64,000 bases of DNA from an uncultured Lachnospiraceae bacterium (GTDB lineage Bacteria; Bacillota; Clostridia; Lachnospirales; Lachnospiraceae): assembly GCA_900319245.1 (NCBI GenBank), contig ONNQ01000007.1:29441-93440 (forward strand), given 5' to 3'. Of this stretch, positions 1 through 64,000 are shown piece after piece (the stretch's first letter is position 1; each line of letters starts with the position of its first letter). The notes below the pieces were generated by a model. It saw only the letters and a list, made by a program, of their open reading frames with translations, ran no database searches and was not told the DNA's origin. The position numbers and the translations under genes were made by a program.

Positions 1-1173
1 GACAGAAAAGCCAAAGTGCACGCACATATTGGCCATATGTACCCTTCTCTCCTGATCGATGATCCATACGTCAGGATAAGGATACCGGTTCTTGATGATC
101 AGATCCATCCTGTGAATAATGGGAACCAGCTGCGGGCAGACTTCCGACAGATAGTCGATCGACCATGTCTCGAGCGCTTCCGCCATGATCGTATGATTGG
201 TGTAGGCGCATGTCTTCGTCACAACTTTGACAGCTTCCATGAAAGAAAGTGCCTTTTCATCTGTCAGGATCCGGATCAGTTCCGGAATCAATAACGAAGG
301 ATGTGTATCATTGATCTGAATGACCGCATAGTCGTACATCCTGCGCAGATCGCACTTGCGGGCCTTCATCTCGCGCATGATCAGCTGCGCCGCGCAGCTC
401 ACCATAAAATACTGCTGGTAAAGCCTTAGCTTTCTGCCGGCCTCATCCGAATCATCCGGATAGACGAACAACGTCAGGTTCTTCTCGATCGCTTCTTTGT
501 CAAAAGAGAGCCCCTCTTTCACAAATGTATCGTCGAACGGATCGATATCGAAGAGCCGGAGCTTGTTGACGCCGCTCTTATACCCTGCGATATTGACGTC
601 ATACATTCTGGCCGTCACTTTTCTTCGTCCCAGCCACACGTCAAAGGTCACTTCTGTGCGGTTCTCCCAGGACTCCCACTGCAGCCATTCGTCCTTGTCC
701 ATCACTTGCAGATGATCCGCAAAGCGCTGTTTAAATACGCCATAATGGTAGTTGAGGCCGATTCCTTCCGCCGGATAGCCGAGCGTCGCAATGGAGTCGA
801 GGAAGCAGGCTGACAGCCTTCCCAGCCCGCCGCTTCCCAGGGAAGGTTCCGGTTCCGCCTCCGCAATGGTCAGTAATCGCTTTCCGTATTTAAGAAGGAT
901 TTCCTCTGTCTTCTCATAAAGGCCCAGATTGATCAGCGTATTGATCAAAAAACGCCCCGTCAAAAACTCTGCGGAGACATAGTATACCTTCTTCTCCCCG
1001 CTGTTCTTTTCACTGATTTCCAGAATCCTCTTCGTCAGGACCATCAGGACATGGTAGGTTTCTTCGACGCCGCACTTTTCCAGCGGTTTGCCGAACCGTT
1101 CATGCGCAAGCTCGCACAGCTGACTCTCCATATTGAGTATCATAACGTCGAAGATCATATTTCTGTAGCCCAT
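1..1173 (-). CDS. glgP: Glycogen phosphorylase, N-terminal 391 residues (cut by window edge)
   Basis: Releases glucose 1-phosphate from glycogen in the cytosol (GT35 family). The reading frame is open from ATG at 1173 to the first base of the window, so about half of the usual ~800-residue enzyme is visible and the C-terminal pyridoxal-phosphate lysine lies outside. Visible family marks are YYVSAEFLTGR near residue 65, EPEPSLGSGGLGRL near 106, AEGIGLNYHYG, INDTHPSL and the stretch HTIMAEALETW, all characteristic of phosphorylases. A GGAG sits 7 nt before the ATG. It is the last gene of a minus-strand run and is separated from the upstream methyltransferase gene by a hairpin. A glycogen synthase gene lies at the other end of the window. 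Confidence 0.95.
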   Translation of the reverse strand, partial: MGYRNMIFDVMILNMESQLCELAHERFGKPLEKCGVEETYHVLMVLTKRILEISEKNSGEKKVYYVSAEFLTGRFLINTLINLGLYEKTEEILLKYGKRLLTIAEAEPEPSLGSGGLGRLSACFLDSIATLGYPAEGIGLNYHYGVFKQRFADHLQVMDKDEWLQWESWENRTEVTFDVWLGRRKVTARMYDVNIAGYKSGVNKLRLFDIDPFDDTFVKEGLSFDKEAIEKNLTLFVYPDDSDEAGRKLRLYQQYFMVSCAAQLIMREMKARKCDLRRMYDYAVIQINDTHPSLLIPELIRILTDEKALSFMEAVKVVTKTCAYTNHTIMAEALETWSIDYLSEVCPQLVPIIHRMDLIIKNRYPYPDVWIIDQERRVHMANMCVHFGFSV

Positions 1174-1231
1174 CTGATCACTCCACAAATATGAGAAAGG
1201 GATATGGAATCCCGACTGTATTGCTAACAAT

Positions 1232-1271
1232 ATAATACACCCGGTCCAAGCAGACTGGGTGTATTATTTTT
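1232..1271. terminator. Hairpin terminator between rsmF-like gene and glgP
   Basis: A perfect 11-bp inverted repeat (ATAATACACCC / GGGTGTATTAT) with a 14-nt loop. It lies just after the stop of the minus-strand methyltransferase gene. The T-run is better on the plus strand, so minus-strand efficiency is uncertain. Confidence 0.6.
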
Positions 1272-1279
1272 CATTTCAT

Positions 1280-2767
1280 TCAATAGGGCCTTCTGAGCCC
1301 TTTGGGATAATGATTCTTGATCTGTCCCTGCGTAAGCTTGCCCCATCCCATTGAGAAGCCGCAGACCGTCACAAGACACCATCCCTGTGTCCCTTTGACG
1401 CTGCTGCATTCATTCGCCATCAGGCTCTCTCCATGCAGGTATGAAGCGGCAAGGCGGTTGTCCCCCATCACATGCTCTTTTTGATCTTCCGTCTCCGCGC
1501 TGCAGCGAACGTCCTGTTCGGAAAGGGCAAGGGCCAGTGCATGGGAAGGTTCAAACCGATTCTTTTTGAGCGTTCCCAGATGAAGGCCGGGGCGCAGCAC
1601 CTTCAGTCCCTTGAGGTCCATCGCACAGGGCATTCTGTAGAGTTCTTTGCCGAAGAGAACAAGCCCTTCTGTTCCCTGTGCTCTGTGCGTGTCCAGCCCC
1701 CCAATTCTCCGCATACCTTGCGCAGAGAGCGTCTCCTTTGCAAACGCCTGCCAGAGCTTTATGGCCTCTTTGTCCTTTAAAGGCGCCGGCGCCTGCATTC
1801 TCCGCTCATAGGAGGGACCATTCTTAACGAAAACGGCCACAAAATGGCCCTCTCCGTCCAGTTTGTGGGGCCAGAGTCGGATGCAGCCTTGCAGTGCATT
1901 TCGGACTTCTTCCGGCACTTCGATTCCTTCCGCAAACCGCGGCTGACCGGGGCAAAGCCCTGTCTTCTCCATGTATGCCTGCCCCAATGCGGCTGGCAGG
2001 TCGACCAGCGTAAAGTCCGGATGACGCATCAGAAAAAGCGCCGCGTTTTGCTCATTTTCCTGCGGTGCGAACGTACAGGTCGAATATACGAGATGGCCGC
2101 CCGGTACCGTCATCTGTGCCGCGCAGTCCAGGATTCCTTTCTGCCTTTCGGCGCACAGCGCCACATTTGCAGGACTCCAATTGGGAATTGCTTCCGGCTC
2201 CTTACAGAACATTCCTTCTCCGGAGCACGGTGCATCCACAACGACGGTGTCAAAAAATACAGAAAACCGCGCAGCCAGCTTTTCCGGCGTCTCATTGGTG
2301 ACAACCGCATTGGCGATTCCCATTCTCTCGATGTTTTGCGACAGGATTTTGGCTCTGGCAGGATGAATCTCATTGGATACAAGGAGCCCCTCTCCGCCAA
2401 GAAGCGAAGCGAGCTGTGTGCTCTTGCCGCCAGGCGCGGCGCAAAGATCCAGGACCCGCATACCCGGTTTCACGCCGGACAAAGCGGCCACTGCCATCGC
2501 ACTCGGCTCCTGCATATAGTAGACGCCGGCTTCATGAAACGGATGCTTGCCGGGCCTGACAGCCGGATCATAATAATAGCCATGTAAAGCCCAGGGTATT
2601 TCCTCCATGCCGAACAAACCACTCTCTTCAAAACGCTGTACGCTGTCTTTGAGACGATTGCCTCGAAGTCCGGGCTTTCTGGGACGCTCATAAGATGCAG
2701 CGAAGTCTTCATAGTCTTCCTGCAGCATCTCGCGCATACGGTTTGTAAACTCGATCGGCAGATTCAT
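1280..2767 (-). CDS. RsmF-like rRNA (cytosine-5) methyltransferase, NOL1/NOP2/Sun family
   Basis: SAM-dependent m5C methyltransferase acting on rRNA, 495 residues. The SAM-binding motif LDLCAAPGGKS is at about 106-116. Both family cysteines are present: PCSGEGMF (C181, motif IV) and STCTF (C231, motif VI), so the catalytic pair is intact. An N-terminal segment (FTNRMREML...RGNRLK) is typical of RsmF/YebU proteins, and the C-terminal ~200 residues correspond to their RNA-binding/PUA-like extension. The start ATG has AAAGGA 6 nt upstream. It follows an AlaX gene and a terminator-like hairpin, in line with a group of translation-related genes (secA, prfB, alaX). The exact target cytosine cannot be read from sequence. 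Confidence 0.85.
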   Translation of the reverse strand: MNLPIEFTNRMREMLQEDYEDFAASYERPRKPGLRGNRLKDSVQRFEESGLFGMEEIPWALHGYYYDPAVRPGKHPFHEAGVYYMQEPSAMAVAALSGVKPGMRVLDLCAAPGGKSTQLASLLGGEGLLVSNEIHPARAKILSQNIERMGIANAVVTNETPEKLAARFSVFFDTVVVDAPCSGEGMFCKEPEAIPNWSPANVALCAERQKGILDCAAQMTVPGGHLVYSTCTFAPQENEQNAALFLMRHPDFTLVDLPAALGQAYMEKTGLCPGQPRFAEGIEVPEEVRNALQGCIRLWPHKLDGEGHFVAVFVKNGPSYERRMQAPAPLKDKEAIKLWQAFAKETLSAQGMRRIGGLDTHRAQGTEGLVLFGKELYRMPCAMDLKGLKVLRPGLHLGTLKKNRFEPSHALALALSEQDVRCSAETEDQKEHVMGDNRLAASYLHGESLMANECSSVKGTQGWCLVTVCGFSMGWGKLTQGQIKNHYPKGLRRPY

Positions 2768-2817
2768 AAAGGTCCTTTCTGTGTCGTCGTAAGTGTATTG
2801 TCGCTTCTCTGTAATCG

Positions 2818-2855
2818 AAACGGAGCCGCCGACGCACAGCAGCTCCGTTTTATTA
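2818..2855 (-). terminator. Hairpin downstream of the AlaX gene
   Basis: Perfect 9-bp stem AAACGGAGC / GCTCCGTTT with a 15-nt loop, 73 nt past the AlaX stop and just upstream of the methyltransferase start. The T-run is stronger on the plus strand (TTTTATT) than on the minus strand. Confidence 0.55.
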
Positions 2856-2927
2856 ATTTGTATTCTGCATACCTTCTATGTATGCCATTTATGCATAGCT
2901 TCTTGGCTGGAATCGCGGGCAGTACTC

Positions 2928-4187
2928 TCAGGGGAGGATTTCCCGGATCTGTGCTTCCCCTGCGCACACGGATCCCTGGATCATCACAGGCTTTCCGCCG
3001 CCCTTTGCGCCAAACTTCTCCCGAAGGATTTTCTGCATCTCTCTGGCATCCATTGTGCGGCTTCCGATAATGTAGCGGTACTGCGCCTCTTCATCGCTTC
3101 CCGCAAACACGCCGCAGAAACCGTCGTGCCGCTCGCAGAGCGCATTCACAAGGTTTCTTTGCACGATCGGATCCATATCGCCTACGAACAGGAAAGCGTC
3201 TTTCTGCGCCGCAGGGATAGTCTCAAGCCGCAGAAACGCAGCCTGGTATTCCAGATCCCTGTTCTTTTGCTTGAGCGCCCCGATTTCATCGAGCAGATGC
3301 CTTACGCCGTCTGCGATCTCATCCTGGCTTCGATTGGTCAGATGCGATACCTCTTCAATGCGCTGCTGCCGCTTCTGCATCAGGGCAAAGGCCCGTCCGC
3401 CGCATGCAATGAATAGCCGCATCCCTCCGTGATAGCGGATCACCTTCACAACTTTGATGAGGCCGATCTCGCCCGTTCTCTTGACGTGGGTCGCGCAGCA
3501 GGCGCAAACATCCACGCCGGGAATGGTCACTAGACGCGTCTGTCCCTCGATCTCGATCTTGCTGCGGTACTCGATCTGCATTAATTCGTCATCGGATGGA
3601 TAGGAGACTTCCGTCTCCAGATTCTGGTAGACGATACGGTTTGCCTCCCACTCGAGAAGAAGAATCTCCTCCTCGTCAAGCTGTCCGTTTACGTCGAGCG
3701 TCACCGAATTGTCGCTTAAGTGGAATCCGATATTATCAAACCCATACCGGTTATGCATAAGTCCGGACAAAATATGCTCGCCCGTGTGATTTTGCATAAA
3801 CCCGAATCTTCGCTCCCAGTCAATCGTGAGGAGGACTTTGTCGCCGGCTTTTAGGCCGCCGTTCGTACAGACATCCTCGTTTTCTGCATTTGGCTGCGCA
3901 ATATGACGGATCACGCCGTCTTCTATCTGTGTGTCTACGACCGCCAGGGACCTTGCACGGCTGTCAGATTCCCCGTCTTCCGGGATGATCCACCCTCTGT
4001 CCGACGACTGACCGCCGCCTTCCGGAAAGAAGACCGTCTGGTCTGTGATCACTTCGATCCGGCGTATTCGGCTCTCGCCCTCCGTGATCTCCACTTCGCG
4101 CACACAAAGGACCGTCGCTTCACATCTGGTCAAATATGCATCTGTCTCGTACAGTCGATTCGTTTTCGTTATCTTCGTATTTGTCAC
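2928..4187 (-). CDS. AlaX-type alanyl-tRNA editing protein
   Basis: A free-standing trans-editing domain that deacylates mischarged Ser/Gly-tRNA(Ala) in the cytosol, 419 residues. It has the zinc-binding HxxxH (HTGEH, 134-138) and CxxxH (CCATH, 230-234) motifs of the AlaRS editing domain, plus FFPEGGGQSSDRG near 53-65, which is typical of that fold. The C-terminal ~150 residues resemble the DHHA1 region and end in GAKGGGKPVMIQGS, so this is the long AlaX-L form. The first codon is GTG (MTNTKITK), 12 nt after the prfB stop with only a weak AGGCGAG upstream, so translational coupling to prfB is likely. Confidence 0.88.
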   Translation of the reverse strand: MTNTKITKTNRLYETDAYLTRCEATVLCVREVEITEGESRIRRIEVITDQTVFFPEGGGQSSDRGWIIPEDGESDSRARSLAVVDTQIEDGVIRHIAQPNAENEDVCTNGGLKAGDKVLLTIDWERRFGFMQNHTGEHILSGLMHNRYGFDNIGFHLSDNSVTLDVNGQLDEEEILLLEWEANRIVYQNLETEVSYPSDDELMQIEYRSKIEIEGQTRLVTIPGVDVCACCATHVKRTGEIGLIKVVKVIRYHGGMRLFIACGGRAFALMQKRQQRIEEVSHLTNRSQDEIADGVRHLLDEIGALKQKNRDLEYQAAFLRLETIPAAQKDAFLFVGDMDPIVQRNLVNALCERHDGFCGVFAGSDEEAQYRYIIGSRTMDAREMQKILREKFGAKGGGKPVMIQGSVCAGEAQIREILP

Positions 4188-4199
4188 GCTGCTCGCCTA

Positions 4200-5324
4200 T
4201 TAGAGGTTTTCTCTCTCCGCTTTTCCTGCCTCCATCTTGAGGTAGGCGTTGATAAAGCGGTCAATATCGCCGTCCAGGACTGCGCCTGTATTGCTGGTCT
4301 CTTCTGCTGTTCTTGTATCTTTGACAAGTGTATACGGCTGCAGAACATAGGAGCGGATCTGGCTGCCCCATGCGATATCCTTGACTTCGCCGCGGATTCC
4401 GGCAAGCTTGGCCTGTTCCTCTTCCATCTTCTTCATATAAAGCTTGGCCTTGAGCATCTGCATCGCCTTGTCCTTGTTCTGGAACTGGGAGCGCTCATTC
4501 TGGCATGTGACCACGATTCCTGTAGGGAAGTGGGTGATTCGGATGGCCGATGACGTCTTGTTGATATGCTGGCCGCCGGCGCCGCTGCTTCGATAGGTAT
4601 CAATTCGGATATCGTCGGGGTTGATGACAATATCGATGTCTTTCTGGATATCGGGCATGACGTCGCAGGATACAAAAGAAGTCTGTCTTTTCCCCTGTGC
4701 GTTAAAGGGCGAAATGCGGACCAGTCTGTGCACGCCTCTCTCCGATTTGAGATAGCCGTATGCATTGGTTCCGTTGATCTGGAAATCAACGGACTTGATC
4801 CCGGCCTCATCGCCGTCAATATAGTTCATGACTTCTACGCTGAATCCCTTGCGGTCCGCCCAGCGCGTATACATTCTGTAGAGCATAGAGCACCAGTCGC
4901 AGCTCTCTGTGCCGCCTGCACCGGCGTTCAAGCTGACGATTGCATTGGAATCGTCATATTCACCGGTCAGAAGTGTGGAGAGACGCATCTCTTCCAGCTT
5001 TTCTTTAAATGTGTCAAGGTCCTCGCGGATCGTATCGATCATGGACCGGTCATCTTCCTCGTTGCCCATCTCGATGAGCATCATCATATCCTCGTACGAG
5101 GTGCTCAGTCCGTCTGCTTCCTCCACCAGGTTCTGAAGGTCCTTGAGCTGTTTCATTTTCTTGTTGGCAATGTCTGCGTTGTTCCAGAAATCAGGTGCCT
5201 CTGATTCTCTGGACAGCTCTTCGATCCTCTGTTTCTTAAAGTCCAGATCCAGCGAATCCCTGACTTCTTCAAGCGGTTTCTCATACTGCTGCAGTTCAAG
5301 TTTCATCTGGTCTAATTCGATCAT
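4200..5324 (-). CDS. prfB: Peptide chain release factor 2 (in-frame, no frameshift site)
   Basis: Terminates translation at UGA and UAA; 374 residues, full length. The RF2-specific anticodon tripeptide SPF is at 205-207 and the universal GGQ at 250-252 (SGAGGQHINKTSSA). Many bacterial prfB genes carry a CTT-TGA-C programmed +1 frameshift near codon 25. Here that region reads straight through as RDSLDLDFKK with no internal UGA, so autoregulatory frameshifting is absent. The ATG is preceded by AAGGAG at 11 nt. It lies 58 nt downstream of secA, the common Bacillota arrangement, and is followed closely by the AlaX gene. Confidence 0.96.
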   Translation of the reverse strand: MIELDQMKLELQQYEKPLEEVRDSLDLDFKKQRIEELSRESEAPDFWNNADIANKKMKQLKDLQNLVEEADGLSTSYEDMMMLIEMGNEEDDRSMIDTIREDLDTFKEKLEEMRLSTLLTGEYDDSNAIVSLNAGAGGTESCDWCSMLYRMYTRWADRKGFSVEVMNYIDGDEAGIKSVDFQINGTNAYGYLKSERGVHRLVRISPFNAQGKRQTSFVSCDVMPDIQKDIDIVINPDDIRIDTYRSSGAGGQHINKTSSAIRITHFPTGIVVTCQNERSQFQNKDKAMQMLKAKLYMKKMEEEQAKLAGIRGEVKDIAWGSQIRSYVLQPYTLVKDTRTAEETSNTGAVLDGDIDRFINAYLKMEAGKAERENL

Positions 5325-5382
5325 ATAATATCATTCTCCTTATCGTTGCATGGTGATCGTAATGGAACCGCTTATCTACGGA

Positions 5383-7956
5383 TCAGGCATTCTTTCTGCC
5401 ATGGCAGTTCTTGTATTTCTTGCCGCTTCCACAAGGGCAGGGATCATTGGGATAGATCTTCTTTTCAGCCCTTCTCTTGGGCTCCTTGATGGAAGTATCG
5501 TCCTTATTGGTGCCTGTCACCTTGGCGACTTCTTCTCTCTCTACCTTCTGCTCTACTTTGACATGGAAGAGGACACGGACGGTTTCCTCCATGATATTGC
5601 GGTTCATCTCGTTGAACATGTCGTATCCGGCGATCTTGTACTCGACAAGCGGATCATGCTGTCCGAGCGCCTGCAGGCCAATGCTCTGACGCAGCTGGTC
5701 CATATCGTCGATGTGGTCCATCCACTTTCTGTCAACGACCTTGAGAAGGACGACACGCTCGATCTCTCTGACCGCCTCTTCATCCGGGAACTCGGACTCT
5801 TTGCTCTCATAGGCCTCCAGCGCCTCTTCCTTGAGCTGCTGCTTGAGACCATTCATGGTGCGCTCTTTGATCCGGCCCCTGTTAATGACCTTGAGCGGGA
5901 TGATGGGCAGAAGGAGCTCATTGAGCTCAGTCAGGTTCCACTCGTCGCTGTCCTGGTCATCCGAAATGCTGGTGTCGACCGCTCTTTCCACGATTTCTGA
6001 GATCATATTGAGGATGGAATCTCTCATGCTCTCGCCGTCGAGTACCTGGCGGCGCTGCTTGTACATGATCTCTCTCTGCTCGTTCATGACCTGGTCATAG
6101 TCGAGCAGATTCTTACGAATACCAAAGTTGTTGGCCTCGATCTTCTTCTGGGCGCCTTCGACTGCCTTGGTAAGGGACTTGTGAGAGATCTCCTCGCCCT
6201 CCGGAATCTTAAGCGCGTTGAACATAGCGATCATTCTGTCTGAACCGAACAGACGCATCAGATCGTCTTCGAGGGAAATATAGAAGCGGGATTCACCGGG
6301 ATCTCCCTGTCGACCGCTTCGGCCGCGCAGCTGGTTATCAATACGTCTGGACTCATGTCTCTCTGTACCGATGATCTTCAGGCCGCCTGCCGCCTTGGCT
6401 TCCTCATCCAGCTTAATATCCGTACCACGGCCGGCCATGTTGGTCGCGATCGTGACGGCGCCGTGCTGACCGGCCTGTGCTACGATTTCCGCCTCCATCT
6501 CATGGAACTTGGCGTTCAGCACATTGTGCGGGATGCCCTCTCTGCGGAGCATCTTGGAGACATCCTCCGATACCTGAATGGTGATCGTACCGACCAGAAC
6601 CGGCTGTCCCTTAGCATGGGCTTCTTTGACAGCCTCAACCACCGCTCTGTACTTTTCTTTCTTGGTCTTATAAACCGCGTCCTGGTGATCCTTACGGATG
6701 ACCGGTTTGTTCGTAGGGATCTCGATGACGTCCATGCCGTAAATCTCACGGAACTCGCGCTCCTCTGTGAGCGCCGTACCGGTCATACCGCACTTCTTGT
6801 CAAATTTATTAAAGAAGTTCTGGAAGGTGATGGTGGCAAGGGTCTTGCTCTCCTTCTTGACCTTGACATTCTCCTTCGCTTCAATGGCCTGGTGCAGTCC
6901 GTCGCTGTAGCGTCTTCCGGGCATGACACGGCCCGTGAACTCGTCGACGATCAGAACCTGGTCGTCCTTGACGATATAATCGTGGTCCTTGTGCATCAGG
7001 TTGTTGGCGCGAAGGGCCAGAATGATGCAGTGCTGAATTTCCAAGTTCTCTGGATCTGCAAGGTTGGCAATATGGAAAAATTTCTCAACCTTAGTGACGC
7101 CTTCAGCAGTCAGGTTAACCACTTTGTCCTTCTCATTGACGATGAAATCGCCAGTCTCTTCTCTTTCCACGCCCATGATCGCATCGATCTTGGACAGATC
7201 TTCCATATCTTCGCCGCGCTTCATCTGCTTGGCCAAAATATCGCAGGCTTCGTAGATCTTGGTGGATTTTCCGCTCTGTCCGGAAATGATCAACGGCGTA
7301 CGGGCCTCGTCGATGAGGACCGAGTCGACCTCGTCGATGATGGCATAATGGAGCTCACGAAGAACCAGCTGATTTTTATAAATTGCCATGTTGTCACGAA
7401 GGTAGTCAAAGCCCAGCTCGTTGTTGGTGACATACGTGATATCACAGCTGTACTGTTCCTGTCTCTCCTCGCTGCTCATGCTGTTGAGAACAACGCCTAC
7501 GGTCAGGCCCATAAATGTGTAGACCTGTCCCATCCACTCTGCGTCACGCTTAGCCAGGTAATCGTTGACGGTGACTACGTGCACACCTCTTCCCTCAAGG
7601 GCATTGAGGTATGCGGGCATGGTGGCAACCAATGTCTTACCTTCACCGGTACGCATCTCCGCGATACGACCCTGGTGCAGGATGATCGCGCCGATCAGCT
7701 GCACGCGGAAAGGTTCCATGCCGAGCGATCTTCTTGCGCCTTCGCGAACCGCTGCATAGGCTTCCGGAAGAATGTCGTCAAGGGTCTCGCCCTCCGTCAG
7801 TCTCTTTTTAAATTCATCTGTCTTGGCACGAAGTGCTTCATCACTCAGTTCCAGCATCTGCGGACGAAGACTCTCAATCTGTTTGACAATCGGTTCGATT
7901 CTTCTAAGTTCCCGCTGGCTGTGTGTGCCAAATAGCATATCAGTAATTTTGGACAT
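5383..7956 (-). CDS. secA: Protein translocase motor subunit SecA
   Basis: ATPase that drives preprotein export through SecYEG at the membrane; 857 residues, the normal length. Walker A MRTGEGKT is at about 101-108, the DEAD-like box appears in [12 protein letters not shown] near 210, and the helicase-type GTDIKLD and [13 protein letters not shown] motifs are in the second nucleotide-binding domain. The last 18 residues hold the zinc-binding SEC-C motif ([14 protein letters not shown]). The start has AGGAG 8 nt upstream. It is followed by prfB. No raiA/hpf gene precedes it, unlike many relatives; an OhrR-like gene lies upstream instead. Confidence 0.98.
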
Positions 7957-8069
7957 ATATCTATCTCCTGGTCATAAAAATCAATTACGCATATTCTTTG
8001 AAATCATAGCACAAAAAGGCATGATGTGCCATGTATCACCCAAGAACATATTATTAACATTATATGAAC

Positions 8070-8510
8070 TCACGGCGCCATATTCGTGTCGAGCAGCTTG
8101 TAGAGAAGCTTATAGAGCACCGCCGCCTCTTCCGGCTGCAGGCTGATGCAGGCCGACATGGACTGCGGAATGCTGAGCGCTTTGTCTCTCAGTTCCCAAC
8201 CCTTTTCCGTAACGGTGACGATCAGGTTTCGTTCGTCCTCTTTGGATCTGGACCTGGTCAGATATCCTTTTGCCTCCAATTTCTTGAGGACAGGCGTCAG
8301 TGTGCCGGAATCAAGAAACAGACAGCTCCCCAGCTCCCGCACATTCATACTCGTGTTTTCCCAAAGCGCCATCATTGTGATGTATTGCGTATAGGTCAGA
8401 TCCACCTGATCCAAAAAAGGTTTATATCTTCTGATGATTTCCTTGGCACAGGCGTAAAGCGGGAAACAAAGCTGGCTTTTCAGTTTCAGGCTTTCGTATT
8501 TGTCATTCAT
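8070..8510 (-). CDS. OhrR/MarR-family transcriptional regulator
   Basis: Winged-helix dimeric regulator of 146 residues. The N-terminal stretch LCFPLYACAKEIIRRYKPFLDQVDLTYTQYI closely follows the OhrR pattern, including the early cysteine (QLCFPLY, about residue 15) that senses organic peroxides in OhrR. The wing (RSKEDERNLIVTVTEKG) has the usual DXRXXXVXLT-like form. No ohr or other peroxide gene is next to it, so the regulated gene may be itself only, or distant. Its promoter region is filled with palindromes (8540-8581), which fits autoregulation. It could also be a general MarR regulator; the peroxide assignment rests on the cysteine. Confidence 0.8.
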   Translation of the reverse strand: MNDKYESLKLKSQLCFPLYACAKEIIRRYKPFLDQVDLTYTQYITMMALWENTSMNVRELGSCLFLDSGTLTPVLKKLEAKGYLTRSRSKEDERNLIVTVTEKGWELRDKALSIPQSMSACISLQPEEAAVLYKLLYKLLDTNMAP

Positions 8511-8539
8511 GGAATCCCTCCGGTTCCGAATTTATTTCA

Positions 8540-8584
8540 TTGCATCATGCAATCGAATTTACCACAATTGAATCGCAATTGCAA
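8540..8584 (-). promoter_or_regulatory. Promoter and palindromic operator region of the OhrR-like gene
   Basis: On the minus strand TTGCAA (8579-8584), a 17-nt spacer and TAAATT (8556-8561) form a sigma-A type promoter. A 13-nt palindrome TTGCATCATGCAA (8540-8552) lies over the expected transcription start, and CAATTG-N5-CAATTG (8565-8581) lies between -35 and -10. Such overlapping dyads are what a MarR/OhrR repressor would need for autoregulation. The assignment is inferred from position. Confidence 0.55.
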
Positions 8585-8596
8585 TGTGAAATAAAA

Positions 8597-8640
8597 GAGA
8601 GGCAGCTTGATTGAGACCTATCATCTCATCAGCTGCCTCC
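8597..8640 (-). terminator. Terminator of the large amidase gene
   Basis: Stem GAGGCAGCT (8599-8607) with AGCTGCCTC (8631-8639), 23-nt loop, followed on the minus strand by TCTTTTATTT. It lies 42 nt past the stop of the wall-binding amidase gene. Confidence 0.75.
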
Positions 8641-8681
8641 TCTTATAATCTTTTCACCTTACTGCGCAAGATCCGGCTTAC

Positions 8682-11072
8682 TTACTTCACCAGCGCGCCC
8701 CATTTATCAAAATAGTAGCTTACGCCGCCGATCGTTTTACGACCTGTTACCATTGCGCCGTCTGCGTTCAAATAATACCGGTGCCCGTCTGTATCCTTGA
8801 GCCAGCCGGTCTTCATCCGGCCGTTCTTCTGCAGATAGTAATAGGTATTGCCGAGCCGCAGCCAACCGATCTTCATCTTGCCGTTTTTCTGCAAATAGTA
8901 CCATGCGCCTTTATACTTAAGCCAGCCGGTCTTCATCTTACCGTTGCTCTGCAGATAATACTTATTGTTCTTGTACGTGATCCAGCCGGTCTGCATGACG
9001 CCTTCCGCTGTGAAATGGTACTTGGCGTTTCCGATCACCTGCCATCCCTTGCGCATAACGCCGTTTGTGCCAAGATAGAAGGTCCTCTGCGGCGTTCCGA
9101 TTCTGAGCCAGCCGGTCTGCATGACGCCCTTCTTGTAGTAATACCAGTTTCCGCTCTTCTTGACCCAGCCGGTTTTTCCGGACGTTTCGGATGAAGTGGT
9201 TGTTGTCTGTACCTGCACCTGGCCGTAGGTGGAAGCTTCCTGATAAGTGATTCCTTTCGCAGTCACCTTGCCCTGGTAGACGCCCTTATCATCGAAACTG
9301 TAAATGGTGGTGCCGATCTTGATATAGCCCTTCACCATGACGCCCTTGTAGTTAAAGTAATACTTCTTTCCGCCGATTGTCTGCCATCCGCGCTGTACGA
9401 CGCCATATTCATCGAGATGATACGTGTTTCCGTCGACCGTGATCCACCCGAAGCGTTCCACGCCATCCGTGCCAAAATAGTGCTTTTTGGACTTTACTGT
9501 ATAGAATCCGGTTGCCATGATACAGGATGTGGGCTTGAAATAATACATCTTGCCGCCAATCTCTTCCCACTCTGTATAAGCTGCGCCATTGGATCCAAAG
9601 TAATACTTGTGGCCGTTATAGGTAACCCAGCCGGTCTTCATGACGCCCGAAGACGTATTGAAGAAATAATAGTAGTCCCCGATCTTGTGCAGTCCTTTGG
9701 CAACATAACCGCTGTTGTTAAAATAGTACCGCTTGCCGTCGATGGTCTTAAAGCACCCCTTAATGCGGGCGCCATCCGGATATACATAATACTTGCCGGT
9801 GCTGTCTGTTTTGAAGGAGCCGCCTTCCGACGATGTGGAAGCTGCGGTGCCGGACGTGCGCAGCTGAATGGTACCTGCCTTCTTAAAGCTCCAGTTGGTC
9901 CAGGTCGCATGATAGAGGTCCTTTGTATGGGAGTCAAGAATCGCGGTGCCACTATTGTTGCGGCCGACGCAGATCGTCGCGTGATCGTACACGCCGTCGC
10001 CGTTCCAGTCAAAGTAAATCGGATTGCCCTTGATCAGGTTTCCATTATTGGCATTCAGGAATTTGCCGTACTGCTTGAAATGGGCGATCTGCTTCATGAC
10101 ATTGATCCACGCCACGCTGTGACGGTACCAGACAGAGTCCTGCTTGAATCCGCCTGCGTACAGACACTGGGATACAAAGTTCGCGCAGTCTCCGCCCCTT
10201 CCCTTATAGCTGTTATAGGAAGAATTGTAGTTGATGCAATACTTGTCAGCATACGCAATTGCCTTGCTGACATTGTATGTATACGTGGTCGCTGCAGAAG
10301 CCGCCATCATTTCGAGCATGCCGTCTTCCGAGATCACTCGCAGATCGTCCGAATCTGTCTGTGCAGCCTGGGCTGCGGACTGCGCTTCCTCGTCCATCCA
10401 GTCAAAGTTCTGATCTGTATCGCCAATAGAAGCGATCTGCCAGTTGCCACTGCCATCGCGGTCTACCTGCAGGGAGAAATTGTAGCCGTATGCGGCAGCG
10501 TTTACATCTGTGCTATGAGAAGGCGCATAACCAACGGTCATCCATTCATAGATATCCAGGTTTGCTGTTCCATCCTCAAATTGGCATCCGGTTACTTTGA
10601 TCCGGGGAACCATGGTTTGAATGACATCCTCAGCGGGCATCACATAGGAAGTGTATTCGCTCTGTCTTTCCCACTCATTGACAATATTGCCGGAGAAAGC
10701 AAATTCATCTGAATAGCTGCCGGCTATATAACGGCTCTTGGCCGCCTCATAATACTTGAGATAATCGATCAGATTCTCTGCTTCATTTCCGAGTTTGTTC
10801 TCAATCGCTTGAAAGTCGGAATCCATTTTCTGTGCAGAGGCAATGACTTCTTCGTCTTCCGCTGTCATAGAACGATCATAGAGATCGCGGATTGCCTGAT
10901 CAAAGCGGCCCGATCCTTCCGACGCACTCTCCGACTTCCGATCAGAAGCACTGATATTGCTGCGCGCCGCATCGGTATTCGCTTTAATTTCTGTAAGAAA
11001 ACAGGAGCCGACCGGTGAGGCAAGCCCCAAAACCATACATGCAACAAGGATTCCTGACAGTAACTTTTTCAT
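8682..11072 (-). CDS. Secreted amidase-domain protein with cell-wall-binding repeats
   Basis: A 796-residue exported protein. The N-terminal signal peptide (MKKLLSGILVACMVLGLA) is followed by a spacer region and, near residues 260-400, an amidase-like domain. Key residues are in GGDCANFVSQCLYAGG (Cys) and DHATICVGRNNS (His), the pattern of the putative-amidase (Amidase_6) family. The C-terminal half is a run of about 20-residue choline/wall-binding type repeats (TGWVTYNGHKYYFGSNG and variants). The true start is ATG 11072, with GGGAG 9 nt upstream; the longer frame would need a TTG. It likely acts on or is anchored to the cell wall. The substrate is not readable. A WalR-type box overlaps its promoter. 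Confidence 0.82.
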   Translation of the reverse strand: MKKLLSGILVACMVLGLASPVGSCFLTEIKANTDAARSNISASDRKSESASEGSGRFDQAIRDLYDRSMTAEDEEVIASAQKMDSDFQAIENKLGNEAENLIDYLKYYEAAKSRYIAGSYSDEFAFSGNIVNEWERQSEYTSYVMPAEDVIQTMVPRIKVTGCQFEDGTANLDIYEWMTVGYAPSHSTDVNAAAYGYNFSLQVDRDGSGNWQIASIGDTDQNFDWMDEEAQSAAQAAQTDSDDLRVISEDGMLEMMAASAATTYTYNVSKAIAYADKYCINYNSSYNSYKGRGGDCANFVSQCLYAGGFKQDSVWYRHSVAWINVMKQIAHFKQYGKFLNANNGNLIKGNPIYFDWNGDGVYDHATICVGRNNSGTAILDSHTKDLYHATWTNWSFKKAGTIQLRTSGTAASTSSEGGSFKTDSTGKYYVYPDGARIKGCFKTIDGKRYYFNNSGYVAKGLHKIGDYYYFFNTSSGVMKTGWVTYNGHKYYFGSNGAAYTEWEEIGGKMYYFKPTSCIMATGFYTVKSKKHYFGTDGVERFGWITVDGNTYHLDEYGVVQRGWQTIGGKKYYFNYKGVMVKGYIKIGTTIYSFDDKGVYQGKVTAKGITYQEASTYGQVQVQTTTTSSETSGKTGWVKKSGNWYYYKKGVMQTGWLRIGTPQRTFYLGTNGVMRKGWQVIGNAKYHFTAEGVMQTGWITYKNNKYYLQSNGKMKTGWLKYKGAWYYLQKNGKMKIGWLRLGNTYYYLQKNGRMKTGWLKDTDGHRYYLNADGAMVTGRKTIGGVSYYFDKWGALVK

Positions 11073-11095
11073 AAAAAAATTCTCCCTTACCAAAA

Positions 11096-11133
11096 TGTAA
11101 CATTATTGTAATATATTTATTACAACTACGCAA
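11096..11133 (-). promoter_or_regulatory. Promoter with overlapping WalR-type box (amidase gene)
   Basis: On the minus strand TTGCGT (11128-11133), 17 nt and TACAAT (11105-11110) form a promoter. On the plus strand TGTAAC-N5-TGTAAT (11096-11112) matches the known WalR/YycF consensus TGTWAH-N5-TGTWAH and covers the -10 and start site. That position is usual for repression. A perfect dyad TTGTAATA/TATTACAA (11106-11125) overlaps the same region. Confidence 0.5.
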
Positions 11134-11189
11134 CATTTAGTGGAAGAATTTTTAATATTCTATTAACTTTTAGACGGTGTCCTCATGCA

Positions 11190-11918
11190 TTACATGCCTA
11201 GTTTCTGCATTTCGTCGAGGATTTCTTTCTCGGTTTTCTGATGTTTCTGTCCGGATTGTTCGGGCGCCTCCCCCTCTTTAACCTCCTTTTTCGTCTCCAG
11301 ATACGGCATATACTCCGCAAGAAGGAGGTTGACCGTGATAAGGCTCACGGCCGCAAATCCAAAGAAGGTCCACAGAAAAGCATACAGAGGAAGTCTTTGC
11401 AGGTCCATATAAGTCAGGGCCATAGGAACGATATGGACAAATGCGATTACGATCAAGTTCAGCGGCTTCTTGAACATGAAGTAAATGCTGTCCTGGATCA
11501 GCTGCGGGATCGTTGCCTTAAACGCTGCCATGGTCGGAAACAGATACATCAAGGTGATCACGATCACTGCCGCGATCATAAGGATTCCGATCTTGATATA
11601 ATCAAAAATCCCGCCAAACTGTCTGCACCAGTACCATTCCATAGCCAGAAAAGCCAGCAGCACCAGACTGCAGATCCAAATGATCGCAGCCTGCTTAAAG
11701 TTTGTGACAAAGCCCTTCCAGAAATCACGGAAAGGCGCGGCAGAATCTTTGTTCTTGAGCGTATTCATCAGTGCGAAATCCATGGCCGCCCAGCCCGCTC
11801 CCGCTGTCACGATTGGAAGCACAGTTATAACAAAACAAAGATTGCAGATGATGATTGCCCAGCAGCGCAGCATAATCTGTCCGAACAAACTGTCGTTATC
11901 AAGAAATCCCCGTAACAT
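11190..11918 (-). CDS. YesL-like (DUF624) membrane protein
   Basis: A 242-residue integral membrane protein with about five hydrophobic segments (for example IIICNLCFVITVLPIVTAG and AAIIWICSLVLLAFLAM). The N-terminus MLRGFLDNDSLFGQIMLRCW and the WGAMDFALMNTLKNKDSA-like region match the YesL/DUF624 family, often encoded beside carbohydrate ABC transporters; its molecular role is unknown. The start is the ATG at 11918, which shares one base with the TAA stop of the upstream gene (TAATG), so translation is coupled. It is the last gene of the alpha-galactoside transport operon. Confidence 0.8.
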   Translation of the reverse strand: MLRGFLDNDSLFGQIMLRCWAIIICNLCFVITVLPIVTAGAGWAAMDFALMNTLKNKDSAAPFRDFWKGFVTNFKQAAIIWICSLVLLAFLAMEWYWCRQFGGIFDYIKIGILMIAAVIVITLMYLFPTMAAFKATIPQLIQDSIYFMFKKPLNLIVIAFVHIVPMALTYMDLQRLPLYAFLWTFFGFAAVSLITVNLLLAEYMPYLETKKEVKEGEAPEQSGQKHQKTEKEILDEMQKLGM

Positions 11919-12610
11919 TATTTTCCATCCTCCAATACAAACGAAAGGAATTTGAGTACCGCATCCATATGCGGACAATTGGCCGATACGCCGATCGCGC
12001 AGCTGTCGCCATAAATATGATATTTGCTGACCAACTTTGTATCGCTTAAATCAATGCCGATGGGAACAGGCTCTGTGCTGTACTCCTCGTCGAGAGGCGT
12101 CGCATAAATCAGTCTGTCCTCATATTGGGACATGATCTCAGAGGCCTCAGGACGCGAGAGATCCAGTAGTCTTCCTCTCTCACCGAGCTTTTGCAGGTCG
12201 TCCTTCTCCATTGCGATCAGGTCCAGCGTTCCGGCGTCGACATAAGCCACAAAATAGGTGTAATACTGATTGACCTTCTCAGAAAAAGGGTCAAAATAGC
12301 AATTCGTATTGAAATACACGTTCTTCTCTTTGGTATCGTAGCCCGAGTAGTCGACGAAATCCCGCCAGATCTGCGATTTATTGCCTGCGTCCGCCTGTGT
12401 ATTGGCAATCGTGATATAGAACCAGTTATCATTGGGCGTCATGGCCCGCGCGATGACAAAATAGATCACAAAGGCAATAAGGCATACAATGCCGATGATC
12501 CACAACTTGTAATAGTCCCATACATACTGAAGCTTCGCGGCCCCTTGGAGCTGCGAAACTTCCCGCTTGGCATTCTTGAGTTCCTTTTGAAAATACTTCT
12601 TTACTGACAT
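11918..12610 (-). CDS. Single-pass membrane protein of unknown function
   Basis: A 230-residue protein not recognised as a named family. It has a charged N-terminus (MSVKKYFQKELKNAKREVSQ), one membrane helix (LWIIGIVCLIAFVIYFVIARA, about 40-60) and a ~170-residue presumably extracellular domain. That domain has a pattern loosely like a solute-binding lobe (DLIAMEKDDLQKLGERGRLLDL). The start is ATG 12610; longer upstream reading frame lacks a good ribosome site. It overlaps the YesL-like gene by one base and follows a terminator after the second permease, so it is probably expressed at low level by read-through. It could assist the sugar transporter, but this is inference from position only. 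Confidence 0.6.
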   Translation of the reverse strand: MSVKKYFQKELKNAKREVSQLQGAAKLQYVWDYYKLWIIGIVCLIAFVIYFVIARAMTPNDNWFYITIANTQADAGNKSQIWRDFVDYSGYDTKEKNVYFNTNCYFDPFSEKVNQYYTYFVAYVDAGTLDLIAMEKDDLQKLGERGRLLDLSRPEASEIMSQYEDRLIYATPLDEEYSTEPVPIGIDLSDTKLVSKYHIYGDSCAIGVSANCPHMDAVLKFLSFVLEDGK

Positions 12611-12655
12611 GAATTCCGATGATCCTTTATATGCAACTGTTCGCAATCTTCTCTT

Positions 12656-12686
12656 ATAAAAAGGTGGAAGGCTGTGCCTTCCACCT
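12656..12686 (-). terminator. Strong terminator after the second permease
   Basis: Stem AGGTGGAAGGC with GCCTTCCACCT, 3-nt loop (ACA on the minus strand) and TTTTTATAA after it. It begins only 6 nt past the permease stop, so the membrane protein and YesL genes depend on read-through or a separate start. Confidence 0.85.
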
Positions 12687-12692
12687 CTCATA

Positions 12693-13526
12693 TTACAGCT
12701 TTCCGCCGGAAGTTGCGATACCTTCCACGAACTGTTTCTGGAAGATTACATAGATGATGACCATGGGCAGGATTGCCAGCGTAGCTGCCGCCATCATTGT
12801 AGGATATTCGCTTCCGTACTGACCCTGCATCTTAGCAAGACCTGCAGAAAGAGTAGTCGTCTCTGCGTTTGTGCAGACGATCATGGGCCACATCAGATCC
12901 TTGAACGCGAACACTGCGGTGAAAATACCCAGCGCCACCATGGAGGACTGTGTCAGAGGCATCATGATGCGAAGGAATTTCTGACCGATGTTGCAGCCGT
13001 CAATGCCGGCCGCTTCTTCAAGATCCTTGGGAAGTCCCTCATAACCGGTCTTGAGCAGGTATGTACCAAATGCTGTTACAAGACCGGGGAACACAAGGCC
13101 GAAGGTCGTGTTTAGCATTCCCATCTTGGATACCATCAGGTACTGCGGGATGATGAAAATCTGTGAAGGGATCATCATCTGGACAAGAACAAGCGTGAAC
13201 ATGAAATTCTTACCCGGGAATTTCAGTCTGCCGAATGCATAACCGGCCATTGTAGCGGTAAGGCATGCACATACAACACGGAAGAAAATCAAAAGCAGTG
13301 TGTTCTTGTACAGAATGATGAAGTTATAGGACTTCCAAACTGTTGCAAAGTTCTCCCAGTGCCAGCCGTTATGAGGCAGGACATAGAACGGATTGACGGA
13401 AATGGATTCCTGGTTGGTCTTCAGAGCCGTAAGGATCATCCATGCAAAAGGTACAAGCATGATCAAGGAGAAGATAATCAGGATCACATGCACGAGTATA
13501 CTTTTAGCTCTATATTTGCTTTCCAT
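12693..13526 (-). CDS. Sugar ABC transporter permease, MalG type
   Basis: Inner-membrane permease of the carbohydrate uptake 1 (CUT1) family, 277 residues with six hydrophobic segments. The ATPase-contact EAA loop reads EEAAGIDGCNIGQKFLRIMMPL near residues 180-200. It pairs with the MalF-type permease 14 nt upstream and the substrate-binding lipoprotein before that. No ATPase gene is present in the operon, so it probably shares an MsmK/MsiK-type ATPase encoded elsewhere, which is common in this group. AAGGAG stands 6 nt before the ATG. Alpha-galactosides such as melibiose or raffinose are the likely cargo, judged from the GH36 gene nearby. Confidence 0.9.
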   Translation of the reverse strand: MESKYRAKSILVHVILIIFSLIMLVPFAWMILTALKTNQESISVNPFYVLPHNGWHWENFATVWKSYNFIILYKNTLLLIFFRVVCACLTATMAGYAFGRLKFPGKNFMFTLVLVQMMIPSQIFIIPQYLMVSKMGMLNTTFGLVFPGLVTAFGTYLLKTGYEGLPKDLEEAAGIDGCNIGQKFLRIMMPLTQSSMVALGIFTAVFAFKDLMWPMIVCTNAETTTLSAGLAKMQGQYGSEYPTMMAAATLAILPMVIIYVIFQKQFVEGIATSGGKL

Positions 13527-13540
13527 ATTACTCTCCTTTC

Positions 13541-14434
13541 TTATGCGTGATAGACCAGCTTCTTTTCAGCCTGCTGCAGGATGAAAGTCAGGATCATGAT
13601 GAATACAACGAGGATCATAACGAGTGCAGAACCCATACCTTTGTTTCCGTTTGTGAAGGAATACTGATAGAACAGGTAAACAACGGACTGCACCTTGCTC
13701 AGCGCAACGTTCGTCTTATCCATAACCATGAACATCAGATCGAATACTGTAAGAGCACCGATGATACGGGTCTGGACGATGAAGAACGTTGTGGGGCTCA
13801 GAAGCGGAACGGTGATATTGAAGAACTGACGAACTTCGGAAGCACCGTCGATATCTGCCGCTTCATAGTAGTCATGCGGAATCTCCTGCAGACCGGAAAT
13901 AAACAGGACCATGTTATAGCCGAGAATCGACCATACGCCGATGACTGCGACAGAGATCCAAGCGATCTTGGGATCAGAGATCCACGCGACTTTGCTGTGG
14001 AAGATATTGTTCAGAAGACCGAACTGCTGGTTGTAGAGCCATTTCCAAACCATTGCGACTGCTGCAGGTGCGCAGACCATGGGCAGGAAGAAGATCGTTC
14101 TATAGACAGAAACGCCTTTCATCTTTCTGTTGAGCAGGACTGCCAGGAGCAGAGCAATGACTACGGAGAACGGAACCTCGATGATGGCATATTTAATGGT
14201 GTTCCACAGGGACTGCCATACTTCGCCGTCAGCAAGGAGCTTCTGATAGTTGCCGAATCCGATAAAGATATTACCTTTACCGAAATCACCAGTCTTACAG
14301 AAGGACTGATAGACTGTCTGAATGACCGGGTAGAAGTTGAGAACGATCAAGCCGATCATGGTGGGCAGGATGAAGGCCCATCCCCACATAGCTTCCCGCT
14401 TCTCAGCTGCGGTCATGCCTTTCTTTTTCCCCAT
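13541..14434 (-). CDS. Sugar ABC transporter permease, MalF type
   Basis: A 297-residue CUT1 permease. It starts with a basic cytoplasmic stretch (MGKKKGMTAAEKREAMWGW) and has six membrane segments. The EAA loop YEAADIDGASEVRQFFNITVPLLSPT near residue 190 is the site that contacts the ATPase. It lies between the substrate-binding lipoprotein and the MalG-type permease. GGAGGAG precedes the ATG. A hairpin at 14481-14515 separates it from the lipoprotein gene, which would let the binding protein be made in excess over the permeases. Confidence 0.92.
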   Translation of the reverse strand: MGKKKGMTAAEKREAMWGWAFILPTMIGLIVLNFYPVIQTVYQSFCKTGDFGKGNIFIGFGNYQKLLADGEVWQSLWNTIKYAIIEVPFSVVIALLLAVLLNRKMKGVSVYRTIFFLPMVCAPAAVAMVWKWLYNQQFGLLNNIFHSKVAWISDPKIAWISVAVIGVWSILGYNMVLFISGLQEIPHDYYEAADIDGASEVRQFFNITVPLLSPTTFFIVQTRIIGALTVFDLMFMVMDKTNVALSKVQSVVYLFYQYSFTNGNKGMGSALVMILVVFIMILTFILQQAEKKLVYHA

Positions 14435-14480
14435 ACATCTCCTCCTTAATGAATATGAATAGTTGCTTTTTATAGAGAGA

Positions 14481-14515
14481 AACTGCGGAAAACCGGATTC
14501 CGGTATTCCGCAGTT
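14481..14515 (-). terminator. Intra-operon hairpin between binding protein and permeases
   Basis: Perfect 10-bp stem AACTGCGGAA / TTCCGCAGTT, with an inner ACCGG/CCGGT hairpin in its loop. It sits between the binding-protein stop and the first permease. The T-run is poor, so it is more likely a partial terminator or mRNA-stabilising hairpin than a full stop. Confidence 0.65.
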
Positions 14516-14561
14516 CCGATCTACCTAACTAATTCATCACAAATGTACAAATACAAGTGTA

Positions 14562-15914
14562 TTATTCGTTAGCGATTGCATCCTCGATGATCTTCTGTGC
14601 ATTGTCGCATGCTGCTGCCATCTTCGCGGGATCAGAAGGATCCTGCCAAGGATCAAGGAAAGCACCTGCCTGCTGAAGAGCATCTTCCCAAACAGTGGTA
14701 TTTCTGGTGTAAGGTCTGAAGTACAGATCACCTTCCTCTTCAATTCTGACGAACGGGGAAACATCCATGCCTTCAAATGCATTGGCGAATTCTTCGGAAA
14801 CGCCCTTGTAACCAGCCATTGTAACGCCGAGTTCTGCCTGCTTCTTCTGGCCTTCTTCTGAGCAGAAGTAGGAAATCAGGCTGTATGCTGCATCGGGATT
14901 AGCGCAACTTGCGGAGATTGCCCAGCCAAGTCCGTTATATGCGCTCCAGCGCTCGCCCTTGTCGCATGCGCCGTTGCCGTTGACATCAGCGTAAGGCATC
15001 ATTGCCCACTTGTAATCAGCATGGTTCTCAGCCTTGTAGAAGGAGTTGATCATCCAGGAACCCTGTGTGATCATACCGACAAGGTTGGACTGGAACAGAG
15101 AATCTGTACCTGTCTCAGCTACAGTTGCCTGAGGAGCTGCGACTGTGAGGATCTTACGCATCATTTCCATGCCGGCCTTGCCTGCGTCGGATCCGATGGT
15201 TGTTCCCTTGTGGTCGTCTGTAATGACCTGTGCGCCGTAGTCGTAAACCAGGTTGTACCAGCCGTCCTGGTTGTTGGAAGTGTTGATCGCATAGCCGTAA
15301 ACGCCGTCTGCAGCGCCTGCTTCAGTGATCTTAGCTGCAGCATTGTAAACATCTTCCCATGTCCAGTCGTCTGTAGGAGTCTCTACACCATACTTATCAA
15401 AGATAGCCTGGTTGTAAAGAAGAGCGATGGTGTCGTGATCCTTGGGAAGCGCATACTGATGACCATTGGAATTATAAAGGGCAACAATGCCTTCATAATA
15501 GTTGTTCAGGTCAATAGCGTCGTCTGCCGCAATGTAATCATCCAGATTCAGAAGCAGATCATTCTCCATGTACATCTGAGCGGTGTTGGAGTGCATCCAG
15601 AATACGTCGGGCATCTCGCCGCCGGAAGCACCTGCCTCGAGCAGTGTCCAGTAGTTGTCCCAGTCAACGACGTTGATCTTCACAGTTACGCCGGATGTAG
15701 CGGACCACTCGTCAGCGATTTCCTGAAGGCCTGCCAACTGGTTGTTATCCCAGATGTTGACCTGAAGGGATCCGCCTGCGCTTGCGTCCGAAGACTCAGC
15801 TGCTGCATCTGCAGAATCAGAACTTGCAGGTGCGCTGGATCCGCCGCCACAAGCCGCAAGGGAGAGCACCATAACGCCCGCCAGTGCAAGTGACATCAAT
15901 TTTCTCATTTTCAT
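14562..15914 (-). CDS. Sugar-binding lipoprotein (extracellular solute-binding protein family 1)
   Basis: A 450-residue lipoprotein that captures sugar outside the membrane for the two downstream permeases. The signal peptide MKMRKLMSLALAGVMVLSLAAC ends in a clear LAAC lipobox, followed by a Ser/Ala-rich linker. The fold is that of family 1 binding proteins (GGSLQVNIWDNNQLAGLQEIADEW...). ATG 15914 is the start, with AAGGAGG 7 nt upstream; the longer frame is upstream leader. It is the first gene of the operon and faces the AraC gene region, which probably controls it. Alpha-galactosides are the likely ligand by context; this is inference. Confidence 0.92.
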   Translation of the reverse strand: MKMRKLMSLALAGVMVLSLAACGGGSSAPASSDSADAAAESSDASAGGSLQVNIWDNNQLAGLQEIADEWSATSGVTVKINVVDWDNYWTLLEAGASGGEMPDVFWMHSNTAQMYMENDLLLNLDDYIAADDAIDLNNYYEGIVALYNSNGHQYALPKDHDTIALLYNQAIFDKYGVETPTDDWTWEDVYNAAAKITEAGAADGVYGYAINTSNNQDGWYNLVYDYGAQVITDDHKGTTIGSDAGKAGMEMMRKILTVAAPQATVAETGTDSLFQSNLVGMITQGSWMINSFYKAENHADYKWAMMPYADVNGNGACDKGERWSAYNGLGWAISASCANPDAAYSLISYFCSEEGQKKQAELGVTMAGYKGVSEEFANAFEGMDVSPFVRIEEEGDLYFRPYTRNTTVWEDALQQAGAFLDPWQDPSDPAKMAAACDNAQKIIEDAIANE

Positions 15915-16112
15915 AAACGACCCTCCTTTTGTTGTGCGGTCTACATAAACGCAGACCATATTAGATACAAAGATTTTATACAAATATGACACTGCCGAAC
16001 ATGGACTAATGTTGCACTCTTATAGAATTATGTATTTTTTGGCTTATTTTTCATCAAATTGCCGTCATTTTTAAGTTAAAAGCGCAAAGCATCCCATCAT
16101 TCTACACAAATC

Positions 16113-16140
16113 GCACATGAATGGCGCCATTTTTATGTGC
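16113..16140. promoter_or_regulatory. Imperfect dyad upstream of the alpha-galactoside operon
   Basis: GCACATGAATGGC / GCCATTTTTATGTGC form an imperfect inverted repeat around a GGCGCC centre. It lies about 200 nt upstream of the binding-protein ATG and 38 nt past the AraC stop. It could be a regulator site or a weak terminator for the AraC gene; no T-run follows on the minus strand. Confidence 0.3.
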
Positions 16141-16177
16141 AATTTGTTAGTGTCCTATTTACAAATGAAAGTTGCGA

Positions 16178-17134
16178 TCAATCCTGCTCTTTATGGCTGT
16201 CTTCTTCCATTTCCTCTGCCGATATGTCCTGTCTGCCTGCCTCTTTTCTTGTCATATGCGCATGCCTGTATTCGCTTGGATTCAGGCCAAACCGTGATTT
16301 AAACACTTTGGAAAATGCTAACGCGTCATCATATCCGCATTCCGCAGCCACACTGCGCACCGGATCGTTGGACCTTCCAAGCAGATCAGAGGCTTTCCGC
16401 ATTCTTGTCTCGATCAGGTATTCCTGCGGCGACATACCGATTTCCTGTTTCATGAGTTTGACCAGATAACTTCTGGAGATTCCAATATGCTTGGCAAGGT
16501 CCTGAATCCGGATTTTTTCATAAAAGTGATTGTTGATATAGCGGGCTGCATACTGCGCGTACGAAATGTATCCAACAGGGCTGTCCCCGCTCGCCTCCAC
16601 TTCGTGTGCCGCAATCATATCCGAGAGCAGAATGTACATTCCTGCACTTCTCTTCATCTGCCCGTCCAACGTCAGTTTTTTATTTGACAGCATATCTTTG
16701 ACGATCTGTTCCGCTCTCTCAATCTGTGAGAACGTGACAACAGGGGTTTCATCCGTAAACCCCATAGCCACGGCAAGTTTTTGTGCCATGTCCCCGTGAA
16801 ATCCGATCCAGCAATAATACCACGGCGCGTCTTTATCCGCTTCATAGGTCGTCTCTTCATCCGGAAACAGTATAAACATCTGCCCTTTCCGGATCTGCCA
16901 TTGGCGGCCTTTCTTTTCCAGCACGCCCTTCCCGTCGATCACGATATGGATCACAAAATTATTCCTGATGTGCGGTCCATAGCTGTGCCTTGGCAGGCAG
17001 TGCTCATATCCAAAAAAATCAAGATAAAGAGATGTTCCAAGTTCGGATCCGGTATTATTTTCAAAGAAATAATCGCAATTCTCTACGAATTCTGCTTTTC
17101 TTCTATCCTTCAACTTCACTCCCCTTATACGCAT
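16178..17134 (-). CDS. AraC-family transcriptional regulator
   Basis: A 318-residue regulator. The N-terminal cupin-like ligand domain includes HSYGPHIRNNFVIHIVIDGKG. The C-terminal double helix-turn-helix includes IRIQDLAKHIGISRSYLVKLMKQEIGMSPQEYLIETRMRKASDLL and VAAECGYDDALAFSKVFKSRFGLNPSEYR. It probably activates the transport operon just downstream, as MsmR does in raffinose systems. The start is uncertain: ATG 17134 has a weak ribosome site, while a TTG at 17113 has GGGGAG 5 nt before it. It is divergent from a second AraC gene whose N-terminus is similar (SYGP/SFGPAIRNH), so the two are paralogues. Confidence 0.9.
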   Translation of the reverse strand: MRIRGVKLKDRRKAEFVENCDYFFENNTGSELGTSLYLDFFGYEHCLPRHSYGPHIRNNFVIHIVIDGKGVLEKKGRQWQIRKGQMFILFPDEETTYEADKDAPWYYCWIGFHGDMAQKLAVAMGFTDETPVVTFSQIERAEQIVKDMLSNKKLTLDGQMKRSAGMYILLSDMIAAHEVEASGDSPVGYISYAQYAARYINNHFYEKIRIQDLAKHIGISRSYLVKLMKQEIGMSPQEYLIETRMRKASDLLGRSNDPVRSVAAECGYDDALAFSKVFKSRFGLNPSEYRHAHMTRKEAGRQDISAEEMEEDSHKEQD

Positions 17135-17179
17135 TATTTCTTAACAAAAATGAATCTTAATCTTATCTGTATTCATTGT

Positions 17180-17262
17180 AATATGCCAATATTCGACTTA
17201 TAATAGCCTTATAAGACTGCATTTATGTATATTTGCCATTTTTATCCTATTTTTGGCATATT
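17180..17262. promoter_or_regulatory. Inverted repeat between divergent AraC genes
   Basis: AATATGCCAA (17180-17189) and TTGGCATATT (17253-17262) are a perfect 10-nt inverted pair, with a further TTTGCCAT at 17232-17239. They lie in the shared upstream region of the two AraC genes and are candidate binding half-sites for one or both regulators. Confidence 0.4.
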
Positions 17263-17302
17263 GCACTGCAAATCGGTATATTTTCATAATAAGGAGCTTG
17301 TT

Positions 17303-18169
17303 ATGGCACAAGATTTCACCATTTTTCCAAGCATGACGTTTGTCGATCTGGGACTGTATCAGTACGGCCGCGAGGACTGTGATCCTGCGCATTCTTTTGG
17401 CCCCGCGATCCGCAATCACTATCTGTTCCATTACATATTGAACGGCAAGGGCACCTTTTTCTGGCAGGACGCCAGAGGGCACGAACACGAAATGCGCCTG
17501 AAGGCAGGGCAGGGATTTTTGATCTCGCCAAGGCAGATCACGACCTATGTGGCGGATGAGCGCATCCCCTGGGAATACTGCTGGCTGGAGTTTGACGGTC
17601 TTAGAGCCAAGGAATCGCTGGAAATCATAGGGCTCTCTGTCAACAATCCGATTTACAATCCGGTGCATCCCGAATTCTCGCAGATCATGAAGGAGGAGAT
17701 GCTCTATATTGTGCGCAATAAAAAAGAGGCACCGCTTCACCTGATCGGACACCTCTATCTCTTCATCGATGCGCTGATGCGGTCTGTCAAGGAGAACCAG
17801 CCCACCGTCAGTAAGGTCAAGGACTACTATATCAAAGAGGCCCTCGCCTATATTGAGCACAACTATATGAATGACATTTCTGTGGAGAGCATTGCGGAGA
17901 GCTCCGGTTTAAACCGCAGCTACTTTGGCAAAATATTCAAGGAATCTGTTGGCAAATCGCCCCAGGAATTCCTGATCAACTACCGCATGATCAAGGCCGC
18001 AGAGCTGCTTCGCAGAACCCGCTACTCCGTCAACGAGATCGGATGCGCCGTGGGGTATCCCAACCAGCTGCACTTTTCCCGCGCATTTAAGAGTGTGTAC
18101 GGCGTCTCCCCCAGAAACTGGAGAAACGCCAATACACATCTTACCGGACCTGATATAGATTACAAATAA
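17303..18169 (+). CDS. AraC-family transcriptional regulator
   Basis: A 288-residue regulator with an N-terminal sugar-sensing cupin domain (HSFGPAIRNHYLFHYILNGKGTFFW near residue 30). The C-terminal AraC DNA-binding domain includes ISVESIAESSGLNRSYFGKIFKESVGKSPQEFLINYRMIKAAELL and the second helix-turn-helix EIGCAVGYPNQLHFSRAFKSVYGVSPRNWR. ATG 17303 is chosen because AAGGAG stands 6 nt before it; upstream frame has no ribosome site. It ends 54 nt from the convergent GH36 alpha-galactosidase gene. It is likely to regulate that gene or the transport operon; which AraC controls which target is not readable. Confidence 0.92.
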   Translation: MAQDFTIFPSMTFVDLGLYQYGREDCDPAHSFGPAIRNHYLFHYILNGKGTFFWQDARGHEHEMRLKAGQGFLISPRQITTYVADERIPWEYCWLEFDGLRAKESLEIIGLSVNNPIYNPVHPEFSQIMKEEMLYIVRNKKEAPLHLIGHLYLFIDALMRSVKENQPTVSKVKDYYIKEALAYIEHNYMNDISVESIAESSGLNRSYFGKIFKESVGKSPQEFLINYRMIKAAELLRRTRYSVNEIGCAVGYPNQLHFSRAFKSVYGVSPRNWRNANTHLTGPDIDYK

Positions 18170-18223
18170 TATGCAGATACTATATAAATACTATACAAAT
18201 GATCCCCTGTCTTCACCGGCTGC

Positions 18224-20404
18224 TCAGATCTTCACAAGATGGATCTGCAGCGCGCCGTAATCTCCGAAAGGAGCCGGCATGGGAAGACCGACCTGCATCA
18301 GCGCGTCGGCAGGATATACCTTGCCGCTCTCAGTATCGCGATAGGCGGCACCGGATTCAAGGCCCCGCATGCGGACATACGTGACAGGTCTGTTTCCGTG
18401 GATTTCCAGATTGACATGGTTTATGAGTGCTTCGCTGCGGTCTTTGGAGACAAAGGCCCATGCGGAGCATTCTCCGTCAAAGGGATCGCTCAGGCGGTAA
18501 TAAGAACCGAAATGGATCAGTTCCGCCAGCTCATTTCTTCTTCTGATCTGCGCGCGGATCTCATCTTTCTCTTCTTCCGAGAGGACCTCGGGATTTAGCT
18601 CGTAACCGAATGTGCCGGACATGGCGGTGATCCCTCTCGTCGCAAGAGGAGTAACTCTTCCGTTCTGCTCGTTGGGGCAGATCGAGACGTGGCTTCCCAC
18701 GCAGGATGCCGGATAACCGAAGGATGTTCCGTACTGAATCCGCAGACGGTCGATCGCATCTGTATTATCACTGCACCAGATCTGGGGCGTGTAATAAAGC
18801 ATGCCGGCGTCAAATCTTCCGCCGCCGCCGCTGCAGCCCTCGATCAGCATATCGGGATAACGCTGCGTAAGTCTCTCCAGGAAATCATACAGACCGAGTA
18901 TATAATCATAAAGAACTTTGCCCTGGTCTTTGGCTGTATGAGAATACACATCTACAATGCTTCTGTTGTAGTCCCACTTGAGATAATCTACAGTTCCCAT
19001 ATCAAGGACCTTGCAGATGCTCTCAAAGATCGCGTCCACCACTTCCTTGCGGGAGAAGTCCAGGACAAGCTGGTGTCTTCCGCGGACAGGATTTCTTCCG
19101 GGGATGGTCATAGCCCAGTCGGGGTGCTCGCGGTAGAGGTCGCTGTCTTCATTGACCATTTCCGGCTCTACCCAGAGACCGAATTTAAGGCCTTTCCTGT
19201 GTACCCAGTAGATGAGCTCTTTCATCTTGCCGCCGAGCTTCTCCTCGTTGACGTACCAGTCGCCGAGACCTGCGTAGTCGTCATTTCTCTTTCCGAACCA
19301 GCCGTCATCCAGAACAAGCATATCCATTCCGAGCAGAGCAGCCTGCTCCGCAAGAGCAAGGATATCTGCCCCGTCAAAATCCATATAGTACGCTTCCCAG
19401 CTGTTAAGGAGCACAGGGCGCACCTGATCCCGCCATTTTCCGCGGCAGACATGCTTTCTGATGCAGTCCTGCAGATTGTGGGAAAGCGTCTCAAGTCCTG
19501 TGCCTGAAAAGCTCATGATCACTTCCGGTGCAGTAAACTCTTCGCCGGGAGCCAGAGGATAGGAAAACTTCTCCTGCATAAGCCCCATCTGCATTCTGGT
19601 CTGGTCGTACTGGTCTTTGCCCGCGTTTCCGCTGAATCCGCCGCTGTAGACAAACTGCATCGCGTAGCAGCCGCCGGCTGTCTCGGTCGTCTCTTTCTCG
19701 GCAAGGATCATCATAGGGTTGTACTGGTGAGAAGATGTGCCTCTCCTGCTGCCGATGCACTGTTCCATATGCGCAACAGGTGTTCTCTGGAAATTTCTCT
19801 CCATTGTGTGGCGTCCGTAGAATGTGATCAGGTCATATTTGCCTGTCAGCTGGTCAAGGTTTGCGGACATCACTTTTTCTACCCTGATCTCTTCTTCTGC
19901 TGTATTGCGGATCAGCACGCTTCTTGTGATGATATCCAGCTCCGGGATCACACCGTAAAGGAGCGTCACTTCCGCCATGCCGGAAATGTCCTTCATGACG
20001 ATCTCCAGCGTCTGCGCTTCCTCTTCGGACGCATAGACTGCAGGGAGTCCCTTCAGCGCGTACTTGCCGTCCCGTACCGTATAGTGGTCAAACCGGAGAT
20101 CGCAGGCGTCAATGCCGTTTCCATACTCGAGAATAAGCGCGGGGCTTCGCATATCTCCTGTGCCGGAAGTAGGAAATTCCTGCGGGAGAAAATCCAGGGA
20201 ATATGTGCGGTCCCTTCCCGTGTCATAAATATTGCATGCATAGCCCCTGTCCGCGTAAGTCAGAAGGTATTCCATGGAACCCGCTGTCCTGCGTCCATAA
20301 TACAGATGCAGAAGCACGCCGTAACGGTCTGCCTTCATCTGATAGGTTGTATTCTTTGTATCTATTGTGAACAATCTTCCGTTTTCCTGTACAGTGATTG
20401 CCAT
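18224..20404 (-). CDS. GH36 alpha-galactosidase
   Basis: Cytosolic enzyme hydrolysing terminal alpha-1,6-galactose from melibiose, raffinose and related sugars; 726 residues, normal for the tetrameric bacterial GH36 group. The catalytic nucleophile is in LKWDYNR (D478) and the acid/base in CSDNTDA (D546). LVLDDGWFGKRNDD near 364 and EGCSGGGGRFD near 522 are substrate-site motifs. ATG 20404 follows AAGGAG at 5 nt; the longer frame would use TTG. A TATAAT (20455-20460, minus strand) without a good -35 lies upstream, as expected for an AraC-activated promoter. No signal peptide, so substrates must be imported, presumably by the nearby ABC system. Confidence 0.95.
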   Translation of the reverse strand: MAITVQENGRLFTIDTKNTTYQMKADRYGVLLHLYYGRRTAGSMEYLLTYADRGYACNIYDTGRDRTYSLDFLPQEFPTSGTGDMRSPALILEYGNGIDACDLRFDHYTVRDGKYALKGLPAVYASEEEAQTLEIVMKDISGMAEVTLLYGVIPELDIITRSVLIRNTAEEEIRVEKVMSANLDQLTGKYDLITFYGRHTMERNFQRTPVAHMEQCIGSRRGTSSHQYNPMMILAEKETTETAGGCYAMQFVYSGGFSGNAGKDQYDQTRMQMGLMQEKFSYPLAPGEEFTAPEVIMSFSGTGLETLSHNLQDCIRKHVCRGKWRDQVRPVLLNSWEAYYMDFDGADILALAEQAALLGMDMLVLDDGWFGKRNDDYAGLGDWYVNEEKLGGKMKELIYWVHRKGLKFGLWVEPEMVNEDSDLYREHPDWAMTIPGRNPVRGRHQLVLDFSRKEVVDAIFESICKVLDMGTVDYLKWDYNRSIVDVYSHTAKDQGKVLYDYILGLYDFLERLTQRYPDMLIEGCSGGGGRFDAGMLYYTPQIWCSDNTDAIDRLRIQYGTSFGYPASCVGSHVSICPNEQNGRVTPLATRGITAMSGTFGYELNPEVLSEEEKDEIRAQIRRRNELAELIHFGSYYRLSDPFDGECSAWAFVSKDRSEALINHVNLEIHGNRPVTYVRMRGLESGAAYRDTESGKVYPADALMQVGLPMPAPFGDYGALQIHLVKI

Positions 20405-20692
20405 AAGTGCTCCTTTCAAAGTAAAACTACTTCATGATGTCTATTCTTTGCCTCATTATATAGGCATGGTTTAAAACTCTTCTATAGCATGATTGGACAC
20501 ATTTATATCCTCATTCTTTTATCCTATCATCGAAAGCAAATAAGTCGCATTATGGTATATTTTGACGCAAATCACATTCATAGAGACATCGTACAGGCAA
20601 AAGAAAAGTACAACATCATAACAAAGACGGGACAGTTTATGGTACTATACTCTTTAGGTGTATCGCCAACTGGCGTATATTGGGAGGCATAT

Positions 20693-21700
20693 ATGTTTCA
20701 TATCATCGTAAACCCGCAGAGCTCTGCCGGCCGCGGAAAGAGCAAATGGGAAAAGATTGAATCACATTTTAGAAAAAGCGGCGCCGCCTATAAAGTACAC
20801 TATTCTTCGCCCACCAATTCGATTGAAAAAATCTGTGAAGAGCTCACTTCCGGGAATGAAGAATGTACGCTTGTCATATTGGGCGGTGACGGCACCATGA
20901 ACGCCGTCGTGAATGGAATCCGCGACTTTGCGCATACCAAAGTCGGATTTATACAGACAGGATCCGGAAACGATCTGGTCAAGGGTCTCGGGATCAGTAA
21001 AGACATTGAAACGCTGGTCGATTCCATTATGCGCAATGAAGTCGTCCGCACCTGTGATATCGGCAGAGTCACCTACCACAATCAGTCGTCTCTCCTCGAC
21101 TCCTTTACACACCGCCCGCTCGCCCCTCTTGGAAGCGGCAGGCAGGCGCTTGACAAGGATCCGCACAGGGAGCCGGGTACAGTGCGGCTTTTCAACATCA
21201 GCGCCGGCATCGGATTTGACGCGGCTGTATGTCAGGAGGCAGACGGTTCTTATCTGAAGTCGCTGCTCAACAAGCTCCGTATGGGCAAGCTGATCTATAT
21301 TACGGAAGCCATCCATATGATCCTGGCAAGTCCCATGGTCGGTATGAAGATCACTTGCGACGGCTTTACATACCTGAAGCCTCGCACGCTCTTCGCCGTT
21401 GCCATGAACACCTGTTATGAGGGCGGCGGTTTCAAATTCTGTCCCGACGCTGTGAATACAGATGGCGAACTGGATCTTTTCGGCGCCAATGACCTGAATC
21501 GCATGAACTTCTTCCGCATCTTCCCCACCGCCTATGGCGGAAGCCATATGCGCTTCAAGGGTCTTTTTGCGGACAAAGGAAAGAGGATCCAGATCCGCAG
21601 TGCAGCCCCGCTCTGGGTCCACACAGATGGTGAAGTGCTGTGCAAATCAAGCAACATCACCATTGATCTGTATCCTCATAAACTACAGCTGATCGTGTAG
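20693..21700 (+). CDS. Diacylglycerol-kinase-family lipid kinase
   Basis: A 335-residue cytosolic/peripheral enzyme of the DagK/YegS catalytic family, which phosphorylates diacylglycerol or a related lipid with ATP. Motifs are HIIVNPQSSAGRGKSKW at the start, the nucleotide loop LGGDGTMNAVVNG near 60-75, and GFIQTGSGNDLVKGLG near 85-100. It ends in LWVHTDGEVL, the usual C-terminal signature. ATG 20693 is chosen because GGGAGG stands 6 nt upstream; the preceding 68 codons of open frame contain no ribosome site. It stands alone, convergent with the last substrate-binding lipoprotein gene; the two stops are about 5 nt apart. The lipid substrate is not readable. Confidence 0.88.
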   Translation: MFHIIVNPQSSAGRGKSKWEKIESHFRKSGAAYKVHYSSPTNSIEKICEELTSGNEECTLVILGGDGTMNAVVNGIRDFAHTKVGFIQTGSGNDLVKGLGISKDIETLVDSIMRNEVVRTCDIGRVTYHNQSSLLDSFTHRPLAPLGSGRQALDKDPHREPGTVRLFNISAGIGFDAAVCQEADGSYLKSLLNKLRMGKLIYITEAIHMILASPMVGMKITCDGFTYLKPRTLFAVAMNTCYEGGGFKFCPDAVNTDGELDLFGANDLNRMNFFRIFPTAYGGSHMRFKGLFADKGKRIQIRSAAPLWVHTDGEVLCKSSNITIDLYPHKLQLIV

Positions 21701-21704
21701 CGAA

Positions 21705-23276
21705 TCATTCTGATTCTGATTCCGCTTCATCCGCTTCGCCGTCAGAGAGCTCCTCATATCTTGTCAGCGCTGTTTTCCTAAAGATTTCCAGCGCGTCAAT
21801 CTCTGAAACGGTTCCGGCAAAATAGTCCTCCATGGACATCTGGAATCCAAGATCCAGATCGTCGTCATAGGATGTCGTATGTCTCTGGGAGAGCTCCTTC
21901 GCGACCTCTATATAGATCGGGAGGGGGTTCTGCCCACCCAAGACGTCTACTGTGTAATCTCCCTCAGCAATTTCTGTCATTCCACTGACCGTATTGGTAA
22001 ACTCATGGATATCCAGCGTGATCCGTTTCATGATTTCCGGGTCACAGGTCAGTCGTCTCATGATATCCGCCGCCAGATCCGCATTGTCTGTGCCGGCCGC
22101 CGCAAAGATCCACTGCCCGCCGAAATGGCAAGGCTCCGGTCCCTTACAGATTGCGTAATCGCCCACAGCACTCTCGACTGCTTCCTCGTCTGTCTCCTCG
22201 TCTTCCGAAGTCCCTTCCGCTTTGTCCTGCAGCGTATAGTGAATGCCCCAGCTGGAATAGAAAAAGCCGAACACTCTTCCGTCTCCTGTGTGGTCCGCTC
22301 TCCACTCGTCACTCCACTTGCGGGTTCCGTGCGTATAGCCGTTCTCCACAAACTCTCTGGTCTGAACAGCCCAGTCCTCCAGATGGGGATCGATATTGAG
22401 GACGCCGTCTTCCACCCAGGCGCTCTCCACATTGTCCGCATAGACCTCATAGGCATCTCCATAGGCGGAGAGCATATAGTAATCCATTTCACCAGCGGCT
22501 TCTGCCGTCTGCGCAAATCTGTCCCAATCCGCAACCGCCTCTTGGACCTTTTCGGGATCATCTGTCCCAAGCACATCCATCGCGATCGATCGGCGGTAGG
22601 TAAACACGCCGGGCGTCGCCTGCCAGGTCAGGGCCTTGATCCGGCCGGAAGAATCCTGCGCGATCTGCTGCGTATAGGGAAACTGATCCGCCAGTTCTTC
22701 CGTGGTAATGCCGAGATCACCGATCACATCGAGTGCCAGATCACTCTCCACATAATCTCTTACATACGCCTCGTCGGCGATAAAGAGATCCACCTTCTCG
22801 TCATCTGCCAGTGTCGAACCGTCTTCAGAACGTCCCGCCTGCTTTGCAAGGCGCGCATCCAGGTCTTCTCTGTATGAAGACGCATCTGAATAGACATGCC
22901 AGTGCACTTCTGTATCCCCGATCATACCGGCCTTGTCGCCGGTGCTCTCATATTCGGGATAATAGTCCTGCACCCTGCTCTTAAAGTCTTCGCCGATACA
23001 ATAGATGTGCAGCACCGGTTTCTTCTCTTCGATCTCCGGCGCCGCCTCCACACTGGTCTGCGCCGTCCCCGCCTGCATACCGGTCTGCGCGGTCGCAGCA
23101 GAGTCTGTTGCAGCCGCCTCCTGCGTAGTTGCCTGTTCCTGTTCGGTCGTCTGCTCCTTTGCGGGTGCCTTGTCCTCTCCCGAACCGCATCCCGCAAAGA
23201 GCGAGACGCCAAGAACAAACGCCATCGCCGCTGCCGCCATTCTTCTTCGATGCTCTTTCTCGCGAAGTCCCTTCAT
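21705..23276 (-). CDS. Sugar-binding lipoprotein, third paralogue of the cellobiose-type operon
   Basis: A 523-residue lipoprotein with signal peptide RRRMAAAAMAFVLGVSLFAGC (lipobox FAGC), then a long Gln/Thr/Ala/Glu-rich linker (about 30-85) and a family 1 solute-binding domain. It is clearly homologous to the proteins at 23335-24852 and 26960-28345. Shared blocks are LHIYCIGEDFKSRVQDYYPEYE, IGDTEVHW, LTWQATPGVFTYRRSIA, EVLGTDDPE-like and NTVSGM...LGGQNPLPIY. The C-terminus is acidic (EADEAESESE). It is the last gene of the operon, 58 nt after its paralogue. Ligand is inferred to be a beta-glucoside or related sugar; specificity may differ from its sisters. Confidence 0.85.
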   Translation of the reverse strand: MKGLREKEHRRRMAAAAMAFVLGVSLFAGCGSGEDKAPAKEQTTEQEQATTQEAAATDSAATAQTGMQAGTAQTSVEAAPEIEEKKPVLHIYCIGEDFKSRVQDYYPEYESTGDKAGMIGDTEVHWHVYSDASSYREDLDARLAKQAGRSEDGSTLADDEKVDLFIADEAYVRDYVESDLALDVIGDLGITTEELADQFPYTQQIAQDSSGRIKALTWQATPGVFTYRRSIAMDVLGTDDPEKVQEAVADWDRFAQTAEAAGEMDYYMLSAYGDAYEVYADNVESAWVEDGVLNIDPHLEDWAVQTREFVENGYTHGTRKWSDEWRADHTGDGRVFGFFYSSWGIHYTLQDKAEGTSEDEETDEEAVESAVGDYAICKGPEPCHFGGQWIFAAAGTDNADLAADIMRRLTCDPEIMKRITLDIHEFTNTVSGMTEIAEGDYTVDVLGGQNPLPIYIEVAKELSQRHTTSYDDDLDLGFQMSMEDYFAGTVSEIDALEIFRKTALTRYEELSDGEADEAESESE

Positions 23277-23334
23277 ACCGATCCCCTATCCTGCTTTCAT
23301 CCCACTTACTTACCACGCCAATTACTATTCCTTC

Positions 23335-24852
23335 TCAGTAGTCCACCGTAAGTTCCGGATATTCCCGGTCTACCATCTGGTAAAAGCTGTCCATCGCTTC
23401 ATCCTCGTCCATCTTGTCGGTAAAGAATTTGAGCATGTAGTCCCTGAAGTTATCCGCCATCTTCCTGTCGTAGCTTCCCGCCGGAAGTACGTTTAATCCG
23501 GCTGCGCATTCATAATAGACTTCGTAAGGGTTCTGACCGCCCAGGAACGGATCGCTCATGTCGCCGGAAGCCATCTTCTTCATTCCTGTGACCGTATTGG
23601 TGAAGATGTTTTCTTTCTGCGCGATTTTGTACAACAGATTGCTGTTGCAGGTCAGGGTTTCCATGATCTCCTTGTCGAGGATCAGATTGTCCGTGCTCGG
23701 CGCTGCCAAAATCCAGACGCCTCCCCTGCAATAGGGCTGCGGCCCGCGGCAGACTGCAAAATCGCCGTACACGCCGTTTCCCGCTGCTGGCGCTTCATCG
23801 CTGTCTGCCAGCGAATAGGCCGCCATCTTGGAATCAATGTCCGTGATCGCTCTGAAGAATCCAAATACCTTTCCCTTAGGTCCCTGATCGGCCACCCATC
23901 TGTCGTCGCCGATCACCGTTCCATGATGATACTTCTTCTTATTGAAGGTTTTCATCATGTCCTTCCATTCCATAAAGACCGACGGGATTTCGAAGCTGCC
24001 GTCATTCACCCAGTGCCTGTCGGCGCCATATCGATAGGCGGAAAACGCATCAAAATAGCCCGATACCATGAGATATTTGGCTTTCTTCATCTTGGCCGCC
24101 GTCGAGGTAAAGGTTTTCCAGTCCGCCACAAATTTCTGCACGGCGTCCGGATCGTCCGTTCCCAGCACTTCTTTGGCAATGGATCTTCGATAGACGAATA
24201 CGCCGGGCGTCGCCTGCCAGGTCACCGCCTTTAGAATGCCATCGTCCGTGGAGGCCATTTGCTGCGTGTAAGAGAACTGATTCTCCAGTTCTTCATCGGT
24301 AAGTCCGACCTTTTCCCTGACGTCCAGTGAATAATCGCTGTTGACATACACGGCCAGATCCTCTTCCGGCGCAAGATACAGATCGATCTTCTCATCCTGT
24401 CCCAGATACTCTGCGCCGAGCAGCTTTTCCGCCACCATATCCATGTACTTGCCGTCCTCCGGGATGACCCAGTTGACAATGACGTCGCCGATCCGGCCCG
24501 TTCTGTCGCCGAGATCTTCATAGCCCGGATAATACATGATAAACAGCGATTCTAACGATTCATCCCAGCAGCAGATGTTGAGATGCTTGCCTTCGCTTCT
24601 TCTTCTCTCTTCCTCCGGAGAGATCGGCTCTGCGGCAGGTTCCTCCGCGCTTGCCTGCTCTGCATTAAGGTTTGTGGCGCCTGCAGCTGCCGTATCCGCG
24701 GCGGCTGCGTTTTCTGTCTTGCTGCCGGTCAGTCCCGGCACTTTTATTCCGAATCTGTCAAGTACTCCCGTTACCGCGCCGCAGCCGGTACTGCTCATCG
24801 CGATCACTGCCGAAAGTGTGACAGCTGTAAGTCTCTTTCCAAGTCTCTTCAT
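23335..24852 (-). CDS. Sugar-binding lipoprotein, second paralogue
   Basis: A 505-residue lipoprotein. The signal peptide MKRLGKRLTAVTLSAVIAMSSTGC ends in STGC. After an Ala/Glu-rich linker comes a domain homologous to the neighbouring binding proteins (LNICCWDESLESLF, YYPGYEDLGDRTGRIGDVIVNW, TWQATPGVFVYRRSIAKEVLGTDDPD, FTNTVTGM, LGGQNPYEVYYE). ATG 24852 is the start, with AGAGGA 5 nt upstream; the longer frame needs a TTG. It is separated from the permeases by a terminator hairpin, so it is either read through at low level or has its own promoter. It pairs more closely by eye with the 21705-23276 protein than with the first gene of the operon. Confidence 0.85.
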   Translation of the reverse strand: MKRLGKRLTAVTLSAVIAMSSTGCGAVTGVLDRFGIKVPGLTGSKTENAAAADTAAAGATNLNAEQASAEEPAAEPISPEEERRRSEGKHLNICCWDESLESLFIMYYPGYEDLGDRTGRIGDVIVNWVIPEDGKYMDMVAEKLLGAEYLGQDEKIDLYLAPEEDLAVYVNSDYSLDVREKVGLTDEELENQFSYTQQMASTDDGILKAVTWQATPGVFVYRRSIAKEVLGTDDPDAVQKFVADWKTFTSTAAKMKKAKYLMVSGYFDAFSAYRYGADRHWVNDGSFEIPSVFMEWKDMMKTFNKKKYHHGTVIGDDRWVADQGPKGKVFGFFRAITDIDSKMAAYSLADSDEAPAAGNGVYGDFAVCRGPQPYCRGGVWILAAPSTDNLILDKEIMETLTCNSNLLYKIAQKENIFTNTVTGMKKMASGDMSDPFLGGQNPYEVYYECAAGLNVLPAGSYDRKMADNFRDYMLKFFTDKMDEDEAMDSFYQMVDREYPELTVDY

Positions 24853-24913
24853 TGTAATCCTCTTTATGGTCAATAATATCTTTTGGGTATTTTACCACAG
24901 ATTTGTGCACAGC

Positions 24914-24948
24914 AAAACGGCGCATCCGCTTTTACAGATGCGCCGTTT
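24914..24948 (-). terminator. Terminator after the permease pair
   Basis: Perfect 12-bp stem AAACGGCGCATC / GATGCGCCGTTT with an 11-nt loop; TTTTGC follows on the minus strand. It lies between the second permease and the second binding-protein gene. Confidence 0.75.
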
Positions 24949-24976
24949 GTGATTTTCCTGTTAAATTTTCTGTGGA

Positions 24977-25843
24977 TCAGCCTTTAACGCCGCCCAGTGT
25001 AGTTCCGCCGACGATGTACTTCGATAAGATAAGGTACACCACGATTACCGGGAAGATGGAAAAGGCGATGGCAGCATATACATGCCCCATATTGAATTTC
25101 AGGAAGTCCGCAGACCGAAGCTGCGCGATCAGAATGGGCAGCGTCTTCATTTTGTCCTTGTGCAGGACCAGGGCCGGAATAAAGTAGTTGTTCCAGGATG
25201 AAACAAAGGTAAATATCGCCTGAACTGCGATGGCAGGCTTCATAAGCGGAAGCGTGATCGTGTTAAATGTCCTGAATTCTCCGGATCCGTCGATCCTGGC
25301 AGCCTCGATCAGAGACAGAGGCAGGGTTGATTCCATGTACTGTTTCATATAGAAATAAGTAACAGGAGCTGCAACCGTGGGCACGATCAGAGGAATGAAA
25401 TTGTCTTCCAGTTTCATCTTTCCTACCAATTGCAGGAAACCGAGCGCGGTAACCTGGGTGGGGATCATCATGACCGCCAGTATGAAGGTGGACATGAACT
25501 TTTTAAACCTGAAATTATACACATGGATCGCATAAGCGGTCATGGTCGAGAAGTAGGTGCAGAGCACTGCACTGCATCCAGCGACAAACAGGGAATTCAG
25601 CATGCCTCTGACAAACGGCAGAGTGCCATGGAAAACGCCGTTTATCAGGTTCTCGATCAGATGTGTGGAAGGGATCGGAGTAAATCCCCTGGTCAGCTCT
25701 CCTTTAGAGCGCGTCGCATTGATAAAGAGGATATAGAACCAGATCAGGCAGAGCAGGCTGACCAGAATCAGCACTGCATAAGCGATCGCTCTTCTCGCAC
25801 CGATAGGAAGACCTTTAGCTTTCTTATTCGTATTTTTTTCCAT
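24977..25843 (-). CDS. Sugar ABC transporter permease, MalG type
   Basis: A 288-residue CUT1 permease with six membrane segments. The ATPase-contact loop reads IEAARIDGSGEFRTFNTITLPLMKPA near residue 195. The short basic N-terminus is MEKNTNKKAKGLPIGARRA. It starts 10 nt after the stop of the MalF-type partner, with GGAGG 5 nt before its ATG. Together the two permeases form the channel of the probable cellobiose importer; no ATPase gene is present here, so a shared ATPase is inferred. Confidence 0.9.
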   Translation of the reverse strand: MEKNTNKKAKGLPIGARRAIAYAVLILVSLLCLIWFYILFINATRSKGELTRGFTPIPSTHLIENLINGVFHGTLPFVRGMLNSLFVAGCSAVLCTYFSTMTAYAIHVYNFRFKKFMSTFILAVMMIPTQVTALGFLQLVGKMKLEDNFIPLIVPTVAAPVTYFYMKQYMESTLPLSLIEAARIDGSGEFRTFNTITLPLMKPAIAVQAIFTFVSSWNNYFIPALVLHKDKMKTLPILIAQLRSADFLKFNMGHVYAAIAFSIFPVIVVYLILSKYIVGGTTLGGVKG

Positions 25844-25853
25844 GACGCCCTCC

Positions 25854-26765
25854 TTACTTGGATGTTCTGGTGTTGATCCTGAACACGATCAGTGAAAGAA
25901 TGCCGGTGATGATAAAGAGCAATACGGAAAGTGCTCCGCCCAGGCCGTAGTTCTTGCTGTAAAGGTGTTTGTTCAGGTACATGATCAGAGTCATGGAACT
26001 TCTGACCGGATCGCCGGTTCCGTTGGTCAGGATCTGCGGAACATCAAACATCTGCAGACCGCCGATCAGAGATGTGATCATGACGTACAGAAGGATGGGA
26101 CGCAGCAGAGGCAGCGTGATCTGGAAAAAGATCTGCGTCGCGGTTGCGCCATCGACCTGCGCCGCTTCATAGAGCGAAGGGTCGATTCCCATCATGCCTG
26201 CCATCAGGAGGATCGTTGTATTTCCGAACCACATGATAAAGTTCATGAGCGCGACCAGGCCGCGGACGCTCCATACATGGGACATGAATTTATAAGGCGC
26301 TGAAATGATCCCCAGGTTGAGCAGGATCGAGTTGATCGGACCGCTTTCAGAAAACAGTGTAAAGAACAGCATTGCAAAAGCGGATGCCATGATCAGGTTC
26401 GGAAGGTAGATCACCGTCTTGAAAAATCTCTGATATTTCAGCCGAAGGCTGGGGTCCGAGAACCATGCGCCAAGCAGCAGCGATACCAGGATCTGAGGTA
26501 CAAAACCAAGGATCCACATGATCATTGTGTTTTTGGCATAGATGAGCAGATCCCCGTTTGTAAACAGCTTGACATAATTCTGGAATCCGACAAAGTTAGG
26601 GCCCACCTGCGTCAGTCCGCTTCTGTAGTTTTCAAAAAGGCTGTTATAGAAAGTGCTTGCAAGCGGGACCAACTGAAATACACAATAAACTACAACGAAA
26701 GGGATCAGGAATATATATCCCCACTTATTGTAGCTCACAACCTTCTTAGATTTTGCTTTATCCAT
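25854..26765 (-). CDS. Sugar ABC transporter permease, MalF type
   Basis: A 303-residue CUT1 permease with six predicted membrane segments. It begins MDKAKSKKVVSYNKWGYIFLIPFVVVYCVFQLVPL, and the contact loop YEAAQVDGATATQIFFQITLPLLRP is near residue 205. GGAGG lies 4 nt before the ATG. A GC-rich hairpin separates it from the first substrate-binding gene, consistent with more binding protein than permease. It is the membrane partner of the MalG-type gene downstream. Confidence 0.92.
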   Translation of the reverse strand: MDKAKSKKVVSYNKWGYIFLIPFVVVYCVFQLVPLASTFYNSLFENYRSGLTQVGPNFVGFQNYVKLFTNGDLLIYAKNTMIMWILGFVPQILVSLLLGAWFSDPSLRLKYQRFFKTVIYLPNLIMASAFAMLFFTLFSESGPINSILLNLGIISAPYKFMSHVWSVRGLVALMNFIMWFGNTTILLMAGMMGIDPSLYEAAQVDGATATQIFFQITLPLLRPILLYVMITSLIGGLQMFDVPQILTNGTGDPVRSSMTLIMYLNKHLYSKNYGLGGALSVLLFIITGILSLIVFRINTRTSK

Positions 26766-26852
26766 GTTCCCTCCGCAGGATCTAGTCCCGACTTAAATGT
26801 TTGATTTATAATGCTTATTCCCGAAACTGTTTTCGCAAAAACTGCCTATATA

Positions 26853-26881
26853 TGCCTGCCCGGCATCAAACCGGGCAGGCA
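26853..26881 (-). terminator. GC-rich hairpin between binding protein and permeases
   Basis: Perfect 11-bp stem TGCCTGCCCGG / CCGGGCAGGCA with a 7-nt loop. There is only a scattered T-run on the minus strand (ATATATAGGCAGTTTTT), so partial termination or 3'-end protection of the upstream mRNA is likely. Confidence 0.65.
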
Positions 26882-26959
26882 CTCATTTGTTCACTATAGT
26901 TATCGCTATATCCCAAGTCCCCCGGATCGTTCCGATTTATTACGGTCGATCGTTTTATA

Positions 26960-28345
26960 TCAATATGTCAGATCAGGATACTTCTCAACGACTGCTTTGT
27001 AGAATGCGTTGATAGCAGACTCTTTGTCAGTTGTTCCTTCGAAGTAGCCCTTCATAGCCTTCTGGAATTCCTCGTTGCAGCCCTGGTCATAGATGGTGAT
27101 CTGGTCCATGACGATCTTGTCAGCGCCTGCGCAGAACATAGGCAGCGCATTCTGTCCGCCGAGAACAGCGTCGCCGTAGGTCTCATCCTGAGCCATTGCT
27201 TCCATAGCGGGCTTGTTGTTAACGAAGTCATTGTCGTCCTTGACAATGTCAGTCATGATATCAACATTGCATGTGAGCTGTCTCATGATATCAGCGATCT
27301 CAGCAGCATTATCGGTTCCGGCTGCCGCGCAGATCCATGTTCCGCCCCAGTTAAAGCCCTGAGGTCCCTCAGTTGCTGCCCAGCCGCCTGCGTTTGCGAT
27401 GGAGCCTTCTGTATCAGCTGCCATGCAGAAGTCGATCAGCCATGCGGGTCCAAAGTATGCGAATACCTTTCCTTCGGGATAGAAGCCCTTGGACCAGTCA
27501 TCGCCCCAAAGATCATGAGTTCCTGCATATCCTGCATCTACAAGAGCCTTGGAATCGTCTACCCATTTGTCGATGTTGGCATCGATATTGATCTTTCCGT
27601 CAACAACCCAAGGGGAAGTTACGTTGTTGGAGTATACGCGGTATGTATCATTGACAGAAGAAACAACCTGATATCCCTTGTCCTTCAGTTCCTTAGCAGA
27701 TGCTACAAATGCATCCCAATCAGCGAACTTGGGCTGAATGTCTTCCGGAGCATCCGAGCCGAACACTTCCTTAGCAGCTTCACGGTTATAGATCATGACG
27801 CCGGGGCAGCCCTGCCATGAGACGCCCTTGAGAACGCCATTGCTGTCTGTGACTACATCTTTGGTATAGCTGTACTGGTTCGCGAGATCCTCTTCTGTGA
27901 TACCAAGATCTGCGATCGGCATTGTGTAATCAGATCCGACATACTTCAGTGCGTAGTCCGCTTCGATCAGGAACAGGTCGACCTTGTCGTTTGCAGCTGC
28001 TTCATCCTGCTTAAGAAGTGCTTCGTCCAGATTGTTCTGATAAGCGTTATTCTCGTTCGGTGTGATATTCCATACGACTTCAATATCACCGATCTTTCCG
28101 TGTGTGGCATCCACTTCCTCATACCCCGGATAGTGGTCTTTTACTCTGGTCTTGAACTCTTCGTTCCAGCAGTAAACATTGAGGACAGAACCTTCTTCAG
28201 CTCCAGTTTCAGCTTCAGCTTCTGTTTCCGCCTCTGCCTCTGCTGCAGGCTCGGAAGAAGCCGCTCCGGTGCTTCCGCCGCAGGCTACGAGAGATCCGGC
28301 GACCATAGCTGTTGCAAGAATCAGACTAAGTGCTCTTTTTTTCAT
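26960..28345 (-). CDS. Sugar-binding lipoprotein, first paralogue
   Basis: A 461-residue lipoprotein. The signal peptide MKKRALSLILATAMVAGSLVAC has a LVAC lipobox and is followed by an Ala/Glu linker and a family 1 solute-binding domain. Blocks shared with the other two binding proteins are LNVYCWNEEFKTRVKDHYPGYEE, IGDIEVVWN, VSWQGCPGVMIYNREAAKEVFGSDAPED and VLGGQNALPMF. ATG 28345 has GGGAGG 8 nt upstream. It stands right behind the LacI regulator and before the permeases, so this is probably the primary binding protein. A cello-oligosaccharide or related ligand is inferred from the divergent GH94 phosphorylase. Confidence 0.92.
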   Translation of the reverse strand: MKKRALSLILATAMVAGSLVACGGSTGAASSEPAAEAEAETEAEAETGAEEGSVLNVYCWNEEFKTRVKDHYPGYEEVDATHGKIGDIEVVWNITPNENNAYQNNLDEALLKQDEAAANDKVDLFLIEADYALKYVGSDYTMPIADLGITEEDLANQYSYTKDVVTDSNGVLKGVSWQGCPGVMIYNREAAKEVFGSDAPEDIQPKFADWDAFVASAKELKDKGYQVVSSVNDTYRVYSNNVTSPWVVDGKINIDANIDKWVDDSKALVDAGYAGTHDLWGDDWSKGFYPEGKVFAYFGPAWLIDFCMAADTEGSIANAGGWAATEGPQGFNWGGTWICAAAGTDNAAEIADIMRQLTCNVDIMTDIVKDDNDFVNNKPAMEAMAQDETYGDAVLGGQNALPMFCAGADKIVMDQITIYDQGCNEEFQKAMKGYFEGTTDKESAINAFYKAVVEKYPDLTY

Positions 28346-28476
28346 TAGGTAAACCTCCCTTTTATTTCCCGCACACCCCATTGTGTGACGGTTAGATTTT
28401 GTTGTTATTTGCAATCCGCGTATGCGGTTTTTGCCATTTCTTATTAATACTGCTCACTGTTTACAAGCTGCCGGCC

Positions 28477-29505
28477 TTATTCATCTTCATCCCGGCTGAT
28501 GTCTCCGACCGTTTCTCCTTCATAGAGTTCGCCCTCGACCACGATCGGCCTTATGATCGTCGCTCTTGGATGCTCGATCAGATGGATCAGGTTCTCTGCC
28601 GCCTCTCTTCCGATCTTCTCGGTATCCTGACGGATCGTCGTGAGCCTGGGCTCTAAGTGTCTTCCGATCCGAAGTCCGTCATATCCGGCTACCGAGATAT
28701 CCTCCGGTATACGAAGTCCTCTCTCCCTGATCGCATTGATGCCTCCGAATCCGGCAAAATCATCGGGGTACAGGATACAAGTGGGCGGATCAGGCAGATC
28801 CAGAAGCTCCAGCGTCTTCTCGTAGGTTCCTTTAGTATCTCTGTACTTGGCCTCTTTGATATACTCCTCGGGCACCTCGATCCCCAACTGCGCGCAAGTG
28901 GTATAGAATGAGGAAACCCTGGCTTGTGTGACCGAAGAATCTCTCCCATGTATGTAGGCGATCTTCCGGTGACCCTTGCCGTATACATATGTAACGAGGT
29001 CATGCATCCCTTTGATGTTGTCCGAAATGACGGCGATCCGGTTGTTGAAAATATAGTCGATCGTCACAACCGGAATATTGCTGTCAACAAGTTCGATCAC
29101 TTCCGGGTCCTTAAAATCGATGCAGGCAATTGCGACTCCGTCAAAACCTCTGTACCTTGCTCTCTCCAGATAGCTCATTGAATCGCTGTGCTTCTTATTA
29201 CAATTGATCAGAGTCAGATCGTAATCCTTTCGCTCGATCGTTCGCTTGAAGCTGTCCAGAACGTTGGCAAAAAAGTCATGGGTCAGACCGCTCTGCGCTT
29301 CATCGACAAACAAAACGCCGATGTTATAGGATTTGTTTGTCTTAAGCGCTTTCGCCGCAGAATTGGGAAAGTATCCCATCTCTTTCGCTTTCTTTCGGAT
29401 CATCTCCTTCGTCTTTTCGCTCACGTCCCTCTGGTCATTGAGGGCTTTACTGACTGTAGCGATCGAAACGTTACAGGCAGCCGCAAGATCTTTCATTGAA
29501 ACCAT
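28477..29505 (-). CDS. LacI-family transcriptional regulator
   Basis: A 342-residue repressor. The N-terminal helix-turn-helix MVSMKDLAAACNVSIATVSKALNDQRDVSEKTKEMIRKKAKEMGY is followed by a periplasmic-binding-like ligand domain (NIGVLFVDEAQSGLTHDFFANVLDSF, RYRGFDGVAIA, CILYPDDFAGFGGINAIRERG, ISVAGYDGL). The start is taken as ATG 29505, with GGAGG 5 nt upstream; an ATG 15 nt further up overlaps that ribosome site. It is divergent from the GH94 phosphorylase and co-directional with the transport operon, so it most likely controls both in response to the imported disaccharide. Confidence 0.93.
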   Translation of the reverse strand: MVSMKDLAAACNVSIATVSKALNDQRDVSEKTKEMIRKKAKEMGYFPNSAAKALKTNKSYNIGVLFVDEAQSGLTHDFFANVLDSFKRTIERKDYDLTLINCNKKHSDSMSYLERARYRGFDGVAIACIDFKDPEVIELVDSNIPVVTIDYIFNNRIAVISDNIKGMHDLVTYVYGKGHRKIAYIHGRDSSVTQARVSSFYTTCAQLGIEVPEEYIKEAKYRDTKGTYEKTLELLDLPDPPTCILYPDDFAGFGGINAIRERGLRIPEDISVAGYDGLRIGRHLEPRLTTIRQDTEKIGREAAENLIHLIEHPRATIIRPIVVEGELYEGETVGDISRDEDE

Positions 29506-29552
29506 TTCTGCCTCCTGCATTCAGCTTCATCTGACAGGTTTCATTACGAAGT

Positions 29553-29571
29553 CGTTTAAATCACTTAAACG
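29553..29571. promoter_or_regulatory. Candidate LacI-family operator
   Basis: CGTTTAA-ATCAC-TTAAACG is a perfect 7-nt inverted repeat 48 nt upstream of the lacI-type start. A related CGTTTACG is at 29733-29740, upstream of the GH94 promoter. CG-containing dyads of this size are typical LacI-family sites. Confidence 0.5.
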
Positions 29572-29761
29572 TTTTTGTAATTCAACTTTATCCCTTTTCA
29601 GCCATATTTTCAAGTTTATTTTTAGCATTTCTGCGTTAATTTCTGATTTTTGTCAAAACATCACTTAATTCTTTTTCATATTTGTACGAAAACACCACTT
29701 AAAAACCGCCATTTGTCTATTTTTATCTAAATCGTTTACGTAATTTTAAGCATTGTTACCG

Positions 29762-29790
29762 TTGTTCTGGATTTTGGCTCTGATTATAAT
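29762..29790 (+). promoter_or_regulatory. Promoter of the GH94 phosphorylase gene
   Basis: TTGTTC (29762-29767), 17-nt spacer, TATAAT (29785-29790). The start site would be near 29797, giving a leader of about 40 nt. The rest of the 330-nt lacI-GH94 intergenic region is AT-rich with the two CGTTTA sites and no open frame of note. Confidence 0.65.
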
Positions 29791-29835
29791 GAATCTATCA
29801 GAGTTTGTGATTCTTTTCTCATCATGGAGGATAGT

Positions 29836-32346
29836 ATGAAATACGGTTATTTTGACGACGCGAACAAGGAGTATGTGATCACAACACCCAGGACTCCTCT
29901 TCCCTGGATCAATTATCTGGGCAATCAGGACTTCTTTACACTGATCTCCAATACCGCCGGAGGCTATTCATTTTATAAAGACGCCCGTCTTCTCCGTATG
30001 ACCCGCTATCGCTATAACGATGTTCCTTACGACGGAAACGGCAAGTACATCTATATAAAGGATGGTGACCAGGTCTGGAATACTGCATGGCAGCCCTCCA
30101 AGACAGAGCTGGACAATTATACATGCAGGCACGGAATGGGTTACACACGCTTCCACTCCTCTAAGGACGGGATCATAGCGGACCAGCTGAATTTTGTTCC
30201 CATGGGCGACAAATGCGAGATCATGCTGCTTGACCTCAAAAATGATTCCGATGCAGTAAGGGAGATCAAAGTATTTCCTTATGTAGAATGGTGTCTCTGG
30301 GACGCGGATGATGATCAGAAGAACTTCCAGAGAAATCTTTCCACCGGTGAAGTTGAGATCGAGTCCAATCTCGGCTATGAGATCAGCGGCCTCAAAAAGC
30401 CCGCTTCTACGTTGATCAGCGACTACAGTGCGCTCGATTACGCCGCGATCTACCACAAGACAGAGTACAGAGAGCGCCGCAATATGTATGCCGTCTTTTC
30501 CGTTAACCGCCCGATCACCGGTTTCGATACGGACAGACGCTCTTTCATCGGTTCATACCAGAGTCCCGCGAACCCTGAAGTCGTGAGAACGGGCTCTTGT
30601 AAAAACACTGTTGCAAGCGGCTGGTCACCCTGCGCCGTCTTTGAGCTTCCTGTAAAGCTCGAGCCCGGTGAAAATACAAGTATCATTTTCCAGCTCACTT
30701 ACGTTGAGAATCCTGTTGACGAAAAGTGGGAATCCTATGGGGTGATCAACAAGAAGCGCGCCCACGCCATGATCCGCAAGTACCACGACCGCGCATCGGT
30801 CATGCAGGCCTTTGCACAGTTGAAAGAATACTGGGAAAACCTTCTCTCCCGCTTCCGCGTCACCAGCGCGCATCCCGAAGTGGACAGGATGGTCAATATC
30901 TGGAATCAGTATCAGTGCATGATCACCTTTAATATGTCCCGCAGTGCTTCTTATTATGAATCCGGAATCGGAAGAGGCATGGGGTTCCGCGACTCCTGTC
31001 AGGATCTTCTGGGCTTTGTCCACCTGATCCCGACGCGCGCGAGGGAAAGAATTCTGGACATCGCCGCCACACAGTTTCCGGATGGCAGCGCCTATCACCA
31101 GTATCAGCCTCTGACCAAAAAAGGAAACGCAGATATAGGCAGCGGATTCAATGATGATCCCCTCTGGCTCATTGCCGCTGTAAGCGCTTATATCAGGGAG
31201 ACCGGCGACGTCTCTATTCTGGAAGAGCCCGTGCCGTTCGACAATGACATTTCTCTTGCTCAGCCGCTTATGGAGCATCTGCGCAGGAGTATCCGGTATA
31301 CGATCACCCACAAGGGTCCTCACGGACTGCCGCTGATCGGACGCGCGGACTGGAATGACTGTCTCAACCTCAACTGCTTCTCAGAGCATTCAGGCGAATC
31401 CTTCCAGACTTCCGGTCCCAGTGAAGGTCCCGTAGCGGAATCAGTTTTCATCGGCGGTATGTTTGTCAAATACGCTGAGGAGTATGCAGCGCTGTGTGAC
31501 CTGACAGGCCTCGCAGAGGAAGCTTCTGAGATTCGCAAACAAGGACTTGAAATGGAGAAAACGCTGCTCACAGAGGGCTGGGATGGCAAGTGGTTCCTGC
31601 GGGCGTACGATGCGTACAGCCACAAAGTGGGTTCTCATGAGTGCGAAGAAGGACAGATCTATATCGAACCCCAGGGCTTCTGTGTTTTGGCAGGCGTCGG
31701 CAAGGAGACCGGAGAAGCGCTTCAGGCACTCGACAGTGTCAAAGAGATCCTTGATTCCCGATACGGCATCGCTCTTCTGCAGCCTGCTTATACACGCTAT
31801 CATCTTGAACTGGGTGAAGTTTCCTCCTATCCGCCCGGATACAAGGAAAACGCGGGAATCTTCTGCCACAACAATCCCTGGGTTTCCATTGCGGAGACAG
31901 TTATGGGCCGCGGAAACAGAGCCTTTGAAGTTTATTGGAAGACTTGTCCTTCCTGTGTCGAGGAGTTCAGCGAGATCCACAGAACAGAACCTTACGTCTA
32001 TTCACAGATGGTCGCAGGTCCCGACGCGCCTAACTTCGGAGAAGGTAAGAACAGCTGGCTGACTGGCACTGCAGCATGGACATTTACAGATATTTCCCAG
32101 TATATTCTGGGCGTATATCCGACTCTCAACGGACTCAGCATCAATCCCTGCATCCCCGATGATTTTGGCGATTTCACGATCAGACGCGTTTACAGGGACA
32201 GCGTTTATAATATCAACGTGATGAATCCGGATCATGTGCAAAAGGGAATTCGGAAAATGATCGTCGACGGAAAAGAGATTTCCGGGCATGTGATTCCCTA
32301 CGAAAAGGGCAAGAAAGAATATGACGTGCAAGTGATCATGGGATAA
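29836..32346 (+). CDS. GH94 phosphorylase, probably cellobiose phosphorylase
   Basis: Cytosolic inverting phosphorylase that splits a beta-linked disaccharide with phosphate to glucose 1-phosphate and a monosaccharide. It has 836 residues, close to known cellobiose phosphorylases. The N-terminus [30 protein letters not shown] is the family signature. The catalytic-site motif [10 protein letters not shown] is at 502-510, and [19 protein letters not shown] and [13 protein letters not shown] line the sugar/phosphate site. Size and motifs favour cellobiose over cellodextrin or chitobiose, but specificity is not certain. ATG 29836 has GGAGG 5 nt upstream. It is divergent from the LacI regulator and its transport operon, which would import the substrate. 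Confidence 0.9.
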
Positions 32347-32382
32347 GATAAACCGTTTGTTTTCAATCCTCCTTTTCATTGT

Positions 32383-32409
32383 AAAGCCCCGGCGCTGTGC
32401 CGGGGCTTT
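32383..32409. terminator. Bidirectional terminator (GH94 gene and pyrophosphatase gene)
   Basis: Perfect 11-bp stem AAAGCCCCGGC / GCCGGGGCTTT with a 5-nt loop between convergent stops at 32346 and 32420. It ends in TTT on both strands. Confidence 0.85.
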
Positions 32410-32419
32410 GCTCGTTCGG

Positions 32420-34060
32420 TTACGCGTATTTGTTAATGACATGTGTGAGTTTGGGCAGAATCTGCATCTTGCGGGATACAAGGCCCTCATGCACACTGTG
32501 CGCCTCCCCTTCCTGATCCGGGTAGGCTTCGAAAAGCCAATTTGCCTTGTCGCCTGCACCAAACAGGATTGAACGGTTTTCCAGTGCCGATGTGATCGAC
32601 AAAATACCAATGTCCGCATTCTTGTTTCTGGTCAGGAGATCCAGCGCCTGCTGCATATCCTCGGCCCTGTCTCTGTAAGGCTCTACCTGCGGCACATTGA
32701 CCTTGGTCAGCATGAGCCTGACGCCCATAATGTCTTCGAACATAATGTCTCTGTTCATCAGTTCTTCCAAAGAGCCTCCCTCGTCCTCTGTCAGGGAGAA
32801 GAGTTCCTCCGAGAACTGATCCAGATCCAGTCCTGCAAGCGCAGCCAGAATATTGGCAGTCTGCACATCCTTTTCCGTGGTCGTAGGCGTCTGCAGATTC
32901 ATGGTATCCGAAAGGAGTCCGCCCAGCATAAGTCCCGCCAGATTCTCTTCGATCGGCACCTGATTCTCTCTGAAAATGGTCGCGATGATGGTGCAAGTGC
33001 TGCCCACAATCTCATTTCGGAAGCTGACCGGTCTCGATGTGGAGAAATCCGTCACTCTGTGGTGATCAATAACCTCCAGCACTCTCGCCTTCTCGATGCC
33101 CTTTACCGACTGCGAGAACTCGTTGTGGTCCACAAGGATCAGCTGCTTATCATTGTAGTTTAAGACGTGATGCCGCATCAGATAGCCTACCAGCCGCTCC
33201 TTTTCGTCAACGACAGGGAACGCGCGGTACTGCGTGCGGGCCATCTTTCGTCCCGCGTCCTCCGCCAGCTCATGCACATAAAACTTCATAGGCTTCTGTG
33301 TCATCATCATGCGGACCGGCGGCGCAAAGAACAGATAACGGGACGTGTTCATCGCACCATACCCGGACAGGAGGACCGTGCAGTGATGCTCCTTGGCGAG
33401 CTTCAAGATGCTGTCATCCACACTCTTCTCCCAGATGATGATCAGCATACCGGCACCCTTTTCGATCAGAATCTTCTGTGCCTTCTTGTTTCCGCCCGTT
33501 ATGACAATTCGATCCGTCACCTCGTAGTCTTCCAGGTTGTCCTTGTTGGTCATGGTCAAAATACTGACCTTACCGTTGAGGTGGCGCTCCGCGTCGTCAT
33601 ACACAATCGTGCCGTGGATCGTCTTGGCGATATAGTCTGTCGGCGTATCCCGCAGCATACCGTGCAGATATTTGGTATCATTGAGCGCTATTTTGGCAAG
33701 GTCCGACTTGGAGACCCATCCAATGATTCTCATATCGTCGTCAACAACCGCAAATCCCTCTCTCTTCTCCTTGTCCATCATATGAACAGATTCAAAGATC
33801 GTGGTCTCCGGCTTAATCGCAACGGGAGACGCCAGATCCACTTCGTCCAGGCGCACCTGTGCGGTCTCAAGAAGCGCCGGCTTCTCAAATCCGAAGCGGT
33901 CCAGCAGGTACCTGGACTCCTTGTTGATCCTGCCAAGTACGCAGGGAACTGCGTCGATTCCCTGCTCTCTCTTGTAAGCGGCATACGCAATCGCTGCTGC
34001 AACGGAATCCGCATGCGGATTTTTATGTCCAATTATATATACTTTATTATCCTGTGCCAT
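32420..34060 (-). CDS. ppaC: Family II (Mn-dependent) inorganic pyrophosphatase with CBS-DRTGG-CBS insert
   Basis: Hydrolyses pyrophosphate in the cytosol; 546 residues, much longer than the ~310 of simple PpaC. The DHH catalytic domain starts with IIGHKNPHADSVAAA and continues after the insert at VDHNEFSQSVKGIEKARVLEVIDHHRV. The DHHA2 domain ends in SRKMQILPKL. Between them, residues about 70-300 form two CBS domains (DLASPVAIKPETTIFESVHMM; QYRAFPVVDEKERLVGYLMRHHVL) around a DRTGG-type domain. In this subfamily the insert binds adenine nucleotides or ApnA and tunes activity. ATG 34060 has GGAGG at 6 nt. It stands alone, convergent with the GH94 gene and divergent from metY. Confidence 0.94.
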   Translation of the reverse strand: MAQDNKVYIIGHKNPHADSVAAAIAYAAYKREQGIDAVPCVLGRINKESRYLLDRFGFEKPALLETAQVRLDEVDLASPVAIKPETTIFESVHMMDKEKREGFAVVDDDMRIIGWVSKSDLAKIALNDTKYLHGMLRDTPTDYIAKTIHGTIVYDDAERHLNGKVSILTMTNKDNLEDYEVTDRIVITGGNKKAQKILIEKGAGMLIIIWEKSVDDSILKLAKEHHCTVLLSGYGAMNTSRYLFFAPPVRMMMTQKPMKFYVHELAEDAGRKMARTQYRAFPVVDEKERLVGYLMRHHVLNYNDKQLILVDHNEFSQSVKGIEKARVLEVIDHHRVTDFSTSRPVSFRNEIVGSTCTIIATIFRENQVPIEENLAGLMLGGLLSDTMNLQTPTTTEKDVQTANILAALAGLDLDQFSEELFSLTEDEGGSLEELMNRDIMFEDIMGVRLMLTKVNVPQVEPYRDRAEDMQQALDLLTRNKNADIGILSITSALENRSILFGAGDKANWLFEAYPDQEGEAHSVHEGLVSRKMQILPKLTHVINKYA

Positions 34061-34211
34061 GTATTACCTCCGAATACTGTACATCCATGTTCTAATGATA
34101 CCATGTTCGGTTTGTGCGTACAATCCAATCCAAGGTTCAAAATACGGACCAATTCCTAAATGTGATCCTTTTTGCATCCCCTTTCCAATTTCGATGTGTG
34201 TAAATTTCTAT

Positions 34212-34240
34212 TTGCCATACCATGCAACATCTTTTAAGAT
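34212..34240 (+). promoter_or_regulatory. Promoter of the metY gene
   Basis: TTGCCA (34212-34217), 17-nt spacer, TAAGAT (34235-34240). The leader would be about 50 nt. I looked for S-box or T-box elements upstream of this methionine gene and saw none. Confidence 0.5.
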
Positions 34241-34297
34241 TAAATACAGAAAATGGATCTGGCGTAGAAAAGATCCAAGGATTGGAGGTAGTTGAAA

Positions 34298-35575
34298 ATG
34301 GAACGAGAAACTATGTGCATTCAGGCCGGATACACGCCCCAAAATGGAGAATCCAGAATGATTCCGATCATTCAGAGTACCACTTTTAAATACGATACCA
34401 GCGAAGATATGGGCAAACTGTTCGATCTTGAAGCGGAAGGTTATTTTTATACACGTCTGCAGAATCCCACCAACGATATGGTCGCAGCCAAGATCTGCGC
34501 GCTGGAGGGCGGAACCGCCGGCATGCTGACTTCCTCCGGACAGGCTGCCAACTTCTTCAGCGTCTTTAACATTGCCACTTGCGGCGATCACGTTGTATGC
34601 GCCTCCACCATCTACGGCGGCACGTTCAATCTGTTCAATGTCACCATGCGCAAGATGGGCATCGATTTCACTTTTGTCGATCCTGACTGCAGCGATGAAG
34701 AACTGAAAAACGCATTTAAGCCCAACACCAAGGCCGTTTTTGGCGAGACCATTGCCAATCCCGCCCTTGTCGTATTTGATATCGAGCGCTTCGCCAATGC
34801 GGCGCATGCGCACGGCGTTCCGCTGATCGTCGACAATACATTTGCGACGCCTATTAACTGCAGACCCATCGAGTGGGGCGCTGATATCGTCACCCATTCG
34901 ACAACCAAATATATGGACGGTCACGACGCAACTGTAGGCGGCGCGATCATCGACGGCGGCAAGTTTGACTGGATGGCACACGCCGACAAGTTCCCCGGAC
35001 TCACCACGCCCGACGACTCCTATCACGGCATCACCTACGCCGAAAAGTTCGGCCTTGGCGGTGCGTTCATCACCAAGTGTACCGCGCAGCTGATGAGAGA
35101 TTTTGGCTCCATCCAGGCGCCCATGAATGCGTACTTCTTAAATCTTGGCCTGGAGTCCCTGGCTGTCCGCATGCCCAGACATTGCGAGAACGCGCAGAAG
35201 GTCGCCGAATTCCTGCAGGGACATGAGAAAGTGGCCTGGGTCACCTATCCCGGACTTCCCGGTGACAAGTACTATGAGCGCGCCAAGAAATACATGCCCA
35301 ATGGCACTTGCGGCGTCATCTCCTTTGGTCTTAAGGGCGGCAGAGCTGCCGCAGAGGCATTTATGAAAAAGCTCAAAGTCGCCATGATCGCAACCCATGT
35401 GGCGGATGCGCACACCTGCATCCTGCATCCCGCCAACTCCACACACCGCCAGCTTACAGATGAAGAGCTGATCGCGGGCGGCGTTGGACCGGATCTAATC
35501 CGTCTGTCGGTTGGTATCGAAAACGTCAAGGACATCATCGCAGATCTCGAGCAGGCGCTCGCATCGATCCAGTAA
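34298..35575 (+). CDS. metY: O-acetylhomoserine sulfhydrylase (Cys/Met metabolism PLP enzyme)
   Basis: PLP enzyme forming homocysteine from O-acetylhomoserine and sulfide, or a close relative such as methionine gamma-lyase; 425 residues, the length of MetY rather than the ~390 of MetB/MetC. The N-terminus ETMCIQAGYTPQNGESRMIPIIQSTTF is typical of MetY. The PLP lysine is in THSTTKYMDGH near residue 208; SSGQAANFF and YGGTFNLF are cofactor-site motifs. The C-terminus ends HPANSTHRQL...IRLSVGIENVKDIIADLEQAL. ATG 34298 has GGAGG 9 nt upstream; an in-frame TTG 6 nt earlier is less likely. Single-gene unit facing a gene-free stretch. Confidence 0.92.
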   Translation: MERETMCIQAGYTPQNGESRMIPIIQSTTFKYDTSEDMGKLFDLEAEGYFYTRLQNPTNDMVAAKICALEGGTAGMLTSSGQAANFFSVFNIATCGDHVVCASTIYGGTFNLFNVTMRKMGIDFTFVDPDCSDEELKNAFKPNTKAVFGETIANPALVVFDIERFANAAHAHGVPLIVDNTFATPINCRPIEWGADIVTHSTTKYMDGHDATVGGAIIDGGKFDWMAHADKFPGLTTPDDSYHGITYAEKFGLGGAFITKCTAQLMRDFGSIQAPMNAYFLNLGLESLAVRMPRHCENAQKVAEFLQGHEKVAWVTYPGLPGDKYYERAKKYMPNGTCGVISFGLKGGRAAAEAFMKKLKVAMIATHVADAHTCILHPANSTHRQLTDEELIAGGVGPDLIRLSVGIENVKDIIADLEQALASIQ

Positions 35576-35603
35576 TCCGCTGTTCTCCAGATATTGATTT
35601 TCT

Positions 35604-35664
35604 AAAAAGGGGCTGGCGCATGAAGCGAAGGATTCGATCCTTTCGCAGGTGCGGCAAGCCCCTT
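35604..35664 (-). terminator. Forked terminator of the leftward structured RNA (copy A)
   Basis: On the minus strand an outer AAGGGGCT/AGCCCC stem encloses an inner GCGAAAGGATC...GATCC-type hairpin and is followed by TTTTTAG. The T-run points to leftward transcription, away from metY (which stops at 35575), so it fits the structured RNA rather than metY. Confidence 0.65.
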
Positions 35665-35885
35665 CAAAATTGCATTGAAATCGCGGGATTCACATAGATC
35701 CTTCCTCTCGCTGCGGAGGGAACCGCTGATCCAGAACTCGCCGTCCGCTCCGATGACCGGCCGGCTCGGACATGTTGGGCTTTCGGGCTGCAGGAGCTGC
35801 AGCCCTCATTCCCTCCTCCGCTCGGGAAGGATCTGGTTCATCCTGACGCTTATTTCAAAGCAATTTTTCCGGGGCTTACCACACC
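35604..35885 (-). ncRNA. Structured RNA element, copy A (unidentified family)
   Basis: Read on the minus strand, a closing stem pairs 35860-35880 with 35653-35673 (AAAATTGC and GGTAAGCCCC arms). Inside are a conserved GCTTTGAAATAAGCG (35847-35861) and a long basal stem beginning GATCCTTCC/GGAAGGATC (35825-35833 with 35697-35705). A GGGCTGCAG-CTC-CTGCAGCCC hairpin lies at 35785-35805 and is followed by GAAAGCCC; a GC-rich hairpin with loop GTCATCGGAG lies at 35740-35765. A conserved CCCGCGATTTCAA stretch is at 35672-35691. The same order of elements with different stem sequences recurs in copy B. No open frame with a ribosome site explains the region. Confidence 0.6.
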
Positions 35886-35989
35886 CGCTGAGAATAATTC
35901 CTAACGCCAGGCTTCATACGCCTAGTTTTTGTTTTTAGGTACTGCAGCACTTGAGAGAGGGATTCTCTATTGTACGGCACGTTTTTATA

Positions 35990-36286
35990 GGAGGGACAGA
36001 CTACCCCACAGAGCATGGCTTTGAAATGAGCGGTCAGTTTTGCTGGATTTTTATGGAAGTGAGAGCAAAGGGTGAGGGCGGCAGCTCCTGCTGCCCGAAA
36101 GCCCGCAATGTCTGAGGCGTCCGGTCATCAGAGCGGACGCCGAGTTTGGGCGAGCCCTGCTCGAACGACATAAAAATCCACTGCACAAACTCCGCGAATA
36201 CAACGCCTGCTCTGTGGGGTAGTCTGCCTTTTAAAAAAGGGCATTGCCCTCGCTGATGAATCAGCAAGATGCAATACCCTTTTTTA
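35990..36286 (+). ncRNA. Structured RNA element, copy B (unidentified family)
   Basis: On the plus strand a perfect 19-bp closing stem pairs 35997-36015 with 36208-36226. Inside are conserved GCTTTGAAATGAGCG (36018-36032) and a basal stem GGATTTTTATG/CATAAAAATCC (36045-36055 with 36169-36179), extended by GAGCA...TGCTC. Then come the hairpin 36076-36096 (one G-U pair) followed by GAAAGCCC, the hairpin GGCGTCCG/CGGACGCC with loop GTCATCAGAG (36116-36141), and CTCCGCGAATACAACGC (36190-36206). The core aligns to copy A at 63 of 73 positions, while closing and basal stems differ in sequence but stay paired. It ends in a forked terminator with TTTTTT. Confidence 0.65.
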
Positions 36287-36290
36287 TATG
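36218..36290. repeat. Repeated 3' terminator domain, copy 1
   Basis: From GGTAGTCTGCC to ATATG this stretch recurs at 62226-62306. It contains GGGCATTGC paired with GCAATACCC around an inner GCTGA-TGAA-TCAGC hairpin, with T-runs on both strands. It therefore serves copy B (plus) and the fructose PTS gene (minus) as a bidirectional terminator. Confidence 0.75.
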
Positions 36291-36313
36291 ATCCATAAAC
36301 CGAATCGAGTCTT

Positions 36314-38203
36314 TTATTCAGCGACATCCTTCTTGAGGAGCGCCAGCATAAAGAAGCTGACCAGCGTTCCAACAACAAGACTTGCCAGATACATGATAGG
36401 ATTTCCAACAACCGGGAATACGAAGATTCCACCGTGCGGCGCCATCAGCGTGCAGCCAAACAGTTCGGAGCACAGGCCTGCTGCCGCAGAACCGATTACA
36501 CAGCTGGGGATGACACGTGCAGGGTCAGCTGCTGCGTAAGGGATTGCACCTTCTGTGATGAAGGAAAGGCCCATGATGAAGTTGACAGGTCCATTGTCGC
36601 GCTCGGTCTTGGTCCACTTGTTCTTGCTCAGGATTGTGGAAAGAGCGATTGCGCAAGGAGGCGTCATGCCGCCGATCATGACAGCTGCCATGATGTCATA
36701 ATTGCCGGAAGCGATGGAAGCTGTTCCGAACAGATAAGCCGCTTTGTTGAAGGGGCCGCCCATATCGATGGCCATCATGCCGCCGACAATCGCGCCGAGC
36801 AGAAGCTTGGAGCTGCCGCCCATGCTGGCGAGACCGTTGTTCAGCCCTATGTTGATCGCACCGACGATGGGCTCAATAATGAAGTTCATACCCAGACCGA
36901 TGATCAGAATACCGAACAGCGGGAAGATCAGAACAGGGGCAATCTTCTCAATTGCATCCGGAAGCTTGTCCGTAACTTTCTTGAGAACCTGGATGATATA
37001 GCCTGCCAGGAAACCTGCTACCAGAGCGCCGAGGAAGCCGGACTTACCATTTGCCGCGATCATACCGCCGACAAAGCCGACTGCAAGTGCGGGTCTGTCA
37101 CCGATGGACTCCGCAATATAACCGGCAAGGACAGGAAGCATGAAACCGAACGCGACGCCGCCGATTCCCTTGAGCGTCGCTGCGACAGGTGTGAAGGAAC
37201 CAAAGTTTCCATCCTGGGGAGCGCCGGCAAGACCGTCAACCAAAAACGCCAGTGCGATCAGGATACCGCCGCCGACAACGAAGGGAAGCATGTGGGACAC
37301 GCCGTTCATCAGGTCCATATAGGCCTTGTGACCAAGGCTGTCGCCGCCACTGGAGCTTGCTTCTGCCGCAGCTGCATTTTCAGCTGTAAATACAGGCGCA
37401 TCACCGCTGATAATTCTGTCAACCAGCTGATCGGCCTTGGAAATACCATCGGATACCTGGCAGGTGATTACCTTCTTGCCGTTGAAACGATCGGTGGGCA
37501 CCTTGGTATCGACGGCCAGAATGACGCCGTCCGCATCCGCAATTTCCTGTGCCGTGATCACGTTCTTGGCACCGGAGGACCCTCTCGTTTCTACCTTGAC
37601 CCAGCATCCCTTGGCTTCTGCTGCCTTCTGGATCGCTTCTGCCGCCATGTAAGTATGGGCAATTCCTGTCGGGCAGGCTGTCACGGCGAGAATCTTCTTT
37701 CCTGCACCTGCAGATACAGGAGCCGCCGCCTGTGCCGGCGCCGCCTCTTCCACGTCGTACTTGTCGCAGATCGCGAGGAACTCATCCGGGCTGGAAGCGG
37801 ACTTCAGTGACTTTACAAAGTCGTCATGCATGAGCAGTCTGGAGAGTTTAGCCAGAACATCCAGATGGATATTGTCCTTCGTGTTGGGCGCCGCGATCAG
37901 GAACAGAAGATCAACCGGCTCTCCGTCGAGCGCCTCATATTCTACGCCGCCCGGGATAACCATAGCGGCAAGTCCCGGGCTCTTGACTGCGTCGCATTTT
38001 CCGTGCGGAATTGCAATTCCGTCGCCGATTCCCGTGGTTCCCTCTGTCTCACGGAAGAAGACCTGCTCTTTATAAGCCTTGTAATCAGAAATGTTGCCCG
38101 CTTTTTCCATCAGGGAGATTGCCATTTCCAGGCACTCCGCCTTGTTGGTAGGCGCAGCCTTGAGCGAGATGCTCTCCTTCTTCAGAAGGTCTGTGATTTT
38201 CAT
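36314..38203 (-). CDS. fruA: Fructose-type PTS enzyme II, fused EIIA-EIIB-EIIC
   Basis: Imports and phosphorylates fructose (or a related hexose) at the membrane; 629 residues in the order IIA-IIB-IIC. The IIA phosphorylation histidine is in GIAIPHGKC (H67), the IIB cysteine in AVTACPTGIAHTYMAAE (C177). The IIC membrane domain (about 290-620) has SGVSHMLPFVVGGGILIA-like and TEGAIPYAAADP motifs. ATG 38203 is used, with AAAGGGG 8 nt upstream. Unlike most fru operons there is no 1-phosphofructokinase or DeoR regulator next to it, so the gene stands alone here. Its stop is next to the repeated terminator domain shared with the structured RNA. Confidence 0.94.
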   Translation of the reverse strand: MKITDLLKKESISLKAAPTNKAECLEMAISLMEKAGNISDYKAYKEQVFFRETEGTTGIGDGIAIPHGKCDAVKSPGLAAMVIPGGVEYEALDGEPVDLLFLIAAPNTKDNIHLDVLAKLSRLLMHDDFVKSLKSASSPDEFLAICDKYDVEEAAPAQAAAPVSAGAGKKILAVTACPTGIAHTYMAAEAIQKAAEAKGCWVKVETRGSSGAKNVITAQEIADADGVILAVDTKVPTDRFNGKKVITCQVSDGISKADQLVDRIISGDAPVFTAENAAAAEASSSGGDSLGHKAYMDLMNGVSHMLPFVVGGGILIALAFLVDGLAGAPQDGNFGSFTPVAATLKGIGGVAFGFMLPVLAGYIAESIGDRPALAVGFVGGMIAANGKSGFLGALVAGFLAGYIIQVLKKVTDKLPDAIEKIAPVLIFPLFGILIIGLGMNFIIEPIVGAINIGLNNGLASMGGSSKLLLGAIVGGMMAIDMGGPFNKAAYLFGTASIASGNYDIMAAVMIGGMTPPCAIALSTILSKNKWTKTERDNGPVNFIMGLSFITEGAIPYAAADPARVIPSCVIGSAAAGLCSELFGCTLMAPHGGIFVFPVVGNPIMYLASLVVGTLVSFFMLALLKKDVAE

Positions 38204-38384
38204 AGTTTGTACCCCTTTCAATTGACACGCCGACATATAATTACAAGAAAGCCGCGGAGGCGTGCTGTCCGCATACTCCCTTGTTTATCACAAATGCGGA
38301 GGCCGCGTTTTCATTTCTGCGCTCCGCACTATGAACTGTTATGATCAGACAAGTTCTCTTGCCTGATTCCAATTGTTCTTCCGA

Positions 38385-39095
38385 CTATCTGCGCCTAGGG
38401 AGTACGGTTGAGGCAACAGACTCCGCTTTAAAGCGGGTTCCCTCAATCACCATACCGGTAAGGCGATTGCCATAGACACATCCCGTATCCAGCGCGATCA
38501 TTCCTGTCCGGGGCAATTCTCCCCAGATTCCCTCTTTGACAACCCCCATAGGCTGTGTTCCGTTAAAATAAAGCGGCATTTTATAGGGCGTATGCCCTGT
38601 CAGGACCAGCTTGCCTGCATAATCTGTATCCCGTCCCCAGATCAGCGTCATCACGTCATTGCTGGCAGGGTCCTCGTCCTTCAGGCAGGCATGCACACAC
38701 TGAAACCGATCCTCTTCGTCTATATAGTAGTAGGGCATCTGCTCATACCAGTCACGAAATTCCTTGATCTTATGCTTGTGGCCAATAAAAGAAAATACCG
38801 TCTTCTCACCGCTATTCATATACCACAGCTGCTTGTCCTGCGCGGATCCGCCCGTTGCGTCAAGCATCATCTGCTCGTGGTTTCCCCGCAAAAGGACACA
38901 GCGATCTCCCATCTCCTCTTTCAGTTCCCGCAAATATACAAACAGTTCGTAGATTCTGGGACCGCGGTCGATCGTATCCCCCAGATTGATCAGTCGATCT
39001 CTGGTCTTGTCAAAAGAGAGCTTGTCCAGAAGCTGTTTGCACTCATCAAGGCAGCCATGGAGATCTGTGATAATCACCACACGTTCACTTTGCAC
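38385..39095 (-). CDS. Metallophosphoesterase (PPP-family serine/threonine-type phosphatase)
   Basis: A 236-residue cytosolic phosphatase with the PPP/calcineurin-like metal-binding motifs ITDLHGCLDE (D/H), LINLGDTIDRGP and LLRGNHEQMML near residues 10-75, and LVLTGHTPY near 165. This is the size of bacterial PrpA/PrpE and diadenosine-tetraphosphatase-like proteins; the substrate (phosphoprotein or ApnA) cannot be told. The start codon is GTG at 39095, with GAGAGG 7 nt upstream. It is a single gene upstream of fruA on the same strand, with a 181-nt gap. Confidence 0.85.
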   Translation of the reverse strand: MQSERVVIITDLHGCLDECKQLLDKLSFDKTRDRLINLGDTIDRGPRIYELFVYLRELKEEMGDRCVLLRGNHEQMMLDATGGSAQDKQLWYMNSGEKTVFSFIGHKHKIKEFRDWYEQMPYYYIDEEDRFQCVHACLKDEDPASNDVMTLIWGRDTDYAGKLVLTGHTPYKMPLYFNGTQPMGVVKEGIWGELPRTGMIALDTGCVYGNRLTGMVIEGTRFKAESVASTVLPRRR

Positions 39096-39199
39096 AAAAG
39101 CACCTCTCTAAAACATCTCAAAATATAAATATTTCATAAAGATATTATGGGATAACACATTCAAATTGTCAATAAATTGTCAATGAAACCCCTATCATT

Positions 39200-39481
39200 T
39201 CAGTCGGCAAATTCCACGATCAGACCGGGATTGGCGTCTACCGCCGCCTTACACATCTGCTGCATAGCCGCAAAATATCTTGGCATGCTCTGCGCAAATT
39301 CCGTGCAGTTGATGAAGCAGATCAGGCAGTGATTGCCAAAACACGGTTCTGTCAATAGATCATGAAGCGCATCCAGGTTTCTCCCATACCATTCCGGAAC
39401 CGGAAGGGCAGCTTCGATCCTCTCATGCAGTTCTTTCCGGGCCGCAACGCCCGCAAGATCGATGATATACTCGTTGTTCAT
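39200..39481 (-). CDS. Barstar-family ribonuclease inhibitor
   Basis: A 93-residue cytosolic immunity protein predicted to bind and block a barnase-type RNase. It has the barstar pattern IDLAGVAARKELHERIEAALPVPEWYGRNLDALHDLLTE, where the WYGRNLDALHD helix supplies the aspartate that plugs the RNase active site. GGAGGAG precedes the ATG. It directly follows the barnase-type gene (gap 34 nt) on the same strand, so the pair forms a toxin/immunity unit in which the inhibitor protects the producing cell from RNase that is not yet exported. Confidence 0.92.
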   Translation of the reverse strand: MNNEYIIDLAGVAARKELHERIEAALPVPEWYGRNLDALHDLLTEPCFGNHCLICFINCTEFAQSMPRYFAAMQQMCKAAVDANPGLIVEFAD

Positions 39482-39515
39482 AGCCTGGCTCCTCCTCTTC
39501 TATCCTTTCCATCTG

Positions 39516-40091
39516 TCAGTACAGCTGCGTGAATGATTCATAATGATCATCCGTGTAATAAATCCTGCCGTCATCCGAGTAGATGATCCGCTTGGCGCCT
39601 CTCTTCTTTTGGCCCAGTGTATCGATATCGCACTCCTTATAATCGCCGTCCGGAAGGATTCCCTCATAGTTGCCAAAATAGCTGCCGCCTATACATTTTC
39701 CCGGTGCGTAAGGCTCCAGAGAACCGCCGCTCCATCCCAGCTTCTCAGCCTCCTTCTTGGTGATGAAGTTGGAGGGCAGTCTTCCGTACGTGTGTATATA
39801 CAGGGCGACGTCCTCTTTGGTCGTATAGCTTCCATCTTCGTCAATCGCGGGCGTCTCTTCCTCAGGTTCGGTATCCGCTTCTATTTCAGATTCAGGTTCT
39901 GCTTCTATCTGCTGCAGACCTTCTTGATTTTCCTGCTCTGCATCGTCAGTAACTGTCTGCAGCACGGATGCATTTTCCTGCGGCTTGGCAGATCCGGCCG
40001 GTCCGCCGCTGCGGCACCCTGCCAGGGATCCGATTGTCAGGATCACTGCCAGAAGCAGGCTGATCCAAAGGCTTCTACTTCGTCTCTTCAT
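39516..40091 (-). CDS. Barnase-type ribonuclease with lipoprotein signal
   Basis: A 191-residue guanyl-specific RNase. Signal peptide LWISLLLAVILTIGSLAGC ends in a LAGC lipobox, so it is expected to be membrane-anchored or shed outside. An acidic linker (about 35-80) leads to a complete barnase domain: VALYIHTYGRLPSNFITKKEAEKLGWSGGSLEPYAPGKCIGG, then the catalytic Glu (YKECDID), Arg (KRIIYSDDGRIYYT) and His (TDDHYESFTQLY), equivalent to barnase E73, R87 and H102. GGAGG lies 6 nt before the ATG. It lies between an NlpC/P60 wall-binding protein gene and barstar. A lipoprotein anchor is unusual for this enzyme. Confidence 0.93.
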   Translation of the reverse strand: MKRRSRSLWISLLLAVILTIGSLAGCRSGGPAGSAKPQENASVLQTVTDDAEQENQEGLQQIEAEPESEIEADTEPEEETPAIDEDGSYTTKEDVALYIHTYGRLPSNFITKKEAEKLGWSGGSLEPYAPGKCIGGSYFGNYEGILPDGDYKECDIDTLGQKKRGAKRIIYSDDGRIYYTDDHYESFTQLY

Positions 40092-40132
40092 ACCCTTCCT
40101 CCGTTCATCGGCCCTTCTTTTGATTTCTCCGA

Positions 40133-41260
40133 TCAGTCAAAAATCCTGCGGATTCCCGCAATGGTCCGGTAATCTGCTCTCTCACTGATCTTGATCCCGT
40201 CACGGCTGTTGGACGCATGGACAATCCTGCCGTCTCCCAGATAAATGGCGACATGGCCATAATAGCAGATAATATCGCCCGCCTTTGCCTCTTTGAGGGA
40301 GGCGACGCGCTTTCCTTTCGTGCGGATCGCCGCGTCATAGTGCGGAAGACTGACCCCGAAATGACGATAGATCAGCATCACGAATCCGGAACAATCGGTT
40401 CCCTTGGTCAGACTGTTGCCGCCATATACATACGGATTTCCCACAAACTGCAATGCATATTGGGCGACCAGTTCTCCCTTGGTGCGGACTACCTTATTCT
40501 CGTCCGATTCCTTCGCCGCCGTGCTCTTTACAGTGCTTCCGGATTCTGCTGCGCCAGTCTCCTTCTTCTCGTCATTCGTTTTCTTTTCATCAAGGACGCC
40601 GTTTGCGCCAAAATAGTACTTCTTTCCCTTCAGCGTCAGCCAGCCCGTCTTCATCGCCCCGCTGGATGTAAAATAGTACCGTTTCCCGCCGAGCGTCAGC
40701 CAGCCCGTCTTCATCGCCCCGCCGGATGTAAAATAGTACCGTTTTCCGCCTAGCTTCAGCCAGCCCGTCTTCATCGCCCCGCCGGATGTAAAATAGTACC
40801 GTTTCCCGCCTAGCTTCAGCCAGCCCGTCTTCATCGCCCCGCTGGCAGTCAGATAATAGCGCTTTCCGCCATCTCCCAGCCAACCGGTCTTCATTGCGCC
40901 GCTGCGCGTAAGGTAATACCATTTCCCGTTGTCCCTGACCCATCCGGTCTTCATTTTTCCGTCTCTGCCAAGGAAGTACCACTTACCGCCATCCTTGATC
41001 CAGCCCGTCAGGGCCTTTCCATTCCGCACATAAAACCAGCTTCCGTCCCTCTTGTGCCACCCGTTTCCAAGATAGCGGAACACATACAAGCCATATGCAT
41101 CCTTTCGATGGCGGCTGTCGCCTGCTGCGACCCTGCCCTCCGATATGCTGTATTGGCAGGTTGAAGAAACCGCTCCGGTTCCGGCCGTGGCGGCCTGCGC
41201 GGGAAGTGTCGTAACGATCATCAGGCATATTCCCATAATTGCTGCAAGTCGTTTTGTCAT
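40133..41260 (-). CDS. Secreted NlpC/P60 endopeptidase with tandem wall-binding repeats
   Basis: A 375-residue exported peptidoglycan hydrolase. Signal peptide MTKRLAAIMGICLMIVTTLPAQAA is cut after AQA. Residues about 55-210 hold some eight 20-residue wall-binding repeats of the form TGWLKLGGKRYYFTSGGAMK. Residues about 255-375 form the NlpC/P60 domain with catalytic Cys (GTDCSGFVMLIY) and His (YYGHVAIYLGDGRIVHAS). It should cut peptide stems in the wall. Repeat units at 40639-40878 are nearly identical in DNA with exact 60-bp period, so the array expanded recently. GGAGAG precedes the ATG. The barnase and barstar genes follow at 41 and 34 nt. Confidence 0.92.
   Translation of the reverse strand: MTKRLAAIMGICLMIVTTLPAQAATAGTGAVSSTCQYSISEGRVAAGDSRHRKDAYGLYVFRYLGNGWHKRDGSWFYVRNGKALTGWIKDGGKWYFLGRDGKMKTGWVRDNGKWYYLTRSGAMKTGWLGDGGKRYYLTASGAMKTGWLKLGGKRYYFTSGGAMKTGWLKLGGKRYYFTSGGAMKTGWLTLGGKRYYFTSSGAMKTGWLTLKGKKYYFGANGVLDEKKTNDEKKETGAAESGSTVKSTAAKESDENKVVRTKGELVAQYALQFVGNPYVYGGNSLTKGTDCSGFVMLIYRHFGVSLPHYDAAIRTKGKRVASLKEAKAGDIICYYGHVAIYLGDGRIVHASNSRDGIKISERADYRTIAGIRRIFD
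40639..40878 (-). repeat. Four 60-bp tandem coding repeats
   Basis: Four consecutive in-frame units of exactly 60 bp (20 codons) in the NlpC/P60 gene. The first three share almost every base, including GCCAGCCCGTCTTCATCGCC. The fourth diverges only at its end. Confidence 0.9.
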
Positions 41261-41312
41261 AAAGTGCTCTCCACATAAAGCAGCCTCTGCGGCTGCGCAT
41301 TGTTACGCGCAC

Positions 41313-41364
41313 ATTATAACATATTTGTTGCATAATTTCTTCAATTTTGTAAATATTATGTAAC
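41313..41364 (-). promoter_or_regulatory. Promoter region with WalR-type box (NlpC/P60 gene)
   Basis: TATAAT on the minus strand (41313-41318) has no good -35. On the plus strand TGTAAA-N5-TGTAAC (41348-41364) fits TGTWAH-N5-TGTWAH and is centred near -50 relative to the expected start, a position usual for activation by WalR. Confidence 0.5.
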
Positions 41365-41371
41365 TTTTGGT

Positions 41372-41770
41372 TTATTTTCTTGTCACAAACCACTTCATGT
41401 TTTCCTCATAAAAGAGATTCACCTCCTGTCCGCCCACCATACAGGTGTACATAAGTCCCATGCCGCCCGCTTTCCGGCTTGCCCTTCTCTCACATTTCTT
41501 GACGCGGTCGATCCTGTATTTGCGTCCATCCTCCCAGGTGATCCGGCAGGGCCGCAGAACCCCTTCTTTCGTAAATTCCGCTAATACGTCCACGTAGACC
41601 TTAGCCGGATTAACCGGCCCGTCGTCCCCGTAAACGCGAAACGTGCCGCTGTAATCCTGCTCTTTGCCTGTGCTGTCTATACTTCTCTGCCTTCGTCCGT
41701 CCTGCCTGGTCGGCTGCATTCCGTAGCTTCTAAGGGCATCACGGCTGATATTGGTATCTGTGTGAGGCAC
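41372..41770 (-). CDS. Small conserved protein of unknown function beside the Y-family polymerase
   Basis: A 132-residue soluble protein, not recognised. It has a basic central part (RQDGRRQRSIDSTG, KCERRASRKAGG) and a beta-rich pattern (CRITWEDGRKYRIDRVKKC ... GLMYTCMVGGQEVNLFYEENMKWFV), without signal peptide or membrane segment. The predicted start is GTG 41770 with GGAGG 9 nt upstream. It follows the DNA polymerase gene by about 100 nt on the same strand, so it may belong to the same damage-inducible unit. The alternating strand-turn pattern suggests a small beta-barrel, possibly nucleic-acid binding, but that is only a guess. Confidence 0.65.
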   Translation of the reverse strand: MPHTDTNISRDALRSYGMQPTRQDGRRQRSIDSTGKEQDYSGTFRVYGDDGPVNPAKVYVDVLAEFTKEGVLRPCRITWEDGRKYRIDRVKKCERRASRKAGGMGLMYTCMVGGQEVNLFYEENMKWFVTRK

Positions 41771-41872
41771 CTTGCTTCACCTCCTGTCCCTTGCGTTTAT
41801 GTATGATCGTTCTAAGTGATACCCGCGGACGACTTCGTCGGCCGGGGTTTTACACGCCTTTTCGACAATATA

Positions 41873-43135
41873 TCAGACCCCCGTCTGATTGCCTCTCTCG
41901 AAATAGCCGTGCGGATGTACGACATGGGTCTGCGCGTCCTCGTCCGACAGCTTCGTATCCACATGCATCAGGCCTCTTCGCACCGCCCAAAAGCCGAACC
42001 TGTCCCGGATCTCATCCACGGCCAGATCCGCCTTCAGCTGTTTCTCTCTCCACGCAGGGTCCGTGAACAGGCTGAGCTGATACGGATAATCCTCCATCTT
42101 CAAATGCGTGACTCTGACACCCACACTGCGAATCGGCTTCTCCCACCGGTAGTTCTCTCTGAAGAGCCGCATCGCTTCCTGCGCGATCTCTTCTGAGATA
42201 TTGGTCGGCATGTCGATCTTGTGCTGCCTGGAAAAGCCGGACAGATCCCCGTCTCTGACATAGATCTCCACCACGTCGCCGACAAATCCGTGCCTGCGAA
42301 GGCGTGAAGCCACGCTCTCCGACAGCATATAAAGCACCATCCGCACGTCCTGCTCTGTCGTCAGGTCTCTTGGCGTTGTCGTGCTGTTTCCTATGCTCTT
42401 GATCGGCATTTCACTGTGCTCTGCCGCCACCGGCGTCTGGTCCTCCCCTCTCGCAAAAGCCGACAGCACAAGGCCCATCTTGCCAAAAATATCCTTTAAA
42501 AGAGATGGATCGGTCCGCGCCAGTTCTCCGATCGTGAGAATCCCGTACCGGTTCAGCTTCCTCTTCGTCGCCCTTCCCACAAAAAGAAGATCCTCCACCG
42601 GACTTCTCCATACAATGTCCCTGTAATTGTCCCGGTTGATGACTGTGATCGCGTCCGGTTTTCTGTAGTCGGATCCGAACTTGGCGTAAATCTTGTTCCA
42701 GCTGACGCCTATGCTGACCGTGATCCCGAGTTCCTTCTTGATCCGCCCGGAAATCTCGGCGGCCAGATCCGGGCCGTTTCCCATGCATGCCTCACTCTGC
42801 GTGCAGTCGATCCAGCATTCGTCCAGTCCATAGGATTCAACCAAATCCGAATACTCTCTGTAGATCTCTCTGGTCAGATTGGAAAAGCGCAGGTACAGGT
42901 CCATTCTCGGCGGGACAATGATCAGTCCCGGGCAGGCCTGCCGTGCCTCCCACAGAGCCGTTCCGGTCTTCACGCCGGCTCTCTTAGCTATGTAATTGGC
43001 TGTCAGTATGATCCCGTGCCTCTGCTCCGGGTCGCCGCCGACCGCCAGGGGTTTCCCAGCAAGTTCCGGATGGTGCAGCATCTCTACGCTGGCATAGAAG
43101 CAATTGCAGTCGGAATGAAGAATGACTCTGTCCAT
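41873..43135 (-). CDS. Y-family DNA polymerase (DinB/UvrX type)
   Basis: Error-prone translesion polymerase, 420 residues. The catalytic carboxylates are in ILHSDCNCFYASVEML (D9) and SYGLDECWIDCTQS (D/E near 105). The steric-gate/fingers region reads GIILTANYIAKRAGVKTG, and the thumb helix-hairpin-helix is near IGELARTDPSLLKDIFGKMG. The C-terminal little-finger region ends without an obvious clamp-binding QLSLF-type tail, although YQLSLFTDP occurs near 370 and could serve. Strong promoter with a LexA-type box in the spacer, so it should be SOS-induced. It is divergent from a repressor/ImmA pair that carries matching sequence boxes. Confidence 0.92.
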   Translation of the reverse strand: MDRVILHSDCNCFYASVEMLHHPELAGKPLAVGGDPEQRHGIILTANYIAKRAGVKTGTALWEARQACPGLIIVPPRMDLYLRFSNLTREIYREYSDLVESYGLDECWIDCTQSEACMGNGPDLAAEISGRIKKELGITVSIGVSWNKIYAKFGSDYRKPDAITVINRDNYRDIVWRSPVEDLLFVGRATKRKLNRYGILTIGELARTDPSLLKDIFGKMGLVLSAFARGEDQTPVAAEHSEMPIKSIGNSTTTPRDLTTEQDVRMVLYMLSESVASRLRRHGFVGDVVEIYVRDGDLSGFSRQHKIDMPTNISEEIAQEAMRLFRENYRWEKPIRSVGVRVTHLKMEDYPYQLSLFTDPAWREKQLKADLAVDEIRDRFGFWAVRRGLMHVDTKLSDEDAQTHVVHPHGYFERGNQTGV

Positions 43136-43141
43136 GTATTT

Positions 43142-43174
43142 AAATTTCCTCTTTTCGTATTTTAATTTCCTCTT
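43142..43174 (-). repeat. Direct AAGAGGAAATT boxes in the polymerase leader
   Basis: On the minus strand AAGAGGAAATT followed by WAAATAC occurs twice at about 20-nt spacing (near 43142-43153 and 43164-43174). The promoter-distal copy doubles as the ribosome site of the polymerase gene. The same AGAGGAAAT recurs at the divergent gene's start site. Confidence 0.6.
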
Positions 43175-43180
43175 GCAATT

Positions 43181-43209
43181 AGTATATTTCGAACGTATAT
43201 TCGTGTCAA
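43181..43209 (-). promoter_or_regulatory. Polymerase promoter with LexA-type (SOS) box
   Basis: Minus strand TTGACA (43204-43209), 17 nt, TATACT (43181-43186), near consensus. The spacer contains CGAAC-GTAT-ATTCG (43190-43203), one mismatch from the Gram-positive SOS box CGAAC-N4-GTTCG. LexA binding there would block the promoter. Confidence 0.75.
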
Positions 43210-43221
43210 GAGGAGATTCTG

Positions 43222-43271
43222 TTGACAGGAGGGGAAACGGGATCTACAATAGAGGAAATTAGATTTCCTCT
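43222..43271 (+). promoter_or_regulatory. Repressor-gene promoter with inverted AGAGGAAAT operator
   Basis: TTGACA (43222-43227), 17 nt, TACAAT (43245-43250). The inverted repeat AGAGGAAAT-TAG-ATTTCCTCT (43251-43271) lies at the expected transcription start, suggesting that the helix-turn-helix protein encoded downstream represses itself. Confidence 0.65.
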
Positions 43272-43325
43272 ATTAGTTTCTCTTCACAGGCAGGGGATGC
43301 ACAGATCCAAGGAGATAGAAAACCT

Positions 43326-43781
43326 ATGACGTTCGGAGAAAAGATCAGAACACTGCGATTACAGAACGGCTATTCCCAGGAACAGCTGGCTGCGATGACC
43401 GGCGTGACCAAACGTACGGTGCGCAACTGGGAAACAGGGGGCAAGTATCCCCGCAGCCAGGCGCTCTATGAAAAGCTGGCGGCTGCCCTTTCCTGCAGTG
43501 AGGAATACCTAAGGGGCGAGCAGGAATTGTTCCTGACAAAAGCCGCGGAGGAATTCGGGACCAGAGGACAGAGGCAGGCGCAGGCCTTTCTGGACAGCAC
43601 CCGCGCGATGTTTGCGGGCGGCGATCTGTCCCCGGAGGATATCGATATGATTGGCAGACATTTTATGGAGATGTTCTGGGAAGCCAAGGAGAACGCCCGG
43701 AAATATACGCCCAGGAAATATAGAAATGACGATGCCGATGATGCGGAAAGCGCCGCCGACAAAGAGCAGGGAACTGTCTGA
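43326..43781 (+). CDS. XRE-family transcriptional repressor
   Basis: A 151-residue regulator with an N-terminal Cro/CI-type helix-turn-helix (FGEKIRTLRLQNGYSQEQLAAMTGVTKRTVRNWETGGKYPRSQALYEKLAAAL, about 3-55) and a helical C-terminal half. The tail is charged (RKYRNDDADDAESAADKEQG). There is no peptidase domain, so it cannot self-cleave as LexA does. It is followed 12 nt later by an ImmA-type metallopeptidase gene, and such proteases inactivate their partner repressor in ICEBs1-like systems. Likely targets are its own promoter and the divergent polymerase gene, which share AGAGGAAAT boxes. No mobile element genes are near. Confidence 0.88.
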   Translation: MTFGEKIRTLRLQNGYSQEQLAAMTGVTKRTVRNWETGGKYPRSQALYEKLAAALSCSEEYLRGEQELFLTKAAEEFGTRGQRQAQAFLDSTRAMFAGGDLSPEDIDMIGRHFMEMFWEAKENARKYTPRKYRNDDADDAESAADKEQGTV

Positions 43782-43793
43782 GGGAGGCCTTCT

Positions 43794-44321
43794 ATGAGCA
43801 GACTTTACGTCTATCAGGCGATCGCGAAGCTGATCCGCCGGCACCGGACCCGCGATCCCTTTGAACTTATGGACGCCATGCATGTGCAGGTCCGTTTCTA
43901 TTACGACCTGATCGGTACCAAGGGATTTACGCGCTACTTTCTGCGGCAGTATTTTGTCGGCATTAATGGAAATCTCTCTGCGTCCGAGCAGCGCGTCGTC
44001 GCCGCCCACGAGCTGGGCCATATTGTGCTGCACGCAGAGGCGCTGAAAACGGCGCCGCTCTTCGACACGGCCGTCTATGACAAGAGGAGCAATACCGAAT
44101 ACGAGGCCAACCTGTTTGCCGCGGATCTGCTCATTGCGGACGAGGACGTGCTGACAGCTGCGGAAGGGCCGGACATGGATTATGACACCCTCTGTCTCTC
44201 CATGCATGTCAGCGCCGGCCTTATGAATTTCAAGCTCCGCAGCATGCAAAAAAGGGGGATCGATATCCCCCTTGTGTCCGAATGCGACAGCCGTTTCTTA
44301 TATAAGGATTCCGCTTCTTAG
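43794..44321 (+). CDS. ImmA/IrrE-family metallopeptidase
   Basis: A 175-residue zinc protease with the active-site helix AAHELGHIVLHAE (HExxH as HELGH, about 80-92) and the typical downstream YEANLFAADLLIADEDV stretch that supplies the third zinc ligand. Family members cut XRE-type repressors after a stress signal. It begins 12 nt after the repressor stop with GGAGG 6 nt before its ATG, so the two are co-translated. It most likely relieves repression of its own operon and perhaps of the divergent Y-family polymerase. It is convergent with modC, stop-to-stop 57 nt apart, with no clear terminator visible between. Confidence 0.9.
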   Translation: MSRLYVYQAIAKLIRRHRTRDPFELMDAMHVQVRFYYDLIGTKGFTRYFLRQYFVGINGNLSASEQRVVAAHELGHIVLHAEALKTAPLFDTAVYDKRSNTEYEANLFAADLLIADEDVLTAAEGPDMDYDTLCLSMHVSAGLMNFKLRSMQKRGIDIPLVSECDSRFLYKDSAS

Positions 44322-44378
44322 CGGCACGAATCCACGGTCTTTTGGTAATGAAGCGTAGAAGGCGACGTAGTGCACCCG

Positions 44379-45434
44379 TCACCGTAAGAGCATGATCGCG
44401 GCCGGATCCACCGTCAGCGCCGCCGGGATCCGGTTCTCGAATCCATGGTCGTGCATATCCCTGGGCAGTTTCCACCAAAGGCCGCAGGACAGTGTCACAT
44501 ACCACTCGAAGGGCAGTTCTGTGACGGTCGCATTGCCGACCGGGATCACATTCCGGCCCTCTCGCACGTATTGCTGCGCCGTACGGGCGTCCAGCGGCGT
44601 AAAATCGTGCGCTCGGATGCCCGCAAATGCGATTTCGTCCGTCACTTCCTCTGCCGTTGTCAGCTCCAGTCCGCCCCAATCGGGCGCGCAGATCCGGTGG
44701 AGCCCCAGCGGTATGATCCGCGATACATTTTTACAGCCCGTGAGCCTTGCGGCTTCCGCAGTTCCGGGTCTTTCAAACAGCGCTTTCGTATTTCCCTCTG
44801 CAATCACAGCCCCATCTTTGAGAAGGAGCAGGTAATCGCACAGCTGATAGGCCTCGTCGCGGTCATGGGTGACCAGCACCGAGAGCCCTTCATATTCCCG
44901 CAATACGTCCATCAGCTCCAGGCGCAGCCTCTCCCGCAGGAAGTAGTCCATGGCGGAAAACGGCTCGTCTAAAAGGATTGCCTCCGGCCTGTAGGCCATG
45001 ATCCTCGCCAGCGCCACTCTCTGCTGCTGTCCGCCGGACAATTCGCCCGGTCTTCGCTTCTCCAACCCATCCAGCTGGAATTTCCTGATCATCTCCTGCA
45101 CGCGGCCCGATGCGTCGATATCCCTGCCGTGCAGGCCCGCCATGATATTTTGTTCCACCGTCATTGTCGGGAACAGCGCATAGTTCTGAAACAGGTAGCC
45201 GACTTTGCGCGCCTGGGGACGCAGGTTGATCCTGGCCGATGCATCGAACAGAGTCCTGTCTCCCAGAACGATCCTGCCCTGATCCGGCTTCTCGATCCCG
45301 GCGATGGACTTCAGGGTCATGCTCTTGCCGCAGCCGGAGGCGCCCAGAATCCCGATCCGGGAGGCACTGCCGCTGTAACGGATCTGCAGTCTGAAATCAT
45401 TCAGTTTTTTGTCAATATCCAGATACAGATCCAT
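44379..45434 (-). CDS. modC: Molybdate ABC transporter ATP-binding protein
   Basis: Cytosolic ATPase driving molybdate (or tungstate) uptake with ModB; 351 residues. Walker A GASGCGKS is at 31-38, the ABC signature LSGGQQQRVALARI near 125 and Walker B AILLDEPFSAMD near 150, followed by the switch histidine (VLVTHDRDEA). Residues about 290-351 form a mop/TOBE-like tail that can bind oxyanion. The gene starts 3 nt after the modB stop (TAA-GAC-ATG), so it is translationally coupled, and it ends the molybdenum operon. Confidence 0.93.
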   Translation of the reverse strand: MDLYLDIDKKLNDFRLQIRYSGSASRIGILGASGCGKSMTLKSIAGIEKPDQGRIVLGDRTLFDASARINLRPQARKVGYLFQNYALFPTMTVEQNIMAGLHGRDIDASGRVQEMIRKFQLDGLEKRRPGELSGGQQQRVALARIMAYRPEAILLDEPFSAMDYFLRERLRLELMDVLREYEGLSVLVTHDRDEAYQLCDYLLLLKDGAVIAEGNTKALFERPGTAEAARLTGCKNVSRIIPLGLHRICAPDWGGLELTTAEEVTDEIAFAGIRAHDFTPLDARTAQQYVREGRNVIPVGNATVTELPFEWYVTLSCGLWWKLPRDMHDHGFENRIPAALTVDPAAIMLLR

Positions 45435-45437
45435 GTC

Positions 45438-46142
45438 TTACCAGCGCCTTCCGCCCTTCACTGCCTTTGCAGAGATCAGATTCATCACAAGGATGAACAC
45501 AAATGCGATCACAATGACAACCGCTGTCCATACGCCCGCCGTCACATAATCGCCGTCCTGAATGACCATGGCGATTCTCTGGGAGACGGTGGCTGTTTTG
45601 CCCGGTATATTGCCCGCCAGCATGCTCGTGGCGCCGTATTCGCCGAGCGCCCTGGCAAAGGTCAGGATCGTGCCGGACGCGATGCCCGGTCCCGCTGTTG
45701 GCATGACTACTGTCCAGAAGATCCTTATTTCCGACATGCCAAGCGTCCTCGCGGCATAGACCAGATTGGCGTCGATCTGCTCGAAGGCCGCTCTCGCATT
45801 CCGGTACATGAGGGGGAAGGCGATCACTGTGGCTGCAATGATGCACCCCAGCCAGGACTGGACCACCTTGATCCCGAATTCCTCGTAAAGGAGAATTCCC
45901 AAGGGCCTTCGCCTGCTGAAGAAAAGGAGCAGAAAGAAGCCTGCCACAGTAGGCGGCAGCACCAGCGGCATTGTCAAAATACCGTCGACCACCGCTCTCA
46001 CTCTGTCCGAAGCCTTGAGCACCCTGCGGGCCGCATAAATGCCCAGAAAGAACGAGATGATCGTCGCAACGATACCGGTCTTGATCGATATATATAAGGG
46101 GCTCCAGTCGAGCCGCTTTAATGCGTCCAGTACTGCTTCCAT
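45438..46142 (-). CDS. modB: Molybdate ABC transporter permease
   Basis: A 234-residue membrane permease with five or six hydrophobic segments. The EAA loop near residues 110-135 reads VYAARTLGMSEIRIFWTVVMPTAGPGIASG, which fits ModB/CysT-type permeases. Gene order modA-modB-modC and close spacing to modC make the role clear. AAAGGA stands 5 nt before the ATG. Confidence 0.93.
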   Translation of the reverse strand: MEAVLDALKRLDWSPLYISIKTGIVATIISFFLGIYAARRVLKASDRVRAVVDGILTMPLVLPPTVAGFFLLLFFSRRRPLGILLYEEFGIKVVQSWLGCIIAATVIAFPLMYRNARAAFEQIDANLVYAARTLGMSEIRIFWTVVMPTAGPGIASGTILTFARALGEYGATSMLAGNIPGKTATVSQRIAMVIQDGDYVTAGVWTAVVIVIAFVFILVMNLISAKAVKGGRRW

Positions 46143-46211
46143 AATTTTCCTTTAATCCAATTTACCGCCCACTATGCCGCCTCTTAGCGCTCCCCTCAGG
46201 CAGCAGACCGT

Positions 46212-47177
46212 TCACTCCACGTTTGTATCAAACAGATACGCGTCGAAGATCACCTTTGCTTCATCCGAAGTGATGAAGGTCACAAAATCGGCTGCAGCGG
46301 CAGCTTCCGCTTCACTCGCTTCATCATTGACTACCTGGCAGACCGGATAGATGACGTTGCCGGTCAGTTCATAACTGACTGTCTCGATGATATCCAGGCT
46401 GTCTTCATGTCCGTATGTATCAGACAGATAGGTCGTTCCCACTTCACAGGAGCCCTCCAGAACGGCCGTGAGGACCCGGGATACATTGCCCTGCTCGGAG
46501 ATCTCAACGCCGCCAAGTGCCTCTGAAACTTCCTGCGTTGTATAGACAGAAGGGTCATCCGTCTCAGGAAGGATGCCGAGATTCATCAGCGCCTGCCTTG
46601 TATATTTTCCCACAGGCACAGACCCGTCTGCAAGAGCCAAACTGGACGCTTTTCCGATATCAGAAAGCCCTGTCACTTCGCTCTGCGTGTCCTTTAATTT
46701 GATCACGACGACCTGGTTATTGAGCACGTTGGCGCGTGTTCCCTCGACGATCAGGCCATCCTCTTCCAGCGCGTTCATCTGTTTCTGCGCGGCAGAAAAG
46801 AAGACGTCGCAGGCATATCCCTCTTCGATCTGTGTGAGGAGTTTTCCGGAAGAATCCGCGTTAAAGACAATGCTCACATTAGGATGCGCCTCGTTATACT
46901 TGGCCGCCACTTCCTGCATAACCGTATTGAGGGACGCCGCGATGAAAACCTGAATTTCCACAGGCTCCTCCGTATTGGCTGCGCTCTCGTCGGCGGCCGC
47001 CTCCGCTTCGACAGCAGCTTCCGCTTCTGCCTCCGTCTCCTCTGCGCTGTCCTGCACCGCCTCTGCGGCTTCCTCCTGCGGCTCCGCGGCCGGCGCGGAA
47101 GTGCCTCCTCCGCACCCCGCCAGTGCTGATACAGTCATTGCGGCAGCAAGGAATGCGCCTATCCATCTTCGTTTCAA
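46212..47177 (-). CDS. modA: Molybdate-binding lipoprotein
   Basis: A 321-residue extracellular binding protein for molybdate or tungstate. The lipoprotein signal IGAFLAAAMTVSALAGC ends in LAGC and is followed by an Ala/Glu-rich linker to about residue 70. The ModA domain shows VFIAASLNTVMQEVAAKYNE with the oxyanion-binding ASL motif, FNADSSGKLLTQIEEG and DVFFSAAQKQMNALEEDG. The start codon is TTG (47177) with AAGGAG 6 nt before it; no ATG is suitably placed. It follows the MOSC-MogA gene after a gap that holds a nested inverted repeat, a possible control point for the transport part of the operon. Confidence 0.93.
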   Translation of the reverse strand: MKRRWIGAFLAAAMTVSALAGCGGGTSAPAAEPQEEAAEAVQDSAEETEAEAEAAVEAEAAADESAANTEEPVEIQVFIAASLNTVMQEVAAKYNEAHPNVSIVFNADSSGKLLTQIEEGYACDVFFSAAQKQMNALEEDGLIVEGTRANVLNNQVVVIKLKDTQSEVTGLSDIGKASSLALADGSVPVGKYTRQALMNLGILPETDDPSVYTTQEVSEALGGVEISEQGNVSRVLTAVLEGSCEVGTTYLSDTYGHEDSLDIIETVSYELTGNVIYPVCQVVNDEASEAEAAAAADFVTFITSDEAKVIFDAYLFDTNVE

Positions 47178-47229
47178 TTGCTTCTCCTTTCTTTGCGGCT
47201 TTTACGCCAACCGTTCGTTTTTATAAAAT

Positions 47230-47306
47230 ATAACGGTATTTTGACAAAGGCACAAGTTCCGGCAGGATCCATACCGCAGGAAACTTGTGCCCTCCGATAC
47301 CGTTAT
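47230..47306. promoter_or_regulatory. Nested inverted repeats upstream of modA
   Basis: An outer pair ATAACGGTAT / ATACCGTTAT (47230-47239 and 47297-47306) encloses GGCACAAGTT / AACTTGTGCC (47249-47258 and 47282-47291). The half-site CGTTATA resembles known ModE half-sites (CGTTATAT). It may be a ModE operator, an RNA hairpin controlling modA, or both. Confidence 0.45.
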
Positions 47307-47327
47307 AAACCAAATATTGTCACAGGA

Positions 47328-48278
47328 TCACTTTCTGGCGCATTCTGTCGCGCTTCCCCGAAGGATCTTCAGGCCGTGATCGAGGGAAGGAAGAATGAAG
47401 GATAAGCTTTCCTTCACGGCCTTGGGGCTGCCGGGCAGATTGACGATCAGCGTCCCCTTCCGGATCACAGACGCCCCGCGGCTGAGCATCGCTCTGTCCG
47501 TGATCTGCATGGAGCGCATGCGGATATACTCGGCAATGCCGGGTGCATTGCGGTCCGCCACCTCCATGGTCGCTTCCGGCGTGCGATCCCGCATAGAGAA
47601 TCCTGTGCCGCCGCTTGTGAGGACAAGATCCACGGCGCGCTGGTCCGCAAGGCGGATGAGTTCTTTCTTTAAGAGCAGCGGTTCATCCGGAAGGATCATC
47701 GTCTCTGCGATCTCATAGCCCGCCTCCTCCAGCATGCTGACTGCAGCCGGGCCGCTCTCATCCACGCGCTCGCCTCTGGCGCCCTTGTCGCTGAGTGTGA
47801 TGACAGCCGCTGTGAAAGGTCTGTCCGCAGCGGGCAGTTCTACCGTCATCTCATCGCCGGGCCTGATCACGCCTTCCGCCAACACTTCTGCAAAGACGCC
47901 CTCTCTTGGCATAATGCAGTCGCCGACTCTGCCTCGGATCGCGCAGCTGGTGTGACATTCCTTGCCGATCTGCGTCATTTTGAGCACGACGCTTCCGCAT
48001 CGGAAAATGGATCCGACAGGCAGACTTTTGAAATCAATGCCTTCTACCAGAAGGTTTTCGCCGAATGCGCCGTCATCGACCTGCGCGCCGCGCGCATTGA
48101 ACGCCTCTACTTTGTCATACGAGAGAAGGCTCACCTGTCTGTGCCATTTGCCGGCGTGCGCATCCCCATCGATGCCATGTCCGACGACAAAGCGGGCCTC
48201 TGCCACCGGCTTCTTCTCTGTTCCCTTCGCCGGGCTCGTACAGACTGCCTTCACAATTCCTTTTCTATTGTCTGCCAT
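47328..48278 (-). CDS. MOSC domain fused to MogA/MoaB-type molybdopterin protein
   Basis: A 316-residue cofactor-handling protein with two parts. Residues 1-150 are a MOSC domain (GHGIDGDAHAGKWHRQVSLLS, GENLLVEGIDF, and the conserved cysteine in GKECHTSCAIRG). Residues about 155-316 are a MogA-like domain (AAVITLSDKGARGERVDESGP, LVLTSGGTGFSMRDRTPEA, GTLIVNLPGSPKAVKESL) that adenylylates molybdopterin before metal insertion. The two are separate genes in many bacteria. ATG 48278 starts just after the moaA TAA, using a GGAGG that lies inside the moaA end, so the genes are coupled. Confidence 0.9.
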   Translation of the reverse strand: MADNRKGIVKAVCTSPAKGTEKKPVAEARFVVGHGIDGDAHAGKWHRQVSLLSYDKVEAFNARGAQVDDGAFGENLLVEGIDFKSLPVGSIFRCGSVVLKMTQIGKECHTSCAIRGRVGDCIMPREGVFAEVLAEGVIRPGDEMTVELPAADRPFTAAVITLSDKGARGERVDESGPAAVSMLEEAGYEIAETMILPDEPLLLKKELIRLADQRAVDLVLTSGGTGFSMRDRTPEATMEVADRNAPGIAEYIRMRSMQITDRAMLSRGASVIRKGTLIVNLPGSPKAVKESLSFILPSLDHGLKILRGSATECARK

Positions 48279-48279
48279 A

Positions 48280-49257
48280 TTATCCTCCGATTGCATTCAT
48301 CCCTGCTTCTTCCGTAATCTCCTCCGGCTTGTCAAAACAGTGCTCGCCGGGCTTGTGCATAACAGCCTCCCGGATTGCGTCCCGCAGCGCCTTGTCGACG
48401 TCCGTTCCTTCCGCACTTTCCCGCAGGATGGCCCGCAGGTCCACGCCGTCGCTAAAGCAAAGGCAGGTCTTGAGATAGCCTTGGGACGTGAGGCGGACTC
48501 TATTGCAGGTACCACAGAATTTGCCGTGTATGGCACTGATAAGTCCGATGCTGCCTCGATACCCCGGAATCTTGTAATAGACAGCCGGTCCGAATCCGTG
48601 CTCTCTTTCATCGATCATGATCCCACTGTACATGGTCTCCAGTTTCCGGTACAAGTCGCGATGATTGACAGTTTCATAGTTCCTGCCATACCCGATCGGC
48701 ATCATTTCGATAAAGCGGACGTCGATCGGATTCTCTTTGGCTATTGCGATCAGGCTTCGAATATTGTCATCACCAAGATCCAGGGAGACGGCGTTTACTT
48801 TGACGCGCATGCCCAGTTCCTGGGCGATATGAAGAGAACTCAGAACCGTTCCCAGTTCATCCGATCCGGTGATCTCTTTGTATGTACGTCTGTCTGTCGT
48901 ATCCAGACTGATGTTGACGGCATCTAATCCGGCTTCGATCAGCTCCGGCAGGAATAGGCCAAGCAGAACGCCGTTGGTCGTCAGCGTCACTTTATCAATG
49001 CCGTCTATGGATTTGAGTATTCGGACAAGGCCGGGCAGCCCCTTTCTGACAAGCGGCTCACCGCCCGTCAGTTTGATATGCCGGATCCCGTTTGCAGCGG
49101 CCGCCTGTGCGACGGTCCTGATCTCCTCGAAGGTGAGGATCTGCTGCATCGGAACCGACTCGATTCCATCCGGCATGCAGTACTTGCAGCGGAGATTGCA
49201 GCGGTCTGTCACAGAAATCCGCAAATAATCAATCGTTCTTCCGTACTGATCGATCAT
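48280..49257 (-). CDS. moaA: GTP 3',8-cyclase, molybdenum cofactor biosynthesis
   Basis: Radical-SAM enzyme for the first step of molybdopterin synthesis, 325 residues. The SAM-binding [4Fe-4S] motif is [12 protein letters not shown] (C20, C24, C27). The second cluster uses [20 protein letters not shown] near the C-terminus. [10 protein letters not shown] is the typical GGEP motif. ATG 49257 overlaps the moaC stop in ATGA, so it is coupled to MoaC, its partner in making cyclic pyranopterin phosphate. The C-terminus is about 30 residues longer than GG-ending relatives at [20 protein letters not shown], but still ends in GG. Confidence 0.95.
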
Positions 49258-49760
49258 GACACTGTACCTCCGCCGGGCGTAGTCTCCCCGGGATGCACGA
49301 AGTCGCCGCTCTTGCCGCCCTTCTTGGTGCAAAGGCGGATCTTCCCAATCTCCATGGTCTTATCCACCGCCTTGCACATATCGTAGACCGTAAGGAGTGC
49401 GGTCGAGACGCCGGTCAGCGCCTCCATCTCAACGCCTGTCCTGCCGGTCGTCTTTGCTGTGCAGAAGGCCCGGACCTCATTGTTCTCCTCGTGCAGTTCA
49501 AAGTCCACCGCGAGCTTGGTCAGATTCAGAATATGGCAGAGGGGAATCAGTTCCGACGTCTTCTTGGCGCCCATGATGCCGGCCACTCTGGCCACGCCCA
49601 GTACGTCGCCCTTCTTCATGCCGCCGTCCCGGACCTTCACAAAGCATTCCCGGCTCATGAAAATGCTGCCGCGGGCCACGGCGATCCTTTCCGTCTCCTC
49701 TTTGCCGCTGACGTCCACCATCCAGGCGTTTCCATCTCCGTCAAAATGTGTAAAATCCAT
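49254..49760 (-). CDS. moaC: Cyclic pyranopterin monophosphate synthase
   Basis: Converts the MoaA product to cyclic pyranopterin monophosphate; 168 residues. Family marks are [31 protein letters not shown] at the start, [21 protein letters not shown] near 75 and [27 protein letters not shown] near 115-140, all matching MoaC active-site segments. The end overlaps moaA by 4 nt, and the start lies 3 nt after the MoeA-like gene. Confidence 0.95.
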
Positions 49761-49763
49761 ATC

Positions 49764-50822
49764 TTATTTTCCCTTTCCGAATCCGCAGTTGGGGAATGTG
49801 CAGACCGGGCAATTGAGGCACAGTCCGCCTTCTCCGTAGGACGAAAGGTCCTCCGCTGTGATCTCGTCATCCGCCATGACATGGGGCAGAACCAGATCGA
49901 AGATGGTTCTCCTAGCGTACATCACGCAGCCGGGCAGACCCATGATCGTCACCGTTCTGGGATTGTTCCCCTCTGTCACCGTATAGTAAGCGAGTAAGAA
50001 CATAGCACCGGGAAGGACCGGCGCCCCGTAGGAGACGATCCGCGCGCCCGTATTCTTGATCGCAAGCGGCGTCTTGTCATCGGGGTCGACGCTCATCCCG
50101 CCGGTACAGCAGACAATATCCGCGCCTTCGTCGACCATTTTCAAGATAGAAGCGGTCACTTTGGTGTCATCGTCATTCCAGATCTCATGGTCGATGATCT
50201 CTGTGTCGAACTGCGCGAATTTCTCCTTGATCACAGGCGTAAAGGTATCCTCGATCCTGCCGTAATACACTTCGTTGCCGGTCGTCACGATGCCCACTTT
50301 CTTGTGGGTAAAGGGGCGCAGAGAAAGAATGGGGTGTCCTCCGGTCTCCGCCATGCAGGCTTTCTCCGCCGCGCGCATCTTTTCTTCCTCGATGACCAGC
50401 GGTATGATCCTTGTTCCGGCCAGCTTGTCTCCCTTCGCCACCGCAAATCCGCCATGCCTTGTGGCGATCATCATCTGCCCGAACCGATTGACTGCCCTTA
50501 GACCGCCGCGATGCACCTTTAAAAGCCCCGGACACTCTGCCCTGAGCTCAATCTTGCCCTCCTTGACCTCGGAGCGGGACATATGAGGGCCTTCACACAT
50601 ACGGCATAGAATTTCCGCCGCCTCATTTTCGTGCAGAATTCCCTCTTTCTTCTCCCATACATAGAGCTGGTCCTTGCCGACGCTCAAAAGCACCGGAATA
50701 TCTTCCTTGGTCACAATGTGCCCTTTGCGGAATACGGCGTCCTTCGTGACGCCCTTTATGATCTGCGTGATATCGTGGCAAAGCACAGCGCCTTCCGCAT
50801 CGACTGTCCTGATCAGTTTCAT
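49764..50822 (-). CDS. MoeA/MoaB-like molybdopterin-binding protein with Cys-rich tail
   Basis: A 352-residue protein whose central part has the molybdopterin-binding fold of MoeA/MogA (KKVGIVTTGNEVYYGRIED, ADIVCCTGGMSVDPDDKTPLAI, TVTIMGLPGCVMYARRTIFDLVLP). It lacks the full four-domain layout of E. coli MoeA. The last ~20 residues carry four cysteines (LCLNCPVCTFPNCGFGKGK), a pattern seen in proteins binding an iron-sulfur cluster. It probably inserts or stores metal-cofactor for a molybdenum hydroxylase; the exact step is inferred. ATG 50822 overlaps the ModE-type gene in ATGA. Confidence 0.8.
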   Translation of the reverse strand: MKLIRTVDAEGAVLCHDITQIIKGVTKDAVFRKGHIVTKEDIPVLLSVGKDQLYVWEKKEGILHENEAAEILCRMCEGPHMSRSEVKEGKIELRAECPGLLKVHRGGLRAVNRFGQMMIATRHGGFAVAKGDKLAGTRIIPLVIEEEKMRAAEKACMAETGGHPILSLRPFTHKKVGIVTTGNEVYYGRIEDTFTPVIKEKFAQFDTEIIDHEIWNDDDTKVTASILKMVDEGADIVCCTGGMSVDPDDKTPLAIKNTGARIVSYGAPVLPGAMFLLAYYTVTEGNNPRTVTIMGLPGCVMYARRTIFDLVLPHVMADDEITAEDLSSYGEGGLCLNCPVCTFPNCGFGKGK

Positions 50823-51247
50823 TCCTGTCCCCCATATCCTTCTGCACTGCTCTTGTCTGCGCCTTCAGTCAATGCAAAACACGTCGCAAACAGCGCTTCT
50901 GCGCTCTGCTGTACTTTGACAGACAAGGCTTTATAAGCGTCAAGAAATCTTCGTCCCTCACTGGTAAGCCGTGCCCCGCCGCCGCTCGCACCGCCGCTCC
51001 AGCGTTCAAGGAGCGCAAACCCAAGTTCCTTTTCCGTGTTCTTGATGATCCTGCTCCCTTTGGAATACGAGAGATCCATCTTCGCGCACGCCTCCTGGAT
51101 CGAGCCGAGCGCATCGATATTCTCTAAAAGCTCTGCTGTGCCCGGGCCAAAAAAGAGGCCCTGCTTAGCCATTCGCAGCTTGACCACAGGGCGCAGCGCT
51201 GTTCCAAATTCATTTCCGGTGATGTGCTTCTCTTTCTTCCTTCGCAT
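50819..51247 (-). CDS. ModE-type molybdenum-responsive regulator, DNA-binding domain only
   Basis: A 142-residue protein with the ModE winged-helix region (RMAKQGLFFGPGTAELLENIDALGSIQEACAKMDLSYSKGSRIIKNTEKELGFALLERWSGGASGGGARLTSEGRRFLDAY). It lacks the molbindin (Mop) domains of E. coli ModE, so it may sense the metal in another way or through a partner. It is the first gene of the operon and overlaps the MoeA-like gene by 4 nt. AGAGGA precedes the ATG. It likely controls this operon through the CGTTATA-type sites at 51367 and 47230. Confidence 0.85.
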   Translation of the reverse strand: MRRKKEKHITGNEFGTALRPVVKLRMAKQGLFFGPGTAELLENIDALGSIQEACAKMDLSYSKGSRIIKNTEKELGFALLERWSGGASGGGARLTSEGRRFLDAYKALSVKVQQSAEALFATCFALTEGADKSSAEGYGGQE

Positions 51248-51332
51248 GCAGCATTCCTCTCATTGGGTCGTCGGAGTAAGGCGCAGTTCTCATTATGTAT
51301 AATGATTCCGTCTGTTATGATTTCAAAAACGC

Positions 51333-51378
51333 CGTTCGTTCATTTTATTAAAACCGTACCAACATTATATAACGAACG
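51333..51378. promoter_or_regulatory. Inverted repeat upstream of the molybdenum operon
   Basis: CGTTCGTT (51333-51340) and AACGAACG (51371-51378) are a perfect inverted pair. The right arm is part of ATATAACG (51366-51373), the same motif as in the repeat upstream of modA (47228-47235). It is a candidate ModE site. Confidence 0.4.
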
Positions 51379-51387
51379 AAGGTAAAT

Positions 51388-51421
51388 AAAAAGACACAAT
51401 CCCGTAGGACTGTGCCTTTTT
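51388..51421 (-). terminator. Terminator of the Dap dehydrogenase gene
   Basis: AAAAAGACACAATCC pairs with GGACTGTGCCTTTTT (two mismatched or G-U positions) around a CGTA loop; TTTTTATTT follows on the minus strand. It lies 50 nt past the stop at 51471. Confidence 0.8.
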
Positions 51422-51470
51422 CGATCATTCTATACAATGCCAACCATGCGAGCCGATGTCTCGGAAACGA

Positions 51471-52457
51471 TCAGAGCATGTGTGCCCTGAGATCCTCGCC
51501 GCTCATGGGAGAAAGGTAGGCCGGTGCAATATCCAGAACGGTCTTGCAGCCGCACTGGCCTTCCTGGTTCAGTCTGTAAGCCGCTCTTGCAAACGCGACC
51601 AGAACGCTTCCTGTGAACTCCGGATTGGAATCCAGCTTCAGGGAATACTCGATGACATGGGTGTGCTCGTCGTTTGCGCCGGTCACGCCGGAATACAGGA
51701 CACTGCCGCCGTGAGGCAGTCCCGCATGGTCACGCGCCATCTCTTCCGCTGTAATGAAATGTACAGTGGTGTCATACTCGTCAAAATAGTTAGGCATAGT
51801 CTTGATCTCGTTCTCGATCCTTGCAAGATCTGCGCCTTCCTCTGCCACGACAAAGCACTCTCTGGTGTGCTTCTCTCTCGTTGTCAGTTCGGGCGCCTTG
51901 CCTGCACGAACCGCCTCAAGCGCTGCGGGAACTGGAATTGTGTACTGTCTCGCGTCCACAACGCCGTCAATTCTGCGGACCGCGTCGGAGTGGCCCTGGC
52001 TGACGCCCTTGCCCCAGAAGGTGTAAGGCGTTCCGCCGGGAAGAACAGCGCTTGCATAGACTCTGTTGAGAGAGAACATGCCGGGATCCCATCCGCAGGA
52101 GATGATGCCGATCTTGCCGGCCGCCTTGGAAGCCGCGTCGACGTCCGCGAAATGCTCCGGAATATGGGCGTGTGTGTCAAAGCTGTCGATGATATTGTAA
52201 AGGGCTGCGTACTTGGGTCCCTGCACAGGCAGATCGGTTGCGCTGCCGCCGCAAAGGATCAGTACGTCCATAGGAACTTCCTGCTTGACCAGAGCGTCCT
52301 CGCTGTACACCTTCACGCCGGGCGTCTTGATCGTAAGCCCCGCGGGATCACGGCGTGTAAAGACGCCGACCAGCTCCATGTCGGGATTGTGGCGGATTGC
52401 CTGCTCAACGCCTCTGCCGAGGTTACCATAACCGAAAATTCCTACTCTAATAGCCAT
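51471..52457 (-). CDS. ddh: meso-Diaminopimelate dehydrogenase
   Basis: NADPH-dependent enzyme making meso-diaminopimelate in one step from tetrahydrodipicolinate for lysine and peptidoglycan; 328 residues, the usual length. The Rossmann motif is RVGIFGYGNLGRG at the start. Substrate-site motifs are CGGSATDLPVQGP, SFDTHAHIPEHF, SCGWDPGMFSLNR and TFWGKGVSQGHSDAVRRIDGV. ATG 52457 has GGAGG 8 nt upstream; the longer frame has no ribosome site. Its presence argues for a wall with diaminopimelate. It is a single-gene unit with its own terminator. Confidence 0.95.
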   Translation of the reverse strand: MAIRVGIFGYGNLGRGVEQAIRHNPDMELVGVFTRRDPAGLTIKTPGVKVYSEDALVKQEVPMDVLILCGGSATDLPVQGPKYAALYNIIDSFDTHAHIPEHFADVDAASKAAGKIGIISCGWDPGMFSLNRVYASAVLPGGTPYTFWGKGVSQGHSDAVRRIDGVVDARQYTIPVPAALEAVRAGKAPELTTREKHTRECFVVAEEGADLARIENEIKTMPNYFDEYDTTVHFITAEEMARDHAGLPHGGSVLYSGVTGANDEHTHVIEYSLKLDSNPEFTGSVLVAFARAAYRLNQEGQCGCKTVLDIAPAYLSPMSGEDLRAHML

Positions 52458-52603
52458 GTCGTTTTCCTCCGTCTCTATTTTGTATACAATAATACTAAAG
52501 AAATATACCACGCTTCTATATACTGTGACAAGTGAATTTCATTGATGTTTTTCCAATATTTATGCACGAAAATTTGCATATATGCACATAGGTTGCAACA
52601 AAA

Positions 52604-52627
52604 TCCCCCGGAAGCCATTCCGGGGGA
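52604..52627 (-). terminator. Terminator of the 2-hydroxyacid dehydrogenase gene
   Basis: Perfect 10-bp stem TCCCCCGGAA / TTCCGGGGGA with a 4-nt loop, followed on the minus strand by TTTTGTTG, 9 nt past the stop. Confidence 0.88.
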
Positions 52628-52635
52628 CTATGTTG

Positions 52636-53583
52636 TCACAGTACGATGTTGCTCTGTCTGCCTTCCATCCAGTTTTCCAGATTCTCAAATACGATCTTAG
52701 CCCTGAGGCTCATGGACTCCTTGGTCGCAAAGGCCACATGGGGCGTCACCAGCGTATGCGGCGCCGCAAGCAGCGGGGATGCCGGATCCAGCGGCGGCTC
52801 TTTGTCAAAAACGTCAATGCCCGCGCAGGCGATCACGCCCTTCTCGAGCGCCTCCGCGAGGTCCTTCTCGACGACGACCGGTCCGCGTGCCACGTTGATC
52901 AGCATCGCAGAGGGTTTCATCATAGAGAGCTTCTCCGCATTGATCATGCCTCTGGTGGAGTCATTGAGCGGGCAGTGCAGAACGACGATATCGGAAGCGG
53001 CCAGCAGTTCTTCCTGGGTCACCTGTTCGACATAAGCGGGGACTTCCTTATGAATGGTTCTGCTCTGTGCGAGGATCTTGCAGCCAAACGCATGAAACAG
53101 CTCCGCTGTGCGGCTGCCGATCTTGCCAAGACCGATGATGCCGACCGTCTTGCCCTTCAGTTCCCATCCGACAAGACCGTCCTTGGTCTTTCCATCACGG
53201 CATCTTCCCTCGACTTCGCGCATATTGCGGGCCAGTGAGAGCGCCATGCCAAGCACCAGCTCGGAAACCGCTTCGTTGGAATAGCCGGATGCGTTGCTCA
53301 CTGCGATCTTCTTCTCTCTGGCCGCTTCCAGTCCCACATGATCGACGCCCGTGAAAGCGATATCGATAAACTTAAGATTCGGGCAGGCGCGAAGAACATT
53401 CGCACTCATAGGCATGTTGGCAAGGATCATGGCGTCTGCGTCCCTGGCCTCCTCGATCAATTTGGCCTCGTCCGCTGTTTTGGCAAACGATTCAAACACA
53501 ACGCCCTTTTCCTCAAAAGGCTTCTGACAAGCTTTCAGCTCAGCATCTGAAATGCCAAGGGATTCCATAATCACGACTTTCAT
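52636..53583 (-). CDS. D-isomer-specific 2-hydroxyacid dehydrogenase
   Basis: A 315-residue NAD(P)-dependent dehydrogenase of the D-2-hydroxyacid family. The cofactor motif is VGIIGLGKIGSRTAELFHAFG near 140. The catalytic Arg is in INVARGPVV, the Glu in DVFDKEPPLD and the His in TPHVAF. This arrangement is shared by glycerate, phosphoglycerate and hydroxypyruvate dehydrogenases; the 315-residue length without an ACT domain argues against classical SerA. ATG 53583 is chosen over an upstream in-frame codon 33 nt earlier. Substrate not determined. Confidence 0.88.
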   Translation of the reverse strand: MKVVIMESLGISDAELKACQKPFEEKGVVFESFAKTADEAKLIEEARDADAMILANMPMSANVLRACPNLKFIDIAFTGVDHVGLEAAREKKIAVSNASGYSNEAVSELVLGMALSLARNMREVEGRCRDGKTKDGLVGWELKGKTVGIIGLGKIGSRTAELFHAFGCKILAQSRTIHKEVPAYVEQVTQEELLAASDIVVLHCPLNDSTRGMINAEKLSMMKPSAMLINVARGPVVVEKDLAEALEKGVIACAGIDVFDKEPPLDPASPLLAAPHTLVTPHVAFATKESMSLRAKIVFENLENWMEGRQSNIVL

Positions 53584-53667
53584 TTTTTGTTTCCTCCAAG
53601 TAGAATCTATGATCATTTTGTTAAATAACTATAACCAAATCCATTATAGCAGAATAATCAGAATATG

Positions 53668-53684
53668 TTATAGTGTACTATAAT
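53668..53684 (+). promoter_or_regulatory. Dyad overlapping the thyA -10
   Basis: TTATAGT-GT-ACTATAA (53668-53683) is a perfect inverted repeat. It contains the likely -10 TATAAT (53679-53684) of thyA; no good -35 is visible. It may be coincidental AT-rich symmetry. Confidence 0.3.
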
Positions 53685-53720
53685 ACTTCCAACCCGCTAC
53701 AATGCAGAAAGGACTCTGAT

Positions 53721-54563
53721 ATGACCAAAGCAGATCGATATCTGGTATATGATATACACAACATTCTCGATAACGGCTATCAGGATGTAAATCCCCGTCC
53801 CAAGTACGAGGACGGCACACCGGCCTATACGATCAGCGTCAATCACGTGATGCGCAAATATGATCTCAGCAAGGGAGAATTTCCCATCTGTACCCTTCGC
53901 CGCCAGGCCTGGAAGACCGGCATTCGCGAGATCTTCACCATCTATCAGCATCCCACAAACGTACTGTCCGAGATGAGAGATCTCGGTGTGACCTGGTGGG
54001 ATCCCTGGGATATCGGCGACGGCACGATCGGTCAGCGCTACGGCGCTACCGTAAAGCGCTATGATCTCATCCACAAGCTGATCGACGACATCAAAAAGGA
54101 CCCTTACGGAAGACGCAAGGTCGTCTCCCTCTGGCAGGAAGCAGATCTGCGCGAGACCAAGGGCCTTGCTCCTTGCGCTTTCCTCACCATGTGGAACGTG
54201 CGCGGTGGCTATTTGGACATGAGCATGATCCAGCGAAGCGGCGACATGCTGACAGCTTCTGGCGCCGGCGGAATCAATGAAATCCAGTACGCGGCACTCC
54301 TGATGATGATCGCCAAGGTAACTGGCTATGAGCCCGGCGTGTTCACCCACTTTGTGGCCAACGAGCAGATTTACGACCGCCATATGGACAACGCGCAGGA
54401 AATGCTGCGCCGCGCTGAAGAAATGGCCGATGATACGCAGAATCCCACTCTGATCCTCCACAAGGAAAAAGGCTGCACGTTCGAAGAGATCACGATCGAT
54501 GACTTTGAGATGGTCGACTACAATCCTATGAAGCCTCAGCTCAAGTTCGAACTGGGGATCTAA
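53721..54563 (+). CDS. thyA: Thymidylate synthase (ThyA family, divergent)
   Basis: Makes dTMP from dUMP with methylenetetrahydrofolate; 280 residues. The catalytic cysteine is in GLAPCAFLTMWNVRGG (C152), followed by MSMIQRSGDML (phosphate-binding QRS.D) and GGINEIQYAALLMMIAK (the Asn that recognises the uracil). DPYGRRKVVSLWQEADL is the dUMP-site arginine region. The sequence is clearly different from the E. coli form (for example QRSGDMLTASGAGGINEIQYA instead of the usual RSADVFLGLPFNIASYA), so it belongs to a divergent subgroup. ATG 53721 has AAAGGA 7 nt upstream. Convergent with the PfkB gene. Confidence 0.87.
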   Translation: MTKADRYLVYDIHNILDNGYQDVNPRPKYEDGTPAYTISVNHVMRKYDLSKGEFPICTLRRQAWKTGIREIFTIYQHPTNVLSEMRDLGVTWWDPWDIGDGTIGQRYGATVKRYDLIHKLIDDIKKDPYGRRKVVSLWQEADLRETKGLAPCAFLTMWNVRGGYLDMSMIQRSGDMLTASGAGGINEIQYAALLMMIAKVTGYEPGVFTHFVANEQIYDRHMDNAQEMLRRAEEMADDTQNPTLILHKEKGCTFEEITIDDFEMVDYNPMKPQLKFELGI

Positions 54564-54657
54564 GGCCCTTCGGTTGCCGCACGGTGTGTTTCGATCGGTA
54601 AAGTCGTCCCAAGTGCGTTCTGATCGGCAACAGAAAGCCGCGAGGTGCAAAAGGAAA

Positions 54658-55572
54658 TTAGATGGTTGCCCCAAGGTGCTGCACACTCTCGGCCGCTGTC
54701 CGGATGCCTGCCTCGCAGCAGGAGCGGAAATCCTCTCCTCTCAGGAGCGCATCCATGAAGCCGGCAACCATATTATCTCCCGCACCCGTTGTGTCCACCA
54801 CAGGGACATGGAGGGCCGGAACCGCAAAATGACCCTCTCGAGAAGCGGCATACAATCCCTTCTCACCCGTTTTGATCACCACATGGCAGATGCCTCTATC
54901 TAATAGGGCGTCTGCCATTTTGCTGTAATCGGCGTCATCTCCCTCACTCATTCCCGTAAGAAAAGCCGCCTCGGTCTCATTGGGGAAGATGTAATCGATC
55001 ATGGGGAGAACCGGACCAAGGTCCTCCAGGCACATGCTGCGGAAGGTCGGTATTTTGGTATCCGCGCAGACAATCGCGCCGCTTTCATGGGCCGTGCGGA
55101 TCAGTCCACACACAATATCCGGCTGATCCAGAGGCGCCCGAAAGAGGCTTGCAAAGGAGACGATCCGAACGCCTTCTCTGACACGCTTGCGAATATAGTC
55201 GGCAGACGGCACATAGCCCGGCAGTATGGATGCTGCGCTGGTCACAGAGCTGCGGCTGCCATCCAGTTTCACAAACATATTGGCGACCGGCGTCGCAATG
55301 CCTGTAACGATAGAAACGCCGGCTGTATCCAGACCTCTTCGCGTCGCCTCGTTCACCACAAATCGCCCCGCCAGATCGTCGCCCACAGCGCACATCAGTC
55401 CGGCTTTGTGTCCCAGTGAAGCGAGTACAAAGGATTCGTTGACCGCGTCGCCGCCCAGATTGAGGGTAATGCTGGCCGCGCGCGTTTTACCCCTTCCAAA
55501 AGGATCGTCCTCCACGCCCCTGGTGATACAATCTACAACTGCCTGTCCAATGCAGAGAACTTCTGTTGTCAT
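54658..55572 (-). CDS. PfkB-family carbohydrate/nucleoside kinase
   Basis: A 304-residue ribokinase-like sugar kinase. The N-terminal substrate motif is LNLGGDAVNESFVLASLG near 40, and the C-terminal ATP/anion-hole motif is VVDTTGAGDNMVAGFMDALL near 250-270 with the catalytic Asp in GAGD. FPNETEAAFLTG near 195 is the usual PfkB interdomain signature. The substrate (ribose, fructose, ketodeoxygluconate or a nucleoside) is not readable. It is a single gene divergent from the alanine/sodium symporter. Confidence 0.88.
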   Translation of the reverse strand: MTTEVLCIGQAVVDCITRGVEDDPFGRGKTRAASITLNLGGDAVNESFVLASLGHKAGLMCAVGDDLAGRFVVNEATRRGLDTAGVSIVTGIATPVANMFVKLDGSRSSVTSAASILPGYVPSADYIRKRVREGVRIVSFASLFRAPLDQPDIVCGLIRTAHESGAIVCADTKIPTFRSMCLEDLGPVLPMIDYIFPNETEAAFLTGMSEGDDADYSKMADALLDRGICHVVIKTGEKGLYAASREGHFAVPALHVPVVDTTGAGDNMVAGFMDALLRGEDFRSCCEAGIRTAAESVQHLGATI

Positions 55573-55706
55573 TCCTTGTCTCCTTCATTTTTTCTGTATT
55601 CATAATATAATTATACATAACAAACAAGAATCTATCGCTTTGTTTTCATTTTATTCCACATATGATAGTATAAAGTACATAAAAATACATTTGCAGGGGG
55701 AAATTC

Positions 55707-57155
55707 ATGGATTTAGCGAAAGTCTTGACACAGATCGACGACGTGCTCTATACGTGGCTTCTGATCTATCTTTTGGCGGGAAGCGGCATCTACTTCACTA
55801 TTCGCACACGCTTTGTGCAGATCCGCCTCTTTAAGGACGCGCTCCACTGTATGATGGAAAAGAAAGAAGGCGACAAAGGCGTATCTTCTTTCCAGGCACT
55901 GATGATTGCCACCGCGTCCCGCGTCGGCACCGGCAATATGGCAGGCGTCGCCACTGCGATCATTCTCGGCGGTCCCGGCGCTGCCTTCTGGATGTGGCTC
56001 ATGGCGATTCTGGGCTCCGCATCCGCTTATGTCGAAAGTACACTGGCGCAGATCTATAAGAAAAAAGAAGGCGACTCCTTCAAGGGCGGACCTGCCTATT
56101 ATATTGAGAGAGCACTCCACTCCAGATGGCTGGGCGTCATCTTTGCGATTTCCCTGATCGCAACGTTCGCATTCGGCTTTAATGGTCTGCAGGCCTACAA
56201 TATCGTGTCGGCGTTCTCCGTGTATACAACCGATCTGGAGAGTAGTATTCTTCCGACTGCAATCGGTCTTATGCTTGCGATGGCGTCCCTCTACATCTTC
56301 TTTGCAGGCGACGTCATTGGAAAGATTTCTTCTGTTCTTGTTCCGGTCATGGCAGGACTGTATATCGCGGTCGGTCTCTTTGTGATCGTCACCAATATCA
56401 CAAGACTTCCCGGCGTGCTCGCAATCGTCATGCAGGATGCATTCAACTTCAAATCCATCTTTGGCGGCTTTACCGGTTCCTGTATGGTGCTCGGCATCAA
56501 GCGAGGCCTCTTCTCTAACGAGGCCGGTATGGGTTCCGCGCCCAACGCCAGTGCTTCCGCGACGGTCTCCCACCCCGCCAAGCAGGGACTTGCGCAGATT
56601 ATCTCCGTCTATATCGATACGCTGCTGATCTGCTCCACAACCGTATTCCTGATCCTTCTGACCGGCGATTGGGCAGACAGCGGATACTCCGGAATCCCGC
56701 TCCTGCAGCAGTGCGTGGCCCGTGTCATTGGCCCCGTCGGTATTCACTTTGTGACTGTGATCGTGTGCCTGTTCGCCTTTACGTCCATCATCGGCAACTA
56801 CTTCTATGCGGAGGCCAATATCCTGTTTATCACCAAGAATCCGACCGTGATGGCTATCTTCCGCATCTGCGCCGCAATCATGGTCTTCATCGGCGCCGGC
56901 AACAGCCTGGACGTGGCCTGGAGCCTTGCAGACATCACCATGGGACTGGAAGCCGTCGTCAACATCATTGCCATCGTCCTTCTCGGCAAAATTGCCTTTA
57001 AGGCGCTGGACGACTATGAGGCGCAGAAAGCAAAAGGCTTGGATCCCGTCTTCCACGAGTCCAATATAGGCCTTACCAACACAGACGTGTGGAAAGACAA
57101 TCCCGAAGACGATACACCTGCGGATGTCGGCGGAGATACCGGAATTCGTATGTGA
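55707..57155 (+). CDS. Alanine (or glycine)/sodium symporter, AGCS family
   Basis: A 482-residue integral membrane protein with about 11 hydrophobic segments that imports alanine or glycine with sodium. Family marks are TASRVGTGNMAGVATAIILGGPGAAFWMWLMAILGSASAYVESTLAQIYK near 70-115, FKGGPAYYIERAL, and the consensus segment GLFSNEAGMGSAPNASASATVSHPAKQGL near 275. The C-terminus is a soluble charged tail (DNPEDDTPADVGG). GGGGGA stands before the ATG. Single-gene unit. Confidence 0.92.
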   Translation: MDLAKVLTQIDDVLYTWLLIYLLAGSGIYFTIRTRFVQIRLFKDALHCMMEKKEGDKGVSSFQALMIATASRVGTGNMAGVATAIILGGPGAAFWMWLMAILGSASAYVESTLAQIYKKKEGDSFKGGPAYYIERALHSRWLGVIFAISLIATFAFGFNGLQAYNIVSAFSVYTTDLESSILPTAIGLMLAMASLYIFFAGDVIGKISSVLVPVMAGLYIAVGLFVIVTNITRLPGVLAIVMQDAFNFKSIFGGFTGSCMVLGIKRGLFSNEAGMGSAPNASASATVSHPAKQGLAQIISVYIDTLLICSTTVFLILLTGDWADSGYSGIPLLQQCVARVIGPVGIHFVTVIVCLFAFTSIIGNYFYAEANILFITKNPTVMAIFRICAAIMVFIGAGNSLDVAWSLADITMGLEAVVNIIAIVLLGKIAFKALDDYEAQKAKGLDPVFHESNIGLTNTDVWKDNPEDDTPADVGGDTGIRM

Positions 57156-57176
57156 CCATTGTAATCCGTCATTTAA

Positions 57177-57206
57177 TTGAGTATTATTAGAGCAATCGTT
57201 TATAAT
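57177..57206 (+). promoter_or_regulatory. Promoter of dxr
   Basis: TTGAGT (57177-57182), 18-nt spacer, TATAAT (57201-57206). It is 22 nt past the symporter stop and gives a leader of about 105 nt. Confidence 0.6.
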
Positions 57207-57236
57207 AGTAGTACGCAATATGTAACGACCCAGTTG

Positions 57237-57273
57237 CCCCGTGTCCTGAATGCACAGCATTTGCGGCACGGGG
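57237..57273 (+). terminator. Hairpin in the dxr leader
   Basis: CCCCGTG (57237-57243) pairs with CACGGGG (57267-57273), with an inner AATGC-ACA-GCATT hairpin. No T-run follows. It lies downstream of the proposed dxr promoter, so it could be a symporter 3' hairpin or a leader structure of dxr. Confidence 0.4.
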
Positions 57274-57319
57274 TGCTGATTGTTCCCGCATAAATCACAT
57301 TACACAAGGAAAGGCATTC

Positions 57320-58468
57320 ATGATGAAAAAAATCGCAATATTAGGCTCTACCGGTTCCATCGGCAAGCAGACCCTGGATGTAGCAAGAGAACAGAAGGAT
57401 ATCGAAGTAACAGCACTGTGCGCCAGAAAGAGCGTCGATCTGATGGAAGCACAGATCCGTGAATTCAGACCCAAAACCGCTGTCATGTTTGATGAAGACG
57501 CAGCCAAGGACCTCCGGATCCGCGTAAAGGACTTGGATGTTACAGTGCTTGCAGGTATGGACGGCATTCTGGAAGTGGCTTCCATGGAAGGCTATGAGTA
57601 TTTTGTCACAGCGATCATGGGCATGGTCGGCGTGCGCCCCACGGTTGCCGCGATCGAGTCCGGCAAGAAAATCGCTCTGGCCAACAAAGAGACGCTGGTC
57701 ACAGCGGGCCACATCATCATGCCGCTGGCTGCAGAGAAGGGTGTTCCGATCCTCCCCGTGGACAGCGAGCACAGTGCGATCTTCCAGTCCCTGAACGGCG
57801 AAAGCGGCAATAAGATTGCCAAGATCTGGCTCACCGCATCCGGCGGTCCCTTCCGTGGCAAAAAATCGAAGGATCTGGAAAACGTAACTCCGCAGGACGC
57901 TCTTCGCCACCCAACCTGGGCCATGGGCCAGAAGATCACCATCGACTCTTCCACCCTCGTCAACAAGGGACTTGAAGTAATCGAAGCCAAGTGGCTCTTT
58001 GACGTGGATCCCTCTCAGATCCAGGTGCTCGTGCATCCCCAGAGCGTCATTCACTCCATGGTGGAATATGAGGATGGCGCCATTATCGCCGAGCTCGGCG
58101 TTCCGGACATGCGTCTCCCGATCCAGTACGCTCTCTATTATCCGGAGCGCAGACCCATGTGTGGAGAAAAGATGGACTTCTATAAGCTCGGACAGATGAC
58201 CTTCGAAAAGCCGGATATGGAAACCTTCCCTGCGCTTGGCCTTGCATATAAGGCCATTGGAAAGGGCGGCAACCTTCCGACCGCCTTTAATGCAGCCGAT
58301 GAGCTCGCCGTACAGGCCTTCCTGCAAGGAAAAGTGCGCTATCAAGAGATCACACAGATGATCCAGCACTGCATGGAAAACTGCCGCTTCATCGCATGCC
58401 CTACGATCGATGAAGTATTTGAGACCGAGAAGGAAGTAGAGGAGCTGCTTGCGAACTGGAAGGCTTGA
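57320..58468 (+). CDS. dxr: 1-deoxy-D-xylulose 5-phosphate reductoisomerase
   Basis: Second enzyme of the methylerythritol phosphate (non-mevalonate) isoprenoid pathway, cytosolic, NADPH-dependent; 382 residues. The NADPH motif GSTGSIGKQTLD is at 9-20. The metal and substrate site shows VDSEHSAIFQSL near 150, LTASGGPFRG near 175 and MGQKITIDSSTLVNKGLEVIEA near 205-225. The start is one of two adjacent ATGs at 57320/57323 with AAGGAAAGG upstream. It faces dxs (first enzyme of the same pathway) convergently across a shared terminator. Confidence 0.96.
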   Translation: MMKKIAILGSTGSIGKQTLDVAREQKDIEVTALCARKSVDLMEAQIREFRPKTAVMFDEDAAKDLRIRVKDLDVTVLAGMDGILEVASMEGYEYFVTAIMGMVGVRPTVAAIESGKKIALANKETLVTAGHIIMPLAAEKGVPILPVDSEHSAIFQSLNGESGNKIAKIWLTASGGPFRGKKSKDLENVTPQDALRHPTWAMGQKITIDSSTLVNKGLEVIEAKWLFDVDPSQIQVLVHPQSVIHSMVEYEDGAIIAELGVPDMRLPIQYALYYPERRPMCGEKMDFYKLGQMTFEKPDMETFPALGLAYKAIGKGGNLPTAFNAADELAVQAFLQGKVRYQEITQMIQHCMENCRFIACPTIDEVFETEKEVEELLANWKA

Positions 58469-58550
58469 TGGGTAATTCTTCACGTTTGCCGTAAATGTGC
58501 CGTAATGATATGGCCTTTCGGCTGATTTTCGGCACTTTGCTTGGACAGTA

Positions 58551-58578
58551 AAAAGGGATGTCACGAGACATCCCTTTT
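58551..58578. terminator. Bidirectional terminator between dxr and dxs
   Basis: Perfect 12-bp stem AAAAGGGATGTC / GACATCCCTTTT with an ACGA loop. It lies between convergent stops and ends in a T-run on both strands. Confidence 0.93.
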
Positions 58579-58587
58579 GTTATGCGC

Positions 58588-60444
58588 TTATTTTTCTATT
58601 CTCTGCAGGATCTTAGCGACAACCGAATCAGCATCGATTCCGGTCAAGCGGCACAGTTCCTGAGGGGAACCGTGTGTGACAAATGTGTCCGGAATGGCAA
58701 TCTGCAGAAGGGGCACTTGCATCTCCTCCTCTGCATACCAGGCTGCAACATGCTCTCCAAAACCGCCGCTATGCACATTCTCTTCCATTGTGACGATCAA
58801 GTGATATTCCCCTGCTGCTTCCCGCAGGAGCTCTGTGTCCATGGGTTTTACAAAACGCGCGTTGGCGATCGAACATTCTATTCCCTGGGCGTTAAGCGTT
58901 TCCTTGACCTGCAGAGCAGTCTTCACCATACTTCCAACGGCCAGCAGCAGAACTCCGCCTTCATCATACAGCATCTCTGCCTTTCCGAGCTCGATAGGCG
59001 CGCGGTGCTCAACAAGCCCTGTGTAGGCTGCGCCGCGAGGATATCTGACAGCTGCCGGCTTTCCCAGCTCCAGGGCAAACTTGAGCATCTCCCGCATTTC
59101 CAGTCCGTTCTTGGGCGCCATAACCGTCATGCCCGGCATAGCTGAGAAATATGAGAGGTCAAATATGCCTTGATGTGTCTCACCATCTGCCCCTACGAGA
59201 CCTGCCCGGTCTACGGCAAATACGACAGGCAGCTGCTGCAGGCATACGTCCTCTACGATCTCGTCGTAAGCGCGCTGCAGGAAGGTCGAATAGACAGCGA
59301 AGATGGGTTTGAGTCCACCTGCTGCCAACCCGGCTGCAAACGACACGGCATGCTGCTCTGCGATTCCCACGTCAAAAAAGCGATTGGGATATCTTATATG
59401 GAAAGAGTGCAATCCCACGCCGTCCTCCATGGCCGCTGTGATGGCAACCATTGCAGGATCGTTCTCCGCAATCTTGAGGACCTCTGTGGAAAAGACATCT
59501 GTATAAGATGCGGCCTTCTGTGAGTTTGCGGGCTTCCCTGTTTTGACGATAAAAGGAGGCGTTCCATGGAACTGAGAAGGCTTTCTCTCTGCAGGCAGGT
59601 ATCCCTTTCCTTTTTTGGTGCATACATGGATCAGGACTGCCTTGTTGACGCGCTTGGCTACCTCGATGGATTTCACAATGCTCTTGATATTGTGTCCGTC
59701 GACCGGTCCAAGGTAGGTAATACCCATCTCCTCAAAGAACATGCCCGGTACCATCAGCGACTTGAGCGACTGCTTCGCGCGGCTGATGCCCTTGACAACG
59801 CCCGGAACTGCATCGCTCAGCGAATTGTGGATCTTGTCACGCAGCTGAATATATCCGTCGGATGTCCGGATCTCACTCAGATAGCTGGACAATCCACCCA
59901 CATTTGGCGAGATGGACATGTTGTTATCGTTCAATATGATGATCAGATTCGATTTCATCTGTGAAGCGTCGTTGAGCGCCTCGTAAGCTACTCCGCCTGT
60001 CAGAGCGCCGTCTCCGATCACGGCTACGATCGTCTCTTTTCCGCCCAGAAGGTCTCTGGCACGCGCCATGCCCAATGCTGCGCTGACCGATGTCGAACTG
60101 TGGCCTGAGTCGTACACATCACAATCGCTCTCCGAGCGCTTGGGGAAACCGCTGATTCCGCCGTACTGGCGAAGCTTCATAAATCCGTATTTGCGGCCTG
60201 TCAAAATCTTGTGGGTATAGGACTGGTGTCCGACGTCCCAAACGATCTTATCCTTGGGCAAGTCCAGCGCCAGATGCAGCGCCATCGTGAGCTCCACAAC
60301 TCCCAGATTACTGGCAAGATGTCCCCCTGTCATGCTGACATTCCGGACCAGAAAACGTCTTATCTCCTCGGCAAGATCGTCAAGTTCATTCTGCGGCAAT
60401 TTCTTTATGTCATTAGGCTCTTGTATTTGATCGAGCAATGCCAT
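58588..60444 (-). CDS. dxs: 1-deoxy-D-xylulose-5-phosphate synthase
   Basis: TPP-dependent first enzyme of the methylerythritol phosphate pathway, condensing pyruvate and glyceraldehyde 3-phosphate; 618 residues. N-terminal motifs are GGHLASNLGVVELT near 40 and DVGHQSYTHKILTGR near 70-84. The TPP-binding motif runs from GDGALTGG (144-151) to LNDNNMSIS. The transketolase central region has DRAGLVGADGETHQGIFDLSY with the catalytic Glu region upstream (GIAEQHAVSFAAGLA). ATG 60444 has AAGGAG 8 nt upstream; a TTG two codons earlier is less likely. Convergent with dxr. Confidence 0.97.
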   Translation of the reverse strand: MALLDQIQEPNDIKKLPQNELDDLAEEIRRFLVRNVSMTGGHLASNLGVVELTMALHLALDLPKDKIVWDVGHQSYTHKILTGRKYGFMKLRQYGGISGFPKRSESDCDVYDSGHSSTSVSAALGMARARDLLGGKETIVAVIGDGALTGGVAYEALNDASQMKSNLIIILNDNNMSISPNVGGLSSYLSEIRTSDGYIQLRDKIHNSLSDAVPGVVKGISRAKQSLKSLMVPGMFFEEMGITYLGPVDGHNIKSIVKSIEVAKRVNKAVLIHVCTKKGKGYLPAERKPSQFHGTPPFIVKTGKPANSQKAASYTDVFSTEVLKIAENDPAMVAITAAMEDGVGLHSFHIRYPNRFFDVGIAEQHAVSFAAGLAAGGLKPIFAVYSTFLQRAYDEIVEDVCLQQLPVVFAVDRAGLVGADGETHQGIFDLSYFSAMPGMTVMAPKNGLEMREMLKFALELGKPAAVRYPRGAAYTGLVEHRAPIELGKAEMLYDEGGVLLLAVGSMVKTALQVKETLNAQGIECSIANARFVKPMDTELLREAAGEYHLIVTMEENVHSGGFGEHVAAWYAEEEMQVPLLQIAIPDTFVTHGSPQELCRLTGIDADSVVAKILQRIEK

Positions 60445-60655
60445 TGGCAACTCTCCTTTCAGTACCCGTGTATGTAATCAATTGTCTAAATAAAATGATG
60501 AAGCTGAGATAATGCACAGTCACATAATTATACTATCTTTTCAGCTTTTTTCCTACTATACTGTCAACCTTATCGGATTATTGTTATTTTCTTCAGTCAC
60601 CAAAGTATAACCTGTAAGCACTTACAAAGATATATATATTCTTGCAAAAACATTC

Positions 60656-60781
60656 CGTTCCAAACTTCCCCAACTAGTGCTAAAATGCACAATAGTTACA
60701 GTTGACAGCCAGTGCTACCGATGTAGACATTCAGAGATACGCACTGCTCATATACATGAACGCCCTGCCGCTGATCGGCAG
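60656..60781 (+). promoter_or_regulatory. Likely murT promoter region and leader hairpin
   Basis: The 354-nt dxs-murT intergenic region is AT-rich with no convincing gene. TTCCAA, 17 nt and TAAAAT near 60659-60687 is a possible plus-strand promoter; TTGACA is present near 60702 but lacks a good -10. A small hairpin CTGCCG-CTGAT-CGGCAG (60765-60781) stands just before the murT ribosome site. Confidence 0.35.
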
Positions 60782-60798
60782 CGCCAAACGGTGAACAA

Positions 60799-62178
60799 AT
60801 GAAAAAGCCTAATAAAATTCAAACAATACTATCCATAGCATCCTGCAAAATGATCCGCACAGTTCTGCGAAAGACTGGACGCGGCGGCACTGCCCTTCCC
60901 GGCACAGTGGCCATGAAGATCTCCCGCAATATTCTCTCTGTACCTGCCAAGGATATGGAGATTGTCCTGGTGACAGGGACCAACGGTAAGACCACAACCT
61001 GCAATATGATCGAACACGCGCTGACCGATGGCGGGCACGACTGTCACCGCGACAAATCCGGTGCGAATCTTCTGCACGGGATCACGTCCGATCTGCTCTG
61101 CGATACAAACTGGCTCGGCAAGCCCAACAGCCACTACGCCGTTCTGGAAGTCGATGAGGCTGCGCTCAAACAGGTGGCGCCTCTCATCCATCCCAAGGCC
61201 ATTGTTGTGACCAACCTCTTCACAGACCAGGCTGACCGCTTTGGCAGCGTAGAGAATACACGCAAGGAAATCAAGAAGGGAATCCTGCTGAGTCCCGATT
61301 CCGTCCTCGTACTCAACGCGCAGGATACGCAGTCCGCTGCGCTTGCCCTCGGCGTTCCCAACAAGGTAATCTGGTACGGCCTCGACGGGTCGGTCGGCGA
61401 ACAAGGGGACGTGGATCTTTCCGACGCCGGCAAGTGCCCCAAGTGCGGCAGTGCGTACGAATACGATTATCATATCTATGCGCATCTGGGCGGATTCCGC
61501 TGCCCCAAGTGCGGCTACGCGCATCATGAGCCGGACGTCACTGTGACCTCCATTGACAAGATGGATACCAGCGGAAGCACCATTCACCTGCGCACGGATG
61601 GCAAGGAAGAAGAAGTATTTGTCGCACTCCCTGCCGTCTACAACGTATATAACGCGGCTGCCTGCGTGGGCGCCATCAAGGCCATGGGACTGCCCGCTTC
61701 CGAGGCGATTCAATCCCTTGCCACAGTTCAGTCGGCGTTCGGCCGCATGGAGACCTTTGAGCTGGGCGGCAATGTCCTGCAGATGATCCTTGTCAAAAAT
61801 CCGGCCGGCTGCAATCAGGCCTTCACCTATGTGACCAGCTTTGGCGATCCTTTTAATGCAGTCCTTTGCCTCAATAACCGGACCGGTGACGGGCATGATT
61901 TCTCCTGGATCGAAAATACCGATTATGAGAAGCTCTGCGCGGATCCTCATTTGCAGAAGCTGTATGTGTGCGGCGACCGTGCGCAGGATCTCTATGACAG
62001 GCTGCTTCGTGCCGGCGCCCATCAAGAAAACATGGAGCTTGTGACCGATTATTCGAAACTTGTCGATGAACTGGAGCAGGAAACCTGCACCACCTTCCTT
62101 CTTCCCAACTACACAGCCATGATGGAGCTGCGCACGGCGCTCAGCCCCAAGACCGGAAATAAGGAGTTCTGGGAGTAA
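60799..62178 (+). CDS. murT: MurT-type Mur ligase (lipid II isoglutaminyl synthase subunit)
   Basis: Mur-ligase-family subunit that, with the glutaminase GatD, amidates the D-glutamate of lipid II; 459 residues. The ATP-binding P-loop is EIVLVTGTNGKTTT at about 54-67. The MurT-specific zinc-ribbon insertion has two CPKCG motifs (near 214 and 235). The C-terminal domain (about 315-459) is the DUF1727 region that binds GatD. The start ATG has GGTGA 4 nt before it. In most Gram-positives gatD follows murT directly; here a terminator and the convergent glgA gene follow and no amidotransferase is present on either side. Confidence 0.9.
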   Translation: MKKPNKIQTILSIASCKMIRTVLRKTGRGGTALPGTVAMKISRNILSVPAKDMEIVLVTGTNGKTTTCNMIEHALTDGGHDCHRDKSGANLLHGITSDLLCDTNWLGKPNSHYAVLEVDEAALKQVAPLIHPKAIVVTNLFTDQADRFGSVENTRKEIKKGILLSPDSVLVLNAQDTQSAALALGVPNKVIWYGLDGSVGEQGDVDLSDAGKCPKCGSAYEYDYHIYAHLGGFRCPKCGYAHHEPDVTVTSIDKMDTSGSTIHLRTDGKEEEVFVALPAVYNVYNAAACVGAIKAMGLPASEAIQSLATVQSAFGRMETFELGGNVLQMILVKNPAGCNQAFTYVTSFGDPFNAVLCLNNRTGDGHDFSWIENTDYEKLCADPHLQKLYVCGDRAQDLYDRLLRAGAHQENMELVTDYSKLVDELEQETCTTFLLPNYTAMMELRTALSPKTGNKEFWE

Positions 62179-62190
62179 TATATATGCACA

Positions 62191-62223
62191 AAAAAACTGT
62201 CGCATCATGTGCGGCAGTTTTTT
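62191..62223 (+). terminator. Terminator of murT
   Basis: AAAAAACTGTCGCA / TGCGGCAGTTTTTT, 14-bp stem with one G-U pair, TCATG loop, ending in six T. It lies 13 nt past the stop. Confidence 0.92.
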
Positions 62224-62225
62224 AT

Positions 62226-62306
62226 GGTAGTCTGCCCTTTTAATAATAAAAAAAGGGCGCTGCCCTTGCCGATGAATCAGCAAGATGCAGCCGCCCCTTT
62301 CATATG
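62226..62306. repeat. Repeated 3' terminator domain, copy 2 (also glgA terminator)
   Basis: Second copy of the element at 36218-36290, in the same orientation, from GGTAGTCTGCC to ATATG. GGGCGCTGC pairs with GCAGCCGCCC (one bulge), where copy 1 has GGGCATTGC with GCAATACCC, so two pairs have changed together. On the minus strand it is followed by TTTTTTTATT and would terminate glgA. Confidence 0.75.
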
Positions 62307-62332
62307 TCCTTATTCAGATGTTCGATGACCGA

Positions 62333-64000
62333 TTACTGCGTCATCTGCACATACAGCTCACGATACTGCTTAGCAGATACGTTCCAGGAGACATCCTTAT
62401 TCATGTTGCGCTTAACCATCTCATCCCACGCTTCACGATACTCGAAGTACAGGGTCTTCGCTCTGTTGGTCGCGTCAAGAAGGAGGCCGGACTCATATCT
62501 GTCGAATGTGAAGCCGTTGCCTTCGCCGGTGAACTTGTTGAAAGGCTCAACGGTATCCTTGAGACCGCCGGTCTCACGCACGATCGGAACTGTGCCGTAG
62601 TGCATAGCGATCAGCTGGGTCAGTCCGCAAGGCTCAAATCTGGACGGAACGAAGAAGGCGTCTGCGCCTGCATAGATGCCGTGTGCCAGACTCTCGTCAT
62701 AGGCGATGTACGCGCAGAAGCTGCCTCTGTACGCATTCTCATAATAACGGAAGGAATCCTCATAGACCTTGTCGCCTGTACCAAGTACGACAACCTGTGT
62801 ATTGCCATCCATCAGCTGCGGAACGATCGCGTTGACAAGGTCAAGACCCTTCTGGTCAGTCAGACGGGAAATCAGACCGATCACGATCTTATTCTCATCC
62901 TGCTCAAGACCCAGAGACGCCTGCATAGCGAGCTTGTTCGCTTTCTTCTTCTCAATGACGTTGGTCACATCGTACGGAGCCGCCAGCAGCTTGTCTGTAG
63001 CCGGATCCCACATGCCATAGTCGATACCGTTGACAATGCCGTGGAGCTTGCCACTATGATAACGAAGGTGCGCATCCAGATTCTCGCCGTAGAAAGGAGT
63101 CTGGATCTCGTTTGCGTAGGTTGCGCTGACGGTTGTGATGACGTTGGCATAGGCCAGGCCGCCCTTGAACATGTTGGCGTCCTCATAACCCTGCTTGAGC
63201 GCATCCTTGTTGAATACATAATCCGGAAGTCCGGACCAGTACTGGATGGTCGGGATGTTGTAGATACCCTGGAAGCGCAGGTTGTGGATCGTGATCATAA
63301 CCTTCGCGCGTGCAACAGGGGTGTTGGCGAACATGGTGCGCAGATAGACCGGTACGAGACCTGCCTGCCAGTCGTGGCAGTGGATGACGTCCGGAATCCA
63401 ATCCATGTAGTTGAGCGCTGCCAGAGCCGCCTTGCCAAAATAGCAGAACTTCGGAATATCGTCGATCAGGTTGGTGTAAGGCTTACCTTCGCTGAAGAAC
63501 TCTTCGTTGTCGATGAAATCATAGACAACGCCGTCCCATACATACTCCATGATGCCGACATAGTAGGTGCGGCCATCTGCGCAGAGATCCATATGGAAAG
63601 CGCCACGGTAAACCATCTTCTCCTGCCACTTCTGCGGGATGCATTTATATCTGGGAAGAATGACTTTGACATCGCAGTTCTGCTTGATCAGAGCCTTGGG
63701 AAGCGCGTACATAACGTCGCCCAATCCGCCTGTCTTGACGAAAGGATAGCACTCGGAACCGATGAATGCGATGCTTCTTCTGGGCTGGGGCAGCGCGGGC
63801 TCTTCAGGAGCTTCTTCTGCTGCGGGCTCTTCTTCTGCGGGCGCCTCTTCTGCCTTGACTTCCTCGACAACGGGTGCCTCTTCAGCTTTGACTTCTTCGA
63901 CGACGGGAGCCTCGACAGCCTTCACTTCCTCGACAACGGGTGCCTCTTCAGCTTTGACTTCTTCGACGACGGGAGCCTCGACAGCCTTCACTTCCTCGAC
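62333..64000 (-). CDS. glgA: Glycogen synthase with repetitive N-terminal extension (cut by window edge)
   Basis: ADP-glucose-dependent GT5 glycogen synthase; the 5' end lies outside the window, so only about 556 residues are visible. The GT5 core starts at RRSIAFIGSECYPFVKTGGLGDVMYALPKAL with the KTGGL substrate motif and has the C-terminal SRFEPCGLTQLIAMHYGTVPIVRETGGLKDTV signature. Before the core is a low-complexity region of 11-residue units EEVKAxEAPVV (63856-64000), encoded by DNA repeats of 66-bp period that continue past the edge. Standard GlgA lacks such an extension. No start codon is visible; the GTG at 63991 is inside the repeat. Confidence 0.92.
   Translation of the reverse strand, partial: VEEVKAVEAPVVEEVKAEEAPVVEEVKAVEAPVVEEVKAEEAPVVEEVKAEEAPAEEEPAAEEAPEEPALPQPRRSIAFIGSECYPFVKTGGLGDVMYALPKALIKQNCDVKVILPRYKCIPQKWQEKMVYRGAFHMDLCADGRTYYVGIMEYVWDGVVYDFIDNEEFFSEGKPYTNLIDDIPKFCYFGKAALAALNYMDWIPDVIHCHDWQAGLVPVYLRTMFANTPVARAKVMITIHNLRFQGIYNIPTIQYWSGLPDYVFNKDALKQGYEDANMFKGGLAYANVITTVSATYANEIQTPFYGENLDAHLRYHSGKLHGIVNGIDYGMWDPATDKLLAAPYDVTNVIEKKKANKLAMQASLGLEQDENKIVIGLISRLTDQKGLDLVNAIVPQLMDGNTQVVVLGTGDKVYEDSFRYYENAYRGSFCAYIAYDESLAHGIYAGADAFFVPSRFEPCGLTQLIAMHYGTVPIVRETGGLKDTVEPFNKFTGEGNGFTFDRYESGLLLDATNRAKTLYFEYREAWDEMVKRNMNKDVSWNVSAKQYRELYVQMTQ
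63856..64000 (-). repeat. 66-bp tandem coding repeat (two 11-residue units) in glgA
   Basis: From about 63856 to the window edge the sequence repeats with a 66-bp period, each period coding two Glu/Ala/Val/Pro-rich 11-residue units. The array continues beyond the window. Confidence 0.88.

Follow-up and report, generated by a model that had tools for sequence, protein, structure and literature searches.

In the window, which is the whole 64,000-nt stretch of DNA that was analysed, two convergent genes, which we take to be metY-like and fructose PTS-like, end at 35575 and 36314, respectively. By sequence and open reading frames, the 738-bp gap between them (35576-36313) holds no plausible gene, in agreement with the sequence-only reading, which had described a stretch of about 740 nt without one. 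Within the gap lies an inverted pair of giant hairpins (35604..36286, no strand assigned), delimited by sequence and open reading frames, which encodes no protein and has the same divergent layout as the other neighbouring copies described below. Elsewhere in the window, the minus strand encodes a small protein at 39200-39481, presumably barstar-type inhibitor-like, and a secreted protein with repeated units at 40133-41260, whose units we take to be cell-wall-binding-like and whose end we take to be NlpC/P60-like.

Copies A (minus strand) and B (plus strand) were confirmed at the positions that the sequence-only reading had given them, and each hairpin unit is approximately 250 nt. Copy A (35637..35887, minus) and copy B (35993..36230, plus) are rod-like hairpins with folding energies of -144.9 and -166 kcal/mol and z-scores of -7.8 and -13.1, respectively, and for each of them 0 of 100 shuffles were as low. 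With DNA energies, the z-scores were -9.4 for A and -11.2 for B. The covariance model R1 matched A at 35693-35838 and B at 36041-36182. Apical hairpin 1 of the three-way junction was placed by fold and alignment at 35785..35805 (minus, helix 4) in A and at 36076..36096 (plus) in B. Apical hairpin 2 lies at 35740..35765 (minus, helix 7) in A, with the conserved GGUCAUCRGAGC loop and the UGU..GAG / CGAGUU motif on either side, and, by fold and alignment, at 36116..36141 (plus) in B, again with the conserved loop. The closing stem of A pairs GGTAAGCCCC with GGGGCTTGCC with one G-T, and that of B is a perfect 19-bp stem (35997-36015 with 36208-36226, read from the sequence); both had been described as complementary within their own copy, and both are. 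The common core of A and B covers 74 bases at 86% identity by blastn, in line with the earlier count of 63 of 73 aligned positions. The outer end of A (35604..35636, minus) is the terminus GCGCCAGCCCC followed by a T run, which is terminator-like here by its sequence and which reads GCGACAGCCCC in many A-type copies. The outer end of B (36231..36286, plus) is a hairpin and then a T run by sequence and fold. No promoter-like sites were found in the spacer between the two 5' arms (35888..35992, no strand assigned).

A and B are members of a family that matches no Rfam entry at cut-off. The Rfam 15 scan of the whole window at gathering thresholds gave 0 matches, and 35500-36350, scanned with permissive settings, yielded 8 hits, every one far under its cut-off (best E 0.054), which bears out the earlier remark that the family was unrecognised and perhaps new. 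Counting its own genome, blastn with copy B found relatives in 18 of 62 genus genomes and 2 of 397 of the family sample; likewise counting it, model R1 (built from 22 A-type copies) matched 26/62 and 2/397, and model R2 (built from 129 copies, the L077 minus match included) matched 32/62, 5/397 and, in the order sample, 2/354. The R1 and R2 counts are lower bounds because the model searches used strict filters. By R2, the genomes G004, G015, G006 and G012 have 45, 25, 17 and 16 copies, respectively. The carriers outside the genus (G150, G209, G265, G275 and G704) all belong to the same taxonomic family; the G704 genome, a single contig, has two copies, and the G150 copy, on a 3.5-kb contig of an assembly that has about 260 of them, may be a contaminant. 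The copies L316 (G209) and L317 (G275) are distant members with near-perfect outer stems that by eye measure about 60 bp, an unusual length for a palindrome in a chromosome. In named genomes, the core was matched exactly in 16 stretches, with titles that are all Lachnospiraceae or Clostridia; any host given in these titles is a ruminant. A phage or plasmid origin was rejected after one copy compared with each collection gave no match, and viral contigs queried with one exact 18-mer gave 0 matches. Minimal GGGGCTGYCGCA hairpins as the mobile unit were also rejected, as they occur in only 5 of 62 genomes, 1-2 in each. In searches of the open-access literature, we found no account of the giant-hairpin family.

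Each copy of the family is a rod with variable outer stems and an apex of two hairpins that form a three-way junction, and by eye the rod contains tandem G-A loops. The best-conserved letters are UGU..GAG, parts of the hairpin 2 loop and CGAGUU, while the outer stem is the least conserved part and by eye the outer stems have no common sequence. The covariation in the family is far beyond chance. In alignment A5, which was fitted to the structure (129 copies, 127 distinct, from 100 of 121 fetched stretches), 93.6% of cells pair, compared with 63.5% in shuffles and 38-46% with slid partners, and all 40 of 40 stem pairs have two-sided changes (1450 cells against 370 in shuffles). In an unfitted alignment of 22 A-type copies, 92.0% of cells were paired against 86.4% after shuffling, and two-sided cells numbered 44 against 14.2. 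Homologues with covariation beyond the window's own genome, on which the sequence-only reading had depended, were found. Nine sequences (L052, L091, L042, L057, L061, L063, L074, L084 and L097) were left out by hand from the early alignment set, and of the 62 remaining, 3 are absent from A2 and 5 from A3. The L077 minus match is a palindrome echo; it was kept in the covariation counts and in the G-U and A-C counts (169 to 62) and dropped from later counts. A pseudoknot of UCUGA with the apical loop was rejected, since its letters, matched by motif search in 76 of 128 copies, show no covariation.

Of 125 copies, 124 by DNA energies and 123 by RNA energies fold more stably as the sense than as the antisense strand; therefore, selection seems to act on one strand of defined polarity. 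Covariation above that of shuffles together with this bias marks a functional single-stranded fold, of RNA or of single-stranded DNA. The bias is equally strong in RNase P RNA (28/30 with RNA energies and 29/30 with DNA energies), so stability bias cannot separate DNA from RNA.

Neighbouring copies (within 1.5 kb) were divergent in 27 of 27 cases, with no gene shared by their spacers; the lone +,- case was a single palindrome matched on both strands. These pairs contain 54 of the 128 copies, and the other 74 are single or have a partner that was not seen, some of them at contig ends. With site classes that rest on longest-frame gene calls, 20 of the 27 pairs were classified as lying between tandem (10), convergent (8) or divergent (2) genes, and 61 of the 74 solos as tandem (32), convergent (19) or divergent (10), so that tandem or convergent gaps outnumber divergent ones by 69 to 12 among 81 classified clusters. 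The element is extragenic, multicopy and dispersed, as REPINs are.

The copies appear to have moved between loci. The window pair and a pair in G052 are 94% identical over 241 bases in B (blastn) and 96% over the 146-nt model region in A, and the G052 pair lies on contig C4 beside an aconitase-family gene, at a locus that differs from that of the window. Downstream of the metY-like gene of G052, on contig C7, there is no copy and only a short hairpin, so the closest relative appears to have an empty site at the window-type locus; its PTS gene is only 67% identical to that of the window, and the G052 gap may therefore not be fully orthologous. Several A-type copies, among them L054, L057, L078, L081, L082 and L086, end at the same base, ...CGACAGCCCC, and then run into unrelated flanks. 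No target-site duplication was shown for the element copies. No recurring neighbour protein from which a function could be read emerged: the commonest Pfam family was listed in 3 of 101 scanned neighbours (of 180) among the best 25 of 151 families, and the largest neighbour cluster apart from frames over the element itself comprised 6 loci. By eye, L052 and L091 are hybrids in which the 3' half of A is joined to the 3' half of B, which is consistent with a deletion between the two apices of one pair. In L055 and L059 (G004), the spacers between the hairpins are filled, by eye, by a repeat unit of about 70 bp, AAACACCTCCGCAAAGGTTT...

The pair statistics of the family were compared with those of RNase P RNA from 30 genus genomes, a single RNA control, which is few for a G-U comparison, and one whose alignment rests on RNAalifold while that of the family is model-fitted. 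In the family and in RNase P RNA, respectively, the G-U share of pairs was 3.6% and 14.8%, the G-U to A-C ratio was 2.7 and 20, the ratio of one-sided to two-sided changes was 0.068 and 0.67, and the G-U share where Watson-Crick pairs flank was 2.8% and 11.8%. The same kind of count on REP hairpins, which are DNA repeats, gave 3.8% G-U (18 against 453; 94 of 113 sequences kept). The fitted alignment holds 169 G-U and 62 A-C, and the unfitted alignment A4 holds 17 and 31. Single mismatches in the 40 model pairs at 75% clusters were GU 49, GA 46, GG 14, AC 11 and AA 6, with no pyrimidine-pyrimidine mismatch; those of RNase P were GU 55, AC 6, GA 2, GG 2, UU 2 and CU 1 at 85% clusters, and GU 25 and GA 2 at 75%, where there were 3 clusters only. 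The REP hairpins have 1 G-A only, so the G-A excess is peculiar to the giant-hairpin family. When the arms were aligned into the outer stems, with G-T scored as any other mismatch, isolated mismatches were GT 132, AC 87, purine-purine 166 and pyrimidine-pyrimidine 100, which makes the strand bias of mismatches weak in the outer arms. Where close copies differ by single changes, 11 such changes could be counted, and 5 of them involved G-U. Of the earlier claim of selection on RNA structure, the selection on a folded strand stands; the identification as RNA is weaker, as the pair statistics are unlike those of RNase P RNA.

With promoter scoring by sigma-70 consensus only, no promoter signal was found upstream of the 117 of 128 copies that were scored (the rest are too near contig ends): the mean best score was 5.50 against 5.89 in shuffles, and 5 of 117 reached at least 9. 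Downstream of the same copies, the mean was 5.76, with 17/117 at 9 or more. The positive control, upstream of 29 RNase P loci, gave a mean of 13.83 against 6.63 in shuffles, with 28 of 29 at 9 or more. In the window, 35400-36500 holds 0 promoter-like sites where 0.9 are expected by chance, so this says little alone. As an exception, L058 (2040-2110) and the matching L086 flank hold, by eye, a promoter-like TTGATA-17-TATAAT sequence on the upstream side of the rod, at a distance of about 200 nt; a terminator-like hairpin stands between the two, and the arrangement is common to both genomes. In four pairs (L193, L181, L169 and L163), the spacer between model starts is 100-148 nt and is largely filled by the 5' arms, which by eye nearly abut. 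The hairpin and T run said to end each copy are present after both window copies; a motif search found 17 distinct CGACAGCCCC ends, mostly A-type, and in 5 of them at least 4 of the next six bases are T, so a terminator-like end is no feature of the family. Readthrough transcripts of both flanking genes would cover the window copies in antisense only.

We give even odds to the pair being a single mobile element, similar to a REPIN, whose two giant hairpins are under selection as single-stranded DNA. In that form, for instance on the lagging strand, the hairpins would be recognised by a DNA-processing enzyme that would move or copy the pair, as RAYT (Y1/HUH) transposases are thought to do for REPINs. 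The stems might drift because pairing alone matters, and the apex might be kept because a protein reads it. It counts against this reading that conservation is lowest in the outer stem, the part that transposases usually read. The wider proposal, which we make tentatively and at somewhat under an even chance, is of a new class of mobile DNA that would be recognised as one large, folded single strand: two inverted hairpins of about 250 nt with a conserved three-way-junction apex, a "giant REPIN" with ssDNA pairing rules, covariation that mimics an ncRNA, and an HUH-type or other mobiliser.

A true ncRNA family, in which two divergently transcribed RNAs of about 250 nt bind a protein or another RNA with rod and apex, and whose copies spread with promoters of their own or with borrowed ones, would explain the massive covariation, the fold tied to one strand, the conserved asymmetric loops, the excess of G-U over A-C in the fitted alignment (169 to 62) and the hairpin and T run after both window copies. 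The family is low in G-U, the 117 copies lack an upstream signal where the RNase P control is strong (sigma-70 consensus only), the 5' arms nearly abut by eye in the four pairs named above, a T run follows just 5 of 17 scored ends, and readthrough of the flanking genes yields only the antisense of the window copies. We therefore consider this reading doubtful, and less likely than a paired ssDNA-hairpin mobile element; the missing promoters, the abutting arms and the dispersed, inverted and moved copies speak against the two divergently transcribed RNA genes of the sequence-only reading. A MITE whose outer terminus GGGGCTGTCGCA is read by a DDE transposase, with pairing kept by template-switch palindrome correction and without selection of a folded strand, seems quite improbable to us. 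Several A-type copies do have a precise outer terminus, L041 has a similar left end, the outer arms do hold pyrimidine mismatches, and a DDE transposase (PF13751), presumably of IS1182 type, adjoins the G150 copy (L058), with fragments in L043. But palindrome correction would favour neither strand, whereas by DNA energies all but one of the 125 copies fold better as the sense strand; the 40 model pairs hold purine-purine and no pyrimidine-pyrimidine single mismatches; and by eye the terminus is absent from the copies of G004, G012 and G015, bar the one G012 locus L041.

Least probable of all, in our opinion very unlikely, are host-adopted gene-end structures, which would act as bidirectional terminators or insulators where genes are convergent or in tandem. 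The 3' ends of many copies do face a nearby gene end, and the window copies have terminator-like ends; however, termination does not require a 250-nt rod whose apex is conserved, relatives make do with short hairpins at this site, T runs are not conserved, and 12 of the 81 classified clusters lie between divergent genes.

For the mobile REPIN-like element, we also considered a mobiliser. Of 39 copies in G004, 24 have the repeat REP1 on their 3' side, all in the orientation of the copy and 0 in the opposite one, and 8 of 13 pairs have it at both ends; in G006, it is 3' of 6 of 12 copies, and 2 of 3 pairs are bracketed. The order in G004 and G006 is the REPIN order with rods inside, and inverted REPs that bracket most of these pairs point to a RAYT there. 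The fetched G012 loci have no REP1, and in G015 it lies beside 1 of 10 copies. Y1 genes occur in 29 of the 32 genomes that bear the element and in 15 of the 30 that do not, an association that is confounded by descent. In 40 RAYT-type gene stretches, R1 gave 0 matches and R2 gave one 24-nt match (E 0.7), and 29 of the 40 genes have REP1 or REP2 within 600 nt. A RAYT as sole mobiliser was rejected and kept as a hint only, as the 40 RAYT-type loci lack the element and G012, with 16 copies, has no Y1 match. Among the RAYT-type Y1 genes of L260-L298, from several genus genomes, 29 of 40 lie near matching palindromes, REP1 AGAACCGTCCCC (stem varying) or REP2 ACCCCAGAGGTC, and by eye those of L279, L290 and L296 lie near palindromes of their own; REP/RAYT systems look diverse in the genus. 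In five G004 loci (L161, L162, L167, L169 and L171), a second repeat, AATGTCATT... or a variant, starts immediately behind AGAACCGTCCC, as though REP1 were the target of an insertion sequence. In L086 (7231-7780), the end of an IS200-type element, comprising a tnpA C-terminus and what looks like the right end, adjoins an A-type copy at the contig end.

Covariation is the usual proof of a new structured RNA, and this family passes it far beyond chance; even so, the molecule that folds may be DNA, as its pair statistics, its lack of promoters, its inverted pairs and its mobility suggest. If so, compensating changes on both sides of a stem are not by themselves proof of an RNA, and the family could serve to test whether G-U content and mismatch types distinguish selection on RNA from selection on ssDNA. 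To the genomes of ruminant-gut Lachnospiraceae it contributes a further repeat family, one much larger than REPs.

Several known systems resemble the family in part. Like Rfam structured RNAs, the giant hairpins have covarying stems, conserved loops and one strand; unlike them, they have no Rfam 15 match at cut-off, no promoter signal and few G-U pairs. MITEs, ERIC and BOX are short, non-coding, dispersed palindromic repeats. The giant hairpins are likewise non-coding, dispersed and palindromic, but they vary at the ends and conserve the centre, and their stems diverge widely yet stay paired; MITE-type ends are precise in several A-type copies and different in other genomes. The single-stranded DNA hairpin substrates of the IS200/IS605 and attC type have a fold that is read on one strand and conserved unpaired bases. 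The giant hairpins share both, but the element has no transposase or integrase gene, and its order is inverted rather than same-strand.

The closest comparison is with REPINs, which PMC3116915 describes as inverted REP doublets that form hairpins with compensatory changes. According to PMC3733652, REPs are sited between tandem and convergent genes, and RAYTs have REPs or other inverted repeats on either side. Unlike REPINs, the giant hairpins have a unit of about 250 nt against 20-40, a three-way-junction apex, and a conserved part that is the apex and not the foot; no cognate RAYT flanked by them was found in 40 RAYT-type loci. As for the GTAG or CGTC foot tag of REPINs, the outer stems have no common sequence by eye. 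Since two of five REPIN features (unit size and cognate RAYT) were lacking, the family was not filed as REPIN, although its working is REPIN-like. What it shares with REPINs, as far as PMC3116915 and PMC3733652 describe them, is an extragenic, multicopy inverted doublet that also occurs as singlets, with compensatory changes in its hairpins and with sites between tandem or convergent genes.
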